Assembly: GCA_964023275.1 (NCBI GenBank)
Contig: OZ029922.1
Location: 1,322,741 to 1,386,740 of the forward strand
Length of the DNA stretch: 64,000 nucleotides
Origin: Norana najaformis
Taxonomy: Eukaryota > Annelida > Clitellata > Crassiclitellata > Hormogastridae
Reading direction: 5' to 3'
Shown: positions 1 to 64,000 of the stretch, piece by piece
How positions within the stretch are numbered: position 1 is the first letter of the stretch
Layout of the letters: each line of letters opens with the position of its first letter
Notes under the pieces: generated by a model
The model's database searches: none
The model's input: the letters and a program-made list of their open reading frames with translations, nothing else
Told to the model about the DNA's origin: nothing
Translations under genes and position numbers: made by a program

Positions 1-151
1 GGACGTCGTTGAGGACCCACTCGGTGTAGAACAAGAAATCAGTTCAGCAGGTTCGAGCTCGCAATAGTTTGACTGCAGACTTACTGAATAGACCACCACG
101 CCGCCATATGCTCTACTATGCATGTCATGTTATGTCAAGAAGTTTAATAAC

Positions 152-337
152 CTGCTTCAGTTTGGTATCGTGAACGTAGAACGTCAACGAGTCGACAACA
201 ACCTCACCATGGACGATGCAGTAGGCGAACAGGCGCGCTGAGGGTGACATATCACGTGACAGGGCAATGGAAAATGTCTTCTGGCGTGACGTCATTGTCA
301 GCTGACTGCCCAGCAGAATGACTCCTCCAGCAGCCAC
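152..337 (-). CDS. TEP-like exon 13: MG6 start, last exon in window
   Basis: Acceptor CGTCTTAG|GTGG and donor AAGCAG|GTTATT, 62 codons. It encodes GGVILLGSQLTM.. then DMSPSARLFAYCIVHGEVVV followed by DSLTFYV, the MxPxxRLLVYYVxxxGEVVADS signature of A2M proteins. The gene continues beyond position 1. Confidence 0.88.
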
Positions 338-2126
338 CTAAGACGAAAAGGTTCAAATGAGCAGAGACGGATTTCAGTTACGAAAGGTAAAGTAACGCGA
401 TGAGTTTTACTCTTGCCTAGTATAGCCTAACCTTGTCTAGCCTAACCTTGTCTAGCCTAACATGTCTAGCCTAACCTTGTCTAGCCTAACCTTGTTTAGT
501 TTAGTCTGACTGAGTCCAATCTTAATCAAATTCAGTTCAATCCTGTGTAGTTCAAAATTCAATTTATAATCGTAAGTATAATCTCGAGATTTTTAAAGCG
601 CCCAAAGAAAGCTAAGTTGCGGGAATCAGCTTATTCACAGGTACTCAGACAAATCGGTAGATACGTAAGGTCATGGTCTGTTTAAGGCCAAGATCCAAGG
701 GTCAGACGATAAGACAATTTAGCTATGGTGGATGATGTTTTCAATGCGTTTCAATGGAGCTAATAGATGTTATCATGGTGTTAACATGCGTTACACTGGT
801 GTTAACAGGTGCTGTATTGATGTCAGTGGGAGCTATAACGGCGTTAGTAAGCATTTCTTGGTGTTATAACGGTGTTAACAGATCTAAACGACTCACCAGA
901 TAGTTGACTTCTTGCACATAGAAATTCGTCGTCACTGTAAACGCCATGTAGGCATCGGTCTACGAAAGAAAATCAACCAACTATTTTGTTCGTACTAAGA
1001 CAAGGTTCATTCATTCGCTCGTTCAGTTGTTTGTTCATTCATTCAATCATCCACCCAGTTACTTATGTATTCGTTTATTTATTCTTTCTTGCAGAGTGCT
1101 CTGAGTTCCTTATTGCGCTTGAAGTAAAAGGAAAGCCTAACGTTACTGTAGCCCCCTTAAAGATATCTACATAGAGAGCCTCCCAGCCCAGCATCGGCGA
1201 AAAACAGTTTTAAAGGTAAGAAAAGGTAAGATAAGCTAAGGTAAGGTAAGGCATGATAAGGTGCAGTTGGGATAGGTAAGGTAAGGCACGGCAATGCACG
1301 GTAAGATAAGGTACAGCTAATTTGGGTATATTTACTTTGTCAACTATGCGGGGTAGGTTTACCTGTATGTATATGCTGCGACTTGCAATACAACACAGTT
1401 CAAAAAAGTAATGCTTGTCTTAAAAAGTTCAGAAGTGTGCACTGAAATTGGTCAACAGGAGAATTAAGAACCACACATAGACTGGAAGAGGTATGTTTTC
1501 AGTTTTTAGCAAAAGATGGTATCATTAGAGGAGTTGCGAACATGAGGAAGTAGACTGTTCCAGATGGAGGGAGAGGGACCAGCGGCTGTGAATGATTGAT
1601 CGGCCAAAGGCAAGACGTGTACCAGCAGCAGCAACGGTCTCTAGAAGATCCCAATCGAAAAGAAGACCGTCCTTTAACAGATCTACATGGTGCAACCAGG
1701 GATAATAGGGATGGTGGCAGATCATCTGCACTTTCTTTGTAAATGAGGAGTGCCAGCTGGAAGCGGATAGGTAAGATTCACCTGTGGCTCTTCGGTTGAT
1801 GTGGAGAGAGAAAGGAATCTGTTGTTTGGACTGTAGTAACGGTAGCAACGTACTGTCAACTTCTGATTGGACTGAATGTGTTCCACCTATCAGCAAATAA
1901 ACAGTGCAATATTAGACAGTACAGATGTAAACGGAACGCAGATATTAGACTAATAGGCAACACTCTGGTACAAAGAATATCTTAGTTAAACTTCAGGTGA
2001 ATTCATTAAGTCTTTTTACTGCCTGTCTGCTTGATTTTCTGTCTGCCTGCTTTCTGCATGTGTCTCTTTGTCTATATGTCTGTTTCTCTGTCTGGACAGA
2101 GTAGTCGCTGTCTTTCTTTCTTTCTT

Positions 2127-2165
<39 letters not shown>

Positions 2166-5100
2166 GTTTATTTCATGAAGCTCTAACTTCAACCGCTTAA
2201 TCTACATTCAGCCTTAATTTCTATTCAGAGTCTTCTCCCTGCCGCACATATAACACTAAGACAGACCAGCTTCTGAAGCCGCACGGTGAGATGCGGCACG
2301 GCGGTCTATTCAGTACCGCACTGGGTCTGTAATCCAACGATTGCAGGTTCCAGCCTGCTGAGCGGACGACCCTGGACAAGTTATTTGCGACACTTGTCTC
2401 ACGCCTCAGATGCAGATGTTAAAACTTAATCGTATAATAAATGCGCTGAATAAATAAGTAAATATATAAGCATACCGTTACTAGAATGATGCGATCTTCT
2501 TCGCCTGGCTCGATATCATACTGGAGAATGTTGTCGTCCGGTATGATCTGCTTGTCTTCAGTCGGTTGATCGGATGTCTCTCGACCCTCCACCGTGACAG
2601 AGACTATCACTTGCCTATCAAAAAAGCCATCGTACTTCGACCCATCGCTTCTCTGTAAAGCCACCTACAGTCGACGAAAAAGCACCCATGAGACTGTTGC
2701 AAGCCCTATCAGTTATGGCTACATGGAACGTCCTTATAGAGCCGTCTTCCACTTAAAACGTAGATCCTTACTGCCACAAATAGCTCCATAAACGTTTCAG
2801 CTATCTTAAAACGCAACTCTTTAGTTCTATTAGGTGTTTCAGCGGCTTTATGACGTTCATAAAAGGCGCTATATATGTGTTTAGCTTGTGTTTGAAGATT
2901 GGTAAATATTCAGGTTAATTCGTGGATACAGTTCTTAGCCGAATCCTGAGTGACAAGTACTTATGCAGGGAATACATGTATTCTGTTTGTAATTTACTTT
3001 TGAAGGCAGGTAAATATTCGGGTGGATTCGTGGATTCACTTCTTATCTGAACCGGTAATGACAGACAAATAATTACACGAATCTACTTGCCTGAATTTTA
3101 AACGGCACTCCTGGTTTGAATGTTCGTACTTCATTGCCTAACAGTTTCAGCTGGATACCATCCTTGTAGACGTGAGTGACTGCAGTTGCAGTAAGAGTTT
3201 CCAGGTAGTAAAAATCATAAAGGGTTCCATCAAAGAAAAGATCCATTCCAGACGGGTCGCCCCATTTCTCCACGATTTCGGCCATCGTAAAGGTGAAGTC
3301 TTTCAAGCTGTACAGCTGTTTTTACAGGTAAAGACGAAATGCTTATACTTTGTATGTGATTGTAATTTTAATAAAAACTATATAGCACTGCTTCAAGAGA
3401 AACTACTCAGAGGCGGCCTGTACCCTGTTCTAAATTATGTCAAGTTCATTAACAGCAGAGTTCATCAGTTTGCAAACAATGCACAGAAAACTGGAAAGTG
3501 TTAGTTAACACATGTAAAGCCCAACCAACTGATGCTTGATATCATGCTCAGAGTTACAGGATCAGATATATATATATATATATATATCTTTCAATTTTTG
3601 CTTCTTTCAGATGCTTTGTTTGATCATCAAAGAATAAGCACCTTTTCCGGTTGCCCAATTGATTCAAGCAAATGTAAGTTTAACTTTAATGATATCGTCT
3701 GCTATCAGTAAACGGTCTTATTCATTCATTCATTTCATTCAAGAACCTATCGAAAACTCTTCTCGCTAGCCTAACTGATGTTAGTGTTCAAAAAGTACAA
3801 CCAGTTTCAATGCATACGAATAGAGTGGGCCGAGCAGCTAAAGCGTCAACTTTTTATGACTCCGACCGGGGTTCAAATCCCAGAAATTGACAAGAGTGTA
3901 ATGTCGAACTATGCGAAGCATCGGATGCCGTCATCTTCGATATAAGCACCTTCTGAAAACCACTCACTCTGTATATGAATGATGCTAACCTATCATTCGT
4001 AAAGCTGTGGTTGCAGCTGCAGATATATGATGAAGGTGAGGGTAAACTAGATCTTTTAAAAGGCTCTACATAATGTGTAGTCACATTCAACACTTCTGAA
4101 GCAAAAAGGTAAAGATAGCACACTTTTTATGCCTCTAGAGAAATTGATGAGAAACAATAGGGTAAACGTAACACAATTAATTGTACCCCTCAATAGAACC
4201 TCTTCAAATAGTGGCGTAGCAATAGATTGTGCAGGTTGTGCAAAGCACAAGGGCCTACGAGGCCAGGGGCCGCCTAGACCTTCAATGGGCCAAGGTCCGG
4301 TTGCTCAATTACTTAATGCAAAGCAGCCAAAGTTCAGTTTGCACAAGGGCCCTCGGAAGGCTAGCTACGCCACTGTCTTCAAACGTGTTTCTAAGGTCGA
4401 GATATCACCCTTCGGAGGCATAGACACGACATTATCGGCCTTCCCTCCAACAACGCGCTTTTTAAATGATACTAATGCAGAGATCACATAAAGGCAATCT
4501 TAAGTTACCATTGCTTAGGCTACATTCGTCTGAAACTTACGTATCCGACTTCCTTGGTTATTTCTCCCGGTTCCACTGTTCCGTTTCGATGCATCAATCT
4601 CATCGTAATTGATCCATTGCCATAACCAGGTGCGCCACTCATGTGCCTGCGCAGGGATCAAAGAAAATCATATGACTCTAATATTGAATTCCAACGGAGT
4701 AAGCACCCAAGGGTAAGCAACAAATAGTTTTTACAAGAGCTGTAATAATTGACTGCAATTCTTCGGCTGTGTAGGCCTATGTTTTAGAAAAGCATTTAGC
4801 AATTAACGACAGAACTGTTTGAACTTACTCTCCGCAAAGAATTCCCGAAATTCCCCAATCAGTGTCGTACATGAACAGTGGAACAGTGACGTTCACTTCC
4901 AAGGTCCTCTGCCCTACAGAACAAGCATCAGAAACGAAGGCAAGTCAGGTAAGGTAAGGCTGGTAAGGAAAAGTACGGTAATTTAAGGTAAGGTAAGTTT
5001 AGATAAGATGAGGTAAGGTAAAGAAGGTAAGCTATGCTAAAGTAAGTTATTATAAGGTAAGGCAAGATAAGACAAAAATAAAGTAAGATAAGGTTATGCA

Positions 5101-8100
5101 AGGTGAGATAAGGTAAGCTAAGCCAAGGCAACTGATGGCACATCCAAAAACCAATTTTTATCATTAGTGAATAAAATGAAGTGAAAAAGATTCAGTGAAT
5201 TCGGGAGGTCATTTATATATTTCAGAAATGACAGAGGGCCTAGTGTTGTTGAACTACTTGTTACAACTACTTTGAAAAAGAGTAGTTTAACTACTTACTA
5301 GTTAAAACTACTTTTGAAAAAGAGTAGCTAACTACTTTTTAACTAATTAAAATGTTTATCTACTAGTTGTTAACTACAGTAGTTAACCTCTGCCGATCTC
5401 TGGTCAAGGTAAGATGAATAAGATAAATCAAAAAAATAAAGATAAAGATTAGACAAGGGAATGGAGATAAAAGGTAAGATAAAAGATAAGGTAAAGATGT
5501 AAGATAAAGGTAAGATAAAGATGTAAGATAAAAGAAAGGAGTCGTTTATCTAATAGTTACATGCTTAACATTTACTGATTTAGGAAACAATCGCGCAGCA
5601 TATATTAGTCCGAATCGCAATCAAAATTATCGGTTTATTTTATTTAGTTTAATTAAATTAATTTATTTTTGCAGGGTATACTTACACCAGAATCTGACAC
5701 CAAACTTGTATTCATATCTATAGCCCTTTAAAACAAAGACAGCACACTATGCAGCATTTAGAGTGAGACGTATGCAAATGCAAATCGATGTACTATAAGG
5801 TAACATGATGTAATTCCAGGCAGTGCGATGTAATGTACTGTGATACCTTGCTTGCAATTTATCTTATGCTGTGTAATAGAATGTAAAGTAAACAGAGCAA
5901 TTTATAGATAGACAATTAGAAAGCACTGTACACGCGTCCTCTAGTTAGAATGATTTCCAAATGGTTTTACTGTATAGCATTACTGAGCTTATTGTTCGAG
6001 TCCAAAGCAGAAGACTTTTAACCTAACTCGGAAATACAGCTTCGCTTCCTAAGCCTCAGTGTATTAGGTTGACTAGTCCTCATTCTCGTCTGCTGTTCTT
6101 CCATTCCTACAATGCACAGTCGACGTACCAATTTCATAGCTGAGCTCGCTAGAGGTTCTAGTGGAACATTCATTAATTTAAAATGTTTCTGCTCCAGAGG
6201 AGATTTGAAGCCTCTGCCTTAGGATTCGCGGCCTATTTCGCACCTTCTCCCCCAAAAAGCCACTTACAAATGCATCGACGACAATGGCCCAAGATCCAAC
6301 ATTGACAGGATACTCGATGTCAAACTGCCCTTCATAGACACCTAAAGATGCAAAACAATACCAAAACAGCTATTCGTTTACGTTTAGCTTCATAAATGCC
6401 CGAAGATAAAGAATGGCAAACGCCTATGTCGTTGACAGAGTAGCTGATTGGTTAGAGTTCTCGCTTTATAACGCGGAATGTGCTTGTTCGAACTTTTCCT
6501 GAGACGGTAACTGTGTAGAGAGTCCTTAATGCGTAATTCCTCAACGCCATCAACTGATGCCTAGACTTTAGATAGTGGCGCTTAATAAATACACAAATAA
6601 CAATGATATTAGTAATAATAGAATCGTTACATTGCTGTATTTGTATTTAATTTCCAGCCCAATGAGCCTTCGACCTCTAGCGCCAGTGGACAATTTGAGG
6701 AGTTCCTACAGAACCTTATAAACCTGTGAGTGACCTTTACCTTCACCTTTATGACAGAAATGGAGACTGTCAAAAAGACAGCCAGACAGTGCAATGCAAT
6801 GTAATACAACTCTGCTGATGACAATTAATTGATTACGAACCAAAATTAAGATATCTCTGAATCCATCTTCTCACGAAATTTCCTTTTGAATCCTGCAAAT
6901 GAAAAACAACATTCATGAACGGCAATTCCATAAACGGAAGTAGATTCCTTAAACTGAAGTCAAAAATGTCATTTCCATAAACAGAAGGATAATGTTCAAA
7001 ATCTTCTGCAGTGTAACGACATTTTCAATTATTCAAAAGTACAGATTTAATTAATAAAGGCGATGGAGGAGGTGCTATTCTTCTTTTCGTAGATGAGCAT
7101 GAAAAACTTATAAATTCTAAGACAATTTGTAAGAATTCGCACAAAAACAGGCGTTTAATAAGACAAAGAATTGCCGGGTTAGTACCTAAACAAAAAGAGG
7201 AATAACTGGGCAGTAGTAGTATCATAGTTTCCACTGTGTAACGGCATCTATAGCTACCAAGACCGTTGATGTCGACCTTACTACTTTGCTTTATGAACTG
7301 AAAATCTTGCAGTTCTTAAACATTTCTTTCTCTAGTGATACTTTGTTTTTCAAACTATAGACTGCCCGGTTATACGTGCTACAAGTTTTGTAATGCATAA
7401 GGCAAAGTAAGGTAGACGTCAAGGGCCTTGGTAGCTATAAGATGCCGTTAAACAGGGGACACTATGATTCTACTGCTGCCTAGTAATTCCTCTTTTTGTT
7501 TAGGTACAAACACGACAATTCTTTGTCTTATTACACGCCTGTTTACGTGCAAATTCTTGCTATTTGTCTTAGAATTTATAAGTTTTCCATGCTTATATTC
7601 GATCGATATCTGTGTCGCATACTAACGCGAATGTAGATCGTCATCGACCCAGAAGCTGGTTTCAGATTGGGATACACAGCAATCACCCGAAACCAAACTG
7701 AAATGAATAATGAAACAAAGATTACACTGGAGGGGAATAAAACACAACAGGTTTCGAAGTTAGCGCTGAGAAGAAACCGTAATAAGGAAGCGCTTTGTGG
7801 CCTACCTTGCTCTCTCGGACACGATTTGTCTCTAAGCGCTCGTCTCCCTGATGCAGCTTTTGTGTGACGCTGAGAAATTTCGGAGATTTACACTTTGCAT
7901 TTACTTTCATTTGCACATTTGCATTTACGCTTACGCTTAAACGTGCATATACACAATTACCTACAGATACACTTAAATTTACACTTAGGCCTACCTGACG
8001 CAGGAGTGCCGTATTCCGGTCGATCGGTGGCGAAGAACATGGAGACCCATTTTGGACTGAAAACGAGAATCGATTCGTTGTGGAAGATTGGCTGATAAAA

Positions 8101-11100
8101 CGCATAGGGAGCGACGTTTGATCCATTGGCCACCACATGGGGCCTGATCGAAGCACTCTGGACGAGACCCTCCACCGTCAGCTTATGAACGCCCGCGTGC
8201 ACTGACGCTGGTACCTAGACACGTGAAGGAAAAATATAAGGTAATCGTAATCGTAAACTCGAAATCTCTAAAGCGCTACCTAAAAGCTAAGCTCAAGACA
8301 CCCGCTTATTCACGAGAGCTGCGTCAAGTCAGTGGGGTTGTCCAAGGATGCCATGTCAAGAACCAAGTCCGGTTGTCAGAAGACCAGAGAGAGAGAAAGG
8401 TACAGGTGCTGTTAGGGTGGGATGTGTTTAAGCTGAAAGAAATAAGATGTATTTATCATTGTATTCACAGATTTATATAGCGCCTCTTAAAGAGAGACTC
8501 ATCAGAGGCGCTCCAGGCCTGTCAACATGAAACCGAGTTCGAACAAAATGGATTTCAAGCGACTGCAGAAAAAGACCAAGCCGTGAGACACAGCAGCGCA
8601 TGTCACTGAGATTCTATTCGACAGAAACGATCTAAACAGATTTACCTAACAGAGGTCGACATTTACTGGGCGAAGCGCAACAAGAACGGTAGATGTCAGG
8701 TTAGATTAAATAAGATAAGGCAGTGTGCAAATTGAAGTGAGGCAGGAAAGTAAGACAAGGTCAGGTACACAAATGGAGTCAGTTAAATTAAGATGAAGCA
8801 AGGTAAGGTAAATAATCAGGCCAGGCCGGTTAATGTAAATTAAGATAAGTTAGGGTAAGGTGTAAGGTAAAGTGAGGTAGGGTGACGTAAGGTAGGTTAG
8901 GGAAGGTCAGGTCAGGTGAAAGGTTAAGTTGAAGTAATTAGGTTGACTTAAAGTTCAAATCAATTAAGCTAAGGTATAGAGTAAAGTGAAGTGAGGTAAG
9001 GTTAGGCATTGTCAGATCAGGTCAGGTCAAGTAAAATCAGTAAAGTTAACGAAAAGTACTGCAAGACAAAGGTCAGAATAGGTCAAATGAAGCAAGTTAA
9101 TCTACGTTTTACAGGCCGGTTTAGTATTAACACTCATAAAGGCTTGACAATCATTTTGCTTGGAAATAATTGCAAATCATGCAAATAACTGACACACTAT
9201 ACGGTGTCCCCCGCGCATAGCATAACTTAGGTCATCGAAGGGATTCTGACGAGCCTCCTTGAAGAATGAATATCTACGATATTACGATTACATCTAAGCT
9301 GCACCACTGACGCAAACACTGCCATTGGGCCTCTTGTAGTCACTGCTGATAACCCCGTTACAAAGTTTGGACGTGACTCACCCGCTATTTCATTTGTAAA
9401 TCAAACCCCTGTGTGTCATCTACTTAGATCAAGTAAAATGACTGCGTCGACAAGGCACAGATATATTAACCATCCAGAAAGTCAACATTGTATCTAGTGG
9501 TTCCCGCAGAAGTCACGTAGAGACACAGAGTACTACACTTACTCAAAGATCGACGTAGTGCTTTACAAGCCACTTCAGCAATCGTTCTCTTTACATATGT
9601 CCTGTTGCCTCCAGTTAATTGCCAAGTTTTCAACAGACAAAGAGTTGTGGCCGGTCGTCGCTCTTGGGGCATAAATTAACGAACTTCGTGATCGTTATCT
9701 CGACATAAATTAAAACGCTGAGGAGGATTTAAGTACTGATTTGAAGGCTTTCGTACGTCTGCGGCATTCCTCAGATCCCTGAAGAACTCTCTAATATAAT
9801 TTTTCTGTACACGAGAAATATTTAGGATAGCGTCTCCAGTCAGTTTCCTTGAGCTTTAAATTATAACCTTTCAGCCTGTACCGAATGATTTCGAGTTTAA
9901 TAAAAATTTTCTATCTTAGGCTGAAACAAGACAGTATGAGACTTTGGAGGCTTTAAATCTTTCAATTTTAATCTTTGCTGGACGAATGATTTGTACCGAT
10001 ATAATCAAATTTCTTTGTGTTGGAAAATACGACATTGTTTAAGCTTTCAATATTCTACTTTTAATCTTTAGACCTACTGAGCGAATGATCTGTTATGAGG
10101 CCTAATCAATTTTATTCTTAGAGATATCACAAGAGACCTTAAATCTTTAAACCTTTATCTTCAATCTCTACTGAAGGAGCAATTTCCCATAATCAAATCT
10201 CTGCATTCGCAGTGATCATTGCAGATGGGCGATAAGTCCAGACTATGTCCGCGACCCAACGATTTCAATAACGTTCTTTCTGCGCTTCAGATGGGGTTCC
10301 GCTAACGAAATCTCCGATCAAATACAAGTTTTTGCAAAACCTATATTAGTAACCGTTAGACGAAAAAAGAAAAATCTCCATTGCTATTGATTGTCTCACT
10401 TTCGTTTCTATCAGTTTCAGAAATAGTCAGTGGTATTGACTTATTCATGCGCATATCATCAAAAGGCCCAAGCAACCAACAAAGCATCATACAATCACAT
10501 ACAATACAAAGCAGTCCAGTGCAATACATTGTAATATGAAACAATACAATTCAATGTAAAAAAGTAATACAATACAATGCAATGCAATTCAAAGCAACGT
10601 AATACAGTACAATACAATACAATACACTGCAAAACAAAGCAATACAATAAAACGCAATGCAAAACAACGTAATACAATATAGTACAATGCGCCAGTGTCT
10701 GCGAGTGATAGTATCATCGGCGATGACACGTGGCGCCACTAGGCGTGTTTACAACTACCATGTTTTTCTCGTGCCCGTCTTCGAACGACTTAATTTCCCA
10801 AAGGAAAGCCGTCTGACATAATGTTTTGGCAAGCGGACAGTTCGACTGATAAAGATGGTCCATCATAACAGGTGCGTGTCCGTCAATCAGTCTGGAGTGA
10901 GTCTCATGTCGTAAGCCTTGCGTTGAGTGCGGTTCAGAAACTAGATCTAACGGTTATTGAACTATCAAAACAGTGGACTAAGAGGTATGACCAGTTTTTT
11001 TAGTGTGTCTCTTCTAAACTTATACCTCTCGTTGTATTGTATCTGACTATGATGTTTCTAGTGTCGTATGCGTGAAAGTGATTGCGTGTTAACGTTGAAT

Positions 11101-12490
11101 AGACTCTGGCAGACATGACGCGATCTGAATTGTTCTGTTGTGGATCTAACTTTGTTTAGTCCGGTTCGCTTTGGTTCCTGTCGCCTATGGCCATGTTCAG
11201 ACTAGATTGGTCTAGTCTATTCTATCCTTGCCTAGACCAGAGAGACAGATATTTAATCAGATCTAATCTAATCTGGTTTATTTATTCAAATAACGCAAAG
11301 TCACCAATCGGCAAACGACAGAAGGCAAGAAAGAAAGACGGACAGACTGACTGACCGATCGCCTGACCGATCGCCTGACTTCCTGCCTGCCTTCCTGTCT
11401 GACTGAGTGTCTGCCTTCCTGCCTGCCTTCCTGCCTGACTGAGTGCCTGACTGAGCGCCTGCCTTCCTGCCTGACTGAGTGTCTGTCTTCCTGCCTGCCT
11501 TCCTGTCTGACTGAGTGTCTGCCTTCCTGCCTGCCTTCCTGCCTGACTGAGTGCCTGACTGAGCGCCTGCCTTCCTGCCTGCCTTCCTGCCTGACTGAGT
11601 GTCTGCCTTCCTGCCTGCCTTCCTGCCTGACTGAGTGCCTGACTGAGCGCCTGCCTTCCTGCCTGACTGAGTGTCTGTCTTCCTGCCTGCCTTCCTGTCT
11701 GACTGAGTGTCTGCCTTCCTGCCTGCCTTCCTGCCTGACTGAGTGCCTGACTGAGCGCCTGCCTTCCTGCCTGACTGAGTGTCTGTCTTCCTGCCTGCCT
11801 TCCTGCCTGACTGAGTGCCTGACTGAGTGCCTGCCTTCCTGCCTGCCTTCCTGCCTGACTGAGTGCCTGCGTTCCTGCCTGACCGACCGACCTACCGCCT
11901 TAATGATAGGAGCACCGAGACAGACGCACCTTTAGTTGAATGACTTTTGTGCCAGTCTTCGCGAAAGCCACGGATCCCGAAACGTATTCAGTTCCATCCT
12001 GACTGAGAACGGCGGTCATGATGATGGAGCTTTGGTAGTAGCACTGACTGAGTGTTACGTGGACTTCGTAGACCTGGTTAGGTCGAACCGTCTTCGGGGC
12101 CACGATTAAGAACTCCCTGAAAACAATTTAGATTGATCAGACTAGACGAGATTAAGACTATAGTATATTAGGTTATATATTATATCATATTATGTTATGT
12201 TATATTATACTAACTTATATTACGTTACATTATATTATATTTTATTTGATTAGTCTAGATTTGATTAGATACATACGAGTGTATGTATGTATGTAACATA
12301 TGAATGTATTTTGTGTATATTTATCCTGGAATCTCTCAGATTAGATTGAAAGGAGCGAATCAAGTTGTTAAGGTGAACGTCATATTTACTGAAACGTAGG
12401 GAGTTTGTATCCGTTATCGTTTGCAGTCACAATCGATGACAGACATGTAGCCAAAGTAACGGCAATGATCGCTGACCGAGTTAACCTCAT
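152..12490 (-). CDS. Alpha-2-macroglobulin/thioester-containing protein (TEP/CD109/A2M-like), N-terminal part, 13 exons
   Basis: Secreted A2M-superfamily protein; relatives trap proteases or opsonise targets extracellularly. I joined 13 minus-strand exons: 12490-12390, 12116-11930, 8214-7995, 7697-7627, 6892-6841, 6341-6268, 4908-4829, 4646-4541, 3315-3091, 2664-2476, 1886-1782, 959-897 and 337-152. They total 1659 nt, or 553 codons, with no stop and matching phase at every junction. Residues 1-23 look like a signal peptide. Then come macroglobulin (MG) repeats: MG1 start VAPKTVRPNQVY (about 38-49), the MG2 hallmark FATDRPEYGTP (compare TDKPxYxPG) near 157-167, DSKGNFVRRW near 194, and FKPGVPFKIQ closing exon 9. 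The length matches the part of A2M proteins before the bait and thioester regions, so those lie left of the window. The class (TEP, CD109, A2M or complement-like) cannot be settled without the thioester motif and C-terminus. Introns range from about 0.2 to 3.7 kb and carry many repeats. Confidence 0.88.
415..505 (+). repeat. 15-bp minisatellite (TAGCCTAACCTTGTC)n
   Basis: About six units, one shortened (AACATGTC), in a TEP-like intron. Confidence 0.85.
560..705 (-). mobile_element. Dispersed SINE-like repeat with TTACGA tail
   Basis: On the minus strand: CTTGGATCTTGGCC.., TGAATAAGCTGATTCCCGCA, GGGCGCTTTAAAAATCTCGA and a TTACGATTAT tail. Lies in a TEP-like intron. Confidence 0.55.
897..959 (-). 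CDS. TEP-like exon 12: MG5/MG6
   Basis: Acceptor TTTCGTAG|ACCG and donor CTATCTG|GTGAGT, 21 codons: TDAYMAFTVTTNFYVQEVNY then L. It corresponds to the VxVxxxxxxxxxYYxVxSRGxI stretch. Phase 0 at both ends. Confidence 0.84.
1210..1320 (+). repeat. GTAAG/GGTAA pentanucleotide array
   Basis: Imperfect (GGTAA)n in a TEP-like intron. Confidence 0.8.
1380..1620 (-). mobile_element. LINE C-terminus relic (GRSF-type) in TEP-like intron
   Basis: One frame reads GRSFTAAGPSPSIWNSLLPH and then KLKTYLFQS after a stop, the typical end of CR1/L2-type polyproteins. Related relics lie at 56800-57030 and 57440-57700. Confidence 0.6.
1782..1886 (-). CDS. TEP-like exon 11: MG5
   Basis: Acceptor GCTGATAG|GTGG and donor CCACAG|GTGAAT, 35 codons, phase 0 at both ends. 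It encodes VEHIQSNQKLTVRCYRYYSP and a SxSTSTEEPQ-type end, like the YSPSxSYLxI strand pair of MG5. It lies within a longer ORF in another frame that is not the gene. Confidence 0.82.
2110..2162 (+). repeat. (CTTT)n(CT)n microsatellite
   Basis: TTTC repeats grading into TC repeats. Confidence 0.9.
2280..2456 (+). mobile_element. tRNA-headed SINE in TEP-like intron
   Basis: GATTGCAGGTTCCAGCC (B-box-like), then ACGACCCTGGACAAGTTATTTGCGAC.. as in 12640-12680, ending AAATGCGCTGAATAAATAAGTA. Ends 20 bp from the exon 10 donor. Confidence 0.6.
2476..2664 (-). CDS. TEP-like exon 10: MG4
   Basis: Acceptor ACTGTAG|GTGGC and donor AACG|GTATGC, 63 codons, phase 0 at both ends. It encodes VALQRSDGSKYDGFFDRQV followed by an acidic segment, directly continuing PFKIQ from exon 9. 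Confidence 0.86.
3091..3315 (-). CDS. TEP-like exon 9: MG3-MG4, apparent GC donor
   Basis: 75 codons, starting LYSLKDFTFTMAEIVEKWGD and ending RTFKPGVPFKIQ; the last motif is the conserved FxPGxPFxxQ that opens MG4. The only phase-compatible end is CAG|GCAAGT, a textbook GC donor. The nearby GT (GCAA|GTAGAT) would shift the frame relative to exon 10. Confidence 0.86.
3826..3955 (+). mobile_element. tRNA-like SINE head
   Basis: GGCCGAGCAGCTAAAGCGTC (A-box-like) and GACCGGGGTTCAAATCCCAG (B box). No aminoacyl-stem pairing, so not a tRNA gene. Confidence 0.55.
4541..4646 (-). CDS. TEP-like exon 8: MG3
   Basis: Acceptor TGCGCAG|GCACAT and donor GGATAC|GTAAGT. One leading G completes a Glu codon with exon 7. 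It encodes HMSGAPGYGNGSITMRLMHR and a short tail ending in EVGY. Phase 0 out. Confidence 0.84.
4829..4908 (-). CDS. TEP-like exon 7: MG3
   Basis: It encodes RTLEVNVTVPLFMYDTDWGI followed by SGILCGE, like FEVxVxxP..xxxxxxxISGxVCAxYTYG in relatives. The acceptor is taken as GGGCAG|AGG, which keeps phase with exon 6; a competing AG 7 bp upstream would break it. Donor GGAGA|GTAAGT, phase 2 out. Confidence 0.83.
4935..5125 (+). repeat. GTAAG pentanucleotide array
   Basis: Long imperfect (GGTAA)n beginning 20 bp from the acceptor side of TEP-like exon 7; on the gene's sense strand it reads CTTAC/TTACC. Confidence 0.85.
5405..5535 (+). repeat. Degenerate GATAAGGTAA array
   Basis: Mixed AAGATAA/GGTAAGATAA units, the decayed continuation of the array at 4935. 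Confidence 0.7.
6268..6341 (-). CDS. TEP-like exon 6: end of MG2
   Basis: Acceptor TCTTTAG|GTGTC and donor GCATTT|GTAAGT. It encodes VYEGQFDIEYPVNVGSWAIV, the G-x-xxG-x-W-x-I/V strand that ends MG2 in this family. Two leading bases fit the phase-1 end of exon 5. Confidence 0.87.
6425..6600 (+). mobile_element. SINE, second family (GGTTACTGTGTAGGGACC type)
   Basis: TAGCTGATTGGTTAGAGTTC head with a TTGTTCGAAC B-box remnant, GACGGTAACTGTGTAGAGAG, then CATCAACTGATGCCTAGACT and TAGATAGTGGCGCTTAATAA. The same modules recur at 20341-20480, 27195-27260 and 52690-52800. Confidence 0.6.
6841..6892 (-). CDS. TEP-like exon 5: MG2 (DxKGNRxxQW-like)
   Basis: Acceptor TTGCAG|GATTC and donor TTTTG|GTTCGT. 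It encodes DSKGNFVRRWIQRYLNF, matching the conserved DPxGNRIxQW segment. Phase 0 in, phase 1 out. Confidence 0.85.
7097..7293 (+). repeat. Left arm of a ~195-bp inverted repeat (foldback)
   Basis: GCATGAAAAACTTATAAATT..ACCTAAACAAAAAGAGGAAT..GACCTTACTACTTTGC reappears reverse-complemented at 7397-7592, with a loop of about 100 bp. Lies in the TEP-like intron between exons 4 and 5. Confidence 0.8.
7397..7592 (-). repeat. Right arm of the ~195-bp inverted repeat
   Basis: Reverse complement of 7097-7293. Its GGTAGACGTCAAGGGCCTTG..AAGATGCCGTTAAACA end also belongs to a family found at 16005, 35999, 60062, 60240 and 60382. Confidence 0.8.
7627..7697 (-). CDS. TEP-like exon 4: MG2
   Basis: Acceptor TTTCAG|TTTGG and donor CGC|GTTAGT. 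Phase 2 in, phase 0 out. It encodes WFRVIAVYPNLKPASGS.., equivalent to the VKFRVVSxDxxxxP strand of A2M proteins. Too short to stand alone as an ORF; found by phase and motif. Confidence 0.85.
7995..8214 (-). CDS. TEP-like exon 3: end of MG1, start of MG2
   Basis: Acceptor GTCTAG|GTACC and donor GCGTCAG|GTAG. It encodes VPASVHAGVHKLTVEG.., then SPKWVSMFFATDRPEYGTP, the MG2 opening that in relatives reads FxQTDKPxYxPG. It ends in phase 1. Confidence 0.9.
8228..8345 (-). mobile_element. Dispersed SINE-like repeat with TTACGA tail
   Basis: On the minus strand: CTCGTGAATAAGCGGGTGTC.., GCGCTTTAGAGATTTCGAG and TTACGATTACGATTACC. Begins 14 bp from TEP-like exon 3. Confidence 0.5.
8440..8600 (-). 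mobile_element. Degenerate LINE 3' end in TEP-like intron 2
   Basis: On the minus strand: an RLKS-type segment, GAGCGCCTCTGATGAG.. and AGGCGCTATATAAATC at the tail, homologous to the copies at 55250 and 20947. Confidence 0.55.
8690..9080 (+). repeat. Degenerate GTAAG/GTCAG array
   Basis: About 390 bp of AAGGTAAG, GGTCAGGT and GTGAGGTA variants in TEP-like intron 2. Confidence 0.75.
10495..10690 (+). repeat. (CAATA)n pentanucleotide array
   Basis: About 195 bp of AATAC/CAATG variants in TEP-like intron 2. The open frames on the minus strand here are artefacts. Confidence 0.85.
11341..11895 (+). repeat. Higher-order minisatellite of CCTGACTGAGTG / CCTGCCTTCCTG modules
   Basis: About 550 bp built from alternating CTGACTGAGTGcCTG and CTGCCTTCCTGC modules in a larger repeating order; identical long blocks recur near 11400, 11515 and 11700. 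Ends about 35 bp from the donor of TEP-like exon 2. Confidence 0.9.
11930..12116 (-). CDS. TEP-like exon 2: first MG domain
   Basis: Acceptor TTTCAG|GG and donor AAAG|GTGCG. It encodes EFLIVAPKTVRPNQVYEV.., the typical first strand of MG1 in A2M/TEP proteins. One leading base and a phase-0 end continue directly into VPASVHAG of exon 3 across a 3.7-kb intron. Confidence 0.88.
12390..12490 (-). CDS. TEP-like exon 1: start codon and signal peptide
   Basis: The ATG at 12490-12488 begins MRLTRSAIIAVTLATCLSS, a basic n-region followed by a hydrophobic core, with likely cleavage near the VTA that follows. The exon ends in phase 2 (..TTTCA|GTAAAT), and the leftover CA pairs with the single leading G of the next exon to give Gln. 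Just upstream is a pyrimidine-rich AG (TTTTTCTGTCTCAG, ending near 12501), so a 5'-UTR intron is likely and the promoter lies further right. Confidence 0.85.
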
Positions 12491-12594
12491 TTTCGCACCT
12501 GAGACAGAAAAACAACCACTTTTCAGATGAAAAAGTAAAAGTAAAGCAAAAGCTCTCTTATCCCATACTGGAACGTAGAGTGAGGAGCTTATTT

Positions 12595-12825
12595 CCTATT
12601 CTTAGGTCATTAATGATCATGCGGTTGCGGGTTCGACCCCGTGTAACGACCCTAGGCAAGTTGTTTGCGCCTCTGTCACCAAGCAGGTAAATTTGGTACC
12701 GGGGTAAGCTGGGAAGTAAACGTCAAGTCCTGCCATGCCCTGGCCCTGTGTCCAGGACCTTGACATTCGTCCATTGCCCGCTCAAGGGCCTAAAGAAAAA
12801 TAAATGAGCGCCTACCTTAGCTTCA
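12595..12825 (+). mobile_element. tRNA-headed SINE
   Basis: A B-box-like GCGGGTTCGACCCC at about 12628, then ACGACCCTAGGCAAGTTGTT and GTAAGCTGGGAAGT body motifs (shared with 29140-29300), ending near AAATGAGCGCC. Lies between TEP-like exon 1 and the large LINE. Confidence 0.65.
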
Positions 12826-12851
12826 AACTTCAAAGCTGATCAATTTCAATT

Positions 12852-12859
12852 CAGTTTCA
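12852..12859. repeat. Candidate target-site duplication, 3' side of the LINE
   Basis: CAGTTTCA here is repeated at 14615-14622 on the far side of the retrotransposon. Eight bases flanking exactly where LINE similarity begins and ends supports target-primed insertion, but chance is possible. Confidence 0.5.
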
Positions 12860-14614
12860 TGTCATGTCATGTCATGTCAATTCGTCATCGTCGCGTCGCG
12901 ACGGTTGACTACATGATAGGATCGTCTTCGACCAAAGCCATCTATTGCGCGCAGCATCCAACAACCTGGTTCCCGATAAGCTAGTCCATGCCGAGATGTT
13001 GTCAATCCAACTTATCTTTGGCCTTCCGCGGCCTCGGTTCCCCTCAACAAGACCGATCATAACACTACTCTCGATGGTGTCCTGAGGATGTCTTATCACG
13101 TGCCCGAAATAACGCAACTTGCGGGCCTTAATGTGACCCAGCAGCTCTTTTTGCACCCCAGCCAGTTGGTACACCTGTTCATTGGTCATCTTCTTTGTCC
13201 AGGCAATCCGCAGTAACTTTCTGACGCACTTGTTTTCAAAAGGCTGAATGCGTCTCTCCTCTTCCTTCTTTAATGTCCAGGCCTCACACCCATATGTCGC
13301 CACCGGCCATGCCAAGGCCCTCATCAGGCGTAGTTTGGTCTTGATGCTAAGTGACTTGTTTTTCCACATCTTTGTGAGCTTAACCATGACTGCCATTCCC
13401 ATGGCTAGTCTCGATTTCACCTCAACCGTACAGTCCGCATCCACTGCTACTCTGCTCCCCAGGTACATGAAGTAGTCCACCTTCTCCAGTCTTCCATCAA
13501 CCACGTTGATCTCAAGTGCTTCGCCTGTATTTGTCATCACTTTCGTCTTTTTTGCATTGATCAGCATATGATACTCATTTGCAGCATTCTCAACACGGTT
13601 TACTAACTCCTGCAGTTGTTCTGGTGATGTGGCCAATAAGACGATGTCATCTGCGTACCTGAGATTGCTGATGATCTTGCCACCGATTCTGAAACCTCCA
13701 ATATATCCTTGTAGTGCCTTCCGCATCACTTGTTCTGCCAATATGTTGAACAGACAGGGGGAAAGATTACATCCCTGCCGGACTCCTTTTTTGACACTGA
13801 ACCATGCAGACACGAGATGATCTGTCCTGACTGCAGCGCGTTGTTGTCTGTAGAGGTTTCTTAACAGTTGGACCAGTTGTGGTGGAAAACCCATTTCAAG
13901 CATGGTTAGCCATAGCTGATCATGTTGTACCATGTCAAAGGCCTTTGTAAAGTCAATGAAGCAGAGGTACAGTGGTTGACTTCTTTCTCTAGATTTCTCC
14001 AATATGATCCTGAGGTTTGTAATCTGATCCCTTGTGCCTCTTCTTGGTCTAAACCCCGCCTGCTCTTGAGCAATCTCGTCTTCAAGCTTAGTTTGTATCC
14101 TCTCTAGAATAACTCTCAGTAGAATTTTGCTAGCTTGCGAGACTAAGGCAATAGTTCTGCAATTCTCGCAACGGAGCAAGTCCCCTTTTTAGGGAGAGGA
14201 ATGAAGATCGATTGTGTCCATTCCTCTGGCCAGTCCCCTATCTTCCACACCTCCACACAGATCTCATGCAGCTTGGCCAGTGTCATTTCCCCACCAAACC
14301 TTAACAGTTCGGCAGCTATGTCATCGGGACCACGTGCTTTAAGTGTAGCTGATTTTAGTAGGGCCCGTCTGATTTCTTCTTTCAGTGGAGGAGGCTCCAT
14401 TTCTGGGATGTTAATCACTACGTTCACATTTCCGTCATTGTATAATTCCTCGCAATATTCTTTCCATCTTTCATTCACCCTCTCTGGTTCGACGAGTTTC
14501 CTGCCAGTACTATCTTTGATGGCTGTTGTACGAGGTAGGAACGGCTTGGTGAGTTTCTTCACTGTTTGGAAAACTGACCTACTATTACCTTTTGCTGCAT
14601 TCTCCTCCAGCTCG
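12860..14614 (-). mobile_element. 5'-truncated non-LTR retrotransposon (RTE/CR1-type reverse transcriptase), inactivated
   Basis: Encodes the reverse transcriptase and C-terminus of an APE-type LINE. The upstream block (14562-14143) contains RWKEYCEELYND and FIPLPKKG. The main block (14179-12872, 435 codons) has FRPRRGTRDQITNLR, LCFIDFTKAFDMVQHDQLW, KKGVRQGCNLSP, LRYADDIVLL (catalytic YADD) and a C-terminal KLRYFGHVIRHP..GRGRPKISW segment. The two blocks are in different frames, joined at a G-run near 14170, so one base appears to be missing. The endonuclease end is absent. A short (CATGA)n tail follows the stop. CAGTTTCA at 12852-12859 and again at 14615-14622 is a candidate target-site duplication. 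The element lies about 370 bp upstream of the TEP-like start codon, in its probable 5'-UTR intron or promoter flank. Confidence 0.9.
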
Positions 14615-14622
14615 CAGTTTCA
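14615..14622. repeat. Candidate target-site duplication, 5' side of the LINE
   Basis: Partner of the CAGTTTCA copy at 12852-12859. Confidence 0.5.
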
Positions 14623-16004
14623 GTTAAATTAAAATACGTACAAGAATAAAGAAGTACTCGTTGACAATTTCACTTAAGCACGATCTCAAATGTTACAGAT
14701 AAGGTGAGGGTAATCATGTGTTCTGCTTGCCAACTGCTCTGCTTGTTACATGTTTTGCACACCTTTTCAAGGGTTTCGGCGAATATGAACGAGTTTCTTA
14801 TCATACTGCTTCAATAACTTCCCTCTAAGTGTTCTAATAGATGATGCTTTGTCGGCTATCATTTATCTGAAGCAGTTGGGCCGATATATTTTTCTAGTCG
14901 GGAAACTTATACAGCACTATTATTTGTCATTGACAAATCGCAGATGTGTGCAAATGTACACTACAAATGAATCGCAAATGCTTACTACACGTCGGATAAA
15001 GTTAGATCGTTGCTATATGTCCAAGCGAATTACCTAGGTCTGTTGATCTTCCTAACAGTGAGCTTAGAGCGCTTTTGACTAGCGCTTCTAGAAGAATCTG
15101 GAGCTATATAAATTACCCAGTGAATGAATTGCATAAAGATTTGCATAATGCGTAATGCGATGCCAAGGATTTATCGATTCTTAGCTTTCAGTAGTTTTTC
15201 AAAGTTGTTTAATTCACATATGAAACCTTCATAGCAGTATGTTTAGACTCAATCTGCAATGGGGAAAAGCAAGTAAACGACAGCAGCTGTTAGAAGTAAG
15301 AAAAGAGAGGCAGCAAGGATCTATGTAAGGCGCTGTGTAAAAATACAGTTAGATAAAACGGAATAAATGGCATTAGAGTCAAAGAAACGCTCTGAAATTT
15401 GCAGAAATTCATTTAAGATGACCTAAATGTTCTGAATGGGTCCAAAAACGAAGAAAGGAAAGAAGATAGGAAAGAATGACAAAGGAAAGGCAAGAAGAAA
15501 AGAAGTAAGGAAAAAAGAAGCAGGAAAGAAAAAAGAAACGAAAAAGGAAAGAATGAAAGAAAAGAAAGAAAGAAAAAAGCTGTTGTTAAATGTAGAAATC
15601 AATCCGATGGCTAAAATATTGATTGCTAACCTGCGATGCTGCAAAAATTGCGAATTTCCGCCAGATGGCTGTCTTATACAATTTTCCGACTCAGATATTA
15701 TACACTCACAGTAATCACTCTCCGCGAGTGACAGGCCAATGTCAGTGAGAAGACCTTTACCGTTTTCTACTCCCCTCAGGATTAGCATGGTTGACAAACA
15801 CCACTTGTAGCCTGGCGGTGATTGATTTAACTTTTCTGTATTACCTGGGCAGTCATGCCGAACACACGAGCAAGGCTACTTGTGAACGTACTTAGAGACA
15901 AACTAGACTTACTAATCTACCGGAGTGATTGTTTTCATCGAACTATTCAGACTTATTACTCGGCTTTAATTGAAGCACAATAAAATTGGATGGTAGTAAT
16001 ATGC

Positions 16005-16065
16005 AAAGTAAGGTCGACGTCAACTACCTTGGCATCTATAAGATGTTAAACAACAGATACTTCAC
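16005..16065 (+). repeat. Copy of the GATGCCGTTAAACAC repeat
   Basis: TAAGGTCGACGTCAACTACC..TCTATAAGATGTTAAACAAC; compare 7400-7460 and 60250-60310. Confidence 0.55.
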
Positions 16066-17805
16066 CGATGCAGAAGTTTTCAACTCTGCTGCGGAATGCT
16101 AATGTGCTTGCTATCGTTTTACATTCGGAGGTTTCATAACCTCGTCCGTACCTGACATGAAATTAAATATTCGTTTTCGAGCAAGGTTAATTCATTTATT
16201 TAAGGACATCAGCATAACAAGATGATCGTCTTCGTAACTAAAAAGTGCTCGTAAACTATAATGTTGAACTATGGGCTTCGACAGGTAAGCAGACTGCCAG
16301 CTACTCAACCCGAAAACCACGGCGGGGAGGCTGGGGTAGGATTTTTATAATGCTCAAGCAGCAGAGCAGATTGGTTATTCCCTCCCTTTCTTGGTTTTAT
16401 GTCTTGGAGCAAGTGTCCTTGGAGAAAATTATTCCAAAGCGTTCTTTAGTTGTCTACGCTATAAATGTCCATTAATGTCTTTCTTTCTTCGTGGACGTCT
16501 TGTTTCTTCTTGATCTTCTTCTTCCTTTTTCCATTCTTCCTCTCTTCTTTTCTCTAGTCTTACATCCAGCCACGTCCAACGCCTTTAAGTACCTCTATAA
16601 AACGCCGCACTTGTGATAGCTAACTTATGATCTTAAGAATCACATTGTTTCAAAGCAGTTTGAAATTGTTTACTAAATAGAGTCAAATGCAGCAGTGAGT
16701 ATGAGAAAGGCACAACACAACAGAAGGCACGATAGACTCGAATTGATTTTGCAGAAGCGCAGCACCTGCATATCTCCACGAGCGCACCAATGCCGATCCC
16801 GTTGACTCGAGACTGGAACACATTAGCTCCTTGATGTTTGCCGGTGCGAACCCGATCAGAGAAGTCCTCTTCAAGAGTAGAATCTTGAACTTTATTTTTC
16901 CCCGACGGGAAGACAACGGAGTGTTTACCTCATGTACTTGAAAGGTTGTTCGTTTGCTAGATTATCAATGTTATATTTGCGCATCAGCCAAACTATCGCT
17001 CATTCCTCAGCACCACACCTCTGATGCTGACCAAAAGTACCAAAAGTAACAAGAGTACCAAAAGAATGTTTGTCTTACTTTACCTTACCATTTCTTACCA
17101 TACATTGTCTCGTCTTGCCTTCCCATTAGCTCACATCACATAATCATTACCGTGCTACCGATTAGTCATCGAGACTAAGATATTAACGCTAATACGCAAG
17201 TGTCCTGTAGGTTGTGCTCCGTCGTAGCTTAAGGAGCAATTGGTCTTCGGCTCATCCAATCCTAGCCACAGATCTCGGCTGCGCTAATTTCTCTGGTTGT
17301 GCTTCTGCCAAAACTTGCAGTCAAGTATCGGAGCTTCGCTGTGGAAAGAAAAGGTAAGGTGAGATAACAGAAGGCAAATTATAGTAAGAGATGGAAACAG
17401 ATGGCAAGATAATCGCTGATCTATCGATAATAGTACTCGGAAGCTTTAAAAGATCTTTCGACTGGAGCACACACATGACAACTGTAATTCAACAACCGGA
17501 GAACCTTACTTTACTGGTTCCATATGTTGACTTCATATGGCTTGTCTGGATTCACAAGAGACAAACGATTAAAGTTTCTGGAGAACGATCTATATATTCC
17601 AATCTAATCTAATGACTTCTATAGCGCCGTTATCATAATGCACAAGAATCTATCGATGGTCGAGTACGTATATCGACGTACATTGTTCAAGTATTGTTCC
17701 GAGAAGGGGTAGTCGTATTATCCAACTGTGACTGTGTTTGGTCGAAATCGGGACTAGGAATTGCGAGTGACAACAAAAAAAAGAACTCATGCAAAATGTG
17801 TACTT

Positions 17806-17987
17806 AGAAATTCACTAAACACAATTTATGTCGCAATTCTTTAGAGCAAAATCCTCTAATATTGGCAACAGGTTTTCCAAATTGCATCAACTTGTAGTTT
17901 CCTTTCTGCGCTGTAGTTCACTGTTATCTACGTGCAGCGGTGTCTTATTACTCTCCTATAACGACGCTGTTTATTGTTCAACTATGG
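17806..17987 (+). repeat. Local direct duplication D, copy 1
   Basis: AGAAATTCACTAAACACAAT.. through a CAACTTGTAG and TTTCTGCGCTGTAGTTCACT segment; recurs at 18381-18568. Confidence 0.85.
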
Positions 17988-18380
17988 TCTTTTAAGTATT
18001 AACTTTGACCTTTCAGTCACTTTTAAAGTGACAAAATATATGTGTTTATTGCCAATCGGCGTTTATTGTAAACACGATAAGATGTTTTCTAGGTCTACAT
18101 TATGAGCCCTGCCACAAGATTAATGTTGCTTCTACTCAAGAACCAAGGAAAACAAGACAATTAAAGTTCAGATTGATTGTCCAAACAGTTCAATTTAGAA
18201 CCTCTTAGCACGACAAGCGGCTTGAGCGTTTACCTCTTGTAGTTATTGGCTAACGACCTTATGTCCTGGCTTGACCAGTTTTACCAGATCTGATCTGTTC
18301 CAATCTAAGCTAATCTAACATAGTTTAGTCCAGTCAAAACTACGCTGGTACGGTCTAATATAAGATATGCTAGTCTAATC

Positions 18381-18568
18381 AGAAATTCACTAAACACAAT
18401 TTATGTGGCGATTCTTTAGAGCAAAATCCTCTAATATTGGCAACAGGTTTTCCAAATTGCATCAACTTGTAGGTTCCTTTCTGCGCTGTAGTTCACTGCT
18501 ATTATTATTTACGTGCAGCAGTGACTTATTCTTCTCCTATAACTACGCTGTTTGTTGTTCAAATATGT
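18381..18568 (+). repeat. Local direct duplication D, copy 2
   Basis: 575 bp after copy 1, with a TTATTA insertion and a few substitutions. Contains no convincing ORF shared by both copies. Confidence 0.85.
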
Positions 18569-18589
18569 TCAGTCCAATCTCGTTCAGTC

Positions 18590-19155
18590 CAGTCTACTGT
18601 ATCTACTCTACTCTGATCTGATCTGATCTCCACTATATTCTATTCTACTCTATTTATTCCACTTCACTCTCTTGTACTCTTGATCTGATTACTACTCTGT
18701 TCTGGTTTCTATTTAGATCTAATCTATACTCTACTCTACTCTACTGTCTGATCTCTACTAAACCATACTATACTCTGATTTCTGCTCTGTGATCGCTACT
18801 GTAACATACTATACTCTACTCTGATCTCTACTCTACTATTCTCTACTCTTCTCTGCTCTACTCTTATCACTACTCTACTCTGCTCTACTCTCTCATCTCT
18901 AATATATAAATAATCTTCTTTACTATACTATACTCTGCTCTGCCCTAATCCGATCTCTACTCTAATGTGCTCTCTAATCTCTACTATACCTTACTCTACT
19001 ATGATCTCTACTCTATTCCTCTACTCTACTTTCTCATCTCTACTATACCATACTCTACTGTATTCTGCTCAACACTCTATTCTTTTTCTCTACTCTACTG
19101 TAATCTATTTTTACTCTGTTCTATTCTGATCTGATCTGTACTCTGATTTTCTCCG
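18590..19155 (+). repeat. CTACTCTACTCTGATCT low-complexity array
   Basis: About 560 bp of imperfect pentamers (CTACT) interspersed with CTGATCT. Confidence 0.8.
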
Positions 19156-20340
19156 ATCTGCTTTAATTCGTATTCTTGCATTTAATGCGAACAACTTTGT
19201 TATCAATTGGTTCCACCTGATAATTGGCTTCAGTAAGGAGAAACTTCATAGACAGACACTTCACATGACGCATCAAAACTTTCAATCCCTGACGCAGAGG
19301 TGAATAACAAAAGCTTTCCATATGTGCCGCTGACATATTCGCTTTTTTATTTTTGGTGTTTCTTGGCCTCTTTTCTGTCAGCGTTTGATAACACAACATG
19401 ACACAGTATAAAAAATATGAGACGGGTTTAAGTGGACAGTCTGATGATATTTAATCTCTAGATTCAACAGCGTCAAATTCTTCTTAACTTCCTCTTAAAG
19501 TTAGGACATCGTCCAATGGGACGGAACCATCATCTAAACTACTAATCTACAACACTTGCGTTAAAGAATGTCTACCGTAACCATTTAGTTTGATCGGGAT
19601 TCGGTATTGTCAGATCGGAAGCGCCTCTGGGGACTTTCTACTTAGGAGGCGCTATAAAAATCTGCGAGTGCAATTACTGTAGCAAGAGAGATTGACCAGT
19701 CTATAAAGTTGTGTAGTTGTTGCAAAGCTGATTGTCATATTGGCTCTTCAGTAGAGATACTTCAAGCGCAGAGCCTCGCCTCTGAGGCCTAATGTCGACA
19801 GAGGCGAGCAGTAAATCCTTTTGTGACCTGATTCGACTTTACCTAACCTGACTTGACCTCACCTCACGAAATTGCAGCGGGGTTGGAATTACAGAACCAC
19901 CTTCGCGGTATATTCACAGTGGAATTTTCCAGTTGTCCAGATGTAGGCTGTGGCTGACGAATTCTTTGTAGCTACAAATTTTATTGCACATTTTGAGAAC
20001 CTCTCAAAAGCGTCCACTTTCTAGTCGAAGCACACAAATCAATAGGCCTACGCACCAATAAATTAACCAATATCGATCACTTGATCGAACAATATATCGC
20101 TCGATCGATCAGTTATTTTTAGATAAGTTTGACTTTCAGTGGATTTATAGATCTCGTTAATGCAGTATAACTGGTTCAGGCCGGTTTATAACTGTATGTA
20201 GATCGCAGAAATTCTCTGCTTGGCAGCTTGTCAGACAAAAGCCACGATAGAATAATTTTGGCAGCTGGCGGCAGTTATATCTGCACAGTTCAGCTACTTA
20301 GCTGACACACATGTTTTCAATAATAAATTTATGTGAGACA

Positions 20341-20480
20341 GTAGCCACTTGGCTGAGCGGTGTCCTTGTAACGTGCGGTATGGGGTCAGACAGTAACCGT
20401 CTCAGGGAAGGAGGCTCTACCCCTCCTCTGAGGCGGTTACTGTGTAAGGACCTTGTGCACATCACTCAAGGTACGGGAAA
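20341..20480 (+). mobile_element. SINE, second family, 5' part
   Basis: AGCCACTTGGCTGAGCGGTG tRNA-like head and GAGGCGGTTACTGTGTAAGG module. The copy contains an internal inverted repeat (CAGTAACCGTCTCAGG../..CTCTGAGGCGGTTACTG). Confidence 0.5.
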
Positions 20481-20946
20481 GTAAGTAGTCACTTCAAGCA
20501 AGCTAAGGTAATCATTCAAAAAACGGTAAGGTGAAGTAATCACTCAAAAAACGGTAAAGTAATCATTCAAAAAACTGTAAAGTAACGTAATAGTTAAAGG
20601 AGTTTTCAAATTCAGATGTAAATTTTAAGCTAGCTAGAAGCATTAGTCGTGCTGTTAGGAGTTTCACTTGCACAAACATAGAAATCTACAGGCATACATA
20701 GGTAAATACACAGACTTACAGGCATACAGAAAAGCATACAGTGAGACACACAAGACAAATAACAGACCCACGTCACAGAAATGGTTGGCCTACATCTCTG
20801 CCAATCTATAATCGGAAGAGATGCAGAAGTTGATAACGGTAACATATTCTTTCACTGAAGAGACACTTTAAGATCGAAGGTTTGCCACATGCAGGAAATA
20901 CTGCTTGATTTACTTGTTTAGTGAGTCGAATTTAGACTTACTGTAG

Positions 20947-21245
20947 ATTGTAATTGTAATTGTAATTTGAGATTTATAAAGCGCCTCTTAGAGGACAAAC
21001 TAAACAGAGGTGCTTCCGACCCGAAAAAGTAAAATCACTGTTGAACAGTACAGTCTTCATGCGCCTGCGGAACACTGAGAGGGGGAGAGAAAGGAGCTCA
21101 AGTCGCAATTCTCGAGGGAGACGATTCCAGCAAGTGGGACCAACGTAGGCAAAGCTTCTGGACTGGGCTGCATCGGTACGCATGCGAGGGACAAACAGGA
21201 GATCACGAGTGGCCGAGCGAAGGTTGCTACGGCCCGGCAGCGAGG
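20947..21245 (-). mobile_element. 3' end of a CR1/L2-like LINE with ATTACA tail
   Basis: The C-terminal LINE motif SFAYVGPTCWNRLPRELR, then SVFRRRMKTVLF and a stop, followed by GAGGCGCTTTATAAATCTC and an (ATTACA)n tail. It is the best-preserved copy of the 3' end that recurs through the window. Confidence 0.8.
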
Positions 21246-21520
21246 AGACCAAAGTGCAGAAGATATTGTAATACCTCGTATTTAACTTCACTGTTTGGCC
21301 TTAGTAGTACATTTATAGAGACAATTCTAAGGACGGGTTTCAAGAATAGGTGCGCTAAAACCTGAAAGAAACTGACGTCTCCCTTTGATGAGATTTTGAG
21401 ACACAGAAGCTCGAAATTGGAGACATAATCAAAATTAGAATGCATATCATTCCAATGGTTGACTAAAATGCTTAATTTAGATATAAATAACTTTTCACCG
21501 GATAAGAAGTGAAGCAGTAG

Positions 21521-21571
21521 GAAAAAGAAGAGGAGGAGGAAGAAGAAGAAGAAGAAGAAGAAGAAGAACAA
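21521..21571 (+). repeat. (GAA)n tract
   Basis: AAGAAGAGGAGGAGGAAGAAGAAG; gives spurious poly-Ser/Phe frames on the other strand. Confidence 0.85.
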
Positions 21572-24500
21572 AGTGAAGGAGAAGGAGGAAAATGAGGGAG
21601 AGCGAGAAGCGAGAGGGACAGCGAGCGCAGGAGCTTTAAACTAACCCTGGAGAGGCAGGTAGGAGTATTAGGTTTTAGCGATTTCATTTTCTTAAATTCG
21701 GTACAACAAGACTACCATTCGTCTTGTTTAAAACCAATGACAGTAAAGCTAACACTGATAAAACATACTCGTTTAGTTACCGCTAAAGTTATCTGTCAAA
21801 TTGTTCATGCTTTTTCTTCGACAAGCAGTCTGCAGTCATTTGATTTGGTCTTAGCAGTCAAGTTGTAGTTATATATGTTTTATTCAATTCGTATCGTGCC
21901 TACAAACTGTTAGCTCGGGGTTCTTTTGCTGCAAAATAGTAGCTCGTATATTGCTTCTCAACTCAAGTGACATCAACAGCGTTAATCAACACCACAAGCG
22001 AACACCTTAAAGTTGGCCCGGCATTTAAGACAATAGAGATTTACAGGTAACCGCATTGTTCAATTGGAACTGATTTACTCGCCTGCCGAATAACATTTAG
22101 TCACGCCGTATAGTAGTCTATTTTTAAAATAGTTGATTGATTTCTATGGTACTTAAGTTCGCATTAAGTCATTTTTGTTGATAGTAATAGTTTCTATTTC
22201 TGGTAGAAAATTCCAGTTTGAACCGGTCTTGTAAACAGAATCCAAATCATTAAACTCGAATCTGATCTGGTGAAAACCAACCTTATGAGCTTCGGTTTCT
22301 TTTATCACCTCATAATACCATTAAATAACATAACAGGATAACATAGCATACCACCACATAACATAACACATCATAGCATGACATACATAGTAGGCCTATC
22401 ACCAGACATAATTTGTTTTAGATGTTTCAAAAAACGTTTAACACTGTTAGAACCACTAAAATACTGGAATTGCTTAATAGCCCATCCTTCATAGCTTTCT
22501 CTTAAAAGCTATGATAGTGTTCACTGAGACGATGCAATCATCCAAACCACTTTACAATTCTACAAGTCTTGCATTGAAGAATTTCTGACCTAGTGCTCAT
22601 TTCAGTTTCCGAAATTCACACACCGGAAGCAGCGATTGTAGGCCCGAGCTCTCACCATCCGGCATCTAAAATATGGTATTATCGTCAACGGCGTATTCAA
22701 AAAGGTATAATGGTTGAACATACAATTGCATTAACTCAGACATCTGTCTGTTGAATGACAAAAGAGGCAACTCCGTGTGACCAACATTTGGCTAAGGATC
22801 GGACACATTTCACAATGAGAAAAAGAGCAGGAATGAGAATCCTCGTTTGGTTAGTTCAGAGCCCTGGGACGTGTAATACAGGAGCTATCAATCTACCTTG
22901 CAACATCAGTCTATTTAATGCCAAAAGGGATTAAGACACGTGTCTAGATATCGGGCAACGTTAAGCGAATACAAGAAGAAAGGAAACAGTATTCACGGTC
23001 CTCGATTGGACAGGCCATTGAGCTGGGTGATTAAAAGCCATCTCTTTACCTTACATCTAAAAAACAAATCGATGTGACTATGACATTCGGTTAACGGTTG
23101 AAGTTGATTCGAAGGCGACTGAGTGTTCAAAGCACGATGTACATGGATAGTGTCTTCATCAGTTGATCGATTTGGGCTTCTTCCTGCTAGTACAGCCTAC
23201 ATGTTGAATGGGTCCGTACTCAGCGACACGCATGAATGAGTTTCACGAATGAATGGCACCTTTCACGTCATGACGTTCTTCTTGATGGAGAAGCACAGTC
23301 ACCCGCTACGTTCCACTTCTCCGAACTTACTAAACAGCTGGCATACGGACATGCAATTGCATTACCTTTTACCTTTTAGTATATTGACAGTAGACGGCGC
23401 TATAGAAGTCTTGTCCAGTCATCCATATCGTGACGTTATAAGCTCTTCCATGATTCGCTCAGCCAGTGAGTGAGCTTGGTGCTCTTCCTTGGCAACGGGG
23501 CATCAATATTTGTCCAGCGCAACGGTGCAATGCTGGCTGCAGGCGGCGTTCATAGTACTGACATGCCACCAGACATGGAAACAGAGGACTCAGCGTCACC
23601 ATGAAGATCGATGCTTTGCTACGACGCACGAACATATAAACATTCGGGCATATAAAAAGACAGACAGATACATAGACAGGCTCACAGCCAGCAACACAGA
23701 CTAACTGAAGCAGACTTACAGCCAGCCAGACACATTGGAAGATATACAAATAGACGGCAGACTCACACCTACTCAGGCAGCAAGATAGAAAGAGATAGAT
23801 TCAGGCAGCCAGAAAACCAATCATCCATCCATCCAGACAGACAGACAGACTATAAGACATACGGACAGACAGACATATAGACGGGCGTGGCCTGTAGTGG
23901 GGCCGCAATCGATGTCGCACCGATCAGTAACAATAACAGCATCAGTTTCAGCAGCAGCAGCAGCATTTGTAGTTCTTGCACATCACGACTCAGCAAATCT
24001 TCATTGGATCAGACATCGATATACAATCGAAAAATGAATTCATCCGAATCGCACTTAGGAAAACTGTTTATATCTAATAAAACCTCACTAATAATGTTTT
24101 AAAAACTAATCGCCTGGGTCTATGCTTTCGTCTGTTTTCTCCTCGTCAAAATTTCATCTGACTGCGAAAGAATTGTCGCCATAGCAACATCGATTGGCAT
24201 CAGTTGTGTCGCACTGCGTTTCCGATATTTCAACACTGATGAACAGGCACTAGTCAACGGAACTTGGCAGAAGTCGTTTGGATTACTGACTAGGAATGTG
24301 GAATCGTGACGCTCGCTTCGTTACCAGAATTGAATTCGAATTTGCAAGAGTTGACACTAAACAGTTTCAAAGATTTTCATATGTCATTTCTGAGCGACTG
24401 TTGGTTCTGTGAAGCAGGAACATAGCTTGAAGACCGAAATATACCAAATTGACAATTTTGCGGGGTAAGCTGGCGAATAGACTCCTAAACATATGCGCAT

Positions 24501-24719
24501 GAAGTGTGCATTAGCAGACAACTGAACACACAGGATGATATGACAAGTTGAACGTTAAACATAGAGGATGAATGGGAAATTTGGTGATTAAGCTGAGACG
24601 GTGGATTGGCAAGATGACAGTTAATACAGATGGTGAATTGACAATTAGACGACTAAGCAGAGACGGTGGATTGCAACGAAACATATACAATTAGTGGGTT
24701 GGTAGATTTCGATAGCTAA

Positions 24720-24929
24720 ATGTCTTCCACAAACGGAACGAATACTCTAATGGACTGGAGAGACATTACAGAGCGCTTGCTGGACCCGAAGCAGCGTCGA
24801 TCCATCGTAACAAAGACAGACACGGAAGAACTGAATCGTATGAAGACGAAAAATGCATTTCTCAAGAGAAAACGAAAGCTACTCGATCAAATCAGGAAGA
24901 ACAAGAACTTCAATAACAACAATGCGCAG
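24720..24929 (+). CDS. Unrecognised gene, exon 1 (start codon)
   Basis: ATG in a favourable context (gctaaATGTC), 70 codons, ending AATGCGCAG|GTAACT. The protein begins MSSTNGTNTLMDWRDITERL, then a Lys/Arg-rich predicted helix and an Asn run. The sequence just past the donor is repeated downstream as a 46-bp tandem array. Confidence 0.65.
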
Positions 24930-27906
24930 GTAACTAGTTACAATTACAATAATATAATGCGCAGGTAAATAGTCACCTGGATGCATTACAGTAGTATCTA
25001 CCGGTAGTAACCTGAATTTTCTACAATGTTACATTTATTATTTCGCGAAAATATACAGATAAAACTCACCTGAATGTCGTACACTAGCAACTATAATACA
25101 AAGGTAAATACTCACCTGAATGTCGTACACTAGCAACTATAATACAAAGGTAAATACTCACCTGAATGTCGTACACTAGAAACCATAATACAAAGGTAAA
25201 TACTCACCTGAATGTCGTACACTAGCAACTATGATATACAGGTATGGTATGTAGTCACCTGAACGTTCTGCAGTAGCAAGTAGCCTAGAGCATAGGTGCA
25301 GAATGACCTGAATGTGACAAGTGAAGCTTAGTCTAAGAATCAACCTAAGACTTCTGAAAGCAAACAAATACATTTTTTGAAAGGCTATAGAATGAATGTT
25401 AAAGAAATATTTGGTCTGGTCTAATCTTATCTAATCTAATTGGATTTGATTTGAATTTATCTGATGTTATCTAATCTAATCGACTATAATCGAAGGTGCA
25501 TTCTGGGATCAGTGATGTCAAAATCCCGAAGAGCATTCGTGGAAGCAGAAAAATAGATTCCCGAGAAATGATACACCTTTTGCACAGTCATCGAGAATCA
25601 TCTTGTTCGATGGTAGATTGATGTTTTGGATCTTGAGACTACTGAGAAGTTTCCTTCAAGTTGTGCTACATAAGTCTTTGTTTTACCGCATTACATTACA
25701 TCACTTTGACTAAACAATTCTTTAAATTTTGTAACGGTCTTGCATTACATCTGCCTCATCCCATACGGTTGCGCCTGGTCCCAGTTTGAAGGTCTCTGTC
25801 AGCGACGCATATGGATGAACTGGTAAAGAGAGAGAGTCGGATGAGGAATCACCAACGGACATAGACAGAGGGACGGATACAGAGGGACTACCAGGACAGA
25901 GGGACGGACGGATACAGAAGGACAGAAGGAGAGAGAAACGGATGCATACAGGTGGACGGACGGGGACCAAGTTCGAGCGGCAATTGAGGTACTGGTGGCC
26001 GATGTGATCAGCCCACACGCGCACGGTAACAGGAAAGGGCCAGAGAATTGAAAGGTGTGCGCCAACAGCAGCGCTGTCCCGAATGCCACGAAAGCGCTTG
26101 AGTCTCTCCAATCGATGGATGGTCGTGTGCAGTGCCGAGAGTGCCAGAGTTGGTCCGCGGCGCCATGGCAACCAGGCAACAGCGTCTGCAAAGGAGAGGC
26201 GAGGGGCGGAAGACACTCCCTCAGTCACGGAAGCAAGCTCTTCCCGATCATTGTCCGTACCGGAAACTGGACGGCGCTACGATGGCAGAAGCCTCGAGAG
26301 AAAGCTCAATTGTTTCAGGCTGTGCTGCTCACGGCCGGCCGAGACGGAGCCGTGCATTTGTATGGATCGGGCGTATGAAGCTTCATCCTCCGATGCTTAC
26401 CGGCCTTAAAACGCCCCCTGCTCTATTCAGGTATAACCTAATTCTCGCCTTATCGACTCCAGCGCGTTTTAAATTGGACAAACCATTCAGGATATTCATA
26501 ATAGCGATTCTGTTCGCGCAAGATTTTTTCAATGTGGCCGACATGAGATATGTGCTTCATCCCACAAAACATAACATAGCATAGCATAACATAGCATAGC
26601 ATAACATAACATAGCATAACATTTTAACGGCGCATAACATTTTAACGGCGCATAACATAACATAGCATAACATAACATAGCATAACTTAGTACAGCATAG
26701 CATAACACATGATAGCATGCAGACATGCATTATGCGTATTATACACATTGTCCTAAAACGCATTAGGTAACACACTGGAGGTAACACACTTGTAACTGTA
26801 ATCGTAATCTTAAATTTGTATAGTGCCTCTTCAATAGAAACCTTGTCCACGTTAAATAAATGATGCTGTAGTTTATTGCGAACAAAAAGTTCGTCAAACA
26901 AGCAGTGCTCAGATAAATGTCCGTATATGAAAATGTTTAAGCACCTTCTTAGAACCTTATAAAGGCCCTATAAAATTGTATGACAGTATTCTAATAATTT
27001 TACTTTGTAGATTACACATTGCGCCAAAGATGTGCATGCTTGTACCTGTCTGAGGAACGCTCATAAAACATCTTCTAAATACCAGGAAAAGCCCTACACA
27101 CAATGCTATCTAAATCATCTGAGAAGTTTCGACTTATTTATTTCTGCCTCTTTAAGCGCCACTGTGTATGGACCTTCAGCAAGTCCTTTACTCGCATTTG
27201 CTCAGCGGCATCGATTGATGCTTTGCCATTAGACAGTGGCGTTTGGAAAATATGGAGAAATAAGAGCACTTACACATTTGTTTAGTCAAAGTGTATGTCC
27301 ATATATACATACACACATTTGTCCAGATATACATGCGTGTATATAGAACAGAATGTTTGTTTTGGAGCTACGTGCCTCAAATGATCCTATTCCAACCGCT
27401 CACTATTCTTTAATGTTCTACGATCGATGACTCGGTTGCTTCCATTGTCATCTGCACTCTGCTTCTGGTATCCATGGCGGCGATAAAGACACCACATGGA
27501 CGAGCAATTGAGCAAACGACACGGGATGGCCACCGCTGCGCTCGGTCTTTTGTGCACGCCTCTTAAACGGTTATTCAGTTATTTAGGGTTTCACTGTCGT
27601 CGTTTAAAAAGCACTGCTTTCAAGTCGAATAGCTAGAGTTTTGTGTAGAGAATACAAACGAAGACACAGCAAAACGTGGACTAAACGCTCTAAAAGGCAT
27701 TAGATCTAACAAATAACCGGAAAGAATATAGATAATTTATTGGCACCCATCTCCGCCAAATGGCTGGCTTCAGGAATTGATGATGATGATAATGATGATG
27801 AATATTATTATGATTATTATTATTATTAATTAATTAATTAATTTATTATTATTATTATTGTTGTTGTTGTTGTCACTATTATTATAATTGTTGTTGTTGT
27901 TGTCAC

Positions 27907-27942
<36 letters not shown>

Positions 27943-30900
27943 GTGCTGATGATAATGATGATGCTGATTTGGTACCTGAGCACTGGCGCTTCCTAAAATC
28001 TCTTCTGTAAAATGAATAATGTATCCGTGTTACTGACTGATCGTATATTAAACTAAGGTGAGGTGTTACTCTGTGGTTAGCGCCCTTGGTCTGTGACCTA
28101 ACGGTTGCAGGTTAAAGCCTGTTGAATGAAGTAAGGTCGAGATTAGCTTGGTATCGTAATTGGTTTTAAGTGGTTTTGACAATAAATTCATCGAAAACTT
28201 CGTATGTTCAACGGTCTCGATAACTTTAACTTATTGTAAGGTAAGGTAACGTTTGGAATGCCTGATGAGCGTCTTCTGAAGAAGCGCTATATGAATCTTT
28301 TATTACAATTACAATTAGGGCAAATCAGGGCAAGGCGAGGCTGTCTTTCAACCGATCCTTGGATTGAGAGATCTTGCTATAAGCATTTACAAGTAATATG
28401 CATAATTAGGCCTATTGTTAGGCATGTTAACTTATAATGTACATTTATCAATAAATGTGTTAATTGTTAATTCATATCATTCACTGGATACGTTATAAGC
28501 GATACGACGGTCCATAAGTAATTAGGTCATTGTTAATACAGTATTCAATAGTAAAAATCTGAGTGTTCTGTTGTGTGCATTTGTGTTCAGAAACCCGATG
28601 ACCAATCTCAAGACTCCAGCCGCCATTCCTCGCTATGTTCCGAGCTCAACTTCACCAACGACGAAGTTCCCTCTACTCCTCCACCGACGCTGCCACCTGC
28701 CAACGTCCTCCCCTCCGCTGCCGACCCATCAAAGCCCCGCCAGCATCCTCATCAGTCTGCCGTTCCAGTTACCACAAATGTCTCCAGTTCGGACTCCGAC
28801 TGGAGCGCAATCGATATGGGAGATTACGAGAATCGAATCAGACCGTCGAGTGCCTTCTGGAGGAAGCAGGACGGACTGTCGCTCGCCGAAAAGATCATCT
28901 TCTACAGAAACTGGAAATACCGAGTAAGCCAGGATTGAAGACTTAAAAATCATTTGCAATCGGGTATAAGTTGAGGTGCAAAAAGATGGTTTAACTAACA
29001 CTTTAATCAGGCTAACCACCTTACAAGGCAGCATTATCTAATAGACGACTCAAAATTATTTGCACTCGGATGTAAGTAGAGACAATTCGGTTGCTTTAAC
29101 TAACATATCAAGATAGGGCTAACCGCCTAACTAGTACTGAGTGGACTCCGTGTATCGACACTGGACAGGTTGTTTAGAGCACTTGTCTCTGCCACAAAGC
29201 AGTATAATTCAGATGGTACTGTCGTAAGCTGGGAAGTATACGGCACATGCTGTGATCCACTGGTCTCATGGAATTCGTTCGCTGCCGATTAACCATACCT
29301 TAACTTACTCTTCAATTCCTTTATTTTCTTCCCCGTTCTTCCTTTATTCCCATGATGTCCTTGCTTCATGTTATACCTCTCTCAGTGCCTTTGGAGAAGT
29401 CAAACCACAGACCTTGCACAGTGACAGAGCTACCTACACTGCTACTATGCACAAAATATATAAGCTAAATGTATCCAAATTAAAGTGTTCAATGCTACTG
29501 ATTTCAGGAGAACACAGTTTGAATCCCTCAATTTGACCAGAGTTACCTACGGTTAAATAGCTCTAAGTTAGCCGAATTAAAATTTATTGGCTTAAAATTA
29601 ACAGAATTCGTTTGGTGTTTGTTTTCTCTCAGAATTTACCAAAACGAGATGAAAGACACGAGGTAAGACACCAGGCAGCCACTGGTGCTTCTTCCAACTA
29701 TTTGAACACTGTTTATTCATTGATCAAGGTTCTAAATGAACCTTAGCACCATTTACGAAAACGTTGGGAGCGCTAATATCAGTTAGTTCAAAGGCGCCAT
29801 ATTAAATGCCTATAGAAACAAATAATTAGCTAAGACATGGGAAATCTTACAACACAATAATTTACAATACAATACAATTCAGTACAGTATAATACCTCAT
29901 CATCGACGCTATGTGCTTCAGGAACTCTGAACCTGCTGTCATCTTTCAACTCTAGTCGGTAGGGCTCTCTCTCTCTCTGTGTGTGTGTGTATGTGTGTGT
30001 GTGTGTGTGTGTGCATGAGCTTGCAACTGTTGACTCTCCTGGTTATCTGAGCAATGTTTGCTAATGGACGAATGTTCTATTCTTCAATAGCTAAAGTTTA
30101 AGCAGCAGCTGCTTCAACAACAGCAACATTTTCATCAGCAACAGCTTCACTAAAAATAGCTTTAGCAGCACAAGTTTAAGAAGAAGAAGAAGAAGAAGAA
30201 GAAGCTTAAGAGGCAACAGTTTTAGCAACAACAGCTACAGCAACAAGAGCTAAAACAACCATAATATCAAAGACAACACCTTTAGTAACGACAATGGCTA
30301 CGGCATCTCATAGAATCGATAGATAAATCAATGATTACTGCGACTAAAACCCAGCCGAAGTTAAACGCTTTGTCCCGTGGAAGCTTTGTTTAAAGGACAA
30401 TTAAACAAAACCCACCAGTCGAGTGCTTCTTTGTAAAGGCAGCTGATGATTGTAAAAACCGTTCAACGACTAATTAATTTATGCATAAAGTGTTCGACAG
30501 TCACCACAGCAACTGTCTCAATGGCGGCGTTCAATATATAGGACACATTTATCAATGTGTTTCATTGCTTCTATAATTAGCAATTAAGGTGATTAAAGGT
30601 AAGGTAAGGTAAGATAAGGGGTTACTGAGGCAAAGTATGTTACCTTATATTACCTTACCTAATCTTACCTTACCTTACCTTACCTACTCTTACCTTGCCT
30701 TGCCTTACCTTACCTACCCTTACCTTGCCTTACCTACCCTTACCTTGTCTTGCCTTACATTACCTACCCTTACCTTGCCTTAACATACTTTACCTTATCT
30801 CACCTGTCGTTTCGCATCTGTTGCAACAGATGGACGTGCATGAAGTGGAGTCGACGTTGATCGATTACCATCGGACGAAGTCCACCGGTCGTTCGGCTCA

Positions 30901-32038
30901 GTCGGCGGCCGTCCTTCGCCGCCGCAACAGCCTCGGCGAGGAGCGCCAGAGACCTGTCACCGTCATTCCGAAGGTGACCGAACGGGTGCCCGTCACCTTC
31001 CCGGCGATCGACAACCTGCGACAGGTGGTGGTGACGTCATCGCACGGCGTGACGTCATCGCATAACGAGGAGGAGGAGAGGTTGCCATCGATTGAGAAGA
31101 ATCAGTATGTGGCGCAAAGGAGCCCCTCGCAGAGATCAGTAAAGGTCAGGGAGAGCAACGAGCTGAGGGAGTACGACACAATTAACCGGAGAACAACGGA
31201 AGCGATAACAGAGACGCAAATCGATTCCGTTGTCCAGACGAATAAGGTTGTCGTTTTCAGAGATAACCACGTCGAGAAGTTCGTTGTCGACACAAGGTCG
31301 AAAACGGTATCGCCCAAGGTCAAGGAACAGCCGAGGAAGTTTCTGACGACGCCACCTGCAGCTGTGCAGAAAGATGAAGTGGAAAAGGCGATCAGGAAAG
31401 AATCGAAACAAGAGACGAGCCAGGAAGTGAAAAAAGAAGAAAAGAAATTGAAAGATAAGAATGAAAACAAAGAAGCAAAAGAAGAAAAGAAATCTGAAGA
31501 AAGAGTAACAAAGACATCTGAGAAAAAGGAAGTAACAAACTCAGAAGACAAGGGTCAATCAACCAACGAGAAAACCTCGGAGAAAACCCCAACCCCGCCT
31601 CCGAAGAAACCCACCGGGGGCAAACCAACTGTTCATGAAGACACCAAAGAAACCAAACTCACTCCTCCTGAACCTGAACCCCCAAGCGAAGACAACCCTA
31701 CTGGACCCGTCAAAGACAAATCGCCACCTCCCGAAGAACCCTCAAAACCCGAAGAAGAACCAGCCGCCGAGGATAAGGAAACACCTTCCAAACGATCCTC
31801 GAAGAAGCGGGCTAGAGCCCCGAAGGAGCCTAACCAACGAGCGCCTCGTCCGAATGGTCAGCCTGACCGCCTGATTAGGAAGCTGGACAAACGAGTGGAG
31901 AAAGATCTTCGAGTCCTCCAGGGTCAAACGAACGAAGAAGCGGATGACGATGACGATACCGACGTAGATGAAGATACGATGAACGACATCTTACACGGAG
32001 AAAGGAGCAAAGCGCTCGATGAGTTCCTTCAGTCATAG
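24720..32038 (+). CDS. Unrecognised gene: coiled/basic N-terminus plus long disordered K/E/P-rich C-terminus (3 exons)
   Basis: I propose exons 24720-24929, 28591-28923 and 30830-32038, all phase 0, giving 70+111+402 residues and a TAG stop. Exon 1 is charged and probably helical (DITERLLDPKQRR, then a KxxFLKRKRKLLDQIRKNK run). Exon 2 is Ser/Pro-rich and closes with a conserved-looking AFWRKQDGLSLAEKIIFYRN motif. Exon 3 begins MDVHEVESTLIDYHRTK and moves through a Lys/Glu region (about residues 380-460 of the whole protein), a Pro-rich stretch (TPTPPPKKPTGG), a basic cluster KRSSKKRARAPK that could be a nuclear signal, and an acidic DDDDDTDVDED tail. No signal peptide or membrane segment is seen and I recognise no family. 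A nuclear or cytoskeletal scaffold is possible; that is inference. Further exons may exist inside the two long introns. Confidence 0.68.
25066..25255 (+). repeat. 46-bp tandem repeat bearing splice-donor-like AGGTAAAT
   Basis: About four units of ACTCACCTGAATGTCGTACA..CAAAGGTAAAT. Units resemble 24955-24990 (GCGCAGGTAAATAGTCACCT), just after the exon 1 donor, so the array probably arose from that border. Confidence 0.85.
26563..26715 (+). repeat. (CATAA/CATAG)n array
   Basis: ATAACATAGC units with a duplicated CATTTTAACGGCG insert. Confidence 0.85.
27195..27262 (+). mobile_element. SINE, second family, 3' fragment
   Basis: CAGCGGCATCGATTGATGCT and TTAGACAGTGGCG, matching 6550-6590. Confidence 0.45.
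27777..27965 (+). repeat. GAT/ATT/GTT trinucleotide cluster
   Basis: GATGAT, then TTATTA, TTGTTG and a second TTATTA run. Confidence 0.85.
28068..28320 (+). mobile_element. tRNA-headed SINE with LINE-like 3' tail
   Basis: A tRNA-like head (GTGGTTAGCGCCCTTGGTC, then ACGGTTGCAGGTTAAAGCC as A/B-box remnants) and body, ending GAAGCGCTATATGAATC and ATTACAATTACAATTA. The end matches the LINE 3' end at 20947, so the two probably share replication machinery. Confidence 0.7.
28591..28923 (+). CDS. Unrecognised gene, exon 2
   Basis: Acceptor TTTGTGTTCAG|AAACCC and donor TACCGA|GTAAGC, 111 codons. It encodes KPDDQSQDSSRHSSLCSELN, a Pro-rich stretch and the C-terminal SSAFWRKQDGLSLAEKI segment. All three frames are open here; this one is chosen because it is phase-compatible on both sides and has clean splice sites. 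Confidence 0.66.
29135..29300 (+). mobile_element. SINE body fragment
   Basis: Shares CACTTGTCTCTGCCACAAAGCAG.. and GTAAGCTGGGAAGTATACG with the SINE at 12660-12725. Confidence 0.5.
29965..30013 (+). repeat. (CT)n(GT)n microsatellite
   Basis: CTCTCTCTCT followed by GTGTGTGT with one ATGT interruption. Confidence 0.9.
30177..30206 (+). repeat. (AAG)n tract in an Ala/Gln/Ser-like trinucleotide region
   Basis: Pure AAG repeat inside 30080-30300, a stretch rich in CAGCAA/AGCAGC triplets. Confidence 0.85.
30597..30805 (+). repeat. Inverted GGTAA...TTACC pentanucleotide arrays before exon 3
   Basis: A short (GGTAA)n is followed by a long (TTACC)n, able to fold back. The TTACC part ends about 25 bp before the acceptor of exon 3 of the plus-strand gene. 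Confidence 0.85.
30830..32038 (+). CDS. Unrecognised gene, exon 3 (terminal)
   Basis: Acceptor GTTGCAACAG|ATGGAC; 402 codons then TAG. Codon use and the uninterrupted low-complexity K/E/P composition indicate real coding. The frame also stays open upstream to 30695 through a TTACC array, so a start inside the array is a formal alternative; splicing at 30830 is preferred. An AATAAA at 32416-32421 lies in a SINE tail 380 bp downstream and might serve for polyadenylation. Confidence 0.8.
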   Translation: MDVHEVESTLIDYHRTKSTGRSAQSAAVLRRRNSLGEERQRPVTVIPKVTERVPVTFPAIDNLRQVVVTSSHGVTSSHNEEEERLPSIEKNQYVAQRSPSQRSVKVRESNELREYDTINRRTTEAITETQIDSVVQTNKVVVFRDNHVEKFVVDTRSKTVSPKVKEQPRKFLTTPPAAVQKDEVEKAIRKESKQETSQEVKKEEKKLKDKNENKEAKEEKKSEERVTKTSEKKEVTNSEDKGQSTNEKTSEKTPTPPPKKPTGGKPTVHEDTKETKLTPPEPEPPSEDNPTGPVKDKSPPPEEPSKPEEEPAAEDKETPSKRSSKKRARAPKEPNQRAPRPNGQPDRLIRKLDKRVEKDLRVLQGQTNEEADDDDDTDVDEDTMNDILHGERSKALDEFLQS

Positions 32039-32769
32039 CACGTTCGTCCAGTAAACGCATGGATATCTTCATGTGGCCAGAATGCTCATAGGCACAGCTG
32101 TCTGTACAGACCACAAGCTCTATGTCATACGGCTAGAGGCTTCTCTTATGTTACCCTTATGGTAAGGTAAATCTCCCCAGAACCCGAGTTGAAACTGTTG
32201 TTTCGTGCCTTCAAGTGGTTGGGTACCTCTGGAGTTGCATGTCCTTCTGACCAGGGACTCTACATGTACCTTTTCGTCAACACTTGCAAGCTGTTCTCTT
32301 TCGCAGAGGCTGGGTTGGCATCGCATCTGAGGAAACGTCTTGAAGCAGCGCTATATGAATGCTCTGAACGAATGAATGAGAGAAGAAAGAAATAAGGAAA
32401 ATGAATGAATGAATGAATAAATGAATGATCCAGAGTGTAACGACACCTTATGGCAGCTGTGGCGGCTGACATGAACGAACGAACGAAAGGTAAGGTAAGG
32501 TAAAGTAAGAGAAGGCAACTGTCTTTGATGGAGGCGTGTAAGAAATTAGCGGTTACCTTACCTAACCTTTATTATCAGACATACTGAATCCATGGGCGTT
32601 CTGGTCGGGAAAGTGTCGGTAAGGGGTTAGCAGAGATTAATTACTTAAGAGCTAGAACAATTTCAAGTAAATGTGCTTCGTTCATTGTATGACTAAGTTT
32701 GATGCTCGTTTGCTATCCACTTGTATCTTTTCATGGAATTTATTGGCTGCTAATCATACAAATACGTCT

Positions 32770-32844
32770 TTCTTCCATCAACGCTTATCTATGGCCATCC
32801 AACACTTCAATTCAATCACTTTTTGCAGCACTTTCTCCACCAAT
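32770..32844 (+). mobile_element. LINE C-terminus relic (QRLSVAIQR-type)
   Basis: Encodes FFHQRLSMAIQHFNSITFCS. The same motif occurs at 52835 (FQRLSVAIQRLNAVAFRS) and 53232 (QRLSVAVQCGNAICFSE), a common end of L1/RTE-like polyproteins. Confidence 0.55.
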
Positions 32845-34484
32845 TAAACGTCAGCGAAGATTAGCCATTCCGCAACTGCATTCCTAATTTTTTAATCCTT
32901 AGGGATCTTACATATATTATATATATCTGGAAAACTTGTCGTTGTTGCTAATTATCATTATAAGTTCCTGTTGTTAGGGTTCTACAGCTGTTAGTGACTA
33001 ATTTATTAGTAATTGGATTACTATCTGATTAATTTTTACTGCTTAGTTTTTTCCAGTGTTTCTAATCCTGTAACAGTTCTGTCTCGATGTGTCATCAATT
33101 GTGCCTTTCTCTTTGTCTATATGCCTCTGTCTGACTGTATGTTCCTTTGCAAATTATAATTTATAAACCCAAATTTTGTCTTTACACATTGTCTAGTCTT
33201 TACCGATTGCATGTTTTCTCTCAAGGACTCATGTATGTGTGCTTGTTTGTGTGTACAGACCTACATGTATGTATCTAAACACTTAATATAGCGTCTTTTC
33301 AGCATCTCTAAAAAGCGCTCGCTAGCCTAAGGGGTGTTAAAATTAGAGAGAATAGCAAGTTCGTTTGTAAACAGATGATGCTTAGATGACTGAAAAAACC
33401 GCTGGAGGGCTCTCGCACACACATAGAGTCCAACCGACGGTTGACTCCATCTTCATGTGTACTTCGATGGGCTTTCTCCCAAAAGCTGTTTCACTCTCTC
33501 CCAACAGCTGGTTTCCCATCTCTACACCCTCGGTTTTCAGCTGTCATCAGAAGGGAATTGATGTTTCAATCTGTGTCGGCTTTAACCATTGTGCACGCAA
33601 CTATGATTGTATTGGTAACGGGAGAAGTTTAGGCCAAAGCAGAAGCAAGAACTTGAAGTTTGTAAACCTGTTACTAATGATAGCATTTAGTCTTTTGTTT
33701 TAGAGCTGCATTCCTTTGGTTCTATGCTCAATGTGTTATTTAACCATTCTTAGAAGTTGCTTGTCTTCTAAACTTCTTGATTAGGAGTTTTCAGACAATG
33801 AGAATCTAATCCATTGACTTCTTTAACGCCATTATACAAATGCAATCATCAATCCGTAAATCCGATAAAGTTATCCCTAATCTTATGCAATCAAATGACT
33901 TTTATAGCGCCATTATAGATATGCACAAGACATCAGTCGATGGTCGCTTCAAGGGAAACCTTAGTCGAAAATCGTAATCTGTTGCAGAAGTCCATTCAAA
34001 GTCTAATATTTGTACCTTGTTGCGTTAACAACGTTAACGAATTCTAAATAACAGCGTTAACAAATTACACCTACCTGTCCTCTTGATAATCTATCAAACA
34101 ATTGATTAATCTATGTGTAGAGAATGTGATATATCGAATTATTGGTAAGATCGATAAGAATTGTGGTGATAAGGTTAAACTTTAGAGATAACCGAACTCG
34201 TGTATAGTTGAATGTCTTAACCATAGGAATGGAAACTTGTATTCTCTATCACTATGATAAAATGTAGAATCTTCGCTTCCTCAGTAATATCGTATTCATA
34301 ATTAAACGAGTTGCGTGGCTGTAACGATAACTAATGTCAGTGCGTTGCTTGATGTTTGGCAAGATATCGATTAAGTATCCGTTGAAAAATTAACCGCATG
34401 GCTGTCTAGAGCTCACTAAAAATCAACTGTACAACTGATTTTATTAATTATTATTATTAGCATCATTATTGTTAATGTTCATCA

Positions 34485-34735
34485 TCATCATTCATTCATT
34501 CATTAAATCAATCAATGAAATGAATAAATAATTCAGATATGAACGAACGAATGAGTAAATGAAGGAAGGAAGATATGAATCAATGAGTGAATGATTGAAG
34601 TAAGGAAGAAATTAATGAAAAGTTAATGAAAGAAAATGAATGAACGAGCGAGTGATTTAATGAAGGAGTAAGTTAACGAATGAGTGAGTGATTGAATGAA
34701 TGAATGAATAAATAAATAAATAAATGAAAGCAATG
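34485..34735 (+). repeat. (AATG)n-related array
   Basis: CATTCATTCATT then diverged AATGAATGA/GAACGAAT units. Confidence 0.8.
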
Positions 34736-35399
34736 TACACCACGATTCCACTATTCCTGTATCATACTGAAACGGAACATTGACGCAGAAACTGAACATA
34801 GTGAAGAGCTCTACAATCGATTGGTGTGAAGTGTCGATTTGATAAATTCATTTCGCATCTCATACGCGACCATATGTTATCCTTTTAAGTACTTCGCGTG
34901 GGAAGGCGTACGCTCTTAGGATTCTTATCTGATGACAGCAGATAATCATGTGGTTAGTAGAAAAACATCGTGGAAATTAAATGTCTAGTGTCAAAACACA
35001 TTCAGTCGCGTTTCAGAAAGTCTCCGTTGTTATATAGAGCTTGGTTTTGTCTGAGAGATTCCTAAATTCTCGTACATACGTCATACACATATACGTACAT
35101 ACTATCATACAATTTTATCCAATTATCCAACTATGAAAGACCATGCAGTTATTTGGCTGCAGGCCACAGCATTATAACGCTATTAACAGTTAGCCCAGCG
35201 AATTTCTCTTAAATACCTCTCCACATTAGTGTCTTGAAGTCAGTAGAAATGACTTTTTAAAGGGATCACAGTAATTGTGCGCTGACGCCAGATAATTCAT
35301 TACAGTTAGCGCTTGTGGCTCACTAGTTTCTAGTAGACTGCAGACATGACGTAAGCAAATGCCGAGAAATGAACCTAGAAATGATGTCTTTCGTCCAAA

Positions 35400-35893
35400 T
35401 GAAATTATGTTCTTTTCGAAGTGGATCACCCGTGATCCGCTTTTTCTCAATCTTCGCAACCCCCGGCGCTGTACCTTCACCCCATCAACTCCAAGGGGGT
35501 AATATTCACCCGTCTTCTTCAGTCGCCTTAGATCGACTTTTCCTGTGCCTTCCATCGTTAGCAGACGCTCTTAGCGAGATGCTACCGCTCGGTTTCTATG
35601 GCGACAGGCTCAGCAGCAGCCTCGGATAAGGAGGGGCGGGAATCGTTAGTAGCAGGACGGAGCGGTTTTTATATCGTTTGCGGTCAGAGCGAAGCTCCTG
35701 TCGCCTGATAGTGGGCGGTAAAGCGGCCGAATAAATGGAAGTTTGGGTCGGAATTGAACGAGATGTCTGTCCGCGTTTAGTCGGCGTCTGAACTGCGCGA
35801 TCGAGGGAACATCTCGGCGCTTCTTCTGCCACTCACGAAGCTTCGACTTCTGCGTTTTGGTTCGATCTGGGCGATTCCGTAACAAGAGACAAG
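35400..35893 (+). promoter_or_regulatory. GC/CpG-rich patch: candidate promoter and 5' exon
   Basis: A GC- and CpG-rich island in AT-rich surroundings. It contains a GC box (GGAGGGGCGGGAA, about 35629), an RFX X-box-like site (GTTTCTATGGCGAC, about 35595), a TATA-like TTTTTATATCG near 35666, and a donor-like ACAA|GTGAGC near 35892. The next plus-strand gene is the neuropeptide precursor, whose ATG is preceded by an acceptor, so this may be its promoter and non-coding exon 1. ORFs in several frames here have no family resemblance. Confidence 0.35.
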
Positions 35894-35998
35894 TGAGCGT
35901 TTGGTTTCTTTAATTTTGATTTATTTTCATTGCCTCTCTTATAAATTTGTAAGAATTAAATATGTTTTTATATTTGTTATTTTATCGGTGTGAAAGGT

Positions 35999-36062
35999 AT
36001 GGTAAGGCCGAAGTCAACGGCCCTGGCAGCCACAAGATATCGTTAAATGCTCGGCACCTTTA
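35999..36062 (+). repeat. Copy of the GATGCCGTTAAACAC repeat
   Basis: ATGGTAAGGCCGAAGTCAAC..GGCAGCCACAAGATATCGTT; follows the GC-rich promoter candidate. Confidence 0.55.
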
Positions 36063-36574
36063 GTAAATCACATCAGTGGGCTTCTTTCGTATAAAGATAT
36101 GAGAAAAATTGACTTGGATTGTAAGGTAGATTTTTTCGTCAATGATCTGCCATTTGGCTTAACATGCCAGCGTGACAATAATTTGTGAATTATACTACAC
36201 AGTGCTCTGTATAGCAATATAGATTGGAGGTACAGTTGGCCAACAGGAAACATTGTGAACAACAAACATAGTTGAATAACTGCAATTTTGAGTGTAATGT
36301 AGGCTCAGTATGTGAATCCTGGTGAATCCAAGCACTAAATTTAGCGCCTTACAACTGCGTAACTCTTAGAAGGGGTACTCATAAACGAGAACAACTTATA
36401 AGTACCACTTAGAAGAGTTAGATATATGGCGCTCTTTGTAAACAAATTATGCTAAGGTAACTGGCAAAGTCACCACTGGCCCAATCAAAGGAGTAGCGTT
36501 GTGCTAGCGTGGAAAGCGATTGTGATGACATGATACCTTATACCTCCAGCATCGACGATTTGGAAACTGCCTAA

Positions 36575-36760
36575 TAATAACTGTAGTCTGCTTAAGCACT
36601 GTGGTCTGCCAAATTATTGTCGTCTGTTTAAGAACTGTCGTCTGCTTAAGCACTGTGGTCTGCCAAATTATTGTCGTCTGCTTAAGAACTGTAGTCTGCT
36701 TAACTGTCATCTGCTTAATAACTGTCGTCTGCAAAATAACTACCGTCTGCTGCAGTTTTA
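36575..36760 (+). repeat. About 20-21-bp minisatellite (ACTGTCGTCTGCTTAAG)n
   Basis: Eight or more units, with a two-unit block duplicated (GCTTAAGCACTGTGGTCTGC then CAAATTATTGTCGTCTG). The period near 21 keeps all frames open, giving heptapeptide-repeat ORFs on both strands that I do not regard as genes. Confidence 0.85.
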
Positions 36761-37506
36761 GTCTACTTTTTGTCTTATTTGTCGTCTGCTCTAGCTGTCG
36801 TCTGATCTGGTATTTGCCAATTTTATCATGCACTCGGTCCTGTGTCAATAACCTGTTATACCTCTCTCCAGCGGAGTTCCTCTCATAAGCCTTACACTCG
36901 CAGTTTTTTTTACAAATCCGCTGCACTCTGCAGCGCGGCCTCGATCTTGTAACAGAGCTAGAAAACTCTCCCACCTCTATTCGCAGCTTTCGTCGCATGG
37001 TCTTTTTCTCCTAATGAGCACCGACGTTTAGTGTATGTTAACCGCGACAGCCACTCCCTTTGGCCGTGGACTTGCACTGCCGGCGATATAGAGAAATTTA
37101 TGACTGATCCGATGAGGAGATGGACCTCAGGGATCTTGATCTCTTTACGCGCCTACGGCTTCTCGCGGGCGACGAGGCTGCGTGGTTCACACCGATGAAA
37201 TATTGACGCAGAGGTCTCCTCCTGGTTGCACGGATTTCGTCGGCCGGGTCCCCCACTATGTCTGTCGACTCTATATTGGTACAGATGGGCGGTTTCTGTA
37301 ACTTATTTATGACTCACATTAGAGAAGCAGCCAAAGTAGTCGGAACGAAACTTTTCTGGACGTGTAGTAGTCGCCTTTTATTCGATCATTTATGTAGCGC
37401 CTTTGTGTGGGTTCTGACAAAGCCGAGTCTTCACTCTGACCAAATGACATCCGCACATATCCTAAAATGACTACGGCGCATGCGTAGACCGTAGTGTGCT
37501 TACGAT

Positions 37507-37656
37507 ATGTATTTTCAATGGGAGAAAGTGTCAGAAAACACCTATGGACGGAAATAAAATGTATGAGGAGAATGTATCTTCCGTGGGCATTAGTCAGAAG
37601 GGAAAGATCTATGGAGAAGAGCTAGCATGTATCTGCGGTGGGAGGGAATCTGGACT
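37507..37656 (+). repeat. Dispersed repeat pair B, copy 1
   Basis: 150 bp from ATGTATTTTCAATGGGAGAA to GGAGGGAATCTGGACT, nearly identical to 42627-42776 with only a handful of substitutions. Confidence 0.85.
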
Positions 37657-37837
37657 TCACTCACTGATTGTGGTGCCCTCTATATATAGGGCGCAATTCG
37701 ACTCGAGTTATTGTTACCTTATCGGAGGCGAAAATGCCGTGAAAGTCTGTATTTGTCCACTTCTTGAACTCGTTACTTCCGATGTCTCTCAAGTCATACA
37801 TATACATCTTGTTGTAACTGAGCTGGTTAGGACAAGA

Positions 37838-37985
37838 TATATATTTATATATGTATATATGCATATAAGTAAGCTTGCGTGTATGTATGTATGCATGTAA
37901 GTATATATGCATGTATGTGTGTGTTTTAATGTGTGCACGTGTGCATGCATGTATGTGTGTATAAGTATGTATGTATAGTTGATTG
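37838..37985 (+). repeat. (GTAT)n-rich tract
   Basis: ATGTATGTATGC/GTGTGT mixture. Confidence 0.8.
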
Positions 37986-38214
37986 TATACATACGCATGA
38001 AGTGTGAAGAAACTTAATGTATCGCCTTTAGATACCGCTGATATTTTTATGTGAAAATATATTTTCTATCATAGTAATACTAATAACAAAATAATATACT
38101 ACTAAATAAATATACTAATATATAATCATACATGTATAGTTGTAAACTTACATTCTGTTATGCATATATACATACCGTTTCTTTGCTACATTAAATAACT
38201 TCAACTTCATGTTG

Positions 38215-38430
38215 GGAATATTAAGGACCACATCTAGAGGGAATGAGAAGGCTCTGTAGAGAATAGCTTGACGATGTGGAAGACATATGCCAAGCAAATG
38301 TACACAGCTTGACATTGGCAGAGCACGAGAGAGAAGTTTGGAAGAATCTGATTAAAAGCGCAGTAAGACGGACAGTCGATGGACTTTTAGCTTAAAAGGC
38401 ATCTTGACGACGATTACGACGATGTAGATC
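38215..38430 (+). mobile_element. LINE C-terminus relic with GACGA tail
   Basis: A frame reads ANVHSLTLAEHEREVWKNLI and then KSAVRRTVDG, like the WRxLV end of several non-LTR polyproteins, closing with a short (GACGA/TTACGAC) tail. Confidence 0.45.
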
Positions 38431-39469
38431 ACTTTTCTATGCATGTGTGTCTAGACATTTAATGTAGCGCCTTTTAAGTAGCTCACAGCAAAAATGCTGC
38501 CTACGTGGTGTTGAAGTTCATTACGAACAGAAAGTTCATTCGATAGTGATAAAGATAGCTGACCTGATCTGACCTAAATTGACCGTAACCTATACTACAT
38601 TTCTCGAATGCTTTATGTTCGACCATTCCTCCAAATTTGTTCTATATTATAATCGTTTCTCTATTTGCCCTGCTCCCTCCAGTGTGTATCGTCGGTGCTC
38701 AGTGACATGCCAAGTTCGGTCCTGTAGCGTCTACGTCTGCAAGGTAATCGAATGCAGTTCTATTTGTCCCAAGGGCGAAAATTTCGTACGTTTTAAATAA
38801 TTGAAGTATACGAATAGCTGGGCTACCCACTAATCGCATCATTTCCAAGGGAAACGACCGTATCATTGAGGCACATTCGACTAATAAAAAGGGTTGCATG
38901 ACTGTATCACGATGTAATAAAGTCGCACATCTGAAGCGCCTTCTTCCACGTTAGCCTGTTTAATCGGTTGCGAGATAATGTTCGGGTGTCATGGATTGAT
39001 ATGTGGGCACCTTGAACAAAAGCGTAAGGTTCTGCTACTGCGTTTTATTGAGCGATCTGGAGCTGTTGAATCCTCTAAGAATACGCCTCCGTAATCGACA
39101 CTCGATTCATAATGAGATCAGTTTCCATTTTGAATAAGTTTTATTTGAGAAAAAGCCTATTTGAGGCAAAATCTTTTTTAATACAGGTCTTTTGATACGA
39201 CTTCCGTTTGAGAGAAAATGTAACTGAGAGAAGTTCTACTTGAGAGAAATTCTCTTTGAGGCAAATTCTATTCTAGTCAAAGTCTGATCGAGACAAAGTC
39301 CATTCAAGGTCCATTTGAGGCGAATTCCGTCTGAGATAAGTTTTAAAAAGCGACAAAAGCTAACAGAAGCACGACAATTGATTTTGGTTTCACTACGTCT
39401 TGGAAGAGTCACGCAACGACTAAAACAACACCCTAAAGCACAACAATTGATACCGGACTATTAGTCCAT

Positions 39470-39625
39470 GTGTATATATATATGTATGGGTGTGTATGCA
39501 TGTATGTTTATAAGCATGGACGTATGTATGTATGCATGGACGCATGGACGTATATGGATGTATGTGTATGTACTGCATGTATGTACTGTATGTATGTGTG
39601 TACTGTATGTATGTATCTGAACATT
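39470..39625 (+). repeat. (GTAT)n-rich tract
   Basis: ATGTATG/TACTGTATGTATG units, followed by a LINE/SINE-type TTTATGCAGCGCCTTTTGG end. Confidence 0.8.
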
Positions 39626-40187
39626 TATGCAGCGCCTTTTGGAATCCTATATCTATCTGTTTTATATTTAGCGTCAAAATTCGATGGAGCTGTCACAGCC
39701 CGAATGAGACTCTGACAATATCCATTGTCGTCTGGTATTTGTGATTGCATTTAGGGAAGCGATGATATTGTCTCAGTTCGTGTTCTTGTCAAACAGTCGT
39801 GCCACTGAGCTGTTTTCAGATGACGTAGATGCTCAGCAGACTCTCGCGTTTCTGGCTTTTCTTGTTCTTTCTTCTGACACTTACACCAGCAAACAGCAGA
39901 GGCTTCAGTTGTCTGGTAGTAAAGAACAGTTAATGTGGTCTACGCTCTTAAAGAACTAATATCAGAAAATAGCACAGAAAAATATAGCCAGAACGCTTTG
40001 TACCGTAACGATGGAAGTTCAATATTGTCTAGTGTCAGACAGTTTCGTTTAACTACCACAAAAGGTGGTTACAACTGTACATAATGTCTGTGTGTAGCCT
40101 AAAAAGAGTGTTTTATTACAGATATTATTTATTTCAGCTGTAGTGTCTGTCGTCTTCAAGCAATGTTTTCGATATTCATATCAATTG

Positions 40188-40370
40188 TGACTTATTTAAG
40201 AGATTTGAATCTCGGGCTAGCACGGTCCGTATACAGGGGGACCTTAAATGGCATGCATCCATACAAACGGGCAGCGGTGTTGAAGGATCTCGCCCAACCA
40301 GTTCATTGAAAATTCGGCAGGGTCAAGACCACGTGGGCGCTTTAGAAAACCGGGTACATTTACATTTACT
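40188..40370 (+). repeat. Dispersed repeat pair A, copy 1
   Basis: TTGAATCTCGGGCTAGCACG, then GGGACCTTAAATGGCATG and a TTTACATTTAC tail. About 180 bp; aligns with 59708-59890. Copy 1 lies 370 bp upstream of the neuropeptide ATG. Confidence 0.75.
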
Positions 40371-40736
40371 AATTATTGGCAGTCATACTTATAGAGGAAC
40401 ACAGGGTTGAAAGCTGCCAAAACGTCAGTAAACACGGACGTCGAGGAGCGTCTTAATTACACTGGTGTGGGCGAATATCAGACACTGCGTTCTAAGATGA
40501 TATCCATCAACATGGAATCTTAAAAGCATGCTTTTCTTGTTAAGTTTTAGCCTGACGTCGTTCTGTTGACAATGGCCATTGTCAAAACCCACTAGCGATC
40601 GATTCCGAGTCGAGTCTTCACCGAATCGTGACCAATTGGCAGATCAGAAACGAACAGCCTTGCGAGTGATTTCTCCTTGTTTCTTCTCAACCGTTCCGCT
40701 TCATTTACCCGTCAAGCTTGACCTGTCAGAGCCAAA

Positions 40737-41327
40737 ATGAGATTAACTTTTACTCTTGTCGCTGCTGTCATGCTCATGCGTGTCATGATTGGAGAAATGG
40801 CTCCAAGTTTCGGTGAAGATTCAGCGAACCGTGACGAAGCGTTCTCAGCCGATGACATTCTTGGAGATTCATTGCCAGAGGGCGCTGTTGCTCAAGACAA
40901 CCGGGAGAGCGAAGAGGTGCCAGAACGCATTATTGGCATTGGCTTCTTAGAAGCAAATCCGACAATCGAGAAGAGAAGCCAAGCGATATGGGAAAGCCCC
41001 TGGGTTGAAGGTTACCCCCCGAACCGCAGGGCGTTTAGTCCGTGGGGTGGTAAGAGGCACTTCAATCCGTGGGGCGGAAAAAGATTCAAGGCCATCTACT
41101 TGGAGAGGAAGGCGGAATCCATCCTTGACAAGAGACCGGGATTTCAGCCGTGGGGTGGGAAACGAGCCGTCCAGCTGGAAGAGCATGGAAACGACGCCAC
41201 GGAAAAGAGAGCGTTCAGTCCCTGGGGTGGAAAACGGTCACCATCACGTGATCAGAAGAACGCCGTCGAAAACAACGTTCGTCAGAGACTCAACAAGAAC
41301 AAAAAGCTCTTCATCGTGAAACCATGA
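40737..41327 (+). CDS. Neuropeptide precursor with four FxPWG-amide peptides
   Basis: 196-residue secreted prohormone in one exon. Residues 1-20 (MRLTFTLVAAVMLMRVMIGE) look like a signal peptide. After an acidic spacer come dibasic-bounded segments: SQAIWESPWVEGYPPN-RR, AFSPWGG-KR (41031-41057), HFNPWGG-KR (41058-41084), PGFQPWGG-KR (41136-41165) and AFSPWGG-KR (41211-41237), separated by non-repeated spacers also ending in KR. Convertase cleavage, carboxypeptidase trimming and use of the last Gly as amide donor predict AFSPWG-amide (two copies), HFNPWG-amide and PGFQPWG-amide. I do not recognise FxPWG-amide as a standard named family. The first two copies are directly adjacent, as in classical multicopy precursors. 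An acceptor-like CTGTCAG|AGCC sits 8 bp before the ATG, so a non-coding 5' exon is likely. AATAAA lies 164 bp past the stop. Confidence 0.92.
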   Translation: MRLTFTLVAAVMLMRVMIGEMAPSFGEDSANRDEAFSADDILGDSLPEGAVAQDNRESEEVPERIIGIGFLEANPTIEKRSQAIWESPWVEGYPPNRRAFSPWGGKRHFNPWGGKRFKAIYLERKAESILDKRPGFQPWGGKRAVQLEEHGNDATEKRAFSPWGGKRSPSRDQKNAVENNVRQRLNKNKKLFIVKP

Positions 41328-41490
41328 CAACCGCTTTAGCCGAGATCATACGAAAGCCGAATGGTACGTACTGCAACCAATGCGATTTACATTTAAGCTT
41401 GACGATCTGCCTTTTGACTCACCGTTTACTGTCTGGTAGACGTTCTGTCATTCTAATGTAATGTCAAAATGATTTTATGTAAAGTAGCGT

Positions 41491-41496
41491 AATAAA
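41491..41496 (+). terminator. Polyadenylation signal of the neuropeptide gene
   Basis: AATAAA, 164 bp after the TGA; the first clear canonical signal after the precursor, in otherwise unique sequence. Confidence 0.6.
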
Positions 41497-41629
41497 ACTG
41501 AACACATCTATAGTACCTTAATTGATACGTCTAGAAGATGCTCATATTCCTTGTCTGCCTGCCTGCCTGTCTACAATCGAATTAAGTATTCTTTGAAAAT
41601 TGTGTCACATATTCTATTATTATATATTA

Positions 41630-41905
41630 TATTACAGTATAATAATAAGAGTAACAGTAACGATAAATAATAATAATAATAACAAAAACAACAATAATAA
41701 TAAAAATAATGATGATGATGATTATGCTGATGACAACGATGAGAATTGTTATTAATAATAAGAAGAAAAAGAACAGTAAAAATAATACTGTTCTTTCTTC
41801 TTCTTCTTCTTCTTCTTTTTTCTTCTTCTTCTTCTTCTTCTTATTATTATTATCATCATCACCATTTTTGTTATTGTTGTTGTTATCGTCATTGTCGTCA
41901 TAGTC
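41630..41905 (+). repeat. AAT, CTT and GTT trinucleotide cluster
   Basis: AATAATAAT, then CTTCTTCTT (about 41785-41845), TTATTATCATCATC and TTGTTGTTG. Lies 300 bp after the neuropeptide stop. Confidence 0.85.
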
Positions 41906-42626
41906 ATTGTTTGTATTGCAATTCTTTTCCGCATGACGAGTCAAAAAACGGAGAAAATATCAGATATCGTCGACGGTATTACAATATTTTTTTCGCAGTT
42001 ACTAGCCGACATACTTGTTCATTTGATGTAGCGGCCATTTGTTTTCGAGTTGGTCTATTTCAACCACTCACACTCTAAGCACATTCTAATTCCTGATTAC
42101 AAATTACCTCGCCACCTCAGAAAACCAGTTATTTCCGCGAAACATACAAGTCGAAAGTTGTATCTGTTCTCTGGTGCCGCTCGTTGTCTGCGCCTGGAGC
42201 TGTCAGGAAAATTACAAGCCATATACGTGGTGAAATGAATAGGGATACAAACCTGCCAGGCTCTAAATAGGACTGGCTTAATTAGGAAAAGAAATGAGGT
42301 GTGGGGAAGAAAGGAAAGATGAATGGGCGACAGACTATGGGGTGTTCTAAGACGGTAAGTCTCTCCTCGTCCTCCCCACTTTCCGGGCATATTATGAGTG
42401 ACATCTTGTGAGAATGTCGATTAAGCGTCATGACTTGTGTGTTCCGGAATCGCAGCTGACGGTCGAGTGCAAAAATTGGAGCAAAAATTGGCTCAGTTTG
42501 CGAGGCTCAGCGAACACTGTCTGCCGATGGTCAGTCAGCTCTAAATGTCTTTGTCTTCGATGACGTGTGAATAGGACCGAGAGAGAAAGAGAAGACCTAC
42601 GGACAATAGCGGAATATATGGAGAAA

Positions 42627-42776
42627 ATGTATTTTCAATGGGAGACAGTGTCAGAAAATACCTATGGACGGAAATAAAATGTATGAGGAGAATGTATCTT
42701 CCGTGGGCATTAGTCAGAAGGGAAAGACCTGTGGAGAAGAGCTAACATGTATCTGCGGTGGGAGGGAATCTGGACT
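42627..42776 (+). repeat. Dispersed repeat pair B, copy 2
   Basis: See 37507-37656. The two copies are 5.1 kb apart and flank the neuropeptide gene in direct orientation. Confidence 0.85.
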
Positions 42777-43629
42777 AGTTGGGGGAAGCCTAAGAAAAGG
42801 AGCAAAATGTGTGGCTCTATTGTATCGTCAGTGGGAATGATGTATTTACAAAATCATCGAAGCAATTACATAGCATCTTTCGTGAACCGCTTTCCTACTG
42901 AACTAAACAGGTGCGACTTCGGTGAGCAGAACACGTACCGACATACAGGCCTACCGCTTGACACCAGTGTTTAATCGTGCATGAAAAGTATGTCATTTGT
43001 TTCCACTGGCACACCAAAACAATCGGGCTTCAGGAACTCTGAACATGCTGTCATATTTCGACTCTAGTTGAGAATCTGTTGGAGAGCATTGGGTGTGTGC
43101 GCATATTTGCCACTAGTGACTATTAAGAGATCATAGAAGACTCGTCTTAATTAAGACAAGCTAAACATGTTTCTTGAGCAATTTGTGACTGCGATATGAC
43201 GTTTATAAAAGAAAACTATGAGAAAAAGAGAAGTGTAAGACGGATGATCAATTAAACGTGTCAGCTACTGTTGCGCGCGGCACCCGACAAAGCGAGCGAC
43301 AGGCATGAAAGACATGAAGAGGCACCTGTTCATCTTGCCGCCACAGATTGCGTCTTATATGCAAGAAGGTCTGCTGACGAATTGCGACGAAAACCACAGA
43401 TTCTTTCCTGATTAACTGCATTAGCTTTGCTCGGATCTCGTTCAATCACACTTGACACCAAAACAATCATAAAACAATGAAACACGATATCCACCGCAAT
43501 CGAAACACAACGTGAAAACGTAATGAAGAAAATTACAGCGTTAGATGTCGCTAGATGCAATGTTCCTGTCCTGCTTAAGTAAGCACTTTCATGAATTATT
43601 CGTAAAAAGCTACAGTAAGAAGAGTAGTG

Positions 43630-44010
43630 GTGCAGCAGCAAGAACTAGTGATTCAGGAAATACTTCTGGTACAGCTACTACAGCTAGTGGTACATCTAGT
43701 ATTAGTGATACATATAGTTCTTGTAGTATAGCAAGTATTAGTGGCACAAGGCGTATTAGTGATACAGCTACATTTGGACTACTATTGGTGCAGCTAGTCG
43801 GAGTGGTACAGCCAGTACTAGACCACTACTGGTACAGCTAATACTAGTGGTACAGCTAGTACGAGTGGTACTGTACTAATGATACACCTAGTACTAGTTG
43901 TATGTCTAACAATAGTTCTACAGCTAATATTAGTTCGACGGTAAGTATAGTGATAAAGCAAGTACTAGAAATACAGTTAATACTAATGGTAAGGCTAGTA
44001 ATAGTTTCCT
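43630..44010 (+). repeat. Minisatellite of AGTGGTACAGCTAGTACT units
   Basis: Diverged 15-18-bp units over about 380 bp; gives a spurious Ser/Thr/Gly frame. Confidence 0.8.
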
Positions 44011-45034
44011 AGATCCCGGTGCTCTTATCGACCAGAATAAATGCCATGTACAGTTATACGAAGATGAATTGATGGATGTATGAGCCGAAGATGTGAATCC
44101 AGAAGCAACAGCAGAGTCGCCCAGTATTCTTTAGTGCAGTTTTATTACATTACTTTGAATAACATTATTTTACATTATTTACACCGCGGTAACTGGGTTC
44201 ATTTTCAAGACTTTTGGCAATTTGCCTCTGCCGCAAAGACGGAGGAGTTGATGCCTACGTTAGCTGGCAACTTCTGGCAAGAATAAGTGGCCAGTCCTGC
44301 GATGCATTGGCCAAGTACCCAAGACTTCAGTTACAGGAAGTGCAGCGCCTCGCAATAAATCGCCATATCATCTAGTGTGTAAAATTTGCGCTATATGAAT
44401 AATTCTACGAGCTAAACTCTGTGTTATGAAAAGAGAACTCGGTAGACAATGCATCATTCATTCTTCTAGGCCGATAAACTACCTATAATAAGCCCAACAA
44501 TGTCATCAATCCTAACTATTATCTCTGTTATATAAGTCCGTTTATTCGTTGTAACTGTAAACAGGCTTGATTTGAGCAAACTATATGTCTATGGAGCTTA
44601 AATGCAAAGGTCAACGGCAGCGTATAGAATAGGACCGGGTCAATAAAGAGACTATTAGCTGCCTTAGTGTTTATCTCGCTGCTAATTTGCGGCTCGCCAT
44701 GTCATCCAAATAAATCTCAATTGAGACGAATCCGCGACTAATGCGTTCGCCTACGTTTGAACCGGGTTAAAAGGCAACTGATGTTGCCAATGAGGATTGT
44801 TTGCGTAGTACGCATAACCGGAAATGGCAATTAATATCTCGGGCATGCGCATGGCGCCCCATTACTTTTAGCAAAGTGCGCGCGCCAATCAAGGCCCGTT
44901 TTCATTCCATCTCTCTCTGTGTGCATGTGGGTGTGTAGGTCTATGTATGTATGCATGTATGTAAGTGTGTATTTCTTTATGTATTTAAGTTTAAATAACA
45001 CCACATAAACACCATCCGCCGTTGTCGTCTGCCT

Positions 45035-45185
45035 GTCTACCTGCCTGACTCCTGGATCTTGACCTGGAACCGAACCCATTCTGACTATCGATTTTGTTTT
45101 GACTGAGCGCCTGTGAATAAGTTGGTTCCCGCGATTTGGCTTTTGTTGGGCGCTGTAGAAATCTCGAGCTTACGATTACGATATA
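45035..45185 (+). mobile_element. Dispersed SINE-like repeat with TTACGA tail
   Basis: CTGACTCCTGGATCTTGACC, then GAATAAGTTGGTTCCCGCGA and GGGCGCTGTAGAAATCTCGA, ending TTACGATTACGAT. Sister copies lie at 49228 and 50028, with reverse copies at 560 and 8228. Confidence 0.65.
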
Positions 45186-45599
45186 AATTTATGAATATGT
45201 GTGTAGCCTACGTATGCATAGACATATGTATACACTTAAGTATGTATTTTTATGTATATATATGTATGCATGCATGCATGCATGTGTATATGTATATGCA
45301 TGTATGATACAAAGCAAGCATTCGACTCTGTTGATGCCATTCGGCAAGTGAACCTTCCACGACAGCAATTAGAACCGTCAACCGAGGCATTGACTGCTTC
45401 TAAAGGAAGTTCCTAAGTTGAGGCGAAAGCTTAGGGTGTTTGAAGACGGCGAATGACGCAACTTTACATTATCTAGCGCCTTTCATCCACCTCGAAATCA
45501 AAAGGCGCTTTCCAGTGCAATGACATTGATGGAAAAGCAAAATGCAATTAGGCTAATCGCATGATGTGTGCATGGTACACAGTAATGTAAGGCAGGTTT

Positions 45600-45821
45600 T
45601 TTCTCTTTCAAACTCAAAGAGAGAGAAAAGGAGAGAGACACATAGACAGACAAGAAGACAGAGAAACTAACACAGACAAGGATAAAGCTGGGACAGAGCG
45701 ACAAAGACAGTCAGAAGCGACAGAGAAGCAGAGATTGACAGACAAAGACAGAGAGCCAGCCAGAGAAAAAGACATAACAGAATACCGAGTAAGAGACAGA
45801 GAAAAAACAGATATAGAGGCA

Positions 45822-45864
<43 letters not shown>

Positions 45865-46050
45865 ACATTTCGACAGAAAAAGGCAGAGAGACAAAAGAAA
45901 GAAACAGAGGCAGAAAGTGACAGACAGAAAGACAGAGACGCAGACAGAAAGTGAGAGAGACGGAATCAGAGATATATAGATACAGAAAGAAGAAATATGA
46001 GAAAAACAGACAGAACAGAAAACTGAGACAGAGATATACAGAGACTTTGA
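45600..46050 (+). repeat. GA-rich purine tract with pure (AG)n core
   Basis: GACAGA/GAGAGA mixture with an uninterrupted AG run at about 45826-45862. Confidence 0.85.
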
Positions 46051-46324
46051 ACATTACGATAACGGCGCTATAGAAGTTTCCAGACTAGATTAGATTAGAT
46101 CAGAGACAGAGTTGTAGAGCCAGCAAAAAGACACCGAGAAGTACGCAGCTAAGGAGGGACAACACAAACGAGTTCTGAAAACACACAGAAACTGTATGCT
46201 GTGCTCTATAGTAATATATGCTCCCTACTCTATAATCCATTGGGGCATCGCTAAGAAGCTGACGGTTCGCCTAAGGCTAAAAGGAGCAATATGAGCTTAA
46301 GCATTTCTCCTATAATCAATTCAG

Positions 46325-46484
<160 letters not shown>

Positions 46485-46696
46485 GTCATGGTCAGCTATA
46501 TATTTATGTATGTGCATATGTATATAATATGTGCAGATGTATAAATGCATGTGTATATGTATATATGCCAATACATGGCACTCACGCCCCTGTGGTGTAA
46601 AGCCATGATCAGCCTTTACATTAATACTTAATTCCACGCATTATCATATACACTCGGAATTTGTATTTCGTAATACTCAAGTGTCAAGGTATTAAA

Positions 46697-46906
46697 CTAT
46701 TCGCACTACAGGACGAAGGACTGATAAAAGCTACGCATATGAGTCGAGTAGCTCAGCTCAGCGTAATATTGATCCACCCTTGTGCGTTATTATTACGACG
46801 GTATGGAAATAATTAGAATACATCAGACTAGACTATACTAGATTAGGTTAGATTAGGCTAGGCTAGGCTAAAGTAGATTGTGTGGTTGGGCACATATGCA
46901 GACCAA
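46697..46906 (+). repeat. Dispersed repeat pair C, copy 1
   Basis: About 210 bp from CTATTCGCACTACAGGACGA to GGCACATATGCAGACCAA, including a TTAGGCTAGGCTAGGCTA run; nearly identical to 51122-51333. Confidence 0.85.
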
Positions 46907-47279
46907 TCTGGGGAAAATTGCTTTATGTACTGTATACATGAAATATATAAATGCATACTCTAACCGAAAGCCCATCAAATATCATACAAACAATCTATGA
47001 ACAAATATATTAATATATATATATATCTTTGTTTTTACTAGATTATTCTATATATAGACATTTATATGCGCATGTATATGTGTATCCAAATATTATAAAT
47101 ATGTGAATCTTCTTTTTAATACAGACGGAAGTGCATTGCAGTTTTAAGTGTATATAATTACTATATCAATACGGCTTTGTTATTCTGCTAGTATTCAATA
47201 AAGTGTATGTGAATACTAAATGATAAACACTTGTAGCAAACTATTCGAAACCATGATTCATTTTGTTCTTTGTTTGCAG

Positions 47280-47342
47280 GAAAAAACATCAATTCCAGGA
47301 ACGCTCTTCAGTGGCTTAAAATACCCAGCAGAGGGTGTCTGA
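47280..47342 (+). CDS. Possible orphan terminal exon
   Basis: A strong acceptor (TTTGTTCTTTGTTTGCAG|GAA) is followed by 20 codons ending GTLFSGLKYPAEGV and TGA, then AATAAA at 47347-47352. It has the shape of a last exon, but no upstream partner was found. Confidence 0.22.
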   Translation, partial: EKTSIPGTLFSGLKYPAEGV

Positions 47343-49227
47343 CATTAATAAAACTCAACACAGGCTATAAATTCAGTTCTCTAAGATATCTATATAAGTA
47401 AAGCTACAGCTACAATGATATAGATAACATTATAAAGTCATATATCGAACTATAAAGAGACAATCTGTAAAAAGATATTCTATGAAGTAGATACAGATAT
47501 GTATATACATGTACATCTGTGGTTATAAATACATGTAGGTCTATACATTTAAATTTGCTGTAATTTTTGGCTTACTAGTGTAACACAACCACAGTCTCCT
47601 CATGTCTTTAGGATTTCATAAATTTCCTTATACCTCGGACGGAATTTAATACATATACCGTCTTTAAGAGAATGCAATTCTTCTTCGTGGTATTTATTGA
47701 ATAATGTCTGTAAAAGAACTTAAAATCTTGAAACCTTGCATCTGCCAAATACTCATAGAGCCTCACAGTGCGACACGGTGGACAAATCACGACAAATCAA
47801 AATTTTTAAAGCCAATTGCGCACCAAAATTGTCTTGAAGGAGAATCTTCATTCTAGTAGTTTCCAGTGCTTAGCGACATCGTATGGCTGGCTGTCAAGAC
47901 ATTGACCAGACCCATTTGCACAAACGAGAAATAAATCTTCATCGTTAGTAACGCTTTGAATTTCAATTATTAAGCATATTGTTAAACAATGGATAGTCTT
48001 TAAAAGTCTACGTAATTATGGAATAAGTCAAATAAGTACTAAGCCTAGATGTAGCAGTAGGGAAAGTGATATAAACCAAACATCGGTGAACATAAGAATT
48101 CACTGGTTTTGCTAGAACAAGCATTAACAGACATCAGATTAATATCAGATGAACATCACTGCAACGATTATATACCACAACTTTTTAAGCATATCTCTAG
48201 GTAAAATAATAGGGTACATAGGTATTGGTTTATTTTTTGTGCCCAAAATCCGCCAAAACTTTGCTGGCTAATTTGTGTCATTGCATCTTATATTTCAGTT
48301 AGGCCTATCTTAAAACCAAAACAGCGCTACATCTAAAAGTTTATGTATTTTAAAATCAATATCAATTTGTTTGCAAGGTTTCGCCTGGTGCGAACATATC
48401 TTGGTTAAGATGCTACTAAAATGGAGAGTTGAATTCTGTTGATCTTTGTAGTAACATGATTGCGTTACTGGTCACTGTACAGAGGACAATGAGCTTTGGC
48501 TGAATAACATTTCGTTGTTACAAATTATATTTCTGAGTCATTTTGTAAAGATTCGTTAGTAAGTCTATGAAATTTGAAAATGTTTTTGGCGTCTTGTTCT
48601 CTTTAATTAGATTATAATCACTTTCCACCTTAGCATCATGCTGTCTTTCCCGGCTGACCTTTCCCCCGGGATCATGACCTGGCACTGAAACTGACCAAAC
48701 AACTTGGCTCTTGCTGACTTGACCTGATGTAGCGCCGATGATTAAAGCTGTCAGCCTGATGCATCTTTTGTGTGGCGTTGAGAGATTTCGGAGATTTAAA
48801 TTTACATCTACATTTACATTTACAATTGGCACAAACTTCAGCAAGGTTTTAGGGAAGCAGCTAGTCGCCAGAGGACTGTCACGAGCCGCCGTGCACAATT
48901 TTCAACTTTGCTCTGTTGTATATTTAAGGATTGTAACAACAAGACAGCGTCGTTCCGAAGGAATGTAGTACTAGGTTTCAGTTACAACATTGCGTAAATT
49001 CACGCATGCCAGTTGGACGTTTATGTTAATTAGACCCTTATGCTAATTAGGCCCTTATGGTTTGTAGACTTCATTCTGATTTCCATTGCACTTGGCGTAT
49101 GTCAAGAACTTCAGTATAGTAGTCCCTAAAAATAGCAGCCAATCAAAAAGTCAACGTGTTTTCAAAACATTCAACTCGAGGACCACTCCTCTGAAGGCGA
49201 TTGTTAACCCAAGATGACCTTACATGC

Positions 49228-49335
49228 CTACCGATTTTGTTTTGACTGAGCTCCTGTGAATGAGCTGGTTCCAGCGACTTAGTTTTCTTCGGGCCGTATA
49301 GAAATCTTGAGGTTACGATTACGATTACAATTGTG
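49228..49335 (+). mobile_element. Dispersed SINE-like repeat with TTACGA tail
   Basis: ACCGATTTTGTTTTGACTGA, GAATGAGCTGGTTCCAGCGA and a TTACGATTACGATTACAATT tail. Confidence 0.6.
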
Positions 49336-50027
49336 GCATTTTTTGAATGGATTAACTTCAAACTCTGCTATAAAACGCATGCATTCTGAACATGTTGGTG
49401 CGAAGATCAGTCGGCAAGGAAGAGAACTGGCTACCTGCTCTTGTATGCTGAGGGTAAGAAATTGAAGTCGTTAATACTTCCTACCCATGGCAGCTTCTCA
49501 GGATTAGTTTAATGGATCCTCCTCCTCCTTCTTCTTCACATTACCTTACCATATCTTTCTTTCCTTACCTCATAAGTACATATGTATGCATCAATACACT
49601 TCATGTAGCGCCATGTAAAACCTCAAACAGTTTTACATGCATAGCTCTCCAGCCGATCTAAGCAAAGGCGTTTTAACGCAGTTTTCAAAGGTGTACTGAA
49701 CAGAGTCTAACGTTTACCATATTTTAACTTACCTTACCTTAACTAAAAGAAATAAGATTACTGACTTTTCGAATTCTACTGATGAGCAGCTCTTGTAAAT
49801 TTGTAAGCATTATAACACTTGTATAGCATCTTCCTGTTGGTGCAATTTCCTAGGAAGGTGCTATATGAATGTTTAAGATAGTGATGTCCACTTGTAATAG
49901 ATTTCCTCTTGTGCTGCGCCTTCTGATTAGGAACATTACAATGCGCCTTTTATATATCCTATCCTGATTCCTCTTCTTCCCATTATCTGTCCTGCGAATC
50001 CAATTCTAAGCATAAGCCACCCAGCCG

Positions 50028-50185
50028 TCTGACTGCCTGCCTTCCTGACTCCTGGATCTTGACCAGAAACCCTTCTTGCCTATCTATTTTGTTTGACTGA
50101 GAGCATGTGAATAGGTGATTCCCGCGACTTAGCTTTCGTTGGGCGCTGTAGAAATCTCGAGCTTACGATTACGATTGCGAATTTA
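50028..50185 (+). mobile_element. Dispersed SINE-like repeat with TTACGA tail
   Basis: Same module order as 45035-45185, including CTGACTCCTGGATCTTGACC and GGGCGCTGTAGAAATCTCGA. Confidence 0.65.
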
Positions 50186-51121
50186 CCAACGATTGAGAAC
50201 TGTTCTCTTTCGTTGGGCTGGGAGAACTTCTGTGTTGATATCTTGAAGAGGCGCTAGAATAGAACTAACGAATGAACGAACGAATGAATGAATGTGAATG
50301 GGTCAGTAGATAGATGGGTGGATGAAGGGACATGAATGGATGGATATATGAATGAATACATGAATAGATGGATGCATGAGTAACATAAACTGGCTTTCAT
50401 ATAGCGCAATTATTTAGCTAATGATATGCATAAGCAAGGTGTTGACTAAGCCAAGCGTCGAGGTATCGTTTCGGCTGTAAGCAGGCGAGCGCATATATGG
50501 CTCAGAATTTGGACTTTACCCCAGATTTTTCCCCATGTGGCTGGCTCGAAAGGTCCAGGCTCGTCTGGGATACAGCCCTGCGGTTTAGCTCGTCGTATAA
50601 CACCCTATAAATTAGGGTAACCTAGACATGGAGGTCGATGCGATTTAGCCCTTTTCATTTGATGTGTAATGTATGCATCCATATTTATCATTATGTAGCG
50701 CCTTTTTAAACTCGCGTATAGGCGCTGAAGCGTGATAGAAGTTATTAATTAATAATGAGCATCTGGTGATGAAATCAAGGAGAAAGTTCGCGCTGCCAAT
50801 AAAGAGAGCAACTCCATGACAGCCGCACAATCTGACATCAACAGCTGTCATGCAAGAGTCTCCCCTTACCCAAGACAGGCGACCTAGGTCATCGCGCATG
50901 TCTCGACATACACGTTGCAGACGTCATCGTTTTAAGCACACGAACAGAAACCTGAAAAAGCCAAGAATACATTTTCAAATGAAGTGTTAATAGCGCTGTA
51001 ATACATTTCATAGCTCCTTCTCAAGGCAGACTATCATATAGTGAATTTTTATGTCACAATTATATAGCGCCTCTTCAAGCCGAGTTAAGACGCTACCGAC
51101 TTGACAGAAGAATGCCGCGGA

Positions 51122-51333
51122 CTATTCGCACTACAGGACGAAGGACTCTGATAAAAGCTACGCATATGAGTCGAGTAGCTCAGCTCAACGTACCATTCAT
51201 CCATCCTTGTGCGTTATTATTACGACGCTATGGAAATAATTAGAATACATTAGACTAGACTATACTAGATTAGGTTAGATTAGGCTAGGCTAGGCTAAAG
51301 TAGATCGTATGGTTGGGCACAAATGCAGACCAA
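51122..51333 (+). repeat. Dispersed repeat pair C, copy 2
   Basis: See 46697-46906; 4.4 kb apart, direct orientation. Confidence 0.85.
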
Positions 51334-52689
51334 AGATTTGCAATTAAAAGGCAATTGGTCTGGTATACATGGCAAGACAGTTCTACTGGAGAACTTCCTT
51401 TCAAGAGCCTCTCAAATGAGCAGCTGTATTCATAATATGAATATTTGTATGGCGTCCTTTAAATCCCTCAAATGGACTGTATTTTGTTGTTTATCCTGCT
51501 CTTCCGTTGACTAAACTCTGCTAACTGGGAATGAATATGACAGATGAAATCGTAGAAAACCATCGAGGGTTCTGCTGCAAACTGGTGCAATTCCTCATGA
51601 AACCCTGCAAATTTATTATAGTTTGCATTCAGTCCATAATATTCCGTTTATTAAACTCCGACAAATGGAAATCGGAGAAGGAAATAGTAGAAAACATATT
51701 TATTGATTGCCATAAATTCCTAGTAGGCTAACCTTTCGCTGGCTCAGCAGGCTAACAGTGGACTTCGCTCTGAGCTTGCTATCCGATCGCCTGAGCTTTT
51801 GTGGCATGACCTTAAATTCCTCTGACCTCCAAATATGTAGACACTGTTTAACGACCTACGGATGACGTCTGAAACGGATTTTTCATATGGCAATGAAACT
51901 ATTTGCATATTGACCGAATCTGCCTTGACAACTACTACTGTATTTAGGGTAAGCAATCTGTATTACGCGCCGCTATAAACCATCTATTAGCTTCCCTTAT
52001 ACCAAAGCCGGTTCTAAACGACATGGTCAGTTAAGGCGTTACGGTATGGCCGGTTGGATGAGGTAAAGGTAGGATAAGGCATAAGGTAAGGTAAGGTGAG
52101 TACTTATTTATGACACATCTGGCATTATTAGTCATCAGAACAGTGGTCTTGGGGTTGAAGAATCTTTCGGCTGAAGCGCAGACACATCATCAACATCAAC
52201 CCGACAACTATAGCTTATTTCATCAAAATTACCGGGATTCGAATCCCGGACCGAATATTTATATAGCGCATGTTAAGAATCTTACAAAGGCGCTTATGCA
52301 TTGCTATGTAAGAGCTGTAAAGAGATGCTGCATAAGATAAAGGTTATCTTTATCCTTGAGCCGTTTTGCGGCGGAAAGAAGTCCATCGGATTTCGTCCTG
52401 GCTTCTCCAACGGTTTACGATTTTTGAGTACGGTTTCACTTGAAGCGACCACCAGCGAAGTGATTAGATTAGATTAGATTAGACTGAATTGGATTAGAGC
52501 CTCGTGCATTGTGTAATGTAAAGTAATGCAGACAGTTTACATAGCAACTTAAGTAGCGAGCCGCTTGTAAGTTGCTTTGCAGTGTAAGCTATCCGCGCAA
52601 ATGCTGAGAGTTTTATAGATAGAACTTCATTTGTCAATACTTCAGGCCTCTTTAAGTTATGATCAAGGGCTATAAAAGTTATTAGATTA

Positions 52690-52805
52690 GTTTGACCCGA
52701 GGCAGTTACTGTGTAGGGACCTTGAGCTAATAGTTCAGTCACAATTGCTCAGCGACATCGACTGATGCTTAGTCATTAGATAGTGACACCTTATTGAACG
52801 AATAC
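52690..52805 (+). mobile_element. SINE, second family, 3' part
   Basis: GAGGCAGTTACTGTGTAGGG, then CGACATCGACTGATGCTTAG and TAGATAGTGACACCTTATTG; compare 6505-6600. Confidence 0.55.
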
Positions 52806-52825
52806 TACTACTAATAATAAAAAAC

Positions 52826-52905
52826 ATGCCACCTTTTCAGCGCCTATCAGTTGCCATCCAACGCCTTAATGCCGTCGCCTTTCGCAGCACTTTCTGCCAA
52901 ACCTT
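52826..52905 (+). mobile_element. LINE C-terminus relic (QRLSVAIQR-type)
   Basis: Encodes PPFQRLSVAIQRLNAVAFRS. Lies about 300 bp before another copy at 53210. Confidence 0.6.
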
Positions 52906-52984
52906 GACGAGATTTAGCCAACCTAAACAATTTATTTATTCGGAGCTTTTTTATAAGTCCCGAGGGATCATATGTACCTCGGGC

Positions 52985-53310
<326 letters not shown>

Positions 53311-53369
53311 TGATGATGATGACGACGATCATGATCATAATAATAATAGTAATAATAATAATAATAATA

Positions 53370-53590
53370 CACACATACATAGCAGGCATACATACTTTAT
53401 AATTCATATATATACACACGTTCATGCAAAATACATACATATATATATATATGCATTCATAAAAACATCCACACATACATACATGCATGCATACAAGCCT
53501 ACATACATACAAATACATACATACGTAGCCTACATAAATGCATACATACAATCATGCATGTATACATACAGGCATGCATTCATCAATACT
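53370..53590 (+). repeat. (ACAT/GCAT)n-rich tract
   Basis: ACATACATGCATGCATAC and similar. Confidence 0.85.
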
Positions 53591-53608
53591 CACATGCCTT
53601 ACTTTTAC

Positions 53609-53676
<68 letters not shown>
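53609..53676 (+). repeat. (TAA)n microsatellite
   Basis: Pure AAT run, probably the tail of the retroelement end on its right. Confidence 0.95.
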
Positions 53677-53677
<1 letters not shown>

Positions 53678-53689
53678 TAGTTAGAGCGA

Positions 53690-53925
53690 TTGCAAACCTG
53701 TAAGCTGGAGAGACGACGGTAGGAGATAACTGCACCTCAGAGGGACCCAAACGATCGCCACTGAACGAAACTGTGACCCAACTTAACAACCCAAAGATCT
53801 CTTTATACGGACGGTGAACCCGAGGTCTGGGACGCAGCAGCCTGCCGAAGCCTTCGAGGGCTACTGCACGAGCAGACGGCGTCTGACACCCTACACCTAC
53901 ACCGGCCAAATAATTAATCAACTTA
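53690..53925 (-). mobile_element. Possible retroelement 3' end with ATT tail
   Basis: A GC-rich block open on the minus strand (GCQTPSARAVALEGFGRLLR) runs straight into an (ATT)n run of about 68 bp, as expected of a retroposed 3' end. The family is not recognised. Confidence 0.35.
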
Positions 53926-54356
53926 TTATTCAGTCCATCGCCGCTTGCTTAATTAGAAATTATGATTTCCGCCCATGCATGCGTTGCCCGTTCGGCCCAA
54001 ACGAATCCACTTCGACTAAAGGTACCGTGTCGAATGTACATCGTCCGAATTTCGACTCCTCTAGAGCTGGGCGCAGCCGGCTAACGGTGGCCATGGGTCG
54101 CCCGTTGGACACTCCAGCCGCAGCTTGATGGAGCCACTGTATGGAGGGCGAGCGGAAGGGGATTCGGTTTCATCTGGAAACGAGTTGAAACTGGAATCAG
54201 GTCCGTGAAAACTGATTATGCAGCACGGTTTAGACGCGGTGAGAAAAAGCGAGGCAGACAGAGAAAAGGACAGACTGAGACACAGACACCTACAGATAAG
54301 GAGGCAGAAACAGAGTGGAGAGGGGACAGAGAGGAAAAGGAAGATGTGAGATATGT

Positions 54357-54500
<144 letters not shown>

Positions 54501-55244
54501 TATATGCATACATACATACATACAGATACAAAAACAGAAGACATACATGTATATACAAAGACACACAAGCATAGCATGTATACAGAGGTAGACATACAGA
54601 CGAGGCAGATCCAAAATCAGAAGGCATGTATGCATACCTACATGTATAGGGACCGACAGACTGACAGACAGTTCGTGTGTGGTGGGGGTAGAGGACAACG
54701 GCGAGTAGACTTTGAAATCGAATTATGAATTCGACTGCCCCGACTAAAGTATCTGCTTAGCATATCACATGCCACAGCATCTCACCGTCGGCATAATCCG
54801 CACGAATAGCTACACATGCGTCAGCTGTTCTCGATGCAAATTGAATTTTGATCCGACAGAGATGGAGGAAGGGAAGAAGGGAAGGCACGGAGGGTGGAGG
54901 GTGATATTGGATAGACAGGGGGTAGAGTACGCGTGGCCAGCCAAGGACGTGGGTAGCGAATAAGTAAATGATACTGCTGCTGTTATACATGAAGTGGGTT
55001 CCTGAGATGCAATTAGTTTCTAGAGAACAGACAATTTTTTCAGGCCGCTGATTTGATTGGGTGTAACGTAATTGTAATCGTAATTGTACTTGTAATGGAA
55101 ACATTTTTATAGCGCCTGTTCAAGAGAAATATTAAGAGGCGGTCTCTACTTTAGTCTAAACGATGTTAAAGGCGTATGCTCAGATAACTAAGAGTCGTAA
55201 CTGACGGACACTCGCAAACGCGTGGAGGATTGATGTGTAATGTG

Positions 55245-55345
55245 CTGTAATGCTGTAATTGTAAATATGGACTTATATAGCGCCTCTTCGAGAGAGGCTC
55301 ATCAGAGACGCTCCAGTATGATGTAAACCGAGATTATGCAAGGAA
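55245..55345 (-). mobile_element. Degenerate LINE 3' end
   Basis: Same GAGGCGCTATATAAGTCC block and short AATTAC tail; closely similar to 8460-8515. Confidence 0.55.
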
Positions 55346-55405
55346 AGCTGAGCTCACCCAAGCAAAGGTAAGATAAGATGATGACATATTTTGATTGTTT
55401 AACAT

Positions 55406-55438
55406 TGATGATGATGATGGTGGTGGTGGTGGTGATGG

Positions 55439-55480
<42 letters not shown>
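55406..55480 (+). repeat. (GAT/GGT)n tract
   Basis: GATGATGGTGGTGGTG.. then GATGAT; forms the tail of the minus-strand SINE at 55482-55680. Confidence 0.9.
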
Positions 55481-55481
55481 G

Positions 55482-55680
55482 TTCTCTGCCTGAAGACAGG
55501 TCCACTGACTTTATGCCACCCGGGATGAGATGAGTGAGGTGGTTTCCCGTTGCCTCCTCACAGACAATTGAGCAACTTGTCCAAGGTCGCTACGCAGTGG
55601 CTTGAGGCAGATTCGAACCCGCGACCCTCCGATTACGATGCATCGACCATACCACTACATCACCGCGTCCCACTTGCTTT
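55482..55680 (-). mobile_element. tRNA-derived SINE with ATG/TGA tail
   Basis: On the minus strand: GCGGTGATGTAGTGGTATGG, TCGCGGGTTCGAATCTGCC (clear B box), a GACCTTGGACAAGTTGCTCA body, and an end that runs into a (CAT/ATG)n tract. Strong Pol III-type head. Confidence 0.75.
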
Positions 55681-56422
55681 ACCTTAACTTATATTGTTTT
55701 GCCTTCCCATTTCTCGCTTACCTTGCCATGTCTTACCATTGATGATTTGCCATTACTTAATGAACTCATTTCACCTTATCTTACCTTACTTTACCGTACT
55801 TTAACTTACATCAAGTCTTGAGGATATAGCAACTCGGTGTTGGCATAATGGGTCCAGTGACCTCTCTAATGAGGGGACGACATAGCATTTACCCTGTTGA
55901 TAGTAGGTCCGCATAGCACGTAACTTCTTCATAGCCCTCACATATGCATGTGCTTAAATTGTGTGGCGGCATAACTACTCTGACAACTTTTTGATGCAAA
56001 AATTACTTATTGACGACCGCAGTAAATAGGTCAATTCATCTGTCTATATATATATATATATCCACGTTTTCACACACAAATATATATTAAACAAGTCATG
56101 TCTGTATATAAGCACAGTTTTGTATATATACACATGTGTAGTATATATTTAACACAACATATATATGTAGGTATGCATTTGTAATATATAATCCTTCCGT
56201 CACATGCCGACCGTGTCCAAGCGTTCTTTAAACTGGCGCTAAGTAAATTACTCAAGACGCTGATCTATGGTCCACTTTTCCAGTGGTTGAGGTCGATGTC
56301 TGGTAAAGTGTGACAAGGCACCGGTTTATTGAAGAGTCCCTCGGCGACAGACCTAGAGGAACAGAAACAGCTGTATGATAAGATGGATCTTACGAGATCT
56401 TGCCATGAATTACCGAAACATC

Positions 56423-56570
56423 GTTGATTGTAATTGTAATCGAAAATATTTATAACGCCACTTCAAGAGAAACTTATTCCACCCTGAAAACGCAAAACCA
56501 CGATCGAAAATAGTTTTCAAGCGCTTGCGGAGAAGACGAAGAGAAAAGGTCAAGGTGCTTATGCTGCGGG
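56423..56570 (-). mobile_element. Degenerate LINE 3' end, same family as 20947
   Basis: Encodes LRLLRKRLKTIFDRGFAFSG, then a GGCGTTATAAATATT block and an ATTACAATTACAAT tail. Confidence 0.6.
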
Positions 56571-56799
56571 TCGCTGGATGACTTATTCCGGAAAGATGGA
56601 TCCACCACATTAAAATATGAACAATGTTAGCAACATATGTGGTCTTATCCTGCCTTGCCTGACCTCATCTTGCCCTAATTTGCATGGTCTTACTTGCCTT
56701 CTGTAGCCTGGCCTGACCTGACCTGACCTTTATTTGCCTTTTCTTGACAACTTTATACACTACAATACCAAAGGTCAGGCCAAAGGTAACTGAAATTTG

Positions 56800-57030
56800 A
56801 TAATGCCCTCCCCACAAAGTTCAGAAGTGCACATTGAAACCGGAGAACAGGAAAAATTAAAAATTATAAACAGACTGGAAGAACTCAGTTGTCTGTTTAG
56901 AGCTAAAGATAGTCTCAGTAAGAGAGATTCGGACATGAGGAGGTACAGAGTTCCAGATGGAAGATTTGGCAACTGTGAATGAATACCGGGTACTAGGAAC
57001 AGCAATGTTTTCATAAGATGCTGATTGCAA
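56800..57030 (-). mobile_element. LINE C-terminus relic (GRSF-type)
   Basis: A frame reads SFTVAKSSIWNSVPPHVRIS; nucleotide similarity to 1400-1480 (TTCAGAAGTGcACATTGAAAc..GGAGAAcAGGA) is obvious. Confidence 0.6.
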
Positions 57031-57137
57031 GACACCAGTGAAGTTACCCTGTGAAGGTTTTTAAAGGAAAGGCATGATCTAGCTACATTTTAACTATAAG
57101 CAGGAAAATGGCTCTCTGATTGGAGTGAATAACGTAC

Positions 57138-57258
57138 TGAGCGAAAACTGGGGTCCGTCCGGGCTGTAGGAAGATATACGGTTGGATGCGTTTTATTCCA
57201 TCTCCGTTCAGGCAAAAAATGCGAGCCATTGTGATCTTCCGGATTTCATTCAGCTGAG
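57138..57258 (-). CDS. Peroxidase exon H (last recognised)
   Basis: Acceptor GTTTTAG|CTCAG. It encodes QLNEIRKITMARIFCLNGDG then IKRIQPYIFLQPG, like LxxIRxxSLARIICDNGD..IQPxxF. The end is uncertain: a GTACGT donor at 57137 would require a further short exon that I could not find, while reading on reaches a stop at 57083 and gives a short divergent tail. Confidence 0.8.
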
Positions 57259-60200
57259 CTAAAACGCAAGTAAGAACCAATTAACTACAAACCCATTACC
57301 GTATGGTATGATATGTTGTGGTGAGCTGTGGCGTACAGAAGTGTGCTATTCTGTGCTATGTTATGTTATGCTATATTGTGTCATGTTTTATGTGTCATGT
57401 TATATTGTGTTATGTTATTGTATGGTATGGTTTGGTATGGTATGGCATGGTTTGGTATACGCCTGGTCTTTGGCAGGCGTTCATTCACAGTTGCTGGACC
57501 TTCTGTTTTGAACTCTGTACTTTCACATATTCGTTACTCTCCTACACAGGCTCTTTTCGTTCTAAACCCAAAACTTTTAGTCTGTTTCTAGTTCTTAGTG
57601 TTTCGTGTTTTCCTACTTCAGTATACAATTCAGAACTTCATAGGAGGGCGTTGTCGAATTTCAGTTGTATTGTCACATGGCGTAGTATTTTAGTAATATG
57701 CTATGGTAGGTATTACATCGCAGAGCATAGCATAGTGGTATCTTTTTGGTATCAAATCTTTAGTGGTATTTGAGATCCAAATGGTATCCCGCCAGCACAA
57801 TTTGATACCTCGTATCGTGATGGTAAGGTTAGGAAATTTACCACACTGGCACATATGGCTGGCATTTATGAATTAAACAGGGATGGATTTAACGTGAACG
57901 AATTGGTAGCTATTCATTTTCAGGCTTGGCATTGTGATAATACACCGGAAAAAGAAGTAAAGTTAAGTATACACGTTGCCCATGGATTATACATATATAT
58001 ATTTCTATTATTCGTGAGAAATGTGTAATTATACATTTATATATATTAAAATTTCTTTAATATCTTAATTTGGCTGATAAAACTACGTAATCTGCAAATA
58101 TACGTTTTGTTTGCTGTACTTTTGATAGGCAATGTAAAGGCGCTATATTAAGTGTCCTGATAAATACATGTATACATAATCTGTCACTATATGATGTTAT
58201 GCATACATACACCAAGTCGCTTTGGTCAGGTGCTACTTGGAATTTGCGTATAATGATGTTGAAGATTTTGTGTGTGCTGAATAGATTTGTGAGTCGTTCG
58301 CTCTCTGTCTAATGAGATGAAAATTGACTGTGACAAGTTGAGGAATGTGTCCCAGGACCAACGCTGTTAAAATCAATGGCTGTTGATAGCAGACACCAGT
58401 GTCTTTTTGAATGATGATAGATATTAAATTGTCCCATGTCAAGTCAATCTACCTAGTGTGAATCCGGCGCCGTCGTTCTCGTACCAGAAGCGATCTGCCC
58501 TGCGCAGGTGCGTGAACGTGTTGGCGATTATACAAGCAAACGTTGGTCCTGCGATTCCACCGTCAACTGATCTTTCGGACATCGCTCCAGGGAAGATGTC
58601 AATGTCATCCACGTCCCTTCAACCACACGAAAACAACCACCCATATAAAATTTTATGCATGTATGTATATATGTATGTATGCGTGCATGATGTATGTACA
58701 AATGTATGCATGTATCTAGCTGTTTATATAGCGCATTTTAGGAATCTTACACTTGCGCTAGTTTGATAGCATTACGATACACCACATAACTGTGGTTAAT
58801 ACTTTGATAAAATCAGAGAGACGTGATGTGTGGATTCGTCAGCGTGTTGAAGTAGCACTTTGAATACCAGTGTATTGTACTATATTGTATTTGTCAAATT
58901 TTATAGCGCCTTTTCCAGAAGAAACTACTCGGCAGCTCTGCCGAACTACAGCCTCGAGGACACAAGTGAGTTTTAAGGCAACGAGTTGCCAAAGTTCTGT
59001 CCTCCCATCCACAGCCACCTGTATTCGAGTGCTCAGGTGACTGAGAGTTCAGGTAGCTGGGCATCAGTAGGTCTACTTAGATTAGGCCAATTTGAAGTCA
59101 GCCTATTCGCATTAGGCTTCTGCTTTGCATGTGAACAGATTGCTCAACTGCGCTTATAATATATGCATCTATACCTGTGTGGCGAGTCTGTGTTTACCTG
59201 TATACGCATTCTGTGGAAACGCATTTAGTGATATAGTTGTTTATATACCGTTTCCTATGCCAGTTCATATGGCAGTTCATATAACTGTTCATATAGCAGT
59301 TCACATATCGGTTCTTATACTAATTCTCACACCAATTCTTACACCAGTTCAAATGCCATCCCATTTAATATAGCATTACATGTGCCACCTAATTAAGCTT
59401 TTAAAATTAATTTATACTTTATCTTCTAACAGTCGTGCTCCTTTTAATTTAGATTAAGCCAGAGTTTAAATTTAGAAAATAATTTAATATTAGTTGGACT
59501 TTAATTAGCAAAACTGATAATTTAGAAGCGAGGATTAGAATTCGGATGCCGAGGGCCCTCATACTTGTAGAGTTTGCTAAGTCGCCTTCGAACATCCTCA
59601 CGAGTAATTTCAGTCGATAGATCGTCGAAGCTTCTGGCTCTTCGCAGTCCACAGAACTCTCGGTAGTCGTTGTATGCTGAAATCAGGACATCCGACTAAC
59701 ACAAGTCGTGGCTTATTTCAGAGATTTAAATCTCGGGCTAGTACGGTCCGTGCACGGGGACCTTAAATGGCGTGGCGCCCATTCAAACGTGCAGCGGTTG
59801 TGAAGGATCTCACCCGATAAATTCATTGCAAAATGAGCAGGGTCGAGTCCATGAGCTCGCTATATAAAATCGATACATTTACATTTACAAGTCGGGCAAT
59901 GCACACTTCAACCGTAATCGTAATTGTAATAGTAATCTGCGGACTTTCTTCACCGCTCATAAAGTTAAGTCGTGGAACAGACAGGCAGACAGACAGACAG
60001 ACAGACTTACTGATTGACCGACCGACTGACTGATACTTGGAAATGTTTCGAAGTTTCTGCCGGTTATGTAAGGTCAACTTGGATGAACCAGGCAGCTAAT
60101 AGATGCCGTTAAACACTGGATACTAATACATACCAATTGTCAAAAAAGAGCTCAGCCTATTCATCTGCAAATCAACTTCTACTGACGCTATGGCCTGTCA

Positions 60201-63200
60201 TTTTTTGTTCTGTCGAAGGGTATCTAAAATAAAGTTGTGTGACGTAAAGTAAAGTAATTTGACTTCAACGGCCCTGACAGTCGTAAGATGCCACTAAACA
60301 CCGGAAACTACCACTTCGTATATTGCAGGGTATCAAGACTGGCCACTGAAATTAATTTATTATTTGTGATAATCTATTATTTATGAGACACGGTGAGGTC
60401 GACGTCAACAACCCCGATAGCCATAAAAATCCATTCTGCCAGAGTCACTAAGTAGCTACCATCAACACTTGAAAACTACTTTCTCTCAGGGGGTGGGCTG
60501 GGAACACCTTTGAGTGGATGAATGAATGAATGAACACATGAGGCTAGAAATCTTGACTCACTTCCGAGTCCGTGATCCCTGGCTCGCTGGATGTTGAGAG
60601 AGAGCAGGTCGAGTCCTGGACCATGAGGAGGATTTTCGGTGAAGAGACTTCGAGTGATCTGCTTCGTGAAGAACGTGTCGAAAGTCTGCGACGGTTCCTC
60701 GACGAGGCCACGGATGAATGCATCGATTCCACCTGCCTCTGTGTCGTAGAAGTGGAGAGGTTTGTTGAAGGTCTGTAAAGAAAAACACCGCGGTGCTGGA
60801 TTCGTTAACAACTGGCCTTGCAATATTCTATGTAACAAAAGGCTTAGACAAGTGCTTGCGAGGTCCCGCTGTATGTGTGTGCTAGTGAACGTTATCTGGC
60901 GAACATGAGAACAATAGAGGTTAAATAAAGCGATATCCTGGGGTATAGTTCCCAAAATCGGAACAGGTGTTGGCAATTGCTTTTATGGCCCCCATAAATG
61001 GAAGCAAGAGTGAATTTCTTCTGAAAGGACATCTTGAAGAACTAGGGTTAGTTGCTCTGGGCGGGTAAGGTTAGTCGTCCATTAATTGTTTTCTCTTGCC
61101 CATAGCTTCACAGTGCAACGTACTGTACAGTATGCAGTTATAACGGGATATCATAGATCTGCTGTTGGACTGCTGTTTAGTCTGGACCTATTGCATTGCG
61201 CTGAACTACAATGTATTGTATTGCATTGATTTGTATCGTATTCTAGTGTTTTAGTTTACTGTACTATATTTCAATGTACATTTCTGCAGCGTTTTGTACT
61301 GTGTTGTATTGCGTTGTATAATCTCAAAAGAATTTGTTATGCTCACACACTCCAAGTCAGGTCATTCTTGATCTCGCAGATTGGACGTTACATAAATGTT
61401 CCATTGCAAACCCAATAAAAGGAATGACTTCTGTACTGTAAAGTAAAGTATACCTCTGAGAGGAAAAGGCGATCGTTGACCTGGTGATGTTCGTTCGTGC
61501 GATGTAGTTTCTCCTGGAGCAGAGTATGTCCGATGCGGAAAGCGGCCGACGCAAAGGAGTTCGGTACACGACCGTCCAACGTCGGGTCATAACCTCAAAG
61601 AAAAAACAGGCCACAATCAGTAAAGGCGCTATATGAACACTCGGATACTCGCATACAAAGGATAAGAAGAGAACAGTGCAAAAGAATGAGAAGCAAGAAA
61701 ACTGGCGCATATAAACTATCGATATTGTTTATAGTTTATTTCGTTCAAGTTTTATTCAAGTTAGATAGGCTGAGTACAGATATAGATTGATTTAATATAG
61801 ATATAGTATATATATATATAAGTGCATATATATAATATATATGGTAGATATAGTAAAGAATTGATATAGATAGATATAGCTAGGTATAGATATAAGTTAG
61901 GTAAGATCAGTGCAGGTTAGGTCAGTTCAAGTTACATTAGGTTAGGTTAGATCAGCATAAATTAGGTCAGAGTGGCTTAGACTATATTCGATCAGTCCTC
62001 TTCCTCATTGCCTGGTCTCTACACGGATAATATACGTTCGCTGTACTCGTGTTATAGCTGTCTTTTCATTCTGGTTGGATTTGAACAGGTCCTAGATGGC
62101 CACCGACCTTTGTAGTATCCGCCTCGAACAAGGTCCAGCTCATTCTCCTTGATGATGGTTGGCCCAAGCAGGAGTGGCAGCCACTCGTTGAAGGTGATGT
62201 GCTGAATCACAGCAACCATCAGCCGACGGGTCTCTTGGAAAAGCTGCTCACCCATCCAGTGCGGGTTGAGACGGTGCAGGTGCTCCTCGAGGTGGTTGTG
62301 GTATCGGACGAGGACGATGTGAATCATTCCAAGTCCGGCATTCTCATTCACGCGTGGATCGCCTGAAATCGCAATATTTATAGGGCGCATTTTCATGGAA
62401 GCTATTCAGATTAATTTAAGCATTTATATAGCGCCTCTCGGTGGAAATCCCTCAGTAAAGTTGTAGTCTTATATCTGTCTGTAATATAACACAGGACGGA
62501 TGGATGGGTGGATGTTAAATATTATTGGTTTATCTTATAACTCATCTTTTATGTGAGGTTCCTAAACTGCGCTATATAAATGCTTGCATATATAATTACA
62601 GCCATATGTGGATAATGTATTACTCTGTCTCTCTCCTTCTGCCTATGCTTGTTTCTCTCTCCTCTCTCGCTTTCGCACTCACTCTCTCTGTCTCTCTGTT
62701 TGTCTGTCTCTCTCTCTCAACACACAGGACACACAGCATAGAATTGTTATCAGAAATAAAAACCTCACAGGCAGAGAATGGCGGCATCACCTGCTTGCAG
62801 ACAGACGTGTGTTTCGTTTAAGTTTTCGCAGTCGCTTGGCATCGACGAGGTCACAACCTCTTTTGGTAGGAGGGGCTTGTAACGGTTGCCATGGGGATGA
62901 GCAGTCACTGCCATTCGACCACGCCCCGCGTCTGAATAGTCGCGCAGAAGGTCCATTTCCTCCTGAGTACTTCCATAGACCTCAGACGCATCCAGCCAGT
63001 GCGTCACTTGATCCAGATGCTCCCTTGGACCTAAAGACAGACCAACAACGGATACAGAGTCAGGTGAACGTCACCCCAAACAGGCGACCTATAGCTTAAA
63101 TAAATATTTACTGGAATGATAATTTTTATCATGAGCTTGGCACTCCATCCGGGTTTTATCCCATCGATCAGTCCAATCACCCGTCCCTGCATCAATCCAT

Positions 63201-63512
63201 GCATGCAACCGTCGCTTTATATCCATCCATCAATCCTATCCATCTAACCGATCATCCATCCATTCATCCACCCTATTACCCATTCATCTATCTATGCAGT
63301 CAGTGTTCCATCCATCTATTCGTCCATGCTTGACTGACCCACTTGGCAGTCTAGAGGAGGCACTTCCATGTCACGGACGAACTTGAGGCATCGGTTGAAC
63401 TGGGCGAAGTCCACATCATCCACTGGAACTGGAATTGGGAAGCAGGCATCGAGTCCCGGTCCAGTGGCGCATCCATCGTCGCCACACTTGACCTCTGTCA
63501 CCATCTGTTGGC
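57138..63512 (-). CDS. Animal haem peroxidase (peroxinectin/chorion-peroxidase type), partial, 8 exons
   Basis: Secreted haem peroxidase that oxidises halides or phenols with H2O2; relatives act in matrix cross-linking or defence. Minus-strand exons 63512-63339, 63030-62791, 62362-62108, 61593-61454, 60772-60562, 59676-59565, 58616-58453 and 57258-57138 join with matching phase (1417 nt, about 472 codons). Landmarks: GPREHLDQVTHWLDASEVYG; CLQAGDPRVNE, whose Arg and Glu match the distal Arg and haem-ester Glu of myeloperoxidase (MPO); ASAAFRIGHTLL with the proximal His; SLNIQRARDHGL; DDIDIFPGAMSE; and ADRFWYEN. The position of MPO's haem-linked Met is Asn (VNENAGL), as in peroxidases lacking the sulfonium bond. 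Missing are the exons with the distal His (WGQxxDHD), beyond 64000, and possibly a short last exon. Introns hold SINEs and simple repeats. Confidence 0.92.
57440..57700 (+). mobile_element. LINE C-terminus relic (GRSF-type), opposite orientation
   Basis: A frame reads GRRSFTVAGPSVLNSVLSHI and then FVLNPKL, with the same family's tail in the following bases. Confidence 0.55.
58453..58616 (-). CDS. Peroxidase exon G
   Basis: Acceptor TTGAAG|GGAC and donor CACTAG|GTAGAT. It encodes DVDDIDIFPGAMSERSVDGG, then GPTFACIIANTF and RRADRFWYEN, family hallmarks. Confidence 0.93.
59565..59676 (-). CDS. Peroxidase exon F
   Basis: Acceptor GATTTCAG|CATAC and donor CTACAA|GTATGA. It encodes YNDYREFCGLRRARSFDDLS and LSKLYK, the expected P/T-YN-x-WR-x-FCGL continuation of RDHGL. 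Phase 2 at both ends. Confidence 0.9.
59708..59890 (+). repeat. Dispersed repeat pair A, copy 2
   Basis: Same element as 40188-40370, in a peroxidase intron 32 bp from exon F; GGGTCGAGTCCATGAGC resembles a B box. Confidence 0.75.
60062..60460 (+). repeat. Three clustered copies of the GATGCCGTTAAACAC repeat
   Basis: Near 60062-60122 (GATGCCGTTAAACACTGGAT), 60240-60310 (CTTCAACGGCCCTGACAG..GATGCCACTAAACACCGGA) and 60382-60460 (GGTCGACGTCAACAACCCCG), all in the peroxidase intron between exons E and F. Confidence 0.6.
60562..60772 (-). CDS. Peroxidase exon E
   Basis: Acceptor TTTACAG|ACC and donor CGGAA|GTGAGT. It encodes TFNKPLHFYDTEAGGIDAFI, then FFTKQITRSLF and LSLNIQRARDHGLG; the Asn matches the conserved Asn that hydrogen-bonds the proximal His. 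Confidence 0.93.
61454..61593 (-). CDS. Peroxidase exon D: proximal His
   Basis: Acceptor CTTTGAG|GTTAT and donor TCAGAG|GTATAC. It encodes YDPTLDGRVPNSFASAAFRI then GHTLLQEKL; the His in RIGH is the predicted iron ligand. Confidence 0.92.
62108..62362 (-). CDS. Peroxidase exon C: distal Arg and haem-ester Glu
   Basis: Acceptor ATTTCAG|GCGAT and donor TACAAAG|GTCGG, 255 nt. It encodes GDPRVNENAGLGMIHIVLVR and WMGEQLFQETRRLMVAVIQH then ITFNEWLPLLLGP, the highly conserved alpha-helical core. Confidence 0.93.
62791..63030 (-). CDS. Peroxidase exon B
   Basis: Acceptor TCTTTAG|GTCC and donor CAAGCAG|GTGATG. It encodes PREHLDQVTHWLDASEVYGS, corresponding to the LTSFVDASMVYGS region of myeloperoxidase, and ends ETHVCLQA. 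Phase 1 out. The GTTGCCATGGGGATG motif inside is coding. Confidence 0.92.
63195..63312 (+). repeat. (CATC)n-like array
   Basis: CCATCCATC/CCATTCATC units in the peroxidase intron between exons A and B. Confidence 0.8.
63339..63512 (-). CDS. Peroxidase exon A (first in window)
   Basis: Acceptor TTCCAG|GCC; encodes EVKCGDDGCATGPGLDACFP then FNRCLKFVRDMEVPPLDC. Donor taken as CAAGTGG|GTCAGT, because its phase-1 end completes the Gly of GPREHLDQ; the earlier GT (CAA|GTGGGT) would not. Two leading bases show that an upstream exon exists. Confidence 0.87.
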
Positions 63513-64000
63513 CTGGAACAACCACACCTTCAATTATTTTTATGTCTGTATTTATTAAGCGCCACTATCCGGTGCATCAATCAACGGCGCTGAGCAACTG
63601 TGTGTGAAGAACTTGCTGAAGGTTCGTACGCAGTAACCGTGGCAGAGGACGAGGAGGCTCGAATCCGTACACTTCAGGTTACAGGGGAGCACACACGAAT
63701 GCCACACATTGATTGGTATCAGTCAATCAATAAAATAGTTAATCAACAAACCTATATGAGGAACACTAATCGATAACATAATAAATCAATGATTTGATGA
63801 AGAAACGAGTGAATAAAACATTGAATGGATGACACAAGGAAACACGCATTAGTCAGTGAGTGAGTCAGTGGTTGAATAATGTTGGGCTCTTGGGTTTCCC
63901 CGGTGGAAAGTTCGAGGCTCTGAATTCGTTGTCCAGTGCTTCAATATGATGGTCGTATCAATATAATGACGGCACTGTGGAAATCATTAGATTAGATTAT

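Follow-up and report, generated by a model that had tools for sequence, protein, structure and literature searches.

Insect leucokinins (kinins) have FXSWGamide or FXPWGamide at the C-terminus, and in other invertebrates the ending follows the pattern FX1X2WX3amide, in which X3 is S, A, or G (PMC7913504). The tick kinins described for Rhipicephalus microplus and Ixodes scapularis come from multicopy precursors with dibasic cleavage sites, have the core FX1PWG-amide with Pro predominant at X2, and include QQDSKNAFSPWGa, EDKNAFSPWGa, and GADDPFNPWGa (PMC6692460). Among the moth kinins reported are YFSPWG-amide (helicokinin I) and VRFSPWG-amide (PMC5295023, PMC8529013). For the receptor of the leucokinin-like peptides of Aplysia (ALK; receptor ALKR), IP1 responses were recorded, and F, W, and the C-terminal amide were each reported as essential (PMC9562341). 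Leucokinin has also been reported in the annelid Platynereis (PMC3890597), in the annelids Urechis and Capitella (PMC7913504), and, according to PMC8557429, in nemerteans but not in brachiopods or phoronids. A literature search combining leucokinin with earthworm or leech gave no clitellate leucokinin in the titles found.

The window, i.e., the whole stretch of 64,000 nucleotides that was analysed, contains on its forward strand a gene that very probably encodes a leucokinin (kinin) prepropeptide of a probable annelid, an assignment that rests on a short core and on the architecture of the precursor. The features of the locus are as follows.

40728..40729, forward strand: possible splice acceptor AG (...gacctgtcag), 8 bases 5' of the ATG; motif match only
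40737..41327, forward strand: leucokinin-type prepropeptide, 196 aa; single open frame, ATG to stop
40737..40796, forward strand: probable signal peptide, approximately the first 20 residues; judged from the hydropathy maximum at residues 3-13
40977..41030, forward strand: SQAIWESPWVEGYPPN-RR, without amidation, read as a spacer or as a decayed copy; from translation and codons
41031..41057, forward strand: paracopy 1, AFSPWG-Gly-Lys-Arg, predicted peptide AFSPWG-NH2; from translation
41058..41084, forward strand: paracopy 2, HFNPWG-Gly-Lys-Arg, predicted peptide HFNPWG-NH2; from translation
41136..41165, forward strand: paracopy 3, PGFQPWG-Gly-Lys-Arg, predicted peptide PGFQPWG-NH2; from translation
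41211..41237, forward strand: paracopy 4, AFSPWG-Gly-Lys-Arg, the peptide of copy 1 in other codons; from translation
41491..41496, forward strand: AATAAA, possible polyadenylation signal, approximately 160 bases 3' of the stop; motif match only

Translation of positions 40737 to 41327 runs from an ATG through 196 residues without internal stops, whereas the opposite strand is interrupted by stops. Hydropathy of the precursor peaks in an 11-residue stretch beginning at residue 3 (mean Kyte-Doolittle value, 2.43); past residue 30, the best 11-residue mean is 1.26. Upstream of the start codon, a 5'UTR intron is possible: pyrimidines occupy 13 of the 20 bases preceding the AG at 40728..40729 and 15 of the 20 preceding an alternative AG ending at 40716. 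Pfam includes a short model for kinin; scanning the window precursor against Pfam gave no family at an E value of ≤1. A sequence search of the PDB returned a single match, a centromere protein with an E value of 0.29, which was judged to be due to chance. Scanning for bacterial promoters and terminators yielded a single hit of each, roughly what shuffled sequence is expected to give, and such models are unsuited to an animal gene. The Rfam search of the whole window at gathering thresholds gave no matches.

Four copies of FxPWGGKR are present, with their F codons at 41034, 41061, 41142, and 41214. The residues preceding the cores are RR-A, KR-H, KR-PG, and KR-A, and copies 1 and 2 adjoin directly, so that the initial annotation was right to see a multicopy neuropeptide precursor in an intact frame, its first two copies back to back. 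All four cores agree with FX1X2WX3-amide, reading F-x-P-W-G followed by the amidating Gly, and each is bounded by predicted processing sites, GKR on the 3' side and RR or KR on the 5' side; mature peptides ending in PWG-amide, as had been proposed, are thus the predicted products. The F, the W, and the amide donor, corresponding to what is essential at the Aplysia receptor, occur in every copy. The proposal that these peptides form an undescribed family falls on the ground that the annotation itself had named, because FXPWG-amide is the C-terminus already published for leucokinins and kinins (PMC7913504, PMC6692460, PMC5295023). The family is known, and the window gene very probably adds a member to it. 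As for the diverged fifth peptide that had been considered, the stretch SQAIWESPWVEGYPPN-RR does exist and retains SPW, but it lacks F at the core position and Gly before RR and hence is not an amidated peptide of the FxPWG kind; it may represent spacer sequence or the remnant of a decayed copy.

At the nucleotide level, the paracopies share 74 to 78% identity with copy 1 across 23 bases. Leaving aside W, which has a single codon, the cores share six invariant positions (F, P, G, G, K, and R), and at each of them the codon differs among copies with no change of the encoded residue in any of the four cores. Codons that vary while the core residues stay the same point to selection on the peptide rather than to a fresh duplication, in keeping with the earlier observation of a conserved core set against variable spacers.

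The likeness to the tick kinins extends from multicopy architecture and dibasic cleavage to the peptide ends AFSPWGa and FNPWGa; unlike the window gene with its four copies, however, the tick precursors, from another phylum, have 17 and 19 listed copies, and most of the tick peptides carry longer N-terminal extensions (PMC6692460). Helicokinins I and II and the leucokinins of Hyphantria cunea, as far as described in the sources consulted, have the same FSPWG-amide pentapeptide core and a short N-terminal extension, but they are from insects and number three per precursor, one of them with FSAWG. The Aplysia peptides share an FXXWX-amide core and a multicopy precursor, which differs from the window gene in being molluscan and in its reported content of up to 40 putative peptides. 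The leucokinins of Platynereis dumerilii, Capitella teleta, and Urechis unicinctus belong to the same family and probably to the same phylum, a likeness drawn at family level from their reported occurrence (PMC3890597, PMC7913504).

The placement of the window gene in a probable annelid draws on another gene family. The erythrocruorin linker domain PF16915 gave 29 matches in the genome, all over the cut-off, with a best score of 118.4 bits, and the translation of this best match in turn matched chains named 'Hemoglobin linker chain L1' with up to 186.8 bits (E value, 1.4e-54). We take these chains to be earthworm proteins and PF16915 to be an annelid domain; on this one gene family and the assumed taxonomy, the linker matches probably point to Annelida. 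The genome search for a mollusc haemocyanin domain, run without a positive control, gave no match. Elsewhere in the assembly, contig C15, a nuclear contig, carries four COX1-like fragments with stops (C15:412069-412726 and 570464-571281), which are probably inserted mitochondrial DNA. On its reverse strand, the window itself also contains parts of one multi-exon gene at 60476-63070, where three or more stretches match animal haem peroxidase (PF03098), and a retroelement fragment in open frame at 12872-14188 with a reverse transcriptase domain (PF00078; E value, 3.3e-37). On the forward strand lies a 469-codon open frame (30629-32038) whose charged product is of low complexity, ends in an acidic tail, and has no Pfam match at an E value of ≤1.

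The genome searched comprises 608 Mb in 17 contigs, and the core scans covered cores of the WGGK(R/S) form. The DNA pattern F.PWGGK(R/S) matched six times, four of them in the window gene, whereas the backwards control matched nowhere. The exact FxPWGGKR code occurs in two places only, the window gene and an open reading frame on contig C16. The wider pattern F..WGGK(R/S) gave 10 exact matches, these 6 and 4 extra ones, compared to 12 for the reversed control, and is as a whole at chance level. When the matching frame was read over 200 residues at each of the four extra sites, a single core was found with no repetition, and these sites are therefore taken as chance, which leaves the window gene and the C16 gene as the only leucokinin candidates with a WGGK(R/S) core.

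The open reading frame on contig C16 (C16:7161157-7161753, forward strand, equivalent to L020:2158-2754) is intact, encodes 198 aa with an N-terminus that appears hydrophobic by eye, and holds the other two genome-wide F.PWGGK(R/S) matches. Its cores are FTPWGGKR and FHPWGGKR, with a degenerate core, EFHPQRGGK, between them. A 94-base partial copy of the region of its first core lies 577 bases upstream (L020:1886-1979; 83% identity) and reads RFTPWGRK, representing either a duplicate that has decayed or an additional exon. Aligned directly, the window and C16 precursors are identical at 28 of 70 positions (40.8 bits; E value, 2e-9, for a single comparison), mainly in the core region. Used as query against the whole genome at an E value of ≤0.001, the window protein recovered only its own gene and not the C16 gene. 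Given that the alignment is centred on the cores and that the genome search missed C16, common descent of the two genes over their whole length is likely rather than established.

Against this background, the leucokinin assignment can be weighed against two other explanations. Short cores are able to converge, and the N-terminal part and the spacers of the precursor are without a Pfam match, so that an undescribed family resembling leucokinin at the C-terminus, and acting on a different receptor, might be imagined; we consider this improbable, since every constrained element of the core (F, W, G, and the amide) matches, Pro stands at X2 as in ticks, leucokinin is already reported for annelids (PMC7913504, PMC3890597), and the scans found, besides the window gene, a related-looking gene and no other WGGK(R/S) candidate in the assembly. 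That the locus is a chance open reading frame or a functionless pseudogene is scarcely credible, because its frame is intact over 196 aa, the invariant residues of the four cores show synonymous changes only, four exact pattern matches cluster at this gene compared to none in the control, and among 200,000 residue shuffles of the protein one F..WGG[KR] core arose in 66 and two or more arose in none.

If the window gene is a leucokinin precursor, as we favor, established neuropeptide biology suggests that its probable signal peptide would route it to the secretory pathway, that convertases would cleave at KR and RR, and that, after removal of the basic residues by a carboxypeptidase, the final Gly would be converted to the amide. 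The predicted products are AFSPWG-NH2, released twice, HFNPWG-NH2, and PGFQPWG-NH2, with calculated [M+H]+ values of 663.3249, 756.3576, and 787.3886, respectively; a Pro directly following KR may slow cleavage, as would apply to paracopy 3. The peptides would presumably act on a leucokinin-type G-protein-coupled receptor, which by analogy with the Aplysia receptor probably raises IP3 and calcium, and may serve roles such as muscle control, fluid balance, or feeding.

The analysis thus replaces the claim of a novel neuropeptide family with what is probably an annelid leucokinin gene, one whose predicted peptides are clear. With some reserve, we lean toward the view that this animal has two precursor genes of leucokinin type, each on its own chromosome, and that their peptide sets may have split between them the functions of a single ancestor. 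Species with more than one leucokinin precursor are few (PMC7913504), and if both genes are expressed, they would represent a further case of such duplication and raise the question of whether the peptides of one differ from those of the other in expression or in receptor preference.
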